This document shows, one piece after another, positions 1 through 42,639 of a DNA stretch of 42,639 bases. Numbering within the stretch: the stretch's first letter is position 1; every line of letters begins with the position of its first letter. Position numbers and translations under genes: made by a program. Origin of the DNA: a virus. The DNA is taken from positions 1-42,639 of IMG/VR virus record IMGVR_UViG_3300022746_000035; one strand, written 5' to 3'. Under the pieces are notes generated by a model, which was given only the letters and a program-made list of their open reading frames with translations, did no database searches and had not been told where the DNA came from.

Positions 1-1
1 G

Positions 2-1189
2 GGAATTCTGACTTTCGCCTCGGATGCTCTAAAGCTTGTCTATGGTGACATTCACGAGCAGCTCCGAGACAAAACCCCAGCACTAGACTTTATCGAGTCC
101 AGTGCCGCACACCTTACCCAGAACGGTAAGGAAGCTCGATTCGACACCCACATTGGTCGTAATCAGGGTATTGGTGCTCGCGATGTTCGCGAAACCTTGC
201 CTTCAGCTGGCGCACAGAAGTATAAGCAGGCAAGCCTATACCTCAAGAACCTTTACGGTGCTATTGAGGTTGATGGTCAGCTCTTTGAGCAGGCTGCTGA
301 CAACTACAATGCGTTCATCAATGTTGTAGACGCTGAAATCAAGGGCTTGAAGAAGGACCTTGCTCGCGACTTCAACCGCCAGATCTACGGAGACGGCACT
401 GGAACCATTTCGACTGTTGTTGCTGGAACCCTTACCGGAACCACCATCACCTTCGATCAGGTAACTTGGGCTGATGTAGACATGACCGTCTCCTTCATCC
501 GCGCTGGTGCAGTTGTTGGTTCGCAGGTAACTATCGTTTCGATCAACGAGACTGCAAAGACCATCACCTTCTCGGCTTCGGTAACTGTTCTAGTTGGCGA
601 CATCCTAGTTCGTTCCTCGAACGGCACGACTTCCTACAACAAGGAAATCACTGGTCTTGGAAAGATCGTTGCTGCTAGCGGTTCGCTACATGGCATTGAC
701 CCTGCAAGCACTCCAGTATGGTCTTCCTATGTAACCGCACTTGGAACCCCTCCAACTCTTGCTACCCTAACCGAGCTTGACTTGATCAACTTGGTTCAGA
801 AGGTAGACAAGCAGGGTGGCGAGGTTGATGTGTTCCTAGCATCGCCGGGTGTTTACAACGCTTACTGGAACTTGCTTCAGGGCATGCGCCAGTTCACCAA
901 TGGCGCAGGTCTAACTGGTGGTCAGCGTTCGTTCACCTTCGAAGCTCTGGGCAAGCCAATCAAGTTCGTTTCGGACTACGCAGCTCCAAGCAACACCCTT
1001 TATGCTCTATCGAGCAGCGAGCTTGTGCTAAACCGCAAGCGCGACTGGGCTTGGATGGACCGCGATGGTTCGATGTGGAACCGCGTTGGCGAAACCGATG
1101 CGTATCAGGCTCGCCTGTTCCAGTATTCGGAACTTGGCACCTACCGCCGCAACGCTCACGCTAAGCTAACCAACATCAAGGAACTATAA
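2..1189 (+). CDS. Major capsid protein, allele 1 (5' truncated by window edge)
   Basis: Forms the icosahedral head shell. The window opens at codon 5: the second copy at 41895 supplies the missing four residues (M-A-G-Q), giving a full length of about 399 residues. Position right after a scaffold gene and before adaptor and nozzle genes, plus length, identify it as the HK97-fold coat protein; I see no unambiguous sequence motif. A Thr/Val-rich stretch around residues 130-200 looks like an inserted beta domain. Codon choice leans to C-ending codons (TTC, ATC, GAC, ACC), unlike the neighbouring ejection genes, as expected for the most abundant virion protein. Bases 127-607 differ from the second copy while the flanks are identical. 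A strong terminator follows directly. Confidence 0.9.
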   Translation, partial: GILTFASDALKLVYGDIHEQLRDKTPALDFIESSAAHLTQNGKEARFDTHIGRNQGIGARDVRETLPSAGAQKYKQASLYLKNLYGAIEVDGQLFEQAADNYNAFINVVDAEIKGLKKDLARDFNRQIYGDGTGTISTVVAGTLTGTTITFDQVTWADVDMTVSFIRAGAVVGSQVTIVSINETAKTITFSASVTVLVGDILVRSSNGTTSYNKEITGLGKIVAASGSLHGIDPASTPVWSSYVTALGTPPTLATLTELDLINLVQKVDKQGGEVDVFLASPGVYNAYWNLLQGMRQFTNGAGLTGGQRSFTFEALGKPIKFVSDYAAPSNTLYALSSSELVLNRKRDWAWMDRDGSMWNRVGETDAYQARLFQYSELGTYRRNAHAKLTNIKEL

Positions 1190-1205
1190 GCCTTAGCGTA
1201 AAAAA

Positions 1206-1248
1206 CTCCGCCGGATCCCAGCCGTCTCATGGGATCCGGCGGTTTTTT
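1206..1248 (+). terminator. Rho-independent terminator after the capsid gene
   Basis: A perfect 13-bp stem, CCGCCGGATCCCA (1208-1220) with TGGGATCCGGCGG (1230-1242), closes a 9-nt loop and is followed by six T residues. It lies 18 bp after the capsid stop and should end most capsid transcripts before the tail genes. Confidence 0.93.
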
Positions 1249-1250
1249 AT

Positions 1251-1262
1251 TAGAATAGATAC
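1251..1262 (+). promoter_or_regulatory. Possible leaderless promoter for the 1263 gene
   Basis: A -10-like hexamer TAGAAT (1251-1256) is followed by exactly six bases (AGATAC) and then ATG. There is no Shine-Dalgarno sequence before this ATG, so transcription would begin at or next to the start codon. The same spacing occurs before the minus-strand genes starting at 16731 and 36190. No good -35 box is visible; its place falls inside the terminator stem. Confidence 0.45.
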
Positions 1263-1694
1263 ATGACCGAATACTTAGACTTTTCTCGCATAGGCGGACT
1301 CTACCGCGATGACCACCGCCGAATCGCACAGGTAATCCAAGATGTTTTCCCAAATGTGCATCTAGTTCGTATGGACTCAGGTATGGAAGGCTTCAACCCA
1401 GAACGCCCTTATGGTCTTTATGACAGACCACAGCGCCTAGACCTACCGCACTACCTAATCCGCACAGTTGCTGAATCAGAGATCGATCATCGCTTAGTTG
1501 CTGAGCTCTTGCGAAACAACATGCACGACCCAAACTCGGAAGTTAGTAAGATACAATTACTTGAGATGTCTTATGCGCTAACCGAGGCGAAGCGTGAAGA
1601 AGAAGTCTTAGCGGAAAAGAAAGACATGATGAAAAGCGCTATGGCTTCAAAGAAGCATACATGGACCCATAACGGGCAGACGCTAAGGAAGTAA
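1263..1694 (+). CDS. Conserved-looking virion-region protein, unknown function (143 aa)
   Basis: I do not recognise the family. The 143-residue product is charged, with an acidic first half and a Lys/Glu-rich predicted helix at residues 105-130 that ends in a basic tail. It lies between capsid and head-tail adaptor genes, where completion or connector proteins are usual, so a minor virion or head-completion role is a reasonable guess. It is the first gene after the capsid terminator. It has no Shine-Dalgarno sequence, which fits leaderless translation. The adaptor gene begins one base after its stop. Confidence 0.72.
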   Translation: MTEYLDFSRIGGLYRDDHRRIAQVIQDVFPNVHLVRMDSGMEGFNPERPYGLYDRPQRLDLPHYLIRTVAESEIDHRLVAELLRNNMHDPNSEVSKIQLLEMSYALTEAKREEEVLAEKKDMMKSAMASKKHTWTHNGQTLRK

Positions 1695-1695
1695 G

Positions 1696-2355
1696 ATGCC
1701 AGCAGAAGAATTCACTCATACTGGAACAGATGTTGCAGACCGCATTCGTGCACAGTTCGGTGATACTTCTGGAGCGCAGGTAGCCGATGCTGCAATCATT
1801 CGCTGGATCAATGATGGTCAGCGAGAGATCGTAAATAGCAACCCCATTCTTCGAGCAACAAAAATCACCGACTATGTTGCCAATCAGCAGGACTACTCGT
1901 TCCCTACTGACAAGGTTCTAGTCATTGAAGCTATCTACATCAATGGCTACCCAATCACTGCGATTAGTCCACAAGAAGCTCGCGAATACATCAAGACTAA
2001 AGACCCACTAGGCATCGTAAAGTCAGCAACCCCAGATGTCTGGTGGGAGCGCGCCGGAGTAATCAGCTTCTACCCAATCTCAGATACTACTTCTACCAAT
2101 GGCTTGAAGCTTGAATACATCAAGGTTCCAACATCAATCACTGCTTTTGCAGATATTTTGTCTATCCCAGACCGCTACTTCAACGAGCTAGTGAACTATG
2201 TGACAGCACAGGCGCTTGAGCTAGATGAAAACTACTCAGCTGCAGCAGTCAAAACTCGCCAGTTCCGCGATGGTCTAGACCGACTTAGCCAGAAAGATGC
2301 AGTCTCGAACTCTGATTCCTATGTCAGCATCATGCCTGATCCACAGGACTTCTAA
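1696..2355 (+). CDS. Head-tail adaptor protein, podovirus (P22 gp4-like) type
   Basis: A 219-residue protein of the size and style of podoviral adaptors that bind the portal ring and dock the tail nozzle. An N-terminal helical segment (residues 12-48, with IIRWINDGQREI) is followed by a beta segment with YSFP (about 74-77) and then a helical C-terminal part with IPDRYFNELVNYV (about 157-169). This helix, beta, helix order and the phrasing around 'P..Y.n.lv.yv' are typical of gp4-type and tail-tubular-A-type adaptors. It overlaps the nozzle gene by one base (TAATG). Assignment to a named Pfam family needs a profile search. Confidence 0.8.
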   Translation: MPAEEFTHTGTDVADRIRAQFGDTSGAQVADAAIIRWINDGQREIVNSNPILRATKITDYVANQQDYSFPTDKVLVIEAIYINGYPITAISPQEAREYIKTKDPLGIVKSATPDVWWERAGVISFYPISDTTSTNGLKLEYIKVPTSITAFADILSIPDRYFNELVNYVTAQALELDENYSAAAVKTRQFRDGLDRLSQKDAVSNSDSYVSIMPDPQDF

Positions 2356-4010
2356 TGTCTGATGTTATTCGACAACGGAGCGTATCTCTCAAGCAATTCA
2401 GTGGTGGTCTAAACAACTACTGGGATCAATCATCCATCGCAGATAATGAGCTTTCAATGCTCATCAACATGGAGCTCACTACTACTGGCGCACTTACTTC
2501 TCGCCCACCAATCTGGGTTGAGAAGAACGGCAGCACCCCAATAGTTACCCCTGTAGCTGGACAATCTATGGATATCATCGGCACTTATACAACCGCTGCC
2601 GGAGATCGCTATCTAGTTGTAGTAACTACTGCAAAAACTTGGATTTACAACCTAGTAACCAAAGCTTTTACGCAGGTTGCTACCTTTCGCGCATCAGACT
2701 GCACGCAATACGACAACAAACTTGTTCTCTGCAGCACAATTCAACGCGGAGGCTACTGGGAAGCTGGTGTTTGGACTGCTTCAACTACTATGCCCTTCCT
2801 TGGTGGCATCGAGTTGTTCCAAAACCGCTTGTTTGGCTATGGCGTTCAGGGAACTGGCACAGCAAATACGCTTTACTGGTCTGACATCACTACTTTTGGT
2901 CCGTCTGGTCAGCTAACTTCCATCTGGAGTTGGACTGATGGCACTGGAAACTATTTCTATGTAGAAATTGGCACTGGTGACGGTCAATGGATCACCGCAA
3001 TGGAGCAGGGTTACAACGATGTTGTCTTGTTCCGCAACAAATCTACCTACCGATACTCCTATGGCGATGACCCTGCGTTTGGAACGATGCAGGCAATGCA
3101 GCAAGACATCGGAGCTGAGAGTAAACGCTCAGTAGTGAAGTTTGAAAACGCCCACTTTGTTTTCACTGGTGGCATTCTCTACAAGTATCAGAACTGGCTT
3201 TACTATCCATTGAATGCTCAGCGCGTGAAGATGGAGACCTACGGCTCATTCACTAGCCGATTCCAGCATGCAGTAAGCATTGTTGGGCGTAGATGCTTTG
3301 TTTGGCACAATGGTGCTACCTACTCTTATAACCTAGACACTGAAACTTGGTCAGAGTGGGAGACAACTACTAACGCTGCCTACTTTGTTGAAGCTCCACG
3401 CAAGTCTGAGGAGACTGAGGAGACTCGCTACTACGGTATCTCCGGCAACGCAGCTGTTGTGCCGGGCGCATCGGACTTCGCTTTGTGGCGCATCGAGGAT
3501 AAAGCAGTAAGCACTAATGGTTCTGAGAGCTTCAAGTGCACTATTCAAAGCAAGATCTATGACTTTGACAGCCCAGTCGAATGGAAAAGGTTGTTCTTCT
3601 GGGGCGCAGATGTTCAATCTGCTCTACCAATCAAGGCAATTGTTTACCCAGTATCGCTGCCAGCTACTCAGCCAGTTGTAACTTGGGATGAAATTTCCAA
3701 AGATTACTCACTTGAAACAAACTTCTACACTTGGGATCAGCTTTCAAAAGATAGCCCAGTAGATCCAGTTTTTGGAACTTGGGATTTCTTGAAAGCTCCA
3801 TCAGGCGGTATTGGAACTGTTGTAGAACTAGGCACAACCACCTATCCTTTGCGAACTGAAGTGAAGCTAAACCAAGGGCTACGCTTCCGCCGCATCTACT
3901 TTGAGCTATACTTGGACTGTGACGGAACGGCTGCCACATCACCAGTTCAGCTCTTTAGCATCATCCCAATGATCAGTGCTAAAGCCAAGGTTTCCAAGGG
4001 AGCAAACTAA
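2355..4010 (+). CDS. Tail nozzle / hub protein (P22 gp10-like), beta-propeller-like
   Basis: A 551-residue, aromatic-rich, nearly all-beta protein. The N-terminus has the usual nozzle layout: a GGLNNYWD segment (residues 17-24), then NELSMLINME and a G-x-L-x-x-R turn near residue 50. Repeated beta blades follow. In P22 and T7 relatives this protein forms the DNA exit channel below the adaptor and carries fibres. Its place between adaptor and ejection genes agrees. It overlaps both neighbours by one base (TAATG), suggesting coupled translation. There is no tape-measure gene nearby, which supports a short-tailed virion. Confidence 0.82.
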   Translation: MSDVIRQRSVSLKQFSGGLNNYWDQSSIADNELSMLINMELTTTGALTSRPPIWVEKNGSTPIVTPVAGQSMDIIGTYTTAAGDRYLVVVTTAKTWIYNLVTKAFTQVATFRASDCTQYDNKLVLCSTIQRGGYWEAGVWTASTTMPFLGGIELFQNRLFGYGVQGTGTANTLYWSDITTFGPSGQLTSIWSWTDGTGNYFYVEIGTGDGQWITAMEQGYNDVVLFRNKSTYRYSYGDDPAFGTMQAMQQDIGAESKRSVVKFENAHFVFTGGILYKYQNWLYYPLNAQRVKMETYGSFTSRFQHAVSIVGRRCFVWHNGATYSYNLDTETWSEWETTTNAAYFVEAPRKSEETEETRYYGISGNAAVVPGASDFALWRIEDKAVSTNGSESFKCTIQSKIYDFDSPVEWKRLFFWGADVQSALPIKAIVYPVSLPATQPVVTWDEISKDYSLETNFYTWDQLSKDSPVDPVFGTWDFLKAPSGGIGTVVELGTTTYPLRTEVKLNQGLRFRRIYFELYLDCDGTAATSPVQLFSIIPMISAKAKVSKGAN

Positions 4011-4243
4011 TGGCAGTTCAGAGAAGCTCTGCGCTCAAGACCATTTCGTTCAATCCCTATGCTGCTGGTTCAAAGATTTATTCTCAGGTTTCTTCAGCGC
4101 CTACTGTTGGTCCAGTAGACAAAGCAGGATATGCAGAGCGAGACCGAGCTATCAAGGCACGCAAGAATGCTGTCTTGGCAAAGATGAAAGCAATGAGTGT
4201 TGGAGCCTACGCCAATCCAGCCGCGATTAGGGGCGTGAACTAA
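4010..4243 (+). CDS. Small virion-region protein, unknown (77 aa)
   Basis: A 77-residue basic protein with a disordered-looking N-terminal half and a Lys/Arg-rich predicted helix at residues 42-65 (YAERDRAIKARKNAV). It is joined by TAATG to the nozzle gene upstream and to the next gene downstream, so it is almost certainly translated. Size and place suggest a small ejected or head-interior protein, but nothing in the sequence proves this. Confidence 0.7.
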   Translation: MAVQRSSALKTISFNPYAAGSKIYSQVSSAPTVGPVDKAGYAERDRAIKARKNAVLAKMKAMSVGAYANPAAIRGVN

Positions 4244-4887
4244 TGGCTATTATGAATACTGCGATGGCGGACCGTATTGCTACAGGTAAAATGGCTGTTC
4301 CAACTTGGGCTACTCAAACCCCAACTAGCACTACTACTGCAGTAGATACAACTAGTGGAAACCTAGTAGTTCCAAATACTCCAGCAGCAGCCCCTAGTGT
4401 TGCTGCTCCATCTGCTGCTCCAGCTACGCCTACAACTACTTCTCCAGCAAACTCTGCTGTTTACAACCTAGAAAACGACCCTGTTTATCAGTCGGCTATG
4501 TTGCAGGGTCAGAGCGCATTCAATGTTGGTCGCGCGAATGCTCTGGCTAACATGCAGAACGAGACTACTGGACTCAATCGCCAGAACACAAACATTGAGC
4601 AGGGTGCTGAGCAGTCGCGCCGTCAGCTTGCTGGAAACTTTGCAGCTCGCGGAATGCAGCGTGGAGCTTATGGCGCTTACTACCGCGCACAGGATGCAGC
4701 TAATGCTCAGCAGATCGCTCAGCAAACTGACATCAAAGACCAGATTGCTACTTTGAATCAAAACTTCCTTAGCAACTATGGTGCTATTGGAACAGACTGG
4801 ACCGGAACTACTATCGGTCAGCAATACAGAAACCAAGCTCTGCAGCAGGCACTTGCTGCTAAGCTCGCAACCTACGGAGTGGCATAA
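4243..4887 (+). CDS. Putative ejection (internal virion) protein, small
   Basis: 214 residues. Residues 20-70 are Pro/Ala/Thr/Ser-rich and probably disordered. Residues 80-214 are Gln/Asn/Ala-rich and helical, with ARGMQRGAYGAYYRAQDAAN near residues 137-156, a style common in small podoviral ejection proteins (phrases such as 'aaRG.....a......' recur in that class). It sits between the nozzle gene and two further Ala/Gln-rich genes and is joined to both neighbours by TAATG overlaps. The role is inferred from composition and position only. Confidence 0.68.
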   Translation: MAIMNTAMADRIATGKMAVPTWATQTPTSTTTAVDTTSGNLVVPNTPAAAPSVAAPSAAPATPTTTSPANSAVYNLENDPVYQSAMLQGQSAFNVGRANALANMQNETTGLNRQNTNIEQGAEQSRRQLAGNFAARGMQRGAYGAYYRAQDAANAQQIAQQTDIKDQIATLNQNFLSNYGAIGTDWTGTTIGQQYRNQALQQALAAKLATYGVA

Positions 4888-6143
4888 TGGCAGGAATTAC
4901 AGCAACCCCAGAATGGATCGCAGCAGCAGTTGGTAAAGCCGCTAACGGTTCAAAGCTTTCAACATCTTATTCAGCTAATGCCATCAACAAGTATCTTGCT
5001 ACTGGCAGCACTGCAGGTCTAAGCAAAACTCAGGCTGCTCAGGTTCAGAAGGCTATCAAAGCTATTGGCGCTCCAACTGCTGCGACTACTGATACTAGCG
5101 GTGGCAGTGGCGGAGATTTTGGCACAGTAACCGATACTCCAGCAGTAGATCCGATTCAAGCCGCCTACAACCCAGTTCTTGATTTTCTAAAGTCGCAGGC
5201 TACTGCAGCTCAAGACCGCTTCGGTCAGAACAAAGCTGATATCACTAACCTGTTTGGAACTTTGTCCACTGTGCGTGCAGCAGACATTCCAAAGATTCAG
5301 CAGCAGTATGCGACTTCGATTCAGCAGCAGCAGGATGCTGTAGCTCAGCGCATGGCTTTGCAGAATGTTCAGACTCAGCAAGGTGCTCAGGGCGCTGCTA
5401 CAGCCGGAGCTGAACTTGGCGGAGCAGATATGCCTGCCCCAACTAACTCGCTCTCTGCTCAGGCAGGAACAGCAGCGAACACTGATGCAAACGCATACCA
5501 GACCACTTGGAATGCACTTCAGCAGGTTATGTCTGCTCAAGACCAGCAAAATGTGCGAAATGCACAGTATGGCTATGATGCTCAGCAGAGCTCTGCCCTG
5601 CTTCAGCTTCAGCGTCAGCTTGAAGACCGACTGTCTCAGATCAATGGCGACATTGCTGGAACCCAGTCTCAGGTTGCTCAGGCTCAGCTTGGAGCTCAGG
5701 CATCTGCTGCTGAGATGACTCAAGAGCAGTTGCTTGCTAAGGCTAAGGCGCAGAATGCGCTTGATGTTGCTGGAGTGGGTGCTGGAGCACGAGTTACTGC
5801 TGCAAAGATTGCCGCTAAAGCCCGCGTAACTGCATCAAAGAGCAAGGGCAATAAGACTCCAAAGCCAAAGACATACACATCTAACTACACTGGTTGGTCT
5901 CAAAAAATTCTTGATGCTGGCGGAACTACTGCAAATGTTCAATCTATTCAAAACATGGTTCAAAAATCTTATGACGCAGTTTATGCAAAACTGAACCCTC
6001 CAGTAGCTCCGGGAGCAAAGGTAACTATAAAGAAACCAAGCAATGCTCAAATCGCTGCTCAGTGGAATAAGGTTTATGGCGCTAAGAGCTCCAAGTTTAC
6101 TCAGCCAGTAATGGATTACATCAACAACGGCTACTATAAGTAG
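4887..6143 (+). CDS. Putative ejection (internal virion) protein, Ala/Gln-rich
   Basis: 418 residues, dominated by Ala, Gln, Thr and Ser with long predicted helices or coiled coil at about residues 95-160 and 210-300. A basic Lys/Ala/Thr linker follows at about 300-325 and a C-terminal domain rich in aromatic and basic residues ends the protein. It lacks enzymatic motifs. The order small ejection protein, medium ejection protein, giant ejection protein after a nozzle gene matches podoviral late operons. It overlaps the previous gene by one base. A 41-base gap to the next gene carries a possible weak -10 (TATAGC). Confidence 0.68.
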   Translation: MAGITATPEWIAAAVGKAANGSKLSTSYSANAINKYLATGSTAGLSKTQAAQVQKAIKAIGAPTAATTDTSGGSGGDFGTVTDTPAVDPIQAAYNPVLDFLKSQATAAQDRFGQNKADITNLFGTLSTVRAADIPKIQQQYATSIQQQQDAVAQRMALQNVQTQQGAQGAATAGAELGGADMPAPTNSLSAQAGTAANTDANAYQTTWNALQQVMSAQDQQNVRNAQYGYDAQQSSALLQLQRQLEDRLSQINGDIAGTQSQVAQAQLGAQASAAEMTQEQLLAKAKAQNALDVAGVGAGARVTAAKIAAKARVTASKSKGNKTPKPKTYTSNYTGWSQKILDAGGTTANVQSIQNMVQKSYDAVYAKLNPPVAPGAKVTIKKPSNAQIAAQWNKVYGAKSSKFTQPVMDYINNGYYK

Positions 6144-6184
6144 CCAGTCTAGTAAACTTATAGCATCTAAAAAGGATGTGAATC

Positions 6185-9100
6185 TTGGCTTTTGATCCCA
6201 ATATTTATGGTGGTGGAGCTTCGTCTACTCCGGCTACCCAAAAAGCAGTTAGCCCATATGGAGACCTATCCCCTTCAGCAAAATCAACAGCAAAAAAGCC
6301 TGCTGCTAAAAAACCAACTGGGTCTCCTACTTGGACTTATCATGGAACCAATAGCGCAACAGTTCCTAAGAAAAAAGCAACTGGCGGTCAGGTAGTAAGA
6401 GGCGGCAGAGCTTCTCAGTTTGGAGCAGTTACTGCTAAGCAGGCAGCTAAAGATCAAGAAGATCTATCAAAAACTACTGTAAGCCTTGTCCAGACTGGAC
6501 TAAAGGCTCTGCTTACATCTTCTGCTTTTAGTGCTGGAACTGTTTCACAGGCAATCACAAAAGCTCAAAAAGGTGACTTCCTTGGCATCCTTGGCGCTTA
6601 CACTGGCGGAGTCGCAAACGCTAAAAACCTTTGGGAAGATAAGCCAGTTGTATCCGGCACTGAAATTGTCAAGCAACTTGGTCTAGAACAGAAGGCAAAG
6701 AATTTAGGCAAAGCTGGAAAGCAGTTTGCTAGAGGTGGTCGTGCTTCTCAGTTTGGACCAATCACTGCCCAAGAAGCAGCTAACGCAAGTGCAGGTCTTG
6801 CAAATACTGCCCTTGCTCTTGGCGTAGACATTGTTACTGACCCACTTACTTATGCTGATGGCATTGGAGTAATTGCTCGTGGAGCTAAAGCTGCAACTGT
6901 TGGAACCAAGGTTGGAATCAAGGCGGCAAAGCTTGCAACTAAGGGAGCAGTTCCGCTAAAGGTTGCTGCTAAGCGAATTGGTGCTGAAGAAGCTGCCAAG
7001 CTTCCTGCCAAGTCTTTGACTACCGATGCTCTTGGTGGATATACCAAGAAGGCTGCAGTAACTCCAAGTATGCTTGCTGCTTCTGAAGCTAGCACTAAGG
7101 GAACTGAGCAACTTGCAAAGCTAAACAAGAAGCTAACTGGCAAGCTCAACTATGAAGTTGTAAACCTTCCTGCTGGTAGTGAAGCTGCTAAAAAGTATGA
7201 GGTTCTTACATCTAGCCTTAGCGCATTTGGCAAGGCTGCCGGATCAGTTCTTGAAGCTAAGAAGACTTCTAAGCTGATTGAAAAGTTTGCTAAGCAGGCA
7301 AAAGCTGGAGACTACGGAAAAGACTACATCCACTCAACTACAGAGGCTCCTAAGCCTTCAGCAGTAGCTGAGCAGGTTACTCCAACAAACCCTAATGTTT
7401 TTGCTGGGCAAAAAGCAGTTGCTGACACAGCACCAATACTTCGTAATATTGCTGAGACTACTACACCTACTGACATCAAGGTAATCAAGAGCGTTCTCAA
7501 CAAGGTAAACAAGATAGCCAAGACTACTGAGGGAACCACTCGCGGCAGTGAGCGCATCCTTACTAATGTGCGTGGCTTGATCTCTCAGCTTCACTCCCCA
7601 GAGAATCAGTTCTTGCGTAACCTTGAGCCAAGCATCCGCACAAACATTGATGCTGCAGTCAAGGGTGATGGAACTAACCCATTTACTTTGATCGATAACT
7701 TCTCAAAGTCTCAGACAAAGCCTCGCCAGATTCTTGCTGAATCATTGCTAAAGAGCCGAGTCGGTCTCACCGATGGCAGCGGCTACAGCACCATTGGCGA
7801 AGTAATGACTAAGCATGGTGGAAATTTCTCTGCGCTAACTAAGGCTGACCCACAGATGGCGATGCAGGTTGCTAACCAGCTAAAGGGCTTGCTAGTTCGC
7901 GCGGATGCAAAGGCATCATCTGCTGATGCTCTAAAGCGCATTACTTCTCTAGTTGGAGAAGATGCAGCTAAGCAACTCAAGACTGCAGGTGCATTCAATG
8001 TAAAGCAACTTCCGAGCAAGGATGTTATTGATGCTGTGCTGGCAAAGATTCCAGCAGCATCTGGCGGTCAAGTAACCAAATATGGTTCGATGCAGGAGCT
8101 TATCTCCGGTCTTCAGTCTGGTCATGAGATTCCGATGAACAAGCTTGAGCAGATCGTCAAGGCTATTGATCCACAGAACGCAGTTCTAAAGCAGGCTGAA
8201 ACTGCTGCTGCCAAGGACTACACCAACATGCTTCGCAGCGTTGTAATGGGGAATGTAAACACCATTGCAGCAATGGAGCAGCGTTGGAACATGATGAATG
8301 CGAAAACATTCTTCAGCGCCACAGGCATCCATGCTGCAGATGGTGTAGCAGCTTATGCTGATGCTCGCTTGATGAACAAGATTCCAGCTATGCCAGAAGT
8401 CTTGACCAAGACTCGACAGGCTGCAGCTGAGCATGTTGCAAAGCTAATGGATTCCAATGCTGCAGACATGGCAGATGTTTTCAACTCACTATCGCGTGGG
8501 TTTGAATCAAACTTCGACTACATGCGTGAAATCATGGCATCGCCAGATTACCTTGAGCATGTTTCCAGTTTGAATGACATTGCTATTCGCTCAACTGAAA
8601 AAGCCTACATGAGCGATACTAAGGCTGCCCTGCGACTACAGACTAACCAGTCTCTAGAAGCTAAGGTATTCGGTTCCATTGTTGCTAAGAAGACTTGGCG
8701 AGTAGCTAATGCCAAGGGTCAAAAAGCAGCAAAAGATGCGCTGACTACTGCCAAAGAAAAAATGCTTTACCTATCCAGCCAGATGCAGGCTGCAGATGAT
8801 GTTGTCTACGCAACTCTTGGTAGCCGTTTCACTCATAACAAGTGGGTAAAGCAAGCTGCAGGTAAAGCAGAGAACAAGCACTTCGTTTACTTGCACATTG
8901 GCGATGTTTCATCAGTTCTTTACAAGTCCGGCGAAAACAGTCAGAAGGCATTCATTGATAGTTTCTTCCCATTCGGAGAAGGCATCATCACCAAGGAAGG
9001 CGAAGTAGTAGACAGCTTCTCTACCATCGCCCTTGGTAGCACTGTGCGCCAGTTGCTTGAAGCTCGCCAGACTGGAGCAGTTCTTGACCTAAAGGATCTA

Positions 9101-12100
9101 GTAAAGACCCTGAAGATGAAGGGTGAGACTCAAAAGGTTTGGTCAAAGGCTTTTGCTAAGACCGCTGAGCAGCGCGCTGAAGCCCTTATCAACGAGATCA
9201 ACAAGCCAGCAGTCCTTGACCAGCTAGAGCAGATTCACAATACGCGAGCTCTTGCTGACATTGAAAGCAACATGGAGATCGCACACACTATGAACAGCAA
9301 TGTCATGGATAATCTTGCTGAAGGTCTGCGTATCCTGCGCGACAAGAACATTGATAATAATGCTGACCGCCTAACTCTGCTTCGCGAATCATTTGCAAAG
9401 CTAGCCTATGCAAGCGATGTTTTGAAGCAGTCACGCGGCGATGTAGCAGAATCAATGCTCAAAGCTCTAAGCATGATTTACCTGCAGGGCGGAAAGATTC
9501 GCGACATCACTGCAAAAGGTGAGAAATACATCACTGGTAGCGATCTAGTTACCAAAGAAGAATTCGTCAAGATTCGTGACCTTATGAATACTATGTTCCG
9601 CCACGAAAACCCTGAAGCAGCAGCCCCAATGGGTCGCGAAGGTTTGCCATTCCCTAAGCCAGAAGCAAAGGCTGCAGCTCAAAACAAGCTAACTGAAACA
9701 ATGCTTGCCTACGAGAAGCACTTCGCTGACCGCTTGACTTTGACCACTAAGGCTGAAGTAAAGACTTGGCTTACAAAGCAGCGTAGCCTGCAGAAGAAGC
9801 TAGATGCAGCGCGTGAGACTGCTTGGAATAACTGGATTGATACCAAGCACTTTGATGTTGCCACTCAGACTTGGGTAGACAGCTCACAGTTTGACCATGC
9901 AGCATCTACTGCAGCAGCTCAGAATATGGACAGAATCATCCTTCAAGATGGAACTGCAAACCTTGCCGGAGAAGTTGTAGACACAGTTGCTAAGCGCCCT
10001 AGAAAGACCACTAAGGCTCAGCAGAAGCAGATCTGGGAGCAAGATGAGCCAGTCCGTCAGGCACGCGGAAAGAAGCTTGCTGATGGTGCTGTGCAGGATG
10101 CCGCTAAGCACACTCTAGACTCAGCTGCAGACATTGCTAAAGCTGCTGAAGGTGACATCAATGTTGCCCAGCTACGCACGATTCAAGAGTTCTATGACAA
10201 GCCGCTAAACGACTCGGTTATTCGCGTTTACACAACCTATGACCGAAGCAGAAAAGCTACTAATCTTCCGGGCACAATAAACTCTGGAAGGCTATCTCAG
10301 CTAGCAAACCGCCTAGATGCAAACGCTGGAAAAGCTGATGTTGCCCCATACATGGCAATGGCTGAATCAAACAAGCAGATGATGAACTCTAGCTTGTCGC
10401 ATGCCCTTGACTTGATGAAGAAGAAATACAAGGGAGCCTTAGAAGGCGATGGCTTTATGACCGCATTTGGTCACTGGGCTGCCCAGACAATGCCGGATCA
10501 AGCTGCTGACCCAATCATGCACGACTTGGTTAGCAACCTAAACAACGCCCTACAGCCAGTACGCCAAGCAATGACCGAAGAAGGCTTCAGTACTCAGGCT
10601 TTGCAAAATGCATTCAACCACTACGGGCTTGGCGACAAACTTGGCTTTGCAGATGTCAAGGGCATGACCCAAGACCAGTTAAAGAAGTATTTTGAGACTC
10701 TACCATTTGCACCAAAGCCAGCTTGGGTTGGCGACCTAACTACCATTGAAGGCGCTGACTGGGCTAACCGAACTCAAGCATTCATTGACTCTGGTTCAGA
10801 CCCATTCATTATTCTGTCTCGTTTTGGTATGGCAGTTCAGCATGCCAAAACCGAAAAGGCAATGGCAGATTCTTTGGTTGCAAACTTTGGTCATGAATCA
10901 TTTGGGCTCACTGCAAAGCAGGCTGTTGAGCGTGGTTGGGTGCAGGTCAAGGCAGTAAACGAAACTAAGGGAATCAACCTAACTGCTCACTTCCCAACAG
11001 GTGACAATGCAGCTTACTTCCACCCAGATATTGCTCCACAGATCGGTGCGCTAAACCGAGAATGGAACTCTATCGCTAGCGGTTCCCCTCAGTGGCTAAA
11101 GCCTGTAATGGGTCTTATGAGCTTGGTAAAGGCACAGCAAACCATCTTTACTCCACGCCACCATGTCATCAACATTGTTGGTGACAACGGTATCGCTATT
11201 GTTTATGGAACTCGCAATGTTGAGCACTGGGTAGCCGGAGCAAAAGTTGCCAAAAACATTGCTAACGAGATCCTCAAGACTGAGTATCTAGGCAACAAAC
11301 TTGTAGAAGAAATTGCTATGGTTGCCAAAAACTATGACAAGTCAAGCAAGTTCTTAAACAGCGCCGAAGACATGAACAAGGGCTTCATGAGCTTCAACAT
11401 TGGTGGCAAAATCCAACACATCAGCATTGAGGACCTAACTCAAGAATTCAAGGCTCGCGGAATCACTATCAGCAACATTTTCAACGATGAAATTGCTGGA
11501 CTAACTGAATCTGTTCTATCTGATGCCTCCAATGCCACTGGCGCAAAGAAGACACTATTCCAAAGCATTAACCATGCTATCTTCCAAGCTAACCGACTAG
11601 CTAAGCCCGCTGGTGACTTGAGCGTGTTCTACGGCAATGTTCCTCGCGCAGCTCATGCTATCTCTGTCGGTGCTAAGCGTTCATGGCGCAGCACTGATGA
11701 AATGTTTGCGGCTATGGCTAAAGAGATTCATCTTACCCACCCAACCATTCAGTCGCTAGCCTCTGGCGAACGCAAGGTAATGCGCCCACTATTCACCTAC
11801 TACACATGGCTTCGCGTTGCTCACTCAGCAATGATTGACATGGCTTTGAATCATGGGCGCTGGATGACCGTTTACCCACAGCTTCAGTATGAGACCGCTA
11901 AGCAGAACCAGATGGGCAACATTAGCGCCGCAGTGCCTTGGAGTAAGCAGCAAAAAGAAATGCTGCCAGACTACCTAACTAAGAGCGCTTACGGGCCATC
12001 ATTCAACCCTGCTGACCCAACCCTAGTTCGCCCACCAATCCTGCCTCTAGATGTCATGGAGAACTGGAACTTTACTTGGGATCCAACTAAGAGTTTTGAA

Positions 12101-12514
12101 GAAAACATGATTAGTGTTGGTCAGCAAGAATTTATGAATGTTGCCAAGATGGGCAATGTTATTGGTAAGACTGCTTATGGTTTGTTTGCTAACTACAACC
12201 TAGATACTAATAAGCCTGCAGGAACTGATACTCCACAGGGTCGTAATGACTACCTATACCAGTTACTTCCAATTGTTAGCCAGCTTGGTGCAGGTATCGG
12301 TGCTTACACTCCACAAAAGAATGCTGAAACTGGCGGAAACCCACTCACCCCAGCTGATCGCCAGCAGAAGTTTATCAACTTCCTAACTGGTATGAAGATG
12401 CAGCGCGTGAATACACCTGCTAATCTAAAGATTGGTGCTCAGCAAGCTACCGAGCGATACAACCGACAAGCAATGATCGACTGGCTAAAAGCCCAGAATA
12501 AAGGAAAAAAATGA
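6185..12514 (+). CDS. Giant ejection / internal virion protein (2109 aa)
   Basis: At 6.3 kb this gene is 15% of the genome. The TTG start is the only sensible one: no in-frame ATG occurs for hundreds of bases, and a GGATG Shine-Dalgarno-like stretch precedes it. The N-terminus begins with PNIYGGG (residues 5-11), then a basic Ala/Lys/Pro linker and two copies of RGGRASQFG (72-80 and 183-191), each followed by a similar TAxxAA helix start. The middle is mostly helical. Near residues 1650-1670 there is an HHVINIVGDN segment and near 1862 RPLFTYYTWLR, resembling C-terminal parts of very large podoviral internal proteins. I see no clear peptidoglycan hydrolase motif. A tape measure is the alternative, but the tail genes are podoviral. 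Confidence 0.75.
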   Translation: MAFDPNIYGGGASSTPATQKAVSPYGDLSPSAKSTAKKPAAKKPTGSPTWTYHGTNSATVPKKKATGGQVVRGGRASQFGAVTAKQAAKDQEDLSKTTVSLVQTGLKALLTSSAFSAGTVSQAITKAQKGDFLGILGAYTGGVANAKNLWEDKPVVSGTEIVKQLGLEQKAKNLGKAGKQFARGGRASQFGPITAQEAANASAGLANTALALGVDIVTDPLTYADGIGVIARGAKAATVGTKVGIKAAKLATKGAVPLKVAAKRIGAEEAAKLPAKSLTTDALGGYTKKAAVTPSMLAASEASTKGTEQLAKLNKKLTGKLNYEVVNLPAGSEAAKKYEVLTSSLSAFGKAAGSVLEAKKTSKLIEKFAKQAKAGDYGKDYIHSTTEAPKPSAVAEQVTPTNPNVFAGQKAVADTAPILRNIAETTTPTDIKVIKSVLNKVNKIAKTTEGTTRGSERILTNVRGLISQLHSPENQFLRNLEPSIRTNIDAAVKGDGTNPFTLIDNFSKSQTKPRQILAESLLKSRVGLTDGSGYSTIGEVMTKHGGNFSALTKADPQMAMQVANQLKGLLVRADAKASSADALKRITSLVGEDAAKQLKTAGAFNVKQLPSKDVIDAVLAKIPAASGGQVTKYGSMQELISGLQSGHEIPMNKLEQIVKAIDPQNAVLKQAETAAAKDYTNMLRSVVMGNVNTIAAMEQRWNMMNAKTFFSATGIHAADGVAAYADARLMNKIPAMPEVLTKTRQAAAEHVAKLMDSNAADMADVFNSLSRGFESNFDYMREIMASPDYLEHVSSLNDIAIRSTEKAYMSDTKAALRLQTNQSLEAKVFGSIVAKKTWRVANAKGQKAAKDALTTAKEKMLYLSSQMQAADDVVYATLGSRFTHNKWVKQAAGKAENKHFVYLHIGDVSSVLYKSGENSQKAFIDSFFPFGEGIITKEGEVVDSFSTIALGSTVRQLLEARQTGAVLDLKDLVKTLKMKGETQKVWSKAFAKTAEQRAEALINEINKPAVLDQLEQIHNTRALADIESNMEIAHTMNSNVMDNLAEGLRILRDKNIDNNADRLTLLRESFAKLAYASDVLKQSRGDVAESMLKALSMIYLQGGKIRDITAKGEKYITGSDLVTKEEFVKIRDLMNTMFRHENPEAAAPMGREGLPFPKPEAKAAAQNKLTETMLAYEKHFADRLTLTTKAEVKTWLTKQRSLQKKLDAARETAWNNWIDTKHFDVATQTWVDSSQFDHAASTAAAQNMDRIILQDGTANLAGEVVDTVAKRPRKTTKAQQKQIWEQDEPVRQARGKKLADGAVQDAAKHTLDSAADIAKAAEGDINVAQLRTIQEFYDKPLNDSVIRVYTTYDRSRKATNLPGTINSGRLSQLANRLDANAGKADVAPYMAMAESNKQMMNSSLSHALDLMKKKYKGALEGDGFMTAFGHWAAQTMPDQAADPIMHDLVSNLNNALQPVRQAMTEEGFSTQALQNAFNHYGLGDKLGFADVKGMTQDQLKKYFETLPFAPKPAWVGDLTTIEGADWANRTQAFIDSGSDPFIILSRFGMAVQHAKTEKAMADSLVANFGHESFGLTAKQAVERGWVQVKAVNETKGINLTAHFPTGDNAAYFHPDIAPQIGALNREWNSIASGSPQWLKPVMGLMSLVKAQQTIFTPRHHVINIVGDNGIAIVYGTRNVEHWVAGAKVAKNIANEILKTEYLGNKLVEEIAMVAKNYDKSSKFLNSAEDMNKGFMSFNIGGKIQHISIEDLTQEFKARGITISNIFNDEIAGLTESVLSDASNATGAKKTLFQSINHAIFQANRLAKPAGDLSVFYGNVPRAAHAISVGAKRSWRSTDEMFAAMAKEIHLTHPTIQSLASGERKVMRPLFTYYTWLRVAHSAMIDMALNHGRWMTVYPQLQYETAKQNQMGNISAAVPWSKQQKEMLPDYLTKSAYGPSFNPADPTLVRPPILPLDVMENWNFTWDPTKSFEENMISVGQQEFMNVAKMGNVIGKTAYGLFANYNLDTNKPAGTDTPQGRNDYLYQLLPIVSQLGAGIGAYTPQKNAETGGNPLTPADRQQKFINFLTGMKMQRVNTPANLKIGAQQATERYNRQAMIDWLKAQNKGKK

Positions 12515-12837
12515 CCGAGATTCCAATGAGCCTAAATGAGATGCAGAGCCTTGTAGACCAGCTACGAGCTGGTTCAGCGATGCTTTACTCAACACTGCAG
12601 AACATAGTAGACCTACACCAAGACGGCACAATTGAAGGCGAAACAGAACCTATTGTTTGCCTATGCTGCAGCGAGCTATCCGGCGAAGTAATCCTTGCTC
12701 CATGCCCAACCATGCAGGTTGTGCTAGAGAACTTTGTAGTTAGTCCAGCTCCGACATCAGCTGATCAATCTGAGCTTGACGAGCCTTCTGATCTCCACCA
12801 GTCTGACGAAGAAGCGACTTCAGCTGATCCTTCTTAG
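12511..12837 (+). CDS. Small Cys-containing protein at end of virion operon (108 aa)
   Basis: It overlaps the giant gene by ATGA. Residues 1-45 form an amphipathic helix (MQSLVDQLRAGSAM), then a CLCC motif (50-53) and a further Cys followed by PTMQVVLENF (65-76). A similar helix plus 'Cys..Cys....PCPT...L' arrangement is common in small actinophage proteins of unknown role. The last third is acidic and disordered. Its final 98 bases lie opposite the 3' end of the convergent gene ending at 12740. Confidence 0.68.
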   Translation: MTEIPMSLNEMQSLVDQLRAGSAMLYSTLQNIVDLHQDGTIEGETEPIVCLCCSELSGEVILAPCPTMQVVLENFVVSPAPTSADQSELDEPSDLHQSDEEATSADPS

Positions 12838-13141
12838 AGTTTCCAGCTAACTGGTTCTCAGGAATAATCCAAAGCTTGCAAATAGCTTCCGGCTCAATGT
12901 AGCCAGCAACAATCTTGCACTGCGAGTTTTCTTCGTTATAGAAGATGCAGTTCTTGCAGATTAGACCATCAGCCTTGAACGGATTCTTAGCTGCAGGCGC
13001 ATAGTGAGCCCCGTCAGCGCCCAAAGTCTGGTCAAACATGCCAAACTCTAGCGCAGTCTCTGCATACTCCTTAGCGAGCTCCTGCTGGCGCTCGTTGAGG
13101 GAATCCCATTCCTGCTGTTCTGATTCGGCTTCTGACGGCAT
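12740..13141 (-). CDS. Cys-cluster protein, last gene of the lysis-side operon (133 aa)
   Basis: The middle holds a compact four-Cys cluster: CKNC (residues 62-65), then a Cys at about 74 and another at 88 inside IEPEAICKLW. This pattern of C-x2-C-x8-9-C-x13-C with a terminal 'C.lW..' recalls small iron-sulfur or zinc modules found in phage head-region proteins; metal type cannot be read from sequence. The N-terminus is a Glu/Gln-rich helix and the C-terminus a Lys/Gln-rich helix. The C-terminal 98 bases are antisense to the 12511-12837 gene. Confidence 0.7.
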   Translation of the reverse strand: MPSEAESEQQEWDSLNERQQELAKEYAETALEFGMFDQTLGADGAHYAPAAKNPFKADGLICKNCIFYNEENSQCKIVAGYIEPEAICKLWIIPENQLAGNSKKDQLKSLLRQTGGDQKARQAQIDQLMSELD

Positions 13142-13143
13142 TT

Positions 13144-13281
13144 CTAGCCCTTTCTAGGCGGTATTTTGCCCTCTTTGCGGAGCTTAGAGAGCTGAATAGC
13201 GATAGCCTGCTTTTTAGGCAGGTAATCGCGCTTGCCGCCTACCATGTGGTAAGCCTGCTTTTTAGTGAACTTGTAAGGCAT
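13144..13281 (-). CDS. Small basic protein (45 aa)
   Basis: It starts at an ATG sharing one base with the previous stop (TAATG, at 13281) and ends at TAG two bases before the next ATG, so it fills the gap exactly. The 45-residue product is strongly basic (MPYKFTKKQAYHMVGG at the start, then PKKQAIAIQLSKLRKEGK). The 'KKQAIAI.LS' phrase resembles tiny Lys-rich nucleic-acid-associated phage proteins such as the DUF6496 type; this resemblance is from memory and only suggestive. Confidence 0.68.
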   Translation of the reverse strand: MPYKFTKKQAYHMVGGKRDYLPKKQAIAIQLSKLRKEGKIPPRKG

Positions 13282-13529
13282 TAGCGAGTTGGTGAAGCTG
13301 GGATGCCAGACTTGCCATTGACCATCTTGTCTAGCTTCTTCTTAGCGTTTTCCCAGCCGCCCTTTTTACGCAATGCCTTCTTAGCAGCTAGAGCTGCCTT
13401 AGCATCAGCAATACGCTTACCCTCTTTAGAGTTCTTGTATGCGGCAGTCTTCTTATAAGCCTCATACTTGGCATAAGTAGCGTTGCTTACAGGCTGACCT
13501 GATTCGTTATCAATTTCAGCGTTAGACAT
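13281..13529 (-). CDS. Small Lys/Ala-rich protein, unknown (82 aa)
   Basis: 82 residues with a Lys/Ala-rich helical centre (ADAKAALAAKKALRKKGG, about residues 42-59) and a basic C-terminus. It could bind DNA or another virion component. It overlaps the upstream gene by 8 bases and the downstream gene by one base (TAATG). No family is recognised. Confidence 0.68.
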   Translation of the reverse strand: MSNAEIDNESGQPVSNATYAKYEAYKKTAAYKNSKEGKRIADAKAALAAKKALRKKGGWENAKKKLDKMVNGKSGIPASPTR

Positions 13530-13842
13530 TAGAGACCTTCGTTCCTGTTGCAGTAGTAGTTGAAGCGGCTGGGTTTAGTCCGCCACCATAAATGTTTGGA
13601 CCGATCTTCAGACCGCGCTTCTTTCGTTCCATATCCTTCTGAGCCTTGCGCTTAGCAAACTCTGCCTGACGCTTCTGTAGTTCTTCAGGAGACTTATTCA
13701 TGTGCTCGCTATCCTGCTCCGGCTTGCGAGTCTTCATCTTGTCGTGAGAATCCATCTTGTCTGGAGTAGTAGGTTGCTGCAAACCAATAGCAGCTAACTT
13801 GCGATACTCTGATTCGCTACCGGGCTTCTTTATTTCAGCCAT
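13522..13842 (-). CDS. Small charged protein sharing a PNIYGGG motif with the giant virion protein
   Basis: 106 residues, very rich in Lys, Glu, Gln and Met, with a long charged helix at about residues 51-76. Residues 82-88 read PNIYGGG, the same seven residues that begin the 2109-residue protein (its residues 5-11), although the two genes are on opposite strands about 7 kb apart. The tail after the motif is Thr/Ala-rich and flexible. A shared docking tag for a common partner is possible. The start overlaps the holin stop (TAATG). Confidence 0.68.
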   Translation of the reverse strand: MAEIKKPGSESEYRKLAAIGLQQPTTPDKMDSHDKMKTRKPEQDSEHMNKSPEELQKRQAEFAKRKAQKDMERKKRGLKIGPNIYGGGLNPAASTTTATGTKVSNV

Positions 13843-14090
13843 TACTTAGTTACCTTTCCAGTGAACTCTTTAGCTGCCTTAGTGACAGCTGCTCCAATGC
13901 CAAAAGCGTCATCGGTTGGATCAATAGCGCGTGCTAGAGGACCAACGAATGCAACAAGCAAAGCCCAGCCAGTAAGCGATGCTGGATCAGGGCTAAACAA
14001 AGTCATAGCGATAGTTGCAACAGCTGAACGAAGATAGCTTTGAAAAGCCTTCTTCAACTGTGCAATGGTGCTTGGTGATAGTTTATGCAT
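13842..14090 (-). CDS. Holin
   Basis: 82 residues with two short hydrophobic segments (about residues 20-32 and 38-54, the second with TGWALLVAFVGPLARAI), followed by DPTDDAFGIGAA and a basic tail. The sequence 'AF..P..R.idP.D.AFG.G' after the second membrane segment is a hallmark of a common actinophage holin type. It lies just after the endolysin gene with an 8-base overlap. It would form inner-membrane lesions that release the endolysin. Confidence 0.8.
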   Translation of the reverse strand: MHKLSPSTIAQLKKAFQSYLRSAVATIAMTLFSPDPASLTGWALLVAFVGPLARAIDPTDDAFGIGAAVTKAAKEFTGKVTK

Positions 14091-14514
14091 TCTTCAATTT
14101 CTCCTCAGCTACCAGTTTAGCAATTGCCTTCACTGGGTCATCTACTTTGCCATAGAAAACACTGTTTACAGTGTCGCCATGCGTGAAATGTAAGTGATCT
14201 CCATGACTAGCAGAACCAGTGTCACCAACTTTGCCAATGAAAGTTTTTCCAGCATGCACCTTTGAGCCAACCGCAAGACCTTTTTGCTCCATGTGGCAGT
14301 AACCCCAGAAGCTTTTAGGTTTGCGCTGAACAACAACAACCCAGCCAAGCACATCACTCCACTGCGACAAAGCCACAATGCCTTCAGTAGCTGAAGGGAT
14401 TTCAGTGCCTGCTGGCATACCAAAATCAGTGCCACGATGCCCATTCGGGTGAGCAGCATCTTTTACGCCAAACTTGCAAGTGATCTTAGTTTTAGGGAAT
14501 GGGAGCTGACTCAT
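14083..14514 (-). CDS. Endolysin, M23-family metallopeptidase
   Basis: A peptidoglycan-cleaving zinc endopeptidase. The start is taken at the ATG overlapping the previous stop (ATGA), giving 143 residues; a longer reading frame upstream would only add a stretch overlapping the previous gene. The M23 signature is complete: HRGTD (H26, D30) and HGDHLHF with H107-x-H109, plus the upstream H104. No separate cell-wall-binding domain or signal peptide is present, so holin-dependent release is expected. The gene sits between a one-TM accessory protein and the holin. Confidence 0.92.
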   Translation of the reverse strand: MSQLPFPKTKITCKFGVKDAAHPNGHRGTDFGMPAGTEIPSATEGIVALSQWSDVLGWVVVVQRKPKSFWGYCHMEQKGLAVGSKVHAGKTFIGKVGDTGSASHGDHLHFTHGDTVNSVFYGKVDDPVKAIAKLVAEEKLKNA

Positions 14515-14759
14515 TTTGATACAACCTGCCAAATCGAAGCTAAGAAACCAGCAACACCAGAAGCCAATGCTGCCCAAACAACCTTAGTGACCCAAGCATC
14601 GCGCGCTTGGTTGATCTCCAACTTAGTTACGCGAGTAGGCAAATCACCAAAAGCATCAAGCTGCTGGCTCATACGGGTCAAAAGCTGCTTCATTTCCTGC
14701 TGCTCGCGGTAAAGATCCTCGATAGTAATCTTCACATGGTTCTGCTGCCCCTCAGTCAT
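14511..14759 (-). CDS. Coiled-coil membrane protein of the lysis cassette (holin-like accessory)
   Basis: 82 residues: a Gln/Glu-rich coiled coil (about 12-55) and one transmembrane helix near the C-terminus (VWAALASGVAGFLASIW, about 61-77). This layout matches XhlA/haemolysin-type small phage membrane proteins that assist holins, here placed directly before the endolysin. The order membrane protein, endolysin, holin suggests a two-component holin. It is joined to the fibre gene by a one-base TAATG overlap. Confidence 0.72.
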   Translation of the reverse strand: MTEGQQNHVKITIEDLYREQQEMKQLLTRMSQQLDAFGDLPTRVTKLEINQARDAWVTKVVWAALASGVAGFLASIWQVVSK

Positions 14760-15289
14760 TATGCAAGATCACCGATGATCTGGTAAACCGAAGCAGAAAT
14801 ACGCATAACAGTGGCAGCTGCAAACTGTGTCGAAATACTCAACGCACTATTTTTAGACTGCAAAGTCACACCAGAAGCCGCAAAAGTAAGTGTTCCGGCA
14901 CCATTACGCATAATGTCTACGCGGTCTCCATCAGCCGCAAACACAGCTCCAACAGTAACCGTCTGAGCTGATGCGCTAGTGAAAGCTAAAGCCTTATTCG
15001 CATCACCAGCAACAAGGCTATAAGAAGCAGTCTTAGTGCTCAGCGACCCTTCGCCTTCAAGGGTTGTAACGCGAGCTGCAAGAGCTGGAATAGTTGTTCC
15101 GGTTACAGTAGCAAGACCATTACTTATAGTAGTGACATTGCCGTTGATCGTAGTGATTGAAGTGTTTACAGAGCCAGCGTGCGAATCAACATTATCCCAG
15201 TTAGTGTTGATGCTGGCAGTTTCAAAAGCTTGGTTTGAGCCCGGCACAGCTTTCTGCAACGACAGGTTAGTTGTCGTAGTGTAGGACAT
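14759..15289 (-). CDS. Short tail fibre / appendage protein
   Basis: 176 residues. The N-terminal part (SLQKAVPGSN, then INTNWDNVD near residue 30) is the attachment type seen in phage fibres and appendages ('L.l..P..g.....wn.n...id'). A short trimer-like coiled coil (residues 38-80) follows, and then a Ser/Thr/Ala-rich beta domain of the kind found in small knob proteins. It lies in the packaging/lysis operon, away from the main fibre locus at 32-36 kb, so the virion may carry two kinds of adhesive protein. An AGGAAATG Shine-Dalgarno region precedes the ATG. Confidence 0.68.
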   Translation of the reverse strand: MSYTTTTNLSLQKAVPGSNQAFETASINTNWDNVDSHAGSVNTSITTINGNVTTISNGLATVTGTTIPALAARVTTLEGEGSLSTKTASYSLVAGDANKALAFTSASAQTVTVGAVFAADGDRVDIMRNGAGTLTFAASGVTLQSKNSALSISTQFAAATVMRISASVYQIIGDLA

Positions 15290-15297
15290 TTCATTTC

Positions 15298-16044
15298 CTA
15301 ATCGTCAATGATTATGGTGTCCGTCTCAAACTCAACACTAGCACGAGTTGGCTCAGGAAGGGCAGCAAAATGAGACTGCCCCGAAGCTAATGCTATAAGT
15401 TCACGAGCAATATTTCTCTTCACCGCCGGATCTAAAACATGTCGCAAAATGATGTCCTGAACCTGCATGAGAAGTGCCGGAACATCCAAATTAGCTCTAG
15501 CATTAGGGTCAAAGCGCCCAGTGAGCTGATTCAAGAAAGTAATAGCCTTCATATCGCCCTGCTGAACCAAATCACCCAAAGCCTTATCCGCAATCGGAAT
15601 GTAAGTCTTCAAATTCTCAGCAGACTTTGTAGACATGGCGCTCGCAAACTCTTTTTGCCTCAACCAGCCATCAAGCTCTGGGATACCAATCTTCATCTGC
15701 TTGGCAATAACCTGCGGAGTTTTCAAATTCATCGGGCTCAAATAAGCCTGCAAAAACATCTCTTGGCGCAAAGTCAGATTAGGATTTTGCGTAGTTTTGA
15801 TGCCTCGATCATCAAGCGCACGCTGCAACTTGCTAGAACCCCAGACAAGCTCAATACTCTCTTTAGTGAGCGTAGGATCCTGATCAAGCAAAGTCTGAGT
15901 CTCACAAAATAACCCTTGGCGATCAGCTGCAATAGCCGCAGCTAGCACCTTATCGAAAAGGACCTGCTCCTTAGTTTTCTTCGGAGTGTAAAGCTTGGTC
16001 TCAAACTTCTCTAAATCAAAGTTTCCTGAGTCGCTCAATTTCAT
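15298..16044 (-). CDS. Small terminase subunit-like DNA-binding protein
   Basis: 248 residues, mostly helical. The centre (LTLRQEMFLQAYL, about residues 91-103; then ELDGWLRQKEF) has the helix-turn-helix wording seen in phage small terminases, and the following helices (IADKALGDLVQQGDMKAITF) match their oligomerisation region. It would recognise the packaging site and load the large terminase. It is unusual that it lies on the opposite strand and about 20 kb from the large subunit gene. The ATG overlaps the DUF3310 gene by 29 bases and its Shine-Dalgarno sequence is poor, so the start could be slightly different. Confidence 0.68.
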   Translation of the reverse strand: MKLSDSGNFDLEKFETKLYTPKKTKEQVLFDKVLAAAIAADRQGLFCETQTLLDQDPTLTKESIELVWGSSKLQRALDDRGIKTTQNPNLTLRQEMFLQAYLSPMNLKTPQVIAKQMKIGIPELDGWLRQKEFASAMSTKSAENLKTYIPIADKALGDLVQQGDMKAITFLNQLTGRFDPNARANLDVPALLMQVQDIILRHVLDPAVKRNIARELIALASGQSHFAALPEPTRASVEFETDTIIIDD

Positions 16045-16234
16045 CCTTTATGTAAAAGATCGCCTTTTCCAAATCCTGAATAGTCGCAGCCTCATCCTTC
16101 AACCCTGCGCGCCAAAGATACTTGAACGCATTACCAATGTTGAATGTGCGATGGCGCGTAATCTGAATACACTCCACGCCACTAGGGTCACTGGTGTAGT
16201 GACTTGGATGATTCACTGGATCGTAGTTCTTCAT
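16016..16234 (-). CDS. DUF3310 family protein
   Basis: 72 residues with the family's full signature: NHPSHY near the N-terminus (residues 8-13), GVECIQ (about 19-24), then FNIGNAFKYLWRAGLKD (31-47) and a C-terminal helix. DUF3310 proteins are widespread in phages, sometimes annotated as nucleotide-kinase-like, with no settled activity. It is joined to the regulator gene by an ATGA overlap and to the small terminase gene by a longer overlap. Confidence 0.9.
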   Translation of the reverse strand: MKNYDPVNHPSHYTSDPSGVECIQITRHRTFNIGNAFKYLWRAGLKDEAATIQDLEKAIFYIKDEIERLRKL

Positions 16235-16731
16235 GACCGACCTAACTTCTCAAGCTCAGAGAGATACTCAGTAGAGAAGCCAAAACTACTAAACGCCTCC
16301 AACATTCTTGCGCCCAAATTATCAGGCAAAGTCTCATACTTGCCGGACTCATACGACTTCACAATGGCAGGATTTATACGCAACATACTCGCAAACGCTG
16401 TCGGGGTAGCAGCAATCTCTGATCTCCACTGCCGAAATGTCTTGTAATACTGCCCAAGTGTGTATGGCGGAATCAGCATCAAGTTTTGTGCTGACCCACG
16501 CAAATGCGGTTGCAAAGGCTTTTCTGACCACGCAGCGATCTCCTTATCAATATCAGTGTCAAAAATAGCGTTCAACTTATCAGCCAACGCCGGTGAAACA
16601 TTACGGGTGCGCCCATCCTCAATAGCTGAGATGGCGCTGCGCTGCACTCCGGCGCGCTTAGCAAGCTCGACTTGGCTCAGGTTGCTCTGCAGCCTTGCAA
16701 GTCTCAAAGGGTGATCTGGTATCCGGCTCAT
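16231..16731 (-). CDS. Tandem-HTH (XRE-type) regulator
   Basis: 166 residues. The first XRE helix-turn-helix is at about residues 10-57 (NLSQVELAKRAGVQRSAISA with EDGRTR). A second, more diverged one fits residues 96-150 (WRSEIAATPTAFASMLRI, then IVKSYESGKYETL). Two such domains in one chain would let a monomer bind two half sites. It heads the minus-strand operon for packaging and lysis and faces the early operon across a 186-bp divergent region, the usual place for an early/late or lysogeny-type switch. No integrase is present. It seems to be translated from a leaderless start. Confidence 0.85.
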   Translation of the reverse strand: MSRIPDHPLRLARLQSNLSQVELAKRAGVQRSAISAIEDGRTRNVSPALADKLNAIFDTDIDKEIAAWSEKPLQPHLRGSAQNLMLIPPYTLGQYYKTFRQWRSEIAATPTAFASMLRINPAIVKSYESGKYETLPDNLGARMLEAFSSFGFSTEYLSELEKLGRS

Positions 16732-16743
16732 GTAACAAGCATA
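16732..16743 (-). promoter_or_regulatory. Possible leaderless promoter of the HTH regulator gene
   Basis: Read on the minus strand, TATGCT (16743-16738) is followed by six bases, TGTTAC (16737-16732), then the ATG at 16731. There is no Shine-Dalgarno sequence. The spacing equals that at 1251-1262 and 36191-36202. No clear -35 is visible. Confidence 0.45.
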
Positions 16744-16803
16744 GCTGCATAGATGCTAGACAGGTGTTCTTGGTTAGATTTTTGGAGAGGGCGGGCTAAT
16801 GAT

Positions 16804-16821
16804 AGGTGACGGCTGGAAAGT
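16804..16821 (+). repeat. Intergenic direct repeat, copy 1 of 3
   Basis: AGGTGACGGCTGGAAAGT matches the copies at 17884 and 17980 at 17 of 18 positions. It lies in the divergent region between the HTH regulator and the first early gene, just after a -10-like TAATGAT. It is not palindromic. Confidence 0.8.
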
Positions 16822-16917
16822 CCGGCACAACATCAATGAGCGTAGCGTAGTCCTTGTCAGCCACCGATGGCTTGACGGGGTATCAACAAAATAGCAACAC
16901 ATAACCAAGGAGCAAAA

Positions 16918-17190
16918 ATGACCGAGCACAAGACATCCTTTGAGGATGGCTCTTACATCGAGAGCACCGATGGCGTGACCATCATCTCTCGAGGCGAAGC
17001 AGAGGGTAAGCAAGCGTTCGATGCTTACAACCTAATCTGGCTCAAGAACTACCTGCCATTCGAAATGCGAACTGGCATGGTTATGAGCCACAAGCAGTCT
17101 GCCCTCGATGTTGCCAGAGCAGTATCTGGCATCAACTTCCGCACCCGCAAGCAGGCACTGGCTTGGCTTGGAACCCAAATCGCCCTCTAG
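16918..17190 (+). CDS. First early gene, unknown (90 aa)
   Basis: 90 residues, acidic at the start (MTEHKTSFEDGSYIES) and mixed later. It has an AGGAG Shine-Dalgarno sequence within the A/C-rich leader AACCAAGGAGCAAAA. No motif is recognised. It is the first plus-strand gene after the divergent control region, so it is likely among the first genes expressed on infection. A stem-loop that recurs after the next gene follows it. Confidence 0.68.
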   Translation: MTEHKTSFEDGSYIESTDGVTIISRGEAEGKQAFDAYNLIWLKNYLPFEMRTGMVMSHKQSALDVARAVSGINFRTRKQALAWLGTQIAL

Positions 17191-17197
17191 CCCCAAG

Positions 17198-17226
17198 TCC
17201 TGAGCATGACTCAAAACTGCTCACCC
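17198..17226 (+). promoter_or_regulatory. Conserved 3' stem-loop, copy 1 of 2
   Basis: TGAGCA (17201-17206) and TGCTCA (17218-17223) can pair around an 11-nt loop. The surrounding 29 bases match 24 of 29 positions at 17758-17786, also just after a stop codon. There is no T-tract, so it is not a standard terminator; an RNA-processing or stability element is possible. Confidence 0.5.
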
Positions 17227-17255
17227 AACCAAACAAGCAAACCAAGGAGCAAAAA

Positions 17256-17741
17256 ATGACCAACTACACCATCCGCGAAGATGCTCAGGCATTCATCGCA
17301 CGATTCGCAGAAGCACCGGACCTAGCAAGCCACGCCAACTTGATGGATGAACTAAAGGAGCGCTACACCACCCTCGCAACCCAGACCCAGATGCTAGCCG
17401 AGAGCAACGAGCGTTGGGCAAACGAGAGCCGAGAGAAGTCCTCTGCAGTTGAAGACATCATCAACGGCTTGCTTAACCTCTACCCAGATGAGGACACCCA
17501 GCCAGATGCTATTCAGGAACTGGCAGAACTGTTCGACATCTCGCTCACTCACGAAATCGAGTTTGAGGCAACCATCCGCGTCACTGGCACCATCACTGCA
17601 CCACGCACCATGAGCATAGACAGTGCCCTAGCCAAGTTGGATGCAGGCGATGAGCCGATCAAGGTTCTTTACCACTGGGATGGCGATGTGAGTCTTGATG
17701 ACAGCAGTGCCTACCTTGATGGCGTAGAGGCGACCTGCTAA
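17256..17741 (+). CDS. Early protein, coiled-coil plus beta domain, unknown (161 aa)
   Basis: The start is the ATG with AGGAGCAAAAA upstream, inside an A/C-rich leader. Residues 10-75 are a helical, charged segment. Residues 100-161 form an acidic beta-type domain (IEFEATIRVTGTITAP, then a Trp-x-Gly-Asp turn). A 'helical arm plus beta sheet ending in W.GD' arrangement occurs in unnamed early proteins of other actinophages. No enzymatic residues stand out. Codon use is C-rich, suggesting good expression. Confidence 0.75.
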   Translation: MTNYTIREDAQAFIARFAEAPDLASHANLMDELKERYTTLATQTQMLAESNERWANESREKSSAVEDIINGLLNLYPDEDTQPDAIQELAELFDISLTHEIEFEATIRVTGTITAPRTMSIDSALAKLDAGDEPIKVLYHWDGDVSLDDSSAYLDGVEATC

Positions 17742-17757
17742 GACCTGCTCCAAGGCA

Positions 17758-17786
17758 TCCTGAGCACGATGTAAAACTGCTCTCCC
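17758..17786 (+). promoter_or_regulatory. Conserved 3' stem-loop, copy 2 of 2
   Basis: The second copy of the element at 17198-17226. GAGCA (17762-17766) pairs with TGCTC (17778-17782) across the same 11-nt loop length. Changes fall mainly in the loop, while the stem and the AAAACTGCTC segment are kept. It lies 16 bases after the stop of the 161-residue gene and just before a strong hairpin. Confidence 0.5.
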
Positions 17787-17789
17787 CCA

Positions 17790-17821
17790 GATGCCCGGCA
17801 CTCCCCCCAGTGCCGGGCATC
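17790..17821 (+). terminator. Strong GC-rich hairpin, probable terminator
   Basis: A perfect 13-bp stem, GATGCCCGGCACT (17790-17802) with AGTGCCGGGCATC (17809-17821), closes a six-C loop and is followed by ACCCTTTT. A second small hairpin, CCCGGC/GCCGGG, follows at about 17831-17845, flanked by CTTTT and AAAAAG, so it could stop transcription on the minus strand. Confidence 0.75.
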
Positions 17822-17883
17822 ACCCTTTTGCCCGGCAGAGCCGGGAGAAAAAGGAGGCTGCGCCACTTTTTCTTTTTTATATA

Positions 17884-17901
17884 AGGTGACGGCTGGAATG
17901 T
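17884..17901 (+). repeat. Intergenic direct repeat, copy 2 of 3
   Basis: AGGTGACGGCTGGAATGT is identical over 18 bases to copy 3, which starts 96 bp downstream. It is preceded directly by TTTTTTATAT, which could serve as a -10 region. Confidence 0.85.
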
Positions 17902-17979
17902 GTGATGTGTGTGGCGTGAATGACGCAAACGGGGCAGGCATAGCCTAAACAGCCTTCAGGCGCTCGCTGAAGCCTTTTT

Positions 17980-17997
17980 AGGTGACGGCTGGAATGT
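17980..17997 (+). repeat. Intergenic direct repeat, copy 3 of 3
   Basis: AGGTGACGGCTGGAATGT is identical to copy 2. It follows a CTTCAG/CTGAAG hairpin with a T-run (about 17952-17979), so transcripts ending there would stop just before this repeat. Confidence 0.85.
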
Positions 17998-18215
17998 TTG
18001 CCCAGCTTCGGGGCTTGTGCCGCCTATCGAGCTCCTATGCCCGTTTAGCTTGATCTAGCTTCAGTGGCATCGGTTGCTAGACATCGTTGCAGGCAGTGAG
18101 ATCAAAAAATTGCGCAGGTGATGGGCGGTTGGGCTAGCCCATTGCCTACTAAGCCTGCCCAAAGCATCGCTAGGCATCGTTACCATTCTGTTATCAAAAA
18201 AAGTTGCATTAGAAC

Positions 18216-18244
18216 TTGCGTAACCTTGGTAAAGTTGGTAATGT
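18216..18244 (+). promoter_or_regulatory. Probable sigma70-type promoter for the ArdA-like gene
   Basis: TTGCGT (18216-18221) and TAATGT (18239-18244) are separated by 17 bp. They lie 58 bp before the ATG at 18302. The spacer contains the tandem words GGTAA and GGTAA 9 bp apart, which could bind a regulator. Confidence 0.55.
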
Positions 18245-18301
18245 TTGAGTAGTTGGAGCAAACCACTCCGACATAACCAACCGAACTAAGGAGCAACCGA
18301 A

Positions 18302-18676
18302 ATGTCTTATTGGACTGATCAAGAACTAACTGATGTAGCCGGATCGCTAAACATCGCCATTGATGACATGGAACTATTGCAGGGCTACCTTGACTGCTAT
18401 GCATGGATCGGGCGCGATAAAGATGGCGCAATTCGTGACGGCTTAGACATGATCACTGAATACCTGCCAAAGTGGATCGAACAGGCTAGCGAATTCGTTT
18501 ACATGGATGGCGTTACTGATGGGGCAGACTTTGCGGAACGCTTTGCTAACGAATACATGACCGAACTAGGCGAAATTCCATCTTGGATGGTTATTGATTG
18601 GGATGCATCTTGGAACCACAATTTGCGCCATGAATTTTCCATCTCTCAAAATGGCTATGTTTTTGCCGATCACTAA
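18302..18676 (+). CDS. ArdA-like antirestriction protein
   Basis: 124 residues, very acidic (Asp and Glu abundant, few Lys), as in ArdA DNA mimics that block type I restriction enzymes. The C-terminal half has the family layout: ADFAERFANEYM (about 79-90), then IPSWMVIDWDASWNHNLRHE and a final GYVF turn, like the 'FAed......lp....iD.e..A.dL......' pattern. At 124 residues it is shorter than classic ArdA (about 165), apparently keeping the middle and C-terminal domains. It has its own promoter and an AAGGAG Shine-Dalgarno sequence. It is placed early, as expected for protection of incoming DNA. Confidence 0.72.
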   Translation: MSYWTDQELTDVAGSLNIAIDDMELLQGYLDCYAWIGRDKDGAIRDGLDMITEYLPKWIEQASEFVYMDGVTDGADFAERFANEYMTELGEIPSWMVIDWDASWNHNLRHEFSISQNGYVFADH

Positions 18677-18709
18677 ACCCAACCAACCAACCAAAAAGGA
18701 TAAAAAATC
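18677..18709 (+). promoter_or_regulatory. A/C-rich unstructured leader with AACC repeats
   Basis: Three tandem CAAC/AACC units followed by AAAAAGGAT precede the clamp-like gene. Leaders rich in AACCAA also precede the ATGs at 16918, 17256 and 18302. Such C/A-rich, unpaired leaders favour ribosome loading. Confidence 0.45.
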
Positions 18710-19312
18710 ATGACTAAATTCACCATCTCAGCACACGACTGCCGTTCAATTGCAAGCCTTATCTCTTGCACCGGTAAAGACTTTGAACGCATGGCAAACA
18801 TCCATGTTCGCATCGAAGATGGCAAAGTGACCGCAACCGCAACAGACCGCTACAAAATCGCCACTTGGGTAACTGAAAATCTTGACACTGATGAAACTGG
18901 CGTAATCGAATTCGCGATTACCCCTGCGATGGCTAAGTGGCTAACTGCTATCAAGTTGCCAAAGGGTTATCGGGGAACTGGCGTTGAATTCGATCTGAAT
19001 GAGCGTGAACTGCTAGCCACTTACCAAGGGCAGTCTATGATCAACATCTTTAGCCTTGATTCTGAACTGTTTGCCAAGGTTGCAACCTACATCTCAGCAG
19101 GTGAAGCGCCAGAGCAACCTGCCAAAGCTTTTGCGATGGCTACTAGGCATCTTGTAGACCTAAGCAAAATCATCGATAGTAACGGCAAGAAACTAGAGAC
19201 CCTTGTCTTCACTGAGACTCTACGCACTAATGACCGACCTGCACCATTCATCATCACTGCCCAAGGTTGCCTTGAATTCAAGGCACTACTGCAACCAAAC
19301 ATCATCCGATAA
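18710..19312 (+). CDS. Small beta sliding clamp-like protein (DnaN-like)
   Basis: 200 residues. Residues 3-52 read like the first repeat of a bacterial beta clamp: FTISAHDC at the start, HVRIEDGKVTATATDRYKIA near 27-46 (compare 'v.i.....l...ATD..rla' in DnaN). A beta-rich middle part follows, and the C-terminus (PAPFIITAQG then ALLQPNII) resembles the clamp end near the polymerase-binding pocket. It is about half the length of host DnaN (near 370), so a different oligomer number or a partial ring is implied. The phage has no DNA polymerase, so this protein probably recruits the host replicase or blocks the host clamp. Confidence 0.68.
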   Translation: MTKFTISAHDCRSIASLISCTGKDFERMANIHVRIEDGKVTATATDRYKIATWVTENLDTDETGVIEFAITPAMAKWLTAIKLPKGYRGTGVEFDLNERELLATYQGQSMINIFSLDSELFAKVATYISAGEAPEQPAKAFAMATRHLVDLSKIIDSNGKKLETLVFTETLRTNDRPAPFIITAQGCLEFKALLQPNIIR

Positions 19313-19323
19313 GGAGACCGATC

Positions 19324-19815
19324 ATGCGCTGGAATAACTACGAACTGAACATTTACGCATTCAACGGAACTGTAAACATTACTGCCTATCCGCTTACATG
19401 GACTGGCAACATTGATGTTCATGGCTTCCCGATCTACCTAGTAACCAACTACTCACCTAATCAACAACTTCAGTTGAATCTCTACATGAGTAGACCTGAA
19501 CACACTGAAGCCATCCGCTATGCACTTGATTCCGAGTATTGGGATAACCCTGAACACTTGTTCACTGATAAGCAGATCCTTGAAGACTTTGCTAATGGCG
19601 CTCATGACGCAATGAAGCTTGTTGTCGGCTATTGGGATGAATCGGATGAGTGGCAGGATGCTAGCACTTGGAACAGACCGCCTGAACCGATTCTGGCATG
19701 GCTCAAGTCTTTGCCGCTTTACCATGTTGCGCTTGACGCAGACCTTGAAGCAAGTCTGATCGCTGAGGGAATGCTGAACGATGACGCAACTGCAGATCTT
19801 TGGGCTAGCGCATGA
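19324..19815 (+). CDS. Unknown protein (163 aa), aromatic and acidic
   Basis: 163 residues, rich in Asp, Glu, Trp and Tyr, with a beta-rich first half and a helical second half (LDADLEASLIAEGML near the end). The acid-rich composition recalls DNA-mimic or ArdA-like antirestriction proteins, but I see no family signature. AAGGAG precedes the ATG, 11 bases after the clamp-like gene. It overlaps the next mini-gene (ATGA). Confidence 0.68.
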   Translation: MRWNNYELNIYAFNGTVNITAYPLTWTGNIDVHGFPIYLVTNYSPNQQLQLNLYMSRPEHTEAIRYALDSEYWDNPEHLFTDKQILEDFANGAHDAMKLVVGYWDESDEWQDASTWNRPPEPILAWLKSLPLYHVALDADLEASLIAEGMLNDDATADLWASA

Positions 19816-19955
19816 TCAGGGAATGCTCATGGTGTCGAGAAATCTTCATCGCAGTTGTTGATGACGCATGCCCTGAATGCAAGTGCCCGGCATCCACCGA
19901 TCTAGGCAAAGAGTTTGACGCAGGCTTGCCGACTGGAAAAGCTGAAACAGACTAA
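19812..19955 (+). CDS. Mini zinc-ribbon protein (47 aa)
   Basis: Begins at an ATG overlapping the previous stop (ATGA). The 47-residue product has CSWC (residues 5-8) and CPEC followed by KC (20-25), the knuckles of a small zinc ribbon. An acidic, Gly-rich tail ends it. Function is unknown; it could bind nucleic acid or a host protein. It is the last gene before the candidate origin region. Confidence 0.7.
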   Translation: MIRECSWCREIFIAVVDDACPECKCPASTDLGKEFDAGLPTGKAETD

Positions 19956-19998
19956 ACACTTTGTCTAAACGCATTTGCAGGTCGCTAACCCTATAGAG

Positions 19999-20048
19999 CA
20001 AGTTAGAGTTAGTAATCCTATAGCTCTAAGAATACTAACTCTAACTTG
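19999..20048. repeat. Perfect 16-bp inverted repeat with 18-bp spacer
   Basis: CAAGTTAGAGTTAGTA (19999-20014) is the exact reverse complement of TACTAACTCTAACTTG (20033-20048). The spacer contains CCTATAGCTCTA, related to words elsewhere in the region. It has no T-tract, so a protein-binding or cruciform role is more likely than termination. Confidence 0.85.
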
Positions 20049-20173
20049 ATCCCTATATAGAGCAGTTAGAAGAAAATTTTTATTCAAAAAACCTTTAAAG
20101 AAAAATAACAAAATACTTTTATTCGCCTAAAAGTATGCTACTGTTTCAACCACTACAACAAAAAACATCGTAT

Positions 20174-20222
20174 TGCTCTAGTTTTACTAACTTTAGAATA
20201 GAGTCTTAGTAAGATTAGAGCA
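20174..20222. repeat. Imperfect 17-bp inverted repeat before the first HTH gene
   Basis: TGCTCTAGTTTTACTAA (20174-20190) pairs with TTAGTAAGATTAGAGCA (20206-20222) at 15 of 17 positions. It ends 12 bases before the ATG at 20235 and covers the expected promoter, so it may be the operator of the downstream HTH genes. Confidence 0.75.
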
Positions 20223-20234
20223 GAAGGGAAAAAC

Positions 20235-20516
20235 ATGCCTAACACTGAACTATCCGCCATAGCGACATCAGATCACCGGGCTTTTATCCGTGCACCTTTA
20301 GCCGCAAAACTGCTCAACAAAACACTTGATGAAGTGAATGGTTGGAGCAAGAAAAAGAACTTTGGCTATGCCAGCGCAACAGCGTTCACTGCTTTTGGAA
20401 CTACTGGTGTTTGGTTCGACTTGAATGAGATCTTGGAACTTGCTCGAACCAGAGACATCACCATTGAATGCGATTACCTATTCCGACCATCCGACCCGAC
20501 TAAGGAGACCTACTAA
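20235..20516 (+). CDS. Small HTH-like DNA-binding protein (93 aa)
   Basis: 93 residues with an excisionase/MerR-style start: FIRAPLAAKLLNKTLDEVNG (about 18-37) looks like a helix-turn-helix, followed by a wing (GTTGVWFDLNEILELAR). The same 'VWF/VWY..L.eIe' wing occurs in the next protein, so the two are probably related. It lies directly after the inverted-repeat region and has AAGGG as Shine-Dalgarno. A role at the origin or as an autoregulator is inferred. Confidence 0.68.
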   Translation: MPNTELSAIATSDHRAFIRAPLAAKLLNKTLDEVNGWSKKKNFGYASATAFTAFGTTGVWFDLNEILELARTRDITIECDYLFRPSDPTKETY

Positions 20517-20518
20517 AC

Positions 20519-21154
20519 ATGACTACCCGTATCGAAGATTCCAAACTTGGCACACTGATCAAGATCGATGAAGTGACAGCGCTTACTGGCATCTCAAAAT
20601 CATCTTTGAGATCATGGCGCAGGGATGCTTATCGCCACTTGGCTAAGTTTGATGAATATACTCACCCATCTAGCAACGCAGTTTGGTATCGCCTAGCCGA
20701 CATTGAAGCGTGGCTTCTTGAGCATGGTAAAGAAGTAACTGGCTCATCCATGTTTATCCGTTCAGAAGCGCCTAATGCGGTTCGTGCACCGGTGGATGAA
20801 TCTATGACACCTGATAAGCACGCCGCACTTACTGAGCTGCGTAAGATCACTACTGCTAACCATGTTGTGACTTATCTGCCAATGGTAAACAAGATGGTGG
20901 GGCGTGGCGAAGTTCACGCTCGACTCATGGATCTGCAGATCAAGTTCTACTCACTGTTCAAGGGAGCACCAGACACCGAGCTCACTTTTATTGGTAACGC
21001 CGGTGTTGCTGGTGAACATTTTGAGCAGTATTACTACGGCACTACTCAAGCCATTCGCAGGATCTACGCTGATGCTCGTAAATGGGATGTAACTGATGCC
21101 GAGATTCTCGCGCTACCAGTAGGCGATGTTCCACCACTAAAAGAAACTAAGTAA
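20519..21154 (+). CDS. HTH DNA-binding protein, AlpA/MerR-like N-terminus (211 aa)
   Basis: Residues 14-60 form an AlpA/excisionase-like HTH (IDEVTALTGISKSSLRSWRR) with a wing ending VWYRLADIEAWLL. Residues 100-211 are a second, helical domain of unknown type with aromatic residues (HFEQYYYGTTQAIRRIY), perhaps for oligomerisation. The related HTH gene before it starts a likely two-gene unit next to the candidate origin. It could be an initiator or regulator. Confidence 0.7.
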   Translation: MTTRIEDSKLGTLIKIDEVTALTGISKSSLRSWRRDAYRHLAKFDEYTHPSSNAVWYRLADIEAWLLEHGKEVTGSSMFIRSEAPNAVRAPVDESMTPDKHAALTELRKITTANHVVTYLPMVNKMVGRGEVHARLMDLQIKFYSLFKGAPDTELTFIGNAGVAGEHFEQYYYGTTQAIRRIYADARKWDVTDAEILALPVGDVPPLKETK

Positions 21155-21165
21155 AGGAAACCAAA

Positions 21166-21462
21166 ATGACCGAAGCAACCAACCCACTAGGGCACACACC
21201 ATTCACCACTTCACGCACTAAGGCGCAGATGATCGCTTACATTGAGCGATTCTTTGAGGATGATGATCTGTTTTACCCGATGTTTATCACTCGCTCATGG
21301 ATCAACGATGAGCTTGAGTCTAATGATTCGGGCGAGACCAGAGAGCTAACTGCCGAGCAGTTTGAGGAGACTTGCAAACTAATCGAAAACGATAACTGGC
21401 TTTGGCAGGCAGTGAACGGAGCATCTTTACAGCACGCTGAGTATGTATTGGAGCAGAACTAA
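21166..21462 (+). CDS. Acidic early protein, unknown (98 aa)
   Basis: 98 residues, strongly acidic, with helical segments (TKAQMIAYIERFFEDDD; then LTAEQFEETCKLI). No motif is recognised. It starts after GGAAACCAAA and shares its stop with the next start (TAATG). Confidence 0.66.
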   Translation: MTEATNPLGHTPFTTSRTKAQMIAYIERFFEDDDLFYPMFITRSWINDELESNDSGETRELTAEQFEETCKLIENDNWLWQAVNGASLQHAEYVLEQN

Positions 21463-21815
21463 TGAGAGACCGCAGTTACATCGTCATCGAATCCGATAAG
21501 TTCGTCTCAGACATCGCCATCTATTCGCACTGGGGCGGCACTAGCAATGTCACTATTGCTACTGAGATTCTTAGTTCTACTCAGCGCATCGGAGATCCCG
21601 AATACCTAACCGCTGAGATCATTCATGCGTCATTCATTGAGAATAGCTACGATGGCAAGCTTGGTATGGGCGTTCAGCCACTCACCAAGGGCTCATTCCC
21701 TGAGCATTGGGGAGATAACCCAACTGTTTACATCAACGCCGACACTGGGCGCTGGCGAGTCGGAGATCTAGAGTATGACCGCTGGGCTCGCCTACTAAAT
21801 GGAGAGGATAACTAA
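21462..21815 (+). CDS. Unknown protein (117 aa)
   Basis: 117 residues, mixed alpha/beta, with Trp-rich turns (SHWGGTSNVTIATE; then ADTGRWRVGDLEYDRW). It is joined by TAATG to both neighbours, the second being the methyltransferase, so it may act with or regulate it. No family is recognised. Confidence 0.66.
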   Translation: MRDRSYIVIESDKFVSDIAIYSHWGGTSNVTIATEILSSTQRIGDPEYLTAEIIHASFIENSYDGKLGMGVQPLTKGSFPEHWGDNPTVYINADTGRWRVGDLEYDRWARLLNGEDN

Positions 21816-22306
21816 TGAGTAATCTAGGTAATGAAGCAACTGTGTCCGGCACTGATGTTTGGCTCACGCCACCAGCCTTGCTTGAGAAGCTTGGAGTGTT
21901 TGACCTTGACCCATGCGCTCCTTTAGCGCGCCCTTGGGATACGGCTAAGAAGCATTACACCATCGAAAATGATGGGCTCGCTCAGCAGTGGCAGGGCAGA
22001 GTATGGATGAATCCACCTTACGGGCGTGGCATGGATAAGTGGATGGCTAAGATCAAACAGCACGCTAAAGATGGTGGCTCAGGCATTGCGCTAATCTTTG
22101 CGCGCACTGAGACCAAGACATTCTTTGACTATGTTTGGGATGGCGCAGATGCGATCCTATTTATCAAGGGCAGGATAAAGTTCTGCACTCCCGATGGCAA
22201 TCAAGCAGGCACTGCTGGCTCACCATCAGTCCTCATCGCCTATGGCGCTGCCGAAGTTGAGATACTGCGCAACTGTGGCATCGAAGGGCACTTGGTTATT
22301 CTGTAA
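21815..22306 (+). CDS. dam: Phage Dam-type DNA N6-adenine methyltransferase
   Basis: 163 residues of the short phage DNA N-6-adenine-methyltransferase family. Key parts are visible: DVWLTPP (14-20), FDLDPCA (29-35), and the catalytic WMNPPYGR (64-71) followed by IALIFARTET. The target is often GATC in relatives but cannot be told here. No cognate endonuclease is adjacent, so it probably modifies phage DNA against host restriction, together with the ArdA-like protein. Confidence 0.92.
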   Translation: MSNLGNEATVSGTDVWLTPPALLEKLGVFDLDPCAPLARPWDTAKKHYTIENDGLAQQWQGRVWMNPPYGRGMDKWMAKIKQHAKDGGSGIALIFARTETKTFFDYVWDGADAILFIKGRIKFCTPDGNQAGTAGSPSVLIAYGAAEVEILRNCGIEGHLVIL

Positions 22307-22313
22307 AAGAAAA

Positions 22314-22347
22314 TGCTCCCCGACCTACCGAAGCAGATCGGGGAGCA
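22314..22347 (+). other. Hairpin after the methyltransferase gene
   Basis: TGCTCCCCGA (22314-22323) pairs perfectly with TCGGGGAGCA (22338-22347) over a 14-nt loop. No T-run follows. It may protect the 3' end of the upstream message or weakly attenuate. Confidence 0.65.
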
Positions 22348-22365
22348 CCAACCGAAAGGATCAAA

Positions 22366-22500
22366 ATGCGTAGCATCCAGACCGATGGGCAACCAACCCA
22401 ACGAGATAAAGCAAAGCACAGATCTGAGAGAAAATCAATCTACAGGTATGTGTCACGCAGGTTTATCCGCCAACTAATTCAATTCATAAGGAGCAACTAA
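22366..22500 (+). CDS. Small Arg-rich protein (44 aa)
   Basis: It begins after AAAGGATCAAA and ends with TAA sharing one base with the next ATG (TAATG at 22500). The product has 11 Arg and several Lys in 44 residues (RRFIRQLIQFIRS at the end), so it should bind nucleic acid or a membrane surface. The tight coupling and clear ribosome site argue that it is real. Confidence 0.6.
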   Translation: MRSIQTDGQPTQRDKAKHRSERKSIYRYVSRRFIRQLIQFIRSN

Positions 22501-22697
22501 TGACCGAACAGAAGTTCAATCACTCACGCAATTCCGCACGCTACTACCAAGGCGCAACTACTTGGCGCGGTGAGATCACCCAGAACGGTGAGACGCTAGC
22601 CGAGACTACTTGGGTAAATAAGGAGCTAAAAGATGTTCAGTTCCGAGGCGAACCAACACCAGAGCTCAAGGCTTTTATTGAGACGCTGGAGTTCTAA
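22500..22697 (+). CDS. Small unknown protein (65 aa)
   Basis: 65 residues, one small alpha/beta unit with Trp and Tyr (ARYYQGATTWRGEITQNGET). It has an AAGGAG Shine-Dalgarno sequence and is coupled on both sides by TAATG. No family is recognised. Confidence 0.66.
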   Translation: MTEQKFNHSRNSARYYQGATTWRGEITQNGETLAETTWVNKELKDVQFRGEPTPELKAFIETLEF

Positions 22698-22948
22698 TGG
22701 CTAAGCAGTTGCCTGCATTCGTGCGCGATGCGCTTGCTCGCTCCGACTGGAAACCTAAAAATGTCGGAGCTCCTCTTTACACTTGGATCAAAGATGATTT
22801 TGAGATCGACATCATTCCCGGACTAAATCGAGAATTTTCTGTTCAAATCTCCAAAATGTCTAGCAACAGTGCTATAAATAGTTTGCGACTCAATTCTGAT
22901 GGACTTGAGAAACTACTAAAAAACCCTTACATCAACTACAAAAACTAA
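22697..22948 (+). CDS. Unknown protein (83 aa)
   Basis: 83 residues. The first part (FVRDALARSDWKPKN) looks helical and the rest beta-rich (FEIDIIPGLNREFSVQIS). No motif. It is coupled by TAATG to the upstream gene, and an A-rich 10-base gap precedes the next. Confidence 0.64.
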   Translation: MAKQLPAFVRDALARSDWKPKNVGAPLYTWIKDDFEIDIIPGLNREFSVQISKMSSNSAINSLRLNSDGLEKLLKNPYINYKN

Positions 22949-22958
22949 GGAAACTAAA

Positions 22959-23345
22959 ATGACCGAGCAGACCGAAGCAACCAGCACCACTGATCTAATC
23001 GCTAGCGCTAAGGCGCTGATCATCAAGCCACGCGAGACCAAGGATGACAAGGAGCTAGTCGAAGCTAGCGACCCATCCATCATCAACGAACTCCTCGCAG
23101 CGCGCCAAGCCATCGAAGACCAGATGAAGCCATTGGCTGAGAAGAAGTCCGAGATCGATGCCATCATCAAGGATCTAATCGGCAAAGCTGATGTGCTCAC
23201 TGTGCATGGCGCTGAAGTTGCATCTATTTCTCGCTGGCGTGAGACCCAGCTGAACAGCGACTTCATCAAAGAGAACTTCCCTATCGCGGATTACCCTGAG
23301 ATGTTCAAGCGCGTTAGCAAGTCTCGCCTCAACATCAAGCGATAA
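22959..23345 (+). CDS. Coiled-coil protein of the recombination/nuclease cluster (128 aa)
   Basis: 128 residues: an acidic coiled coil (about 35-75, LLAARQAIEDQMKPLAEKKS) and a C-terminal beta part (ADVLTVHGAEVASISRWRET, then FKRVSKSRLNIKR). The arrangement 'long helix, then short sheet with a trailing R..v..r.l.v' is common in small proteins encoded near phage RecB/YqaJ-type exonucleases, and a RecB-like nuclease lies 3 kb downstream. It may be an accessory subunit. GGAAACTAAA precedes the ATG. Confidence 0.68.
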   Translation: MTEQTEATSTTDLIASAKALIIKPRETKDDKELVEASDPSIINELLAARQAIEDQMKPLAEKKSEIDAIIKDLIGKADVLTVHGAEVASISRWRETQLNSDFIKENFPIADYPEMFKRVSKSRLNIKR

Positions 23346-23347
23346 CC

Positions 23348-23518
23348 ATGACTGAGAACATTCCGGCAACTGATGCCGAGATAACAACATCAGCATCGTT
23401 TCTGATCAACATCGGCAACTATGACCTTGAACCTGAGTCAGATGAACTCAACTTTGTTGAGTTAGATCTTGGGGATGGTGATGAAGATGCCAAGAGTGGC
23501 GAAGAACCCAGTGCCTGA
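23348..23518 (+). CDS. Small acidic protein (56 aa)
   Basis: 56 residues with about 18 Asp/Glu and almost no basic residues (FVELDLGDGDEDAKSGEE near the end). It starts two bases after the previous stop and overlaps the following zinc-finger gene in another frame. Acidic mini-proteins often mimic DNA or shield a nuclease, but there is no proof here. Confidence 0.62.
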   Translation: MTENIPATDAEITTSASFLINIGNYDLEPESDELNFVELDLGDGDEDAKSGEEPSA

Positions 23519-23834
23519 ATCTGAGAAGAAGCGTTGCACTGCACCAGACTGCAACCTTGTAGTCCACCGCAGGATGCTTTGTTTCAAGCACTACAACAAA
23601 GATCAGGGCATTGTTATTATCCGTTCAGCGCGCCCGCTATGTGCTTGCGGTAACAGCTACTATGCCAAAGACATGTGCCGTAGTTGCTACATGGCAGTAT
23701 TCCGCAACAAGGCTAAGCAGAACGGCGCTCAGAAACAGACTGTTTCTATTGAAGTTTACATGGCTAAGTTTTGGGAGTGGGTTGTAAAAGACCTTGGCAT
23801 TCATGGCGCATCAGATCGGAGCGTGATGTTTTGA
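23481..23834 (+). CDS. Double zinc-finger protein (about 117 aa)
   Basis: Two Cys/His clusters stand out: CTAPDC...CFKHY and CACG...CRSCY. Both look like paired zinc knuckles of nucleic-acid-binding proteins or HNH-like precursors without the catalytic histidines. Several in-frame starts exist (TTG 23469, ATG 23475, 23481, 23487); ATG 23481 is chosen because GGGG lies about 7 bases upstream. The C-terminal helix (KFWEWVVKDLG) follows. Its stop overlaps the helicase start (TTGA). Confidence 0.72.
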   Translation: MKMPRVAKNPVPESEKKRCTAPDCNLVVHRRMLCFKHYNKDQGIVIIRSARPLCACGNSYYAKDMCRSCYMAVFRNKAKQNGAQKQTVSIEVYMAKFWEWVVKDLGIHGASDRSVMF

Positions 23835-25351
23835 CTCTGGTATCTGAAGTTCTATTCGATTACCAAGTCGAAGCAGCTAAGAGAATAAATGAATCGAGAC
23901 GGATTCTTTTGGCAGATCAGCCGGGGCTTGGTAAGACACTCGAAGTTTTGGGTGCACTAGAACTTGATGGCGCATTGGATAGACCATGCAACATCTTGGT
24001 TCTTACACCTATCATCAACGCGCAGACTACTTGGATTGATTCGCTTGAGCGCTTTATTGCTCCGCGCTACCCGATCAACATCGTGGATGCGAGCAAAGGC
24101 AGTAGCGCGAAGAAGTCTAAGGCTTTTGAGCAGACTAAGGTTTATGGACCGACTTTTGTTGTTGCGAACCATAACGCCATTGATCTAACTAAGTCTGGTG
24201 TGCGAGTGCCTGAGCTGATTCAAGAAGTGTATGACGCAGTGATTGTTGATGAGTCGCACATAGTTTTACCTATCACTGGCAATGGCTACACCAATTTTCA
24301 AAAAGGTTTAGCCAAGGTTGTCATGCGCCCAAACACTATGCGAGTAGCTATTTCTGGCACGCCAGATCGCGGCAAGCTTGAGAATCGTTACGGCACTTGG
24401 AGATTCTTGTTCACTGAACTCATGCCACATAACAAGTGGGCTTGGCTTGAAAAGAATTTTTGGATGGTTGAGCAGCAGGTTTCACGCACTCGAACAGTCA
24501 AGGTTGCAACCACTATCAAAGATCCTGATGAATGGTTGAAGCGTGACCGCGCTTGGATGATTAGGCGCACCAAGAACGAAGTGCTTAGTCAGTTGCCACC
24601 GAAGCGCTATGTAGATGTTTTACTGCCGCTACCGGATGAACAGAAGGCGCGCTACTTTGATGTTCAGATGCGCTATGAAGAAGCAGTCCGCGAGCGCGAT
24701 GCTACTGGTATTGATCGGGCTGAAGCAATGACTGCCGCTATCCGATTCCGTCAGAACTCTACTTGCATGTGGGATCCGACTACTACGCCACCAGAGCCCG
24801 TTATTGGCGGCAGGTCGGCAAAGCTTGAGTGGCTTATCGAGTGGCTATCAGAGCGCGCATTCATCGAAGCTGATGACATGGCTGATGGCAATGCAAAGGT
24901 TGTTATTGTTTCGCAGTTCAGCAAGATTTTGGAATGGTTACATAAGGAGTTGGAAAATGTTGGCATCAGCAGTGCTGTATTGGATGGTAGGACTGGCGCT
25001 CAGCAGCGTATTCACATTCAACAGCAGTTCCAAGACGGCGAGTTACGGGTTGTATTACTTTCTGGCACTATGGGCGTTGGCATCAATCTGGATCGTGCCG
25101 ATGATCTGATCATGCTGGACTCGCCTTATGATCCGGATCGCATTGAGCAGATCGAAGACCGCGTGCATCGAGCATCAAACATGCACAATGTCACCATCTG
25201 GAATCTGCTTGGCAAAGACACCATTGATGAAGCTATTGCTGAGAAGGTTTCAAAGCGCTATAAGGTTACGCGCGAACTGCTAGATGGCAGTCGTGGAGTT
25301 GATTTTGCAAGGAAGCTCCTTGCTCAAGTTATGGAGGATGAAGATGAGTGA
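23831..25351 (+). CDS. SNF2-family (superfamily 2) helicase/ATPase
   Basis: About 506 residues from a TTG start that overlaps the previous stop (TTGA), with GGAG upstream. All SNF2 motifs are present: motif I DQPGLGKT (29-36), motif II VIVDESH, motif III SGTP, motif IV VIVSQFSKILEWL, motif V LSGTMGVGINL, motif VI QIEDRVHR. Such phage translocases act in replication restart, recombination or DNA remodelling. The partner primase-helicase, SSB and nuclease are in the same operon. Confidence 0.93.
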   Translation: MTLVSEVLFDYQVEAAKRINESRRILLADQPGLGKTLEVLGALELDGALDRPCNILVLTPIINAQTTWIDSLERFIAPRYPINIVDASKGSSAKKSKAFEQTKVYGPTFVVANHNAIDLTKSGVRVPELIQEVYDAVIVDESHIVLPITGNGYTNFQKGLAKVVMRPNTMRVAISGTPDRGKLENRYGTWRFLFTELMPHNKWAWLEKNFWMVEQQVSRTRTVKVATTIKDPDEWLKRDRAWMIRRTKNEVLSQLPPKRYVDVLLPLPDEQKARYFDVQMRYEEAVRERDATGIDRAEAMTAAIRFRQNSTCMWDPTTTPPEPVIGGRSAKLEWLIEWLSERAFIEADDMADGNAKVVIVSQFSKILEWLHKELENVGISSAVLDGRTGAQQRIHIQQQFQDGELRVVLLSGTMGVGINLDRADDLIMLDSPYDPDRIEQIEDRVHRASNMHNVTIWNLLGKDTIDEAIAEKVSKRYKVTRELLDGSRGVDFARKLLAQVMEDEDE

Positions 25352-25532
25352 GTCAGGAAACAAAACTCAAGACATACTCAACGCATATGCAGACGGCGCA
25401 ATGACTGAGCGTGAACGCATTATCAAGTTGCTAAAGGAACTGTCATTCACCATCGAAAAGGTTGAGCATACGCCAGAACTTGCTTATGCCATTGACCGAG
25501 GTATCGCTCTTATCAAAGGAGAGAACAAGTGA
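25344..25532 (+). CDS. Small helical protein (62 aa)
   Basis: The start chosen is the ATG at 25344, with GGAGG about 7 bases upstream and an 8-base overlap with the helicase gene; a second ATG at 25338 is possible. The product has two helices (MTERERIIKLLKELSFTI; YAIDRGIALI). Its stop overlaps the next start (GTGA). Function unknown; tight coupling to the helicase may mean an accessory role. Confidence 0.68.
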   Translation: MSESGNKTQDILNAYADGAMTERERIIKLLKELSFTIEKVEHTPELAYAIDRGIALIKGENK

Positions 25533-25852
25533 GTGATTTTCCAAAAGGCGGTATCCCAGAGCCAGAAGGCATCCCCGTAGAACTACCAGTAGAAGCGGTA
25601 AAGCAGTATGTAGTAGGTGAGCAGATTACGCCTTACAACTTTGACCTTTTGCAGAACTACTTTGAGGGTCGCATTATCAAACTGCTTCCTGAACAGTTGT
25701 GGGCTTTAGTTGACGGAAACCTACAACCAATAAACGTTGATGCTCTTATCCGCAACGCTACTGATTTCACAGATTCCACGCTACCAATTTCACAAAAAGA
25801 AAAGTTCTACGAAACATCTTGTGTTTGCTGTAATGGCGAACACTGGGGATAG
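25529..25852 (+). CDS. Unknown protein with C-terminal CxCC (107 aa)
   Basis: GTG start coupled to the previous stop (GTGA), with AAAGGAG upstream. The N-terminus is Pro/Glu-rich (GIPEPEGIPVELPVEA). The middle is helical. The end carries CVCCNGEHW, which could bind zinc together with another mini-protein of the cluster. It is the first of a set of three small Cys-containing genes. Confidence 0.66.
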   Translation: MSDFPKGGIPEPEGIPVELPVEAVKQYVVGEQITPYNFDLLQNYFEGRIIKLLPEQLWALVDGNLQPINVDALIRNATDFTDSTLPISQKEKFYETSCVCCNGEHWG

Positions 25853-25860
25853 GAAAAGAA

Positions 25861-25953
25861 ATGAGTAAAGAATATCGCTGCGAAAAGCATAATCAAATGT
25901 ATTTACTGATGTGCATTAAGTGTTTGAAAGGCTTGAAAGGAGAGAACAAGTGA
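25861..25953 (+). CDS. Mini zinc-binding peptide (30 aa)
   Basis: An ATG 8 bases after the previous stop, with GGAAAAG upstream, opens a 30-residue frame with C7-x2-H10-x7-C18-x2-C21. This spacing suits a single zinc knuckle. The stop overlaps the next GTG (GTGA), and the ribosome site of that next gene lies inside this frame. It could be a real peptide or a leader that couples translation. Confidence 0.55.
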   Translation: MSKEYRCEKHNQMYLLMCIKCLKGLKGENK

Positions 25954-26156
25954 CCAAATATTTTAGCCACTGTGATGAATGCAACTTCTCTGAGTATTCA
26001 AGCGAACACAACAAGTCTGATGTTTGCTTTGTATGCCAGAGCGCTTGGACAGTAGTCACCCAAGTGAGCGACTGCAAGTCTTGCGGTCTACCTAAGTGCC
26101 GTTGCGAGGAGATCGAAGCTAAGCGCAAGTATGGGAGCTGGCTTGAATGGCTGTAG
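25950..26156 (+). CDS. Small zinc-ribbon protein (68 aa)
   Basis: GTG start with AAAGGAG 8 bases upstream. The 68-residue product has CDEC (7-10), CFVC (26-29), CKSC and CRC, enough for two zinc sites. The helical C-terminus is basic and aromatic. It overlaps the next gene by 10 bases. Proteins of this type often act as adaptor or transcription-modulating factors in phages, but the partner is unknown. Confidence 0.7.
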   Translation: MTKYFSHCDECNFSEYSSEHNKSDVCFVCQSAWTVVTQVSDCKSCGLPKCRCEEIEAKRKYGSWLEWL

Positions 26157-26404
26157 CAACCATAGTCCGGTTTATCAAGATGCTGGGCGAACCATTCAAC
26201 AAGTCAATCACTATTGACTCAACAGAGTTAGTAGACATCATCAAGGGAATAGAGCGCGAGATGCAGAGCAATGGTTTTATTGTCCGCAACCTAAGCTATA
26301 GTTGGAACACAGCCGGAACCACCCATGCTTTTATCTTCAATGAAAATCATGGTCGCAGGCATCTGGTTGCTGAATTCGAGACGCGCTCTGTTAGGAGCAA
26401 CTAA
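26147..26404 (+). CDS. Unknown protein (85 aa)
   Basis: 85 residues, alpha then beta (IIKGIEREMQSNGFIVRNLS), ending in a basic strand. No motif is recognised. It overlaps the zinc-ribbon gene by 10 bases and shares TAATG with the nuclease gene, so it may be part of the same complex. Confidence 0.66.
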   Translation: MAVATIVRFIKMLGEPFNKSITIDSTELVDIIKGIEREMQSNGFIVRNLSYSWNTAGTTHAFIFNENHGRRHLVAEFETRSVRSN

Positions 26405-27153
26405 TGCCAATCAAGATCCTTGGGGTCAAGCCAGCTGATTACACTGATGCTGATAAAGCTGCACGCGATACTGCTGAGCAGTGGCTGCTCAACATTCGAG
26501 AGCTATTCATCACTGAGCGCTCTCACCAGAAGCAGATCGGTATCAGCGAAGTTGGTTCAGACTGCCGTAAATGTGTTGCACGCAAGCTTGCTCAGGTCTA
26601 TAAGAAGCCATCTGGCGGCTGGTTCCCATTCGTAGGCACTGCAGTTCACGCTGCCCTTGAAGAAGGTTTTGCCAAGTGGGATAACTATAAGCTTGAGGAG
26701 CGCCTACAGGTTTGGAGTTATAAGGATCTAGTTCTTGGCGGCTCATGTGACATGGCAGCATTCACCAAAAAAGAAGATGCACTTATCGTAAACGACTGGA
26801 AAGTTGTTGGAGATACCCCATTGCGAGAAGCTGGCAGTGGCAAGATCAAAGAACAATATAGAATTCAAGCCATGCTTTACGGCATGGGTTGGCGCAACAA
26901 GGGCGAGAATGTAACCCATGTTGCACTCACATTCTTACCAAGAAATCAGGATCTACCTAACGCTGAAGTAGTGATGTTTCGCTACGATGAGCAGGTAGCT
27001 AATGAAGCCTTGGATAAGTTGGCTGTGATGATGGATGCCGCCGAGCTAATCGGCTGGGATGCTGTCATTGAAAAGCAGCCAAAAGCATCTTTTTGCTACG
27101 ACTGTAAAAAGTATGAGCAAGAAGATAACAGCGATGTTTCATCGCTGATCTAA
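26404..27153 (+). CDS. RecB/Cas4-like PD-(D/E)XK nuclease with predicted iron-sulfur cluster
   Basis: 249 residues. Motifs: GTAVHAALE (78-86, His82), SCDMA (Asp116), VNDWKVVG (Asp131, Lys133) and QAMLYGMG (Gln155), the RecB-type catalytic set. Two Cys pairs, C54-x2-C57 and C231-x2-C234, bracket the core, as in Cas4 and AddB [4Fe-4S] nucleases. It probably degrades or resects DNA ends in phage recombination, with the SSB and helicase of this operon. It is not next to CRISPR repeats, so Cas4 adaptation is not implied. Confidence 0.87.
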   Translation: MPIKILGVKPADYTDADKAARDTAEQWLLNIRELFITERSHQKQIGISEVGSDCRKCVARKLAQVYKKPSGGWFPFVGTAVHAALEEGFAKWDNYKLEERLQVWSYKDLVLGGSCDMAAFTKKEDALIVNDWKVVGDTPLREAGSGKIKEQYRIQAMLYGMGWRNKGENVTHVALTFLPRNQDLPNAEVVMFRYDEQVANEALDKLAVMMDAAELIGWDAVIEKQPKASFCYDCKKYEQEDNSDVSSLI

Positions 27154-27192
27154 CCCATAAAAATAAGAAACACTAAACAAAGGAAAACACTC

Positions 27193-27813
27193 ATGGTTGA
27201 TGTAAATCTCCCTTCCGTAGACGATCTACTATCGTCTGTCTCAGTTCCATCCATCTCGTTCAAGAACGCCAAGATCGGTGACTCGTTCACCGGAACCATC
27301 ACCGCTTTGGACTCTGTTCAGGTTCGTGACTTCGCAACCGGAGACCCAAAGTTCTGGGATGATGGCAAGCCTCAGATGCAGGTTCAGGTAACGCTCGACA
27401 CCAGCTACACCGACCCAGAACTGGATGAAGATGATGGTTCGCGCCGCGTCTACCTGTTCGGTCAGAAGTTGGCTGCTGCTCGTCAGGCTCTTAAGGAGGC
27501 TGGTGCTCAGAAGTTTGAGATTGGCATGGGCTTCACCATCACTTTGTCGGCTACCAAGCCTGCAAAGACCAAGGGCTTCAACGATGTCAAGATCTACAGC
27601 ATCACCTTGACTCCTGCTAAGTCCAACGCTGCAGTAGACGCTTTGCTAGAGGCTGGCGCTAAGCCAGTCGTAAAGGCTGCAACTGCTGGTAAACTATCTG
27701 ATGAGCAGAAGGCTAAGGCTCTCAAGCTCGATGCAGCTGGCTTTGACGCTAGCGAAATCGCAGAGACCCTCGGCGCTTCTGAAGAAGATGTTCTAGCAGC
27801 TCTCACATTCTAA
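27193..27813 (+). CDS. OB-fold single-stranded DNA-binding protein (phage type)
   Basis: 206 residues. A beta barrel runs from about residue 24 to 140 (GDSFTGTITALDSVQVRDFA, then GDPKFWDDGKPQMQVQVTL), the wording of actinophage SSB-like proteins: 'G.P.fW..G.p..q..vtl.t..' and a late AKxYSxTLTPA-type strand. A C-terminal helix-turn-helix-like tail (160-206) with LDAAGFDASEIAETLG ends in hydrophobic residues. Codons are strongly C-ending, which suggests high expression. A strong terminator follows directly. Confidence 0.82.
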   Translation: MVDVNLPSVDDLLSSVSVPSISFKNAKIGDSFTGTITALDSVQVRDFATGDPKFWDDGKPQMQVQVTLDTSYTDPELDEDDGSRRVYLFGQKLAAARQALKEAGAQKFEIGMGFTITLSATKPAKTKGFNDVKIYSITLTPAKSNAAVDALLEAGAKPVVKAATAGKLSDEQKAKALKLDAAGFDASEIAETLGASEEDVLAALTF

Positions 27814-27820
27814 AGAAGTG

Positions 27821-27861
27821 AATGGGCAGCGGATTACACCTCAATCCGCTGCCCATTTTCA
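27821..27861 (+). terminator. Terminator/attenuator between SSB and primase genes
   Basis: A perfect 15-bp stem, AATGGGCAGCGGATT (27821-27835) with AATCCGCTGCCCATT (27843-27857), closes a 7-nt loop and is followed by TTC. It lies inside the early operon, so it may let SSB be made in excess over the primase-helicase. Confidence 0.88.
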
Positions 27862-27882
27862 TCCCCAACGAAAGGATTCCAA

Positions 27883-30381
27883 GTGGCAATCACCAAGCCA
27901 TTCCAAGAACTGTTAGAGCGTCTAGGTCGCGATGAATCAGATAATGTCATCATCTGCTACCAGAGTGCTGCTCAGGGCTTCAGGACTAAGAAGACCACTG
28001 TTGCTTACTCAGACCTAGTTGTTGAGACTCTCAACGACCTAGATGTAAACATCTGGTATGAGATCAACCCATCATCAGTTCAGACCAGAGCTAAGGCTAA
28101 TGAGATCACTCGCCTTGCTGCTCTCTGGATAGACATTGACTATAAAGAGACTGGCGTTCAGTCCGCCGAGAACGCTCACCAGATCGTAGACCTTATTGCT
28201 GAACTCATTGGCGTAAACCCATCGGCAGTTATTGCATCGGGTCATGGGCTTCAGCCTTACTGGGCTATTGACCCTGAAGAAGACATTACACCTGAGATGG
28301 CTACTAGCCTGCTTCAGCGTTGGGGTGGTTTTGTCCGCTGGGTTGCTAAGTCGCAGGGCGGCGAACTTGATTCAGTATTCGACCTGCCGAGAATCTTCCG
28401 AGCCCCCGGCTCAATCAACTTCAAGTCCACTGAGCACCCAGTATCAGTAGGCGCTGAGTTTCCAGAAAACTGGAGACCTATCAGCTATGCCGAGATTGAT
28501 GATGTTCTAGTAACGCATGGTTTTGCATCAGTTGCAACCATGCCTAACGACTTCACTGCTATTGAATCTTCAAAAGACTGGAGCTATGCGGAAGTAGACT
28601 GCCACTGGACTGGGCACTTGCTGGCTTCAGTTCACCCACAGCAGCCACCAAAGTCTCGACATGGCTGGTTGCTTCAGCAGTTGATTCGCGTCAATGCGGC
28701 GCACCGCAACGGATGCATCACTGAGCCGACTGCCAATGTTCTAGTTGCTGACATTTCCGATCAGTTCACTAACTTCTTGAAGCTCTCCCCATCGCGTGAA
28801 CTAACGCCGGGCGAAGTTCGCTCAGCTAACCGCTGGGCAATCGCCAAGGTTGAGACAATGGATGACGCTAAGCTGGCGCAGGAGCTAAGAGGACACCTTC
28901 ACACAGACCTTTTTAGCGATGGTCAGCCCGACAGCACTGGAATAGTCCGCGCTGAAGGCGGATACTCTCCAGCGGAGCTGGCTAAGTTCTACATTGATTC
29001 ATTCGACAGCACTGGATGTTCCGACCACGCGAATGCTAACCGCTTCATCGCGCACATGGATAACACCTACAAGTTCGTTCCAGAAGTGGGATGGCACAAG
29101 TGGGATGGCGTTCGCTATGTCTTTGACTCAACCAAGTCATCTATCCAAGCAGTCATTGACTCTATCGGCTTTGCCAAGCAGATGGTTCTAGAAAAAGATG
29201 AACTTAGCTGGCTTGAAAACTCGCTGAACAAAGACCGCTTGAACAACTGCCTTATTGTTGCATCCACTGATCCAATCGTGCAGGTGAAATCTATTGACAT
29301 GGATGCCGCCGCTGATGACCTATGCACCCCTAACGGAATTGTAAACCTACGCACTGGAGAGCTCCGCGAATCCATCAAGGGTCAAGACTTCAACACTCGC
29401 GCAACAACTGTTGCCCCAAAGCCAATGCCGACTCCACTATGGAGCGCCTTCCTGAAAGACATTATTGAAGATGATGACCGAATTCAATACATCCAAGAGC
29501 TCCTTGGAGCTTCGCTATTTGGAGATAGCCGTTACCATGTTCTCCCTGTCTTTGTTGGCACAGGAGCTAACGGAAAATCCACGCTCCTTGAAGTGGTTCG
29601 AGAAATTCTTGGTGATTATTCTGCAACGATGCCTGAAGACTTCCTTATCGATACTAAGGGCGCTGCACATCCCACAGACATTGCGCGTCTCCGAGGAGTT
29701 CGCCTTGCTGTTGCGTCAGAGACTCGACCAGACGGCAAGTTCAACGAGTCGCGAGTAAAGATGCTAACTGGTGGAGACATGCTCTCTGCCCGTTTCATGG
29801 GTCAGAACTTCTTTGACTTTAAGCCAACACATACTTTGTTCATGGCAGTAAACCACCTACCTGAAGTAAAGTCCGGTGGCGATGGTTTCTGGAGACGCTT
29901 GCGTAAGATTGACTTCCGCAAAACAGTTCCAGTTGAGCGCCGTAAAGAGAACTTCTCCAAGCTTCTAGTCGAATCTGAAGGCGCTGGCATCCTGCAGTGG
30001 ATCGTTGAAGGCGCTGTGCGCATCACAAACCAAGGCATGAGCGAACCTGAGAGCATCAAGATCAGCACGCAGTCTTACCGCCACGAAGAAGACCACATCG
30101 CCAAGTTCATTGATGAGAAGACCATTCAGGCAGACCGCGCATCAGTTACTCGTCTTAGCCTCTACAACGCTTATCGTGAATGGTGTGATGAGAATGGTGA
30201 GAAGCCAGTTACTCAGAACATGCTCAGCCGCGAAATCAAGTCACGCACTGGCGTTACTGAATCTGAAGCTGCTGGCTCCAAGATTTTCTTGGGCATTGAC
30301 CTGATGAAAGTTAGCTCGGCAAACAACATCGCATCTGTGATGGATCTTCTAGAGGAAAAAGATGACGAATACTGGAAGTGA
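27883..30381 (+). CDS. Primase-helicase (P4/D5 type)
   Basis: 832 residues from a GTG start with AAAGGATT upstream. The N-terminal half is an AEP-type primase: WIDIDYKE (about 86-93, two metal-binding Asp) and ASGHGLQPYW (about 113-122). The C-terminal half is a D5/SF3-type helicase: Walker A GTGANGKST (about 559-567), followed by ASETRPDGKF and NHLPEV (the sensor region). This is the main replication protein; the host polymerase must do elongation. It overlaps the HNH gene by 20 bases. Confidence 0.93.
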   Translation: MAITKPFQELLERLGRDESDNVIICYQSAAQGFRTKKTTVAYSDLVVETLNDLDVNIWYEINPSSVQTRAKANEITRLAALWIDIDYKETGVQSAENAHQIVDLIAELIGVNPSAVIASGHGLQPYWAIDPEEDITPEMATSLLQRWGGFVRWVAKSQGGELDSVFDLPRIFRAPGSINFKSTEHPVSVGAEFPENWRPISYAEIDDVLVTHGFASVATMPNDFTAIESSKDWSYAEVDCHWTGHLLASVHPQQPPKSRHGWLLQQLIRVNAAHRNGCITEPTANVLVADISDQFTNFLKLSPSRELTPGEVRSANRWAIAKVETMDDAKLAQELRGHLHTDLFSDGQPDSTGIVRAEGGYSPAELAKFYIDSFDSTGCSDHANANRFIAHMDNTYKFVPEVGWHKWDGVRYVFDSTKSSIQAVIDSIGFAKQMVLEKDELSWLENSLNKDRLNNCLIVASTDPIVQVKSIDMDAAADDLCTPNGIVNLRTGELRESIKGQDFNTRATTVAPKPMPTPLWSAFLKDIIEDDDRIQYIQELLGASLFGDSRYHVLPVFVGTGANGKSTLLEVVREILGDYSATMPEDFLIDTKGAAHPTDIARLRGVRLAVASETRPDGKFNESRVKMLTGGDMLSARFMGQNFFDFKPTHTLFMAVNHLPEVKSGGDGFWRRLRKIDFRKTVPVERRKENFSKLLVESEGAGILQWIVEGAVRITNQGMSEPESIKISTQSYRHEEDHIAKFIDEKTIQADRASVTRLSLYNAYREWCDENGEKPVTQNMLSREIKSRTGVTESEAAGSKIFLGIDLMKVSSANNIASVMDLLEEKDDEYWK

Positions 30382-30973
30382 CCCATGCTTGGCTTGCCGA
30401 GCTAGTTTCCATAATGAATGTGACACATTCTGGGAAGCTGATTCGCTTGACTGCTGCTGTGGTGGCGAAGTGAAGTTTGGCGCAGATGGCTCTGTAAAGG
30501 CTCAAGAAGCCGACATTATCTCAGATGGGGATTCTGCTGACACTGGCTACATTAGTGACGGCTACGCGGCGCAGAAAGACATTTCAGAGTATAAAGATCC
30601 AGTATCCACTGGGCGTAAACGCGCTAAAGAAATGTATCCAATCACTGCTGGCATGACATGCGAGTGGGCTGGGCTCAAGTTTGCTGGCGGTGGCGTGCAA
30701 CCAATCATCGGTTGCATTGGCAGACCTGCCTCAGATCGCCATCATGGTCCGGATAAGAACACCATGAATAATGCTCCTGAAAACCTTCACCGGATCTGCG
30801 ACTTCTGCCACAACACTTGGCACGCAGTAAATGATCCGTTCTATGGGGAACGCCCAGAACACACTAAGCCATTCTTGCCAGCAGGTTTCGACTGGAAAAA
30901 GCATGATGGAACAACCAAGGCAACCCAAGAAGAATTGCTCAAGTCTGAAGCTGAAAGAATGTCTAAGCAGTAA
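30362..30973 (+). CDS. HNH endonuclease-like protein with N-terminal Cys cluster
   Basis: 203 residues. The HNH core is at 125-154: DRHHGPDKN, then NLHRIC and FCHNTWH, with zinc ligands and the catalytic His pair. The N-terminus carries an extra Cys-rich module (C9-x2-C12, C20, CCC 31-33). It may be a structure-specific or packaging-associated nuclease rather than a homing enzyme, since it is a fixed member of the replication operon and no interrupted gene is seen. Its 3' end overlaps the convergent metallophosphoesterase gene by 11 bases. Confidence 0.82.
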   Translation: MTNTGSDPCLACRASFHNECDTFWEADSLDCCCGGEVKFGADGSVKAQEADIISDGDSADTGYISDGYAAQKDISEYKDPVSTGRKRAKEMYPITAGMTCEWAGLKFAGGGVQPIIGCIGRPASDRHHGPDKNTMNNAPENLHRICDFCHNTWHAVNDPFYGERPEHTKPFLPAGFDWKKHDGTTKATQEELLKSEAERMSKQ

Positions 30974-31931
30974 AGCGCTTGCCCCTAAACCAAGCTACGC
31001 CTTCATTTATCTGAACAAGTTCAGTTGAAAAGTTTTCGCCATCAACAGTGATAACTGCAATGCCCTGCTGCCAGTTCTCCCAGAACTTAGCAGTGCTGCC
31101 ATCAATCTTGGTTGAACCATTCACAGATGGCACAGCGCCATCTACTCGGCATAGGCAGCCGGGCGAAATAGCTTGGCTACGAATTGAACCATCGCGATCA
31201 AACACAGTTTTAGACTGCACTTCTTGGCGGTGAATGTGCCCAAACACAGTTGAGATGTGCGGTGTGTCGTTTGTATAAGCTGCAGCAGTTGAGCCACCAG
31301 AGCGCACCTTATGCCCATGAATGGCTCGCAGGTTCTTACTAATCCAGTATGCGCCTGCTGGATAAGCATCAATGTAATTGACACCAATTTCATCAAGGCG
31401 CAAAAGATAAGGAATGCTCATTACTGGGAGCTCATCAGCGTTAGCTCGCTTCAAACCCCAAGCTGCTGCTGCGTTGATCTGGATAAACTTCTCCATGCGG
31501 CGGTCATGATTACCTTCAATGAGAACAATCTCAGCATCCTCACCAGCTGCAGCTCGCTGCTCTTGCAAGAATAGATGTCCACGATTTAGAGCTCGCTGAG
31601 TCATGCCAGCAAAGCCAGCTTCTTGCTCAAAACGACCTTGGCTTGGTAGGTCTAAGAAATCTCCAAGGTTCACCACAGCATCTACGCGGTCATTATGATA
31701 AAGCCAATCAACTATTTTGATAGCTACATTCATTGCGGCTTCATCATGGAATGGGTCAAGTATGCCATCTAGGTTGCGGTAGCCGATTTGTGGGTCTGGC
31801 AGAATCGCATAGACCTTATGCTTAGTAGCAACCTGCTTAGCTGGGCGCGGTGGCTTGATGATTACTGGCTGAGCTTTTTGCACCGGATCCCACTTAGTTG
31901 TTGGAACTGGCAGATCACCTAGCACAGCCAC
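30963..31931 (-). CDS. Calcineurin-like metallophosphoesterase
   Basis: 322 residues, GTG start overlapping the previous gene. The metal-binding motifs occur in order: DPQ (46-48, in place of DxH), GDFLD (90-94), GNHDRR (140-145), HGHK (205-208) and FGHIH (230-234). The family contains phosphodiesterases and nucleases acting on DNA or RNA. Actinophages often carry this enzyme right after a small HTH gene, as here. The His-to-Gln change in motif I is common in such phage members and does not rule out activity. Confidence 0.9.
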   Translation of the reverse strand: MAVLGDLPVPTTKWDPVQKAQPVIIKPPRPAKQVATKHKVYAILPDPQIGYRNLDGILDPFHDEAAMNVAIKIVDWLYHNDRVDAVVNLGDFLDLPSQGRFEQEAGFAGMTQRALNRGHLFLQEQRAAAGEDAEIVLIEGNHDRRMEKFIQINAAAAWGLKRANADELPVMSIPYLLRLDEIGVNYIDAYPAGAYWISKNLRAIHGHKVRSGGSTAAAYTNDTPHISTVFGHIHRQEVQSKTVFDRDGSIRSQAISPGCLCRVDGAVPSVNGSTKIDGSTAKFWENWQQGIAVITVDGENFSTELVQINEGVAWFRGKRFTA

Positions 31932-32136
31932 ACTTTTTCGTTCTATGCCTCATTATCGAGTTGCGCCTAGCACCAAAACCGCGTTCTTCAAGAGCATCAG
32001 CAAGGGCGTTAGTAGTCCAACGCGGATCAGCCATCGCATCAAGAAGAATTTTCAAGTCATTCTTATCTAACTTGGCTGCTTCACGCGCAACAATACAAAG
32101 TGCTTCACGCTTCTTTGGTTCAAGACCTTCAAGCAT
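31915..32136 (-). CDS. Small HTH protein paired with the metallophosphoesterase (73 aa)
   Basis: 73 residues, helical. The C-terminal half (WTTNALADALEERGFGARRN, followed by a basic HRTKKCGC end) fits a small HTH of the actinophage 'L..aL...G......v..HR...C.C' style. The end pair C-x-C may bind metal. It overlaps the phosphoesterase by 17 bases, so both are likely to act in one step. A GGGAG Shine-Dalgarno sequence precedes the ATG, and a 40-bp gap with CTATAG/CTATAA words precedes it. Confidence 0.75.
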   Translation of the reverse strand: MLEGLEPKKREALCIVAREAAKLDKNDLKILLDAMADPRWTTNALADALEERGFGARRNSIMRHRTKKCGCAR

Positions 32137-32176
32137 GCGTCTCCCTTACTATGGCTTATAGCGCTATCCTATAGCA

Positions 32177-33151
32177 CTAGGCTGCGTAACGGATAATAAC
32201 TAGACCAGATCCACCAGCACCAACAGAATTACCAATAGCGGTTGTAGTGCTTCGTGAACCACCAGAACCAGAGCCGGTGTTTGCTACTGCATCCGCAGAA
32301 CCTGCTCCAGCCACTCCAGCTGAAGCTCCAGCAGAAGTATTTGCACTGCCGCCATAGTAGCCAGCACCACTACCACCAGCAGCAATGCCATTGGTAGTAG
32401 TTAGCTGCCAAGCAGTTGGCATGCTTGCTGCAATAGCTGATAGCCAAGTAGAGAATGCAGTAGTTGCAAGTCCACCATCACCACCACTAGACCTAGTTTC
32501 ATTAGGTCCAGAATAGAAGAATGAGGTTGCTGCTGAGCCAGCTCCACCAGCTCCACCACCACCACCACCAGCAGTAAGCAGGTTTGTGCTTCCAACTAAA
32601 CCAGCTCCACCAGCATAGGCATATCCAGTTATGCCAGTTCCAGAACCAGCATTGGCAGTTCCGCCAGTTCCGGTAGCAGTAGATCCACCATGCGCGCCAC
32701 CGCCAGAACCACCATTGCCACCATTAGTTGCAGTAGTGCTACCAGATGCACCGCCACCGCCACCTTTGGCTACAAACAATGTGCCATTGATAGTAGTGTC
32801 TCCACCATTAGATCCTGCTTGACCTATTGAAGTGTTTGTATTGGTATTAGCTATACCGCCAGCACCAATAACAACCGCTAATGATGCGCCCATTGAGTTG
32901 AAAACATTGGCAGTAATAACTCCACCAGCTCCACCGCCACCGCCAGCCCAATACTGCGAAGTAGAGTTCACTCCAGCTCCACCGGAGCCACCGCCACCAA
33001 TGGCAAGGATTTCACAGTTCTTTGAACCAGCAGTTACCGCAAAGGTTCCATTGCTGGTAAAGACATGGTATTTATAGCCACCAGAAGTAACAGTAAAGTT
33101 ACCGCCAGTAGCGATAAAGCTACTGCCACCGATGATGCCTAAAGGGATCAT
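32177..33151 (-). CDS. Polyglycine-rich tail tip / receptor-binding protein
   Basis: 324 residues. The N-terminal 60 residues form a beta module (GGYKYHVFTSNGTFAVT) that anchors a Gly-rich body with runs such as GGGGSGGAG, GGGGGAGG and GGGGGGAGGAG. The end is GGSGLVIIRY. This composition fits stacked polyglycine II helices known from T2/S16-type adhesins, whose loops between Gly runs contact the receptor. The gene overlaps the previous coiled-coil gene (TAATG). Repeated Gly codons make it prone to recombination. Confidence 0.78.
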   Translation of the reverse strand: MIPLGIIGGSSFIATGGNFTVTSGGYKYHVFTSNGTFAVTAGSKNCEILAIGGGGSGGAGVNSTSQYWAGGGGGAGGVITANVFNSMGASLAVVIGAGGIANTNTNTSIGQAGSNGGDTTINGTLFVAKGGGGGASGSTTATNGGNGGSGGGAHGGSTATGTGGTANAGSGTGITGYAYAGGAGLVGSTNLLTAGGGGGGAGGAGSAATSFFYSGPNETRSSGGDGGLATTAFSTWLSAIAASMPTAWQLTTTNGIAAGGSGAGYYGGSANTSAGASAGVAGAGSADAVANTGSGSGGSRSTTTAIGNSVGAGGSGLVIIRYAA

Positions 33152-33393
33152 TATGCTCCTGCGATTTCTTCCTCAGCTACACGGATGGCAGCTTCAATGA
33201 TGGAGATGTTTTTGCGATACTGATTGATCTGCTGAGTAATGTCAGCAACATGCTCCTCAGTCAAGCCATCAACAGCGAGCGCACTTTCAGAAGTCTTTAG
33301 CGCAATCTCGTTGTCATAGCCTTCGCGGTTCAACTGAGCAATACGCTCAGTGTTAATTGCGATCTTTTCTTCATTAGTGATGTTGAATGCCAT
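33151..33393 (-). CDS. Small coiled-coil fibre-locus protein (80 aa)
   Basis: 80 residues, almost entirely helical with heptad-like spacing (INTERIAQLNREGYD; ITQQINQYRKNISIIEAA). It lies between the collagen-like fibre and the glycine-rich tip gene, so it may be a chaperone or a connector of the two. AAGGAG precedes the ATG and it shares TAATG with the tip gene. Confidence 0.72.
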   Translation of the reverse strand: MAFNITNEEKIAINTERIAQLNREGYDNEIALKTSESALAVDGLTEEHVADITQQINQYRKNISIIEAAIRVAEEEIAGA

Positions 33394-33410
33394 TTGTGTC
33401 TCCTTAGTTT

Positions 33411-35936
33411 TTAGGCGAATGCGCCAACAGTTGTCATTGTGTTTGAGCCAATAGGGGTAAATTTGATGTAAGAGTTTGTCAAAGTTTGGTTTGTTCCACC
33501 CGGAGCTGAAGTTACAAAAGTAATTTGTGGAATAACTGTTCCAGCAGCATTTACACGAACTATACCTTTTATAGTAAATGATCCACCAGCAGCAGATGTA
33601 GTGGTGTTGAAAAGCGAGGTTGCTGAAGCACTACTTGCAGCACTCATATATATAGCAAGGCTACCGCCTACTGGTGTTCCTACTGGACCATTCATATAAG
33701 TGCTTGCCCATGCAGCACTTGTATAAGTTGCCGTTCCACCAAAACCAAAAGAAATTGTATGAGCAGCTGTTCCTGTTGCTAAATAAGCAACACATTCAAA
33801 CTCATAAGTAGTAGCCGCTGTAGCAGAAAATGATCCAGTAGTTCCGAATAATGGTTGAGCAGTAGTATTATTTGCTAATCCATAAGCAGTAGAAAGCGAC
33901 CAGTAGTGTGGAGTTGCTATTACTGCACGACCACCATTAGTAGTCGCTGTAGCTGCTGAGCTTGGAGTCGCATAATATGCCACACCATCATATTCAAGTG
34001 CGCCACCAATGGGAGTAGTTAGGTTTGTTCCAGTAAGGAATCGTATAGGTGCTGTAGCTGTAGTTCCAGCAAAAAGAGTAACCAAACCATTGACTGTAAT
34101 TGATGGCGTAGTAAGAGTTGAGCTTAGAACAAGTCCACCAGCAGATGTTATACGAGCAAGAACAGCCGCACTAGAGTTTAGCCATTCTTGAAGGTTTCCG
34201 GTTTGTGAAGCTGCAGCTTTTATGACTAATGGAGTAGTTGTTGCAGATGGTGCAACAATACCAAATTGAGCAGCAACAGCAGCATTATTATTTACTACTG
34301 CTGTAGTTCCAAAATAGCCCTGACCAGTAGAAGTAACTCCTGCAAGGACTGCTGCTGAGCTTTTCCATTGCTGAAGATCTCCAGTTTGTGATGCAAGACC
34401 TTGAGCAATTACTGGAACACCAGTAGTTGCTGCCGGGGTAAAAGTCTGTGTTGCAGTCCAAGTATTAGCAACGCTTAGCGAGACACCGCCACCGGAGCCG
34501 TTGGCTGCAGCAGTAATACGACCTTTAGCATCTACTGTGATGTTTGCTGAAGTATAAGAACCAGCAGTAACTGTAGTAGCAGCAAGAGTTGGATTTGGGT
34601 AAGTTCCAGTTAGATCTCCACCAGCAGTTCCAGTCGGTGTGCGAGCATCACTTAGTCGGCTATCGGTAGTGATAACTGCAGTTCCAGTAACCTGCGATGG
34701 TCCAATAGCAAGAGTAGACTGCGCCTTATTCTTCCAAAGCCCAGTAGATGATTCGTATTGGAGCAGATCACCATTAGTCTTTGAAGTGATTAGAACATCG
34801 TGGAGTTCATCAATCTCAAAACCATTCTGAGCGCGAACAAAAATCTCACCATTAGTTGCAGATACGCGCGTAACTGCACCAATGTAAACCATGTGAATTG
34901 GCGCGACTGGCTTGTTAGCTAGGCCATAAAGCAAACCACCAGCAGTAGTTCCAGAAAGCCAAACAGGATCACCAATAGTTGCTGCAGAAGTATCAAGTCC
35001 AGCAAGTAGACCTTGTGTTACAACAGTGTCAATGGCATTATTCGCCATCGAGTTTGAGGTTAGGCCCAGAGTCTTGCTTGATGTTGCTTCAGCATCAGCT
35101 TTACCCAAGCTGATAAGCATGTTAGTTCCGTTAGCACCAGAAACATAAACAGCAGCACCCTTTGGGATAGTTGAGCCAGTGCTATTTTTTACAGTAGCTA
35201 AAAGGGTTTCACTGCTAGGCGCGTTCACCCAAGTAGTGTCATAGTCAGTTGCGGATGCTTTAGCGAGAAGCTGTCCAGTAGTTCCGCCAACAATTACTCC
35301 AGCACCTGTTGCACCAGTAGCACCAGTGGCTCCAGTTGGTCCAGCAGGACCAGTTGGACCAGCAGGTCCAGTTGCACCTGTAGCACCAGTTGATCCAGTA
35401 GCTCCAGTAGGTCCGGTAGGACCTTGAGGCAAAGTAAGGTTTAGGGTTTGAGCTGGCGCAGTGCCAGTAATGGTTGCTGCTGCTGAACCACCATTGACAA
35501 CAGTGCCAATGCTCAGCGTATTAGCAGGTCCAGTAGTACCAGTAGCACCAGTTGCTCCGGCAGTTCCAGCAGGACCAGTTGGACCAGCAGGACCAGTTGC
35601 TCCAGCAGGACCAGTAGCACCAGTAGCTCCAGCAGTTCCGGCAGGACCAGCAGGTCCAGTTGCACCTGTAGCTCCAGTTGCACCCGTAGCACCAACAAGA
35701 GATGCTAACCACGCAGTCTGAGTGCCGACAAAGCCATTAGATACTGCTACCTGATAAGCCGATAGACCAGCAGTTCCTTGCGTAAAATAAGCAAGGCTAA
35801 CCCAGTTAGTTGTTCCAGTTCCAACCTTTACTTTGAGAGTGTCAGTCTCGATGCCGAGCTCACCCTGCATGAGAATGGGGTTTGCTGCGGTCCAGTTAGC
35901 TGCAGTATCGCGCCTAAGCTGCAAGTGAATAGCCAT
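33411..35936 (-). CDS. Collagen-like tail fibre protein
   Basis: About 841 residues from the ATG that overlaps the previous stop (TAATG). Residues 1-50 are a phage fibre N-terminal module ([18 protein letters not shown], then GELGIETDT). Two collagen-like Gly-X-Y blocks follow, about residues 85-145 and 175-230, built of GAT, GPA and GPT units and split by a '[14 protein letters not shown]...LPQG' spacer. The rest is a long Ser/Thr/Ala/Gly-rich beta shaft, with the Leu-Ser-Asp-Ala-Arg-Thr-Pro knob segment seen in many fibres near residue 430. It should form trimers and bind the host. Confidence 0.87.
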
Positions 35937-36190
35937 TAGATTCCTCCGCAATCAATAGCGGTCATTCCGCCATAAACAGTGTTTGCTAGCCCACCATCCA
36001 TGTTGATCCAACCATTGAGCAGATTATTGAAGTCCAGCTGTGGCGAATCTTTTCCATCATGGGTGTGATTGCCCGGAGATGCTTGGTATGGTTTCAGACC
36101 TAGAGTGTGATGCAAAGCAAGCGCACTCGAATCCTTATCAGAGTTGAGGTGAAAAGCATTCACTTCATCTAATGGGGGAATTGTAGGCAT
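35936..36190 (-). CDS. Small fibre-locus protein (84 aa)
   Basis: 84 residues starting [20 protein letters not shown], followed by ALHHTLG and NHTHDGKDS near the middle. The HxH-type motif and 'HHTLG..p.qa..GnHtHdg' wording are seen in virion proteins of other phages as a metal-binding fibre or base-plate piece. The start is set at the internal ATG at 36190, which has a -10-like TACAAT just upstream. It is the first gene of the minus-strand adhesion operon. Confidence 0.78.
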
Positions 36191-36202
36191 GTTAGCATTG
36201 TA
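36191..36202 (-). promoter_or_regulatory. Possible leaderless promoter of the fibre operon
   Basis: Read on the minus strand, TACAAT (36202-36197) is followed by GCTAAC and then the ATG at 36190. No Shine-Dalgarno sequence exists. The adjacent words GTAT-CGC-ATAC (about 36200-36210) form a small palindrome in the 33-bp gap to the divergent nuclease gene, so both promoters may overlap. Confidence 0.45.
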
Positions 36203-36223
36203 TCGCATACCAAAGGAGACGGC

Positions 36224-36664
36224 ATGAGCAAAGCAAAGAGTATTGGCACGCGCGCTGAAACAGCAGTTCGCAATCACCTGCTAGGCGCTGGATACAGCGA
36301 ACTAGACGCACACCGAAATGTTCTAAAAGGAACAGCAGATGAAGGCGATGTCTGGCTTCGTGAGCCCCTTCATGGTCTAATCGTATTTGAAGTAAAAGGT
36401 GGCAATGCCGCCAAGACAGCATCGCATAACCAGATGCTGAAGTGGTTTGAAGAAGCTGAAACGGAGAAGAAGAATGCCAACGCAAAATACGGATTCCTTG
36501 TCACCCAGCGAGCCGGAGTGGGATATCCCCGATCTGGGGAATGGTGGGCTTACGCCGACCTTTCTGATGTTATTTCCCTCACTACTCATACTGAGTGGCA
36601 TCCTCGTGGCACTATCGTTCGCCTTCTTCTAAACGATCTAGTAAAGCTTTTCAAGCATGGCTAA
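36224..36664 (+). CDS. PD-(D/E)XK Holliday-junction resolvase-like nuclease
   Basis: 146 residues. Catalytic set: Glu12 in GTRAETAV, Asp42 in DEGDVW, and FEVK (Glu56, Lys58), followed by a helix (NQMLKWFEEAE). This is the archaeal Hjc/VRR-NUC type layout. It lies directly before the large terminase, where resolvases trim branched DNA before packaging. AAAGGAG precedes the ATG, and the stop overlaps the terminase start by 8 bases. Confidence 0.8.
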   Translation: MSKAKSIGTRAETAVRNHLLGAGYSELDAHRNVLKGTADEGDVWLREPLHGLIVFEVKGGNAAKTASHNQMLKWFEEAETEKKNANAKYGFLVTQRAGVGYPRSGEWWAYADLSDVISLTTHTEWHPRGTIVRLLLNDLVKLFKHG

Positions 36665-38195
36665 AGAATCCTTTGACCTGAATGATGTTCTTCTCCAACT
36701 TGGTGAAGGACTAAACGATTCTGTTCATACACCAAACCTTTACAACTATGTTGCATCTTCTAAGCAGGAGTTGTTTCATAAGTTGCCGCAAAAAGAACGC
36801 TTATACATTGGCGGTAACAGATCCGGTAAATCACTGGGCTCAACCATTGAAGGCATCTGGTATGCGACTGGCACTCACCCTTACCGCCAGATGCCGGAAG
36901 GTCAGATTCGTGGTCGAGTAGTTGCAGTGGACTTCTTGAATGGTGTTGATAAGATTATTCTTCCGCTGTGGAAGCAGTGGCTACCCAAGAAGTATCTGAT
37001 CAACGGATCATGGGAAGATTCCTATAGTCGCGAACGCCATGTGCTAACACTGGCAAATGGCAACTTTGTTGAGTTTATGTCGCAAGACCAAGACCTCGAT
37101 AAGTTTGCAGGTTCATCGCGCCATTGGATTCACTTCGATGAGGAATGCCCAAAAACTATTTGGCAAGAATGTCTTGCGCGTTTGATCGACACCAATGGTG
37201 ATTGGTGGATGAGCCAGACACCTGTGCAGGGTATGGAATGGATTTATGAAGATATATATCTTCCGGCAAAAGAAGGAACAAAGAACATTGGCATCGTTGA
37301 AGCGAGCATGGATGACAACCCATCGCTTTCCAAAGAGGCTATCGCGCGTTACATGGACTCGCTCTCGCCCGAAGAACAAGCTATCCGAAAGCTCGGACAA
37401 TACATCCATCTTGGTGGTTCAGTCTTTCCAGAATTCAGCCCTACAACACACTGTATTCCTCGCGGAGAATTCAAACCCAATTCAAGCTGTCGAATTGTTA
37501 GAACAATGGATAGCGGATACACCAACCCAACAGTCTGGCTCTGGCTCGCAGTTGCTGAAGACGGCACTATTGTCGTGTTCAAAGAACACTACCAAGCAAA
37601 GTGGAATGTCGCTCAGCATTCAGAAGTAGTAAACAAAGTTACTAGACAGGTTCTTAGAGAATCTGGTGCTGAGCTTTATCTCACTACTGGAGACCCTGCA
37701 ATCAAGCAGACTAAAGAGCACACTGGCACAAGCATTCTGCAGGAGTATCAGAGTCATGGCATCTACATTGCGGTGGATGCTATCCCTAGCGATAGGCGCA
37801 TTGGTCTTGAGCGTATTCAGCAATACATGAAGACCAACCCTAAAACGGGTAAGCCAATGCTAATGATCACTGATGACTGCCCAAACCTTATTGCTGAGCT
37901 TCCAAAGCTGAAGTGGAAGAAGCACGCATCCCCCAAGGTTGCTGAGCAAAAGAATAAGCTTGAAGATATTCGTGACAAAGATAACCATTGTTACGATGCG
38001 CTGAAGTATGCGATGACATTTATGCCAAACCTTGCTCCGGCTGTATCATTAGAACAAGAAAACAGAGACGCATTCCACGAGAAGTTCACAGAAACTTTTG
38101 GCTCGGTATCACACCAGCTAGCTGACTATGACAATCAAGATGAATGGGGCTCGAACTGGAGAGGCGTTGCCTCAGTTAGAGAGTTAGAAGGATGA
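36657..38195 (+). CDS. terL: Terminase large subunit (TerL)
   Basis: 512 residues. ATPase: Walker A GGNRSGKS (52-59), Walker B WIHFDEE (157-163), coupling motif SQTP (186-189). Nuclease: Asp285 in RTMDSG, Asp346 in TGDPA, and Asp442/Asp447 in DNHCYDALKY. It drives headful or site-specific DNA packaging into the prohead; the circular map of the window fits a permuted, headful genome but does not prove it. It is followed by ATGA and the next gene. Confidence 0.96.
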   Translation: MAKESFDLNDVLLQLGEGLNDSVHTPNLYNYVASSKQELFHKLPQKERLYIGGNRSGKSLGSTIEGIWYATGTHPYRQMPEGQIRGRVVAVDFLNGVDKIILPLWKQWLPKKYLINGSWEDSYSRERHVLTLANGNFVEFMSQDQDLDKFAGSSRHWIHFDEECPKTIWQECLARLIDTNGDWWMSQTPVQGMEWIYEDIYLPAKEGTKNIGIVEASMDDNPSLSKEAIARYMDSLSPEEQAIRKLGQYIHLGGSVFPEFSPTTHCIPRGEFKPNSSCRIVRTMDSGYTNPTVWLWLAVAEDGTIVVFKEHYQAKWNVAQHSEVVNKVTRQVLRESGAELYLTTGDPAIKQTKEHTGTSILQEYQSHGIYIAVDAIPSDRRIGLERIQQYMKTNPKTGKPMLMITDDCPNLIAELPKLKWKKHASPKVAEQKNKLEDIRDKDNHCYDALKYAMTFMPNLAPAVSLEQENRDAFHEKFTETFGSVSHQLADYDNQDEWGSNWRGVASVRELEG

Positions 38196-38692
38196 GACAC
38201 TTCGGTTACTATCCAAACGGCGGACCATTCCCCGGAACCTGTGCCCTTTGTGGAATCAACAAGGAGCTTTGGGATACTGCAGTAGAGCACGCTCGCGGTG
38301 GATCATTTATGATCTGCACCGGATGCATTAGCGAGCTAGCTGAGAACATCAACTATGGTCCACGCGCACCATACGAAGAAACCATCGCTGAAAAGAACAG
38401 CGAGATCAACAAACTAACTGAGCTGCTTGATGCAGTTCCAACCTTTACCGAAGGATTTATCAATGGAGTTCGTAGTAATCTCACTGATTTTGTGCTCGCT
38501 GTTTCTAATAGCGGTGTTCGTAATGTCGAGAGCCCTGTTCAAGACTCTGGAAGAAGTAACGCAGCAGATAACGAAGGTGACAAGCCAGCAGATGTCGGCG
38601 CTAAAGCACCAGTCGAATCTTCTAGCGTCAAAGGATCCACTAGCGTTCCAGCAACTGACAGCAGTAAGCGAAACCCAGCCACTCGCAAGTAA
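38192..38692 (+). CDS. Zinc-knuckle protein between terminase and portal (166 aa)
   Basis: Overlaps terL by ATGA. Residues 17-20 (CALC) and 42-45 (CTGC) form a four-Cys zinc site, followed by a helix (IAEKNSEINKLTELLDAV). The last 60 residues are Ser/Ala/Gly/Pro-rich and disordered. They are read in one frame while the membrane protein of the next entry is read in another over 38463-38692. The zinc part is likely to be the conserved part of this protein. Confidence 0.72.
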   Translation: MRHFGYYPNGGPFPGTCALCGINKELWDTAVEHARGGSFMICTGCISELAENINYGPRAPYEETIAEKNSEINKLTELLDAVPTFTEGFINGVRSNLTDFVLAVSNSGVRNVESPVQDSGRSNAADNEGDKPADVGAKAPVESSSVKGSTSVPATDSSKRNPATRK

Positions 38693-38801
38693 CTCAGACA
38701 TCGGACCCTATTTGACTGGGGATGAGCTAGAATTGCTCCAACAGCGTGAACGCGAGCTTGACGCTGCTTGGCAGAGCTTTTCTAGTGATTCGGAAGAATA
38801 A
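38463..38801 (+). CDS. Membrane protein overlapping the previous gene in another frame (112 aa)
   Basis: The frame begins MEFVVISLILCSLFLIAVFV, a clear transmembrane helix, then a coiled coil with KDPLAFQQLTAVS and an acidic end (QQRERELDAAW). One-TM proteins with a 'dp.af..L..v' phrase are common between terL and portal in actinophages. Its stop shares TAATG with the portal start, which supports translation. An upstream ATG at 38427 is possible. It shares about 230 bases with the zinc-knuckle gene in a +1 frame. Confidence 0.72.
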   Translation: MEFVVISLILCSLFLIAVFVMSRALFKTLEEVTQQITKVTSQQMSALKHQSNLLASKDPLAFQQLTAVSETQPLASNSDIGPYLTGDELELLQQRERELDAAWQSFSSDSEE

Positions 38802-40912
38802 TGGCTGATTACACAACTCCACCTCAAGTCAATAGGCAAGAGGGTGAAATGGCTGATAGCAACATCATCAACCAGTTCAAGAAGCAACAGGATGCGAAGA
38901 AACTTGTTGCGTGGGTAAAGGCTGAATACGAGAAGTGCAAGATGGCTCGTAAGCCTGAAGAACAAGAGTGGTATATGCAACTCGCGTTCTACAACGGCTA
39001 TCAGTATCACTCGTGGCGCACTCAAGGTCAGGGTCAGGTTCTATCTGAAGAAGCTAACCCTGCTAACTTGCCTCGCGTTACTGTAAACCGCATCGAGCCA
39101 ATCATCCGCACTGAGATCGCTAAGACTACTTCTGGTAGACCAAGCGCAACTGTGCTCCCATCATCTAATGATGACGATGACCTAATGGCAGCTCAGGCAG
39201 CTGAGCAGATTTGGGAATCGCTCTATGACCGTCACAGTTTCAATGCTCGAATCTTGCAGTCAGCTGAGTTTTGGCGTGCAACCTGTGGAACTTCATTCAT
39301 CAAAACTTACTGGGATCCAAGCATCAAGCAGGTTGAACCAGTATCAACCATGAATCCTTTCACTGGTCAGCAGTCAGTTTCTCAGAGAGTAACTGCAATG
39401 GGTGATGTTTCTTTCGAAGTAGTTTCGCCATTCCACCTATTCGTGCCAGACCTTGCTACTGAAAGCATTGAAGACCAGCCATACATCTTCAATGTCTACA
39501 CCAAGAGTGAGCAGTGGGTTCGCAGCAACTTTGGTTCTGTCCTGCCAAAAGACTTTACCCCCGCCAAGGTTGCTTCATCCGAGATCATGAATGCTGCTTT
39601 GCTTGACCTAAAGGGTAACGACACTTCTAAGCCAGATAGCGTTCTAGTTATTGAGATGTGGGCTAAGCCAAACGGATGCCCAATGCTACCTAACGGTGGT
39701 CTAGTAACCATCGTTGATAACGAGATCGTTCAGCTTGCTGATAACGGCATCCCTTACATGCACAAGCAGTATCCATTCGCACACTTCTACAGCATCCCAA
39801 CTGGCAAGTTCTACCGCCGAAGCGTTATTCGCTCACTGATCCCAATCCAGCGCGAATACAACCGCCTACGCTCGCAGATCATTCAGGCTAAGAACCTCAT
39901 GGCTAAGCCTCAGATGTTCTACCAAGAAGGCGCTGTAGACCCACGCCGAATCACTGCGCGTGCAGGTGTCTACATCCCAGTTCGCCCCGGCTTCCCTAAC
40001 CCAAGCGCAGTGCCTATTCAACCACTGCCAAGCTATGTGCTAAATGAAGTGCAGCAGTTGCAGGCAGACTTTGAAGACATCTCTGGTCAGCACCAAGTAT
40101 CTCGTGGCGAATCTGGTGGCGTTACTGCTGCTACTGCAATCAACTACTTGCAGGAGCGCGATGATGCTTACCTAACTACCGTCTTTGCAGCAATTGAAGC
40201 AGGTGTTGAGAAGGTAGCAAACCAGTCGCTAAGCCTATTTGTCCAGTATGTAGACCAGCCACGCATCATCAAGACTGTCGGTAATGATGGCGCATTTGAT
40301 GCAATGGTTGTTTCTGGCTCTGACATCGCATCTGGAACTGACATTCGCGTTGAGTCCGGCTCTGCCCTGCCTACTTCTAAGTCTGCTCGTCAGGCGCTAA
40401 TCACTGACTGGATGAAGCTTGGCTTTATTCAGCCACAAGATGGTCTTGCAATCCTAGACATGGGAATGCTGAAGAAGTATTACAACCTGATCAAGCTAGA
40501 TGAGAACCAAGCATCGCGTGAAAACCTGATGATGAAGAAGCTCACCCCAGATCAGATTCAGCAATTCCAGATGCAGTGGGAGCAGGGAGCTGCTCAAGGT
40601 CAGCTAGATAAGACCGTTCCGGGCGCAGTAGATGCCAATGGTCAGCCTATTGGTCTTGCGATTCCAGCAGTAATCTCTGTTCACGATTACGATAACCATG
40701 CGGTTCACATCGAAGTTCATAACCGATTCCGCAAATCACAGTCTTTTGATTCTCTACCTGACGAAGTAAAGGCAGAGTTCCAGAAGCATATCCAGATGCA
40801 CCAAACTGCTCTACAGCAGAAGCAGGCAGCGGATATGGCAATGCAAGCACAGGCTCAAGGCGCACCTGCTCAGGGAGCCCAGCCACAAACCCCACAACAG
40901 TTAGGTAGCTAA
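38801..40912 (+). CDS. Portal protein (P22-like)
   Basis: 703 residues, the size of P22-type portals. Typical wording occurs: LPRVTVNRIEPIIRTEIAK (about 92-110), FWRATCGTSFIKTYWDPS (about 151-168), and VPLIPIQREYNRLRSQI-like text (about 345-360). The end is a Gln/Ala-rich helix. It forms the dodecameric ring at one capsid vertex through which DNA passes. It starts with TAATG overlap and ends with TAATG overlap to the scaffold gene. Confidence 0.93.
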   Translation: MADYTTPPQVNRQEGEMADSNIINQFKKQQDAKKLVAWVKAEYEKCKMARKPEEQEWYMQLAFYNGYQYHSWRTQGQGQVLSEEANPANLPRVTVNRIEPIIRTEIAKTTSGRPSATVLPSSNDDDDLMAAQAAEQIWESLYDRHSFNARILQSAEFWRATCGTSFIKTYWDPSIKQVEPVSTMNPFTGQQSVSQRVTAMGDVSFEVVSPFHLFVPDLATESIEDQPYIFNVYTKSEQWVRSNFGSVLPKDFTPAKVASSEIMNAALLDLKGNDTSKPDSVLVIEMWAKPNGCPMLPNGGLVTIVDNEIVQLADNGIPYMHKQYPFAHFYSIPTGKFYRRSVIRSLIPIQREYNRLRSQIIQAKNLMAKPQMFYQEGAVDPRRITARAGVYIPVRPGFPNPSAVPIQPLPSYVLNEVQQLQADFEDISGQHQVSRGESGGVTAATAINYLQERDDAYLTTVFAAIEAGVEKVANQSLSLFVQYVDQPRIIKTVGNDGAFDAMVVSGSDIASGTDIRVESGSALPTSKSARQALITDWMKLGFIQPQDGLAILDMGMLKKYYNLIKLDENQASRENLMMKKLTPDQIQQFQMQWEQGAAQGQLDKTVPGAVDANGQPIGLAIPAVISVHDYDNHAVHIEVHNRFRKSQSFDSLPDEVKAEFQKHIQMHQTALQQKQAADMAMQAQAQGAPAQGAQPQTPQQLGS

Positions 40913-41742
40913 TGTCTGAACAAGAGACGCAGGCAATTCCAGACCAGCCAGATAATCTGGCATCTGAAGCAAGCGATTCACCCAAAACCCACCCAGCATG
41001 GGATAACCTGCTGAACGAAATTCCAGAAGCATGGCACTCAAAGGTTGCGCCATTCCTTCAGGAAGCTGACCGCAACTTCCAGACTCAGCTTGAGAAGTTC
41101 ACCCCATTCAAGCAGTATGTGGATGAAGGTGTATCGGCTGATCTGATCTCCGGTGGCTTGAACATTGCGCGTGCAATTGAGTCAAACCCACAGGAAGTTT
41201 ACGCATCGTTGCGTGAATACCTTGAGCAGAATGGCATGCTTGCCGATGAAGCTGCTGCAGTTGCTAGCGACATCATGGATGAAGCTGATGACTCCAGCGT
41301 ATTCGGTGAAGTTCCAGATGCTTTGAAGCAGGAAATTGAGGAGCTAAAGCAGTTCCGCAGCGAGCAAGAGCAGCGAATCTACGATCAGGAGCTAGCAAAG
41401 GCTACTGAAGAAGCTACTGCTGAGCTTGACCGCGAGATGACTGATCTCAAGGCTGCTTACGAAATTAGTGAAGCGCATGAAATCGCTATCTACAACCTGA
41501 TGAATGCTGCTATGGGCGCAGGTCAGGACATGACTATTGCTGAAGCAGCTCAACAGCTACAGCAGATGGTTGGCGGATTCACTCCTATTGGCGGAGCTCA
41601 GGCTCAGTCAGCCCCAATGGTTATCGGCAGTGCTGGTGGAGCTGGGATCGTATCCCCAGACCTAAGCGTGCCACGCGATGACAAGGGTAAGAAGGAGATG
41701 CTTGTTCGCATGTTTGAGCAGTATCAAAAATCTGGACAGTAA
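40912..41742 (+). CDS. Scaffold protein
   Basis: 276 residues, acidic and mostly helical, with coiled coil at about 135-200 (LKQEIEELKQFRSEQEQRIY) and a Lys/Arg-containing C-terminus (DDKGKKEMLVRMFEQYQ) that would contact coat protein. Place between portal and capsid genes fixes the role. No protease motif is seen, so the scaffold is probably released whole. A strong terminator separates it from the capsid gene. Confidence 0.85.
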   Translation: MSEQETQAIPDQPDNLASEASDSPKTHPAWDNLLNEIPEAWHSKVAPFLQEADRNFQTQLEKFTPFKQYVDEGVSADLISGGLNIARAIESNPQEVYASLREYLEQNGMLADEAAAVASDIMDEADDSSVFGEVPDALKQEIEELKQFRSEQEQRIYDQELAKATEEATAELDREMTDLKAAYEISEAHEIAIYNLMNAAMGAGQDMTIAEAAQQLQQMVGGFTPIGGAQAQSAPMVIGSAGGAGIVSPDLSVPRDDKGKKEMLVRMFEQYQKSGQ

Positions 41743-41750
41743 GTCTAATA

Positions 41751-41789
41751 AAAAAGCCCTGCATTTTCTAGAAAAGTGCAGGGCTTTTT
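41751..41789. terminator. Bidirectional terminator between scaffold and capsid genes
   Basis: AAAAAGCCCTGCA (41751-41763) pairs perfectly with TGCAGGGCTTTTT (41777-41789). The loop TTTTCTAGAAAAG can itself extend the helix. An A-run on one side and T-run on the other give termination in both directions. Confidence 0.93.
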
Positions 41790-41894
41790 ACTTTTAGTGG
41801 TAGTATCAAGACAAGTCAGTGCTACAGCCATATTCGGTCAGGGGCATCGTGATGATGAATAGTATTTTTTTCTAATCACTTAGGAGAGTGAAAC
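41790..41894 (+). promoter_or_regulatory. Capsid gene leader and probable promoter region
   Basis: 105 bp between the terminator and the capsid ATG. Since a strong terminator precedes it, the capsid gene needs its own promoter here. TAGTAT occurs at 41801 and again at 41860, but neither has a good -35. The Shine-Dalgarno sequence AGGAGAG lies 6-8 bases before ATG 41895. Confidence 0.6.
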
Positions 41895-42639
41895 ATGGCT
41901 GGTCAGGGAATTCTGACTTTCGCCTCGGATGCTCTAAAGCTTGTCTATGGTGACATTCACGAGCAGCTCCGAGACAAAACCCCAGCACTAGACTTTATCG
42001 AGTCCAGTGCCGCACACCTTACCCAGAACGGCAAGCAGGCTGTCTTTGACACCCACATTGGTCGTAATCAGGGTATTGGTGCTCGTGACGTTCGCGAGAC
42101 CCTTCCATCTGCAGGCGCTCAGAAGTATAAGCAGGCAAGCCTATACCTCAAGAACCTTTATGGTGCTATCGAGGTTGATGGTCAGCTGTTTGAGCAGGCT
42201 GCAGACAACTACAACGCATTCATCAATGTTGTAGACAACGAAATCAAGGGTCTGAAGAAGGACCTTGCTCGTGACTTCAACCGCCAGATCTACGGAGATG
42301 GCACTGGAACTATTTCGACTGTTGTTGCTGGAACCCTTACCGGAACCACCATCACCTTCGATCAGGTAACTTGGGCAGATGTAGACATGACTGTCTCCTT
42401 CATCCGCGCTGGTTCCGTAGTTGGTTCGCAGGTTACTATCAGCTCGATCAACGAGACTGCTAAGACCATCACTTTCTCTGCATCGGTAACTGTGCAGGTT
42501 GGCGATATTCTGGTTCGTTCCTCGAACGGCACGACTTCCTACAACAAGGAAATCACTGGTCTTGGAAAGATCGTTGCTGCTAGCGGTTCGCTACATGGCA
42601 TTGACCCTGCAAGCACTCCAGTATGGTCTTCCTATGTAA
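41895..42639 (+). CDS. Major capsid protein, allele 2 (3' truncated by window edge)
   Basis: The same gene as 2-1189, here with its true start (AGGAGAGTGAAAC before ATG) and cut after 248 codons. Bases 41906-42031 equal 1-126, and 42513-42639 equal 608-734. Between them about 50 of 481 bases differ, nearly all synonymous. The six amino-acid changes are Glu-to-Gln, Arg-to-Val, Ala-to-Asn, Ala-to-Ser, Val-to-Ser and Leu-to-Gln (copy 1 to copy 2). It is probably a second allele in the sampled population rather than a second gene, but a tandem duplication cannot be excluded. Confidence 0.9.
   Translation, partial: MAGQGILTFASDALKLVYGDIHEQLRDKTPALDFIESSAAHLTQNGKQAVFDTHIGRNQGIGARDVRETLPSAGAQKYKQASLYLKNLYGAIEVDGQLFEQAADNYNAFINVVDNEIKGLKKDLARDFNRQIYGDGTGTISTVVAGTLTGTTITFDQVTWADVDMTVSFIRAGSVVGSQVTISSINETAKTITFSASVTVQVGDILVRSSNGTTSYNKEITGLGKIVAASGSLHGIDPASTPVWSSYV

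Follow-up and report, generated by a model that had tools for sequence, protein, structure and literature searches.

The bacterial clamp DnaN is a dimer ring, each subunit of which has three domains and about 370 aa. The sliding clamps T4 gp45 and PCNA are instead trimers with two full domains per subunit, so that a clamp ring can be made up in other ways. The dimer contacts of DnaN are I78, R103 and F106 in domain I and I272, L273, E298 and E304 in the first half of domain III, and its partner pocket has domain II on one side and the second half of domain III on the other (PMC11139829). In cluster K mycobacteriophages, the clamp gene Waterfoul gp48 occurs in a phage with a primase/polymerase-helicase replication set (PMC9339283); its product is full length (376 aa), so an ordinary dimer is possible. 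Shorter proteins are also annotated in phages: Bcep781 gp15 is named 'DNA Pol III b subunit fragment', and proteins of Kithara, Gingerbug, Lesiram, Skate and EP23 are named clamps or beta subunits. In the open literature searched, we found no functional study of short phage clamps.

We analysed a virus record of 42,639 bp (the window, meaning this whole stretch of DNA), which encodes a 200-aa clamp-like protein, P0001, and, as in Waterfoul, a primase-helicase; unlike Waterfoul gp48, P0001 is not full length. It shares with DnaN of E. coli and M. tuberculosis the fold, the domain II motif, the C-terminal strand and the position of the pocket, but it has no domain I and only the second half of domain III. 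With one and a half domains, it also differs from T4 gp45 and PCNA. An earlier note on this DNA had implied that such a protein is unique, a view that the broad family already annotated in phages does not support. Short phage clamps are known as annotations, to which P0001 adds a member; what this analysis adds is their common domain layout.

Clamp identity of P0001

The mini-clamp gene was intact (Table 1), with a ribosome-binding-like AAGGA about 9 nt 5' of its ATG. Full-length orthologues of the same size were found in two IMG/VR contigs, L002 and L003, with 76% and 87% identity, respectively. The earlier note had described a 200-residue product of the clamp superfamily, about half as long as a DnaN subunit, with DnaN-style wording at both ends. 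The intact ORF and its orthologues confirmed the product, the wording was found as ATDRYKIA (residues 44–51) and ALLQPNIIR (residues 192–200), and the superfamily assignment agreed with the family profile and the predicted fold.

Table 1. Positions in the window of the mini-clamp gene, its parts and associated genes
Feature	Position	Strand	Basis
Mini-clamp gene (P0001)	18710..19312	+	Intact ORF, 200 codons, ATG at 18710, stop at 19310-19312
DnaN domain II-like part, residues 1-129 (beta-alpha-beta4, alpha, beta3)	18710..19096	+	Profile alignment to domain II; predicted secondary structure; Pfam match of orthologue L003
TDRYKI, residues 45-50	18842..18859	+	Position of E. coli pocket residues T172-L177, subsite I (PMC11139829)
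FAKVATYIS, residues 121-129	19070..19096	+	Position of E. coli F241-P249 (pocket residues P242, R246, V247)
Second half of DnaN domain III, residues 138-200 (beta-alpha-beta3)	19121..19309	+	Corresponds in place to the tail found in proteobacterial relatives
C-terminal LLQPNIIR, corresponding to VVMPMRL in E. coli	19286..19309	+	QP invariant in 17/17 members
ArdA-like anti-restriction protein, 124 aa	18302..18676	+	phrog_36653 anti-restriction, 4.1e-07; directly upstream of mini-clamp
163-aa downstream neighbour	19324..19815	+	Orthologues in L002 and L003
Primase/D5-type helicase, 832 aa	27883..30381	+	phrog_2478 DNA polymerase/primase, 3.3e-191; D5_N, 1.7e-21

Searched alone, P0001 gave weak matches to Pfam DNA_pol3_beta_2 (E=0.085) and NCBIfam DnaN (0.13), and a PDB search with the single sequence returned nothing relevant; orthologue L003 matched DNA_pol3_beta_2 with E=0.0072. 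Because the single-sequence matches were weak, relatives were gathered stepwise. A weak tblastn match led to gp74 of Curtobacterium phage Kithara, annotated as a sliding clamp, and from it we added Kithara gp88, Pseudanabaena phage Pan2_73, proteins of the Microbacterium phages Gingerbug, Lesiram and DelaGarza, and the IMG/VR loci L015–L022. A leave-out family HMM, built without P0001 and its two orthologues, found P0001 at E=2.9e-10 over nearly its full length; the adjacent-ranked unrelated ORFs in the same search scored only about E=3. With the 17-member family profile, solved beta clamps, those of B. subtilis and mycobacteria among them, gave matches of 2.8e-5 to 3e-4 that were aligned on domain II. 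A phage search with E. coli beta brought out short proteobacterial clamp-like proteins covering part of DnaN, several of them with about 30% identity to E. coli beta in domain II.

The structure of P0001 was predicted with AlphaFold2 from an 11-sequence alignment (pLDDT 77.4, pTM 0.80), which replaced an unusable prediction from three close sequences (pLDDT 40). In a Foldseek search of PDB, the best match of the predicted fold was the P. aeruginosa clamp 4tr8_A (8.7e-07, prob 1.00), and the best 50 were all bacterial beta clamps (E of about 1e-6) except for two lower-ranked PCNA entries. Foldseek also matched short viral clamps of similar size, such as a 202-aa protein of an uncultured phage (TM-scores 0.71/0.70). 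A predicted fold unrelated to the clamp superfamily, by which the earlier note would have been refuted, was not obtained; the predicted fold was that of a clamp. The weak or empty single-sequence searches would suit a chance or convergent resemblance in a protein unrelated to clamps, but we consider that explanation hardly tenable, as it is contradicted by the profile matches to PDB clamps, by the predominance of beta clamps in the Foldseek results and by the roughly 30% identity between E. coli beta and the proteobacterial relatives. The clamp identity of P0001 is secure.

The subunit consists of domain II and the second half of domain III

In the predicted structure, a full domain (residues 1–129) was followed by a beta-alpha-beta3 unit (residues 138–200) ending in LLQPNIIR. 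The short proteobacterial clamps had comparable sizes: Skate gp41 and pIS4-A gp46 178 aa each, EP23p08 170 aa, VLCpiS13c gp78 and Vibrio 1.089 gp51 192 aa each, Bcep781 gp15 193 aa and TC7 gp30 224 aa. When compared with domain III of E. coli, their tails fitted the second half (z 4–14 in six of the seven) much better than the first, and Pfam domain III (PF02768) was matched in relatives at positions 68–121 and 71–121 of 121 only. The C-terminal ends of several of them, including the Skate, VLCpiS13c, EP23 and pIS4-A proteins, read VVMPMRL, VIMPMRL or IVMPMRI, as compared with VVMPMRL in E. coli. The relatives' tails and Pfam positions, together with the order of elements in P0001, thus showed that the mini-clamp subunit is made up of domain II and the latter half of domain III, which amounts to about one and a half of the three DnaN domains. 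One global alignment had placed the tail on the first half of domain III; separate scoring and the PF02768 positions ruled this out.

Domain I (PF00712) had no match in any of 15 records, and a search of the window for a second clamp gene that could supply the missing part found none. P0001, with 200 aa, has the clamp fold of DnaN but not its three domains per subunit, and the segments bearing the seven dimer contact residues, through which domain I meets domain III, are absent. Since the domains that make the DnaN dimer are missing, a different oligomer or a ring-free role is needed, as the earlier note had argued. Identity and layout taken together, P0001 is almost certainly a mini-clamp derived from DnaN.

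Among the closest described proteins are Kithara gp74 and gp88, Gingerbug gp56, Lesiram gp58 and Pan2_73, whose annotations read DNA polymerase III beta or sliding clamp; they belong to the same family by the leave-out profile and have TDRY and LQP in common with P0001. P0001 differs from these actino-type clamps (220–264 aa; about 17–24% identity) in its length, its trimmed loops and its changed equivalents of P242, R246 and V247. In length it falls with six proteobacterial fragments, Bcep781 gp15, Skate gp41, EP23p08, VLCpiS13c gp78, pIS4-A gp46 and Vibrio 1.089 gp51 (170–193 aa), which have the same layout and are closer than P0001 to E. coli beta (TDGHR, MPMRL). The actino-type profile recovered these six of the seven proteobacterial short clamps.

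The partner-peptide pocket and possible modes of action

In DnaN, the partner pocket is flanked by those parts that the mini-clamps have retained, domain II and the latter half of domain III. The counterparts of the segment FAKVATYIS in the alignments were GNFPPVARLFP in the family and GRFPDYRRVLP in E. coli beta. In a less redundant set of 14 members, mean conservation was 0.70 at the 17 pocket-equivalent positions versus 0.45 overall, and none of 20,000 random sets was as high; as the motifs behind the pocket mapping also anchor the alignment, the test is in part circular and not fully independent. TDRY and the C-terminal QP were invariant in all 17 actino-type members, and the invariant pocket equivalents were T172, G174 (as R), H175 (as Y), M362 (as Q in 17/17) and P363. 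Other pocket residues were altered: in the P0001 subfamily, the equivalents of P242, R246 and V247 were A/T, T/S and Y (residues 122, 126 and 127; A, T and Y in P0001), and the subsite II residues N320 and Y323 were not retained.

TDRY resembles TDRF of mycobacterial clamps, most proteobacterial members have TDGHR, and a search with Bcep781 gp15 gave E. coli and other proteobacterial clamps as best matches. Judged from these sequences, short clamps thus tend to look like clamps from the lineage to which the host belongs, which may reflect separate origins or co-evolution.

The earlier note had linked the clamp to a phage without a polymerase of any family. No Pfam match to a family A, B or C polymerase was found in 11 actino-type records, including those of the window, Kithara, Pan2 and Gingerbug, although most of these records are not certified complete; that part of the statement holds for this record. 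The wording was too strong, however, because the family of the 832-aa primase-helicase is labelled 'DNA polymerase/primase', a label also carried by the mycobacteriophage RefSeq proteins that it matches; the Prim-Pol domain PF09250 had no match in it. The link itself was weakened by Bcep781 and EP23, whose mini-clamp relatives occur with the phage's own family A polymerase, so the absence of a polymerase does not define the mini-clamp family. A clamp-loader ATPase (delta'/DnaX-type, PF13177) had no match in the six records searched for it, with the same reservation about completeness. The search that the earlier note had recommended, for a QL[SD]LF-type peptide in the other phage proteins of the window, gave no canonical clamp-binding motif. 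A QLQLNL hexamer in the product of the downstream neighbour was rejected as such a motif; it was at chance level and was not conserved in L002 or L003.

We tentatively favour the reading that the mini-clamp forms no normal two-subunit ring and acts as a free pocket module with host clamp-binding proteins as its partners. The groove, with its conserved positions, would accommodate the peptide motifs of the host clamp-loader delta, the replicase DnaE and repair polymerases. The mini-clamp could then take the loader or replicase off the host chromosome, or it could keep host polymerase III at phage forks begun by the phage primase-helicase; the latter would suit this phage, in which no polymerase of family A, B or C was found. 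For a beta that is deficient in dimerisation, binding to delta is about 50-fold tighter than for the normal dimer (PMC11139829), so a ring-less clamp is plausible as a good loader trap. Overexpression of the full-length phage clamp Waterfoul gp48 and of the putative clamp Adephagia gp35 inhibits M. smegmatis (PMC9339283, PMC11373665). Counted for the free pocket module were the loss of both dimer surfaces, the conservation of the pocket-equivalent positions and the lack of matches to A, B or C polymerases in the actino-type records and to a clamp-loader ATPase in the six searched; counted against it were the altered pocket residues, the lack of a canonical clamp-binding motif and the relatives beside their own family A polymerase. 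The two DnaN channel-lining helices have retained a net positive charge in most members, which fits DNA contact rather than a pure decoy.

The main rival of the free pocket module is a true sliding clamp of new make-up, in which four subunits would close the ring by a new interface and serve the host replicase or the putative phage primase-polymerase. The arithmetic agrees with this: each subunit would bring 3 of 12 half-domains, its 200 residues making 1.5 domains, and 4 × 1.5 gives 6. In positive charge, channel helices 2 and 3 come 19th and 9th among 184 sequence windows, the pocket is retained in position, and mini-clamps occur together with complete replication sets, including those with family A polymerases (Bcep781, EP23). 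Yet both known interface halves are absent, no clamp loader was found in the six records searched, and in Bcep781 and EP23 the gene lies among head genes on the opposite strand, so that we regard a four-subunit clamp as possible but somewhat unlikely. The more specific form of a tetrameric DNA ring, possibly built by paired half-domains and with pockets on one or both faces, appears doubtful; if true, it would add another sliding-clamp build to the dimer of DnaN and the trimers of PCNA and T4 gp45. We also think it improbable that the clamp fragment has been repurposed, for DNA binding or as a regulator, and has no dealings with clamp partners. Drift in the pocket of the P0001 subfamily at residues 122, 126 and 127, the loss of N320 and Y323, the Q that replaces M362 throughout, and the location near head, DNA-binding-protein or ParB-like genes in several proteobacterial phages would all agree with such a change of use, but conservation is highest at the pocket-equivalent positions, and TDGHR and MPMRL are nearly as in E. 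coli beta in most proteobacterial members.

Short clamp-like genes occur in numerous phages, those of Salmonella, E. coli, Klebsiella, Burkholderia, Vibrio, Aeromonas, Microbacterium and Curtobacterium as well as the phage analysed here. Their common layout, with the pocket position kept and the dimer parts dropped, poses one question for all of them, namely ring or pocket trap. If mini-clamps trap the clamp loader or replicase, they would be a common and unnoticed phage means to steer or stop host replication.

Family labels and surroundings of the gene

The mini-clamp family (phrog_12598, phrog_3007 and relatives) comprises proteins of 170–264 residues in actinobacterial and proteobacterial phages, and P0001 belongs to it by its full-length profile match and the common layout; the lowest E for phrog_12598 in the three orthologues was 4e-06. 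No matches came from viral scans in which Kithara gp74 and gp88 served as queries, and no mini-clamp relative was found in the bacterial genome contigs searched. The labels in use for short clamps are 'sliding clamp', 'beta subunit fragment' and, wrongly, 'RusA resolvase'. A RusA-like resolvase label is carried by phrog_12598 and phrog_3007 and by the RefSeq entries NC_004333.2 gp15, NC_071157.1 gp78 and NC_042037.1 gp46. This label in PHROGs and RefSeq is apparently wrong because profile and fold show clamps. Identity with a RusA Holliday junction resolvase was ruled out by the predicted clamp fold and by the separate RusA, gp22, that Bcep781 encodes.

Gene positions in relatives varied. In Bcep781 (4070–4651) and EP23 (2977–3489), the mini-clamp gene is on the opposite strand within a cluster of head genes, which is odd for a replication gene, and in several proteobacterial phages its surroundings include head genes, a gene for a DNA-binding protein or ParB-like genes. 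Kithara encodes two very different mini-clamps, gp88 (4322–5035) and gp74 (10237–10950), which could form a mixed oligomer or have separate targets.

In the window, the mini-clamp gene lies between the ArdA-like gene and the gene for the 163-aa protein, which had no match in a Pfam search; L002 has kept both flanking genes, with the ArdA-like counterpart again 5' of the mini-clamp. The first 734 bp of the record recur at its end (1–734 versus 41906–42639) with 93% identity; as the ends overlap in this way, the record looks essentially complete. Within this repeat, the start of the major capsid gene exists in two slightly different versions, probably because a genome that is circular or permuted was closed across a mixed population, or because there are two alleles of the capsid gene. 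Three imperfect direct repeats of 18 nt with a TGCCCGGCA-like core were present at 17783–17837, where there is no obvious gene. About 0.65 kb downstream of the mini-clamp, an A+T-rich gap contains a 28-nt inverted repeat without spacer at 19996–20051 (86%) and a 17-nt inverted repeat at 20174–20222 (88%). The two have GCTCTA and TTAGTAA-like words in common, and on these features the gap is a candidate operator or origin.
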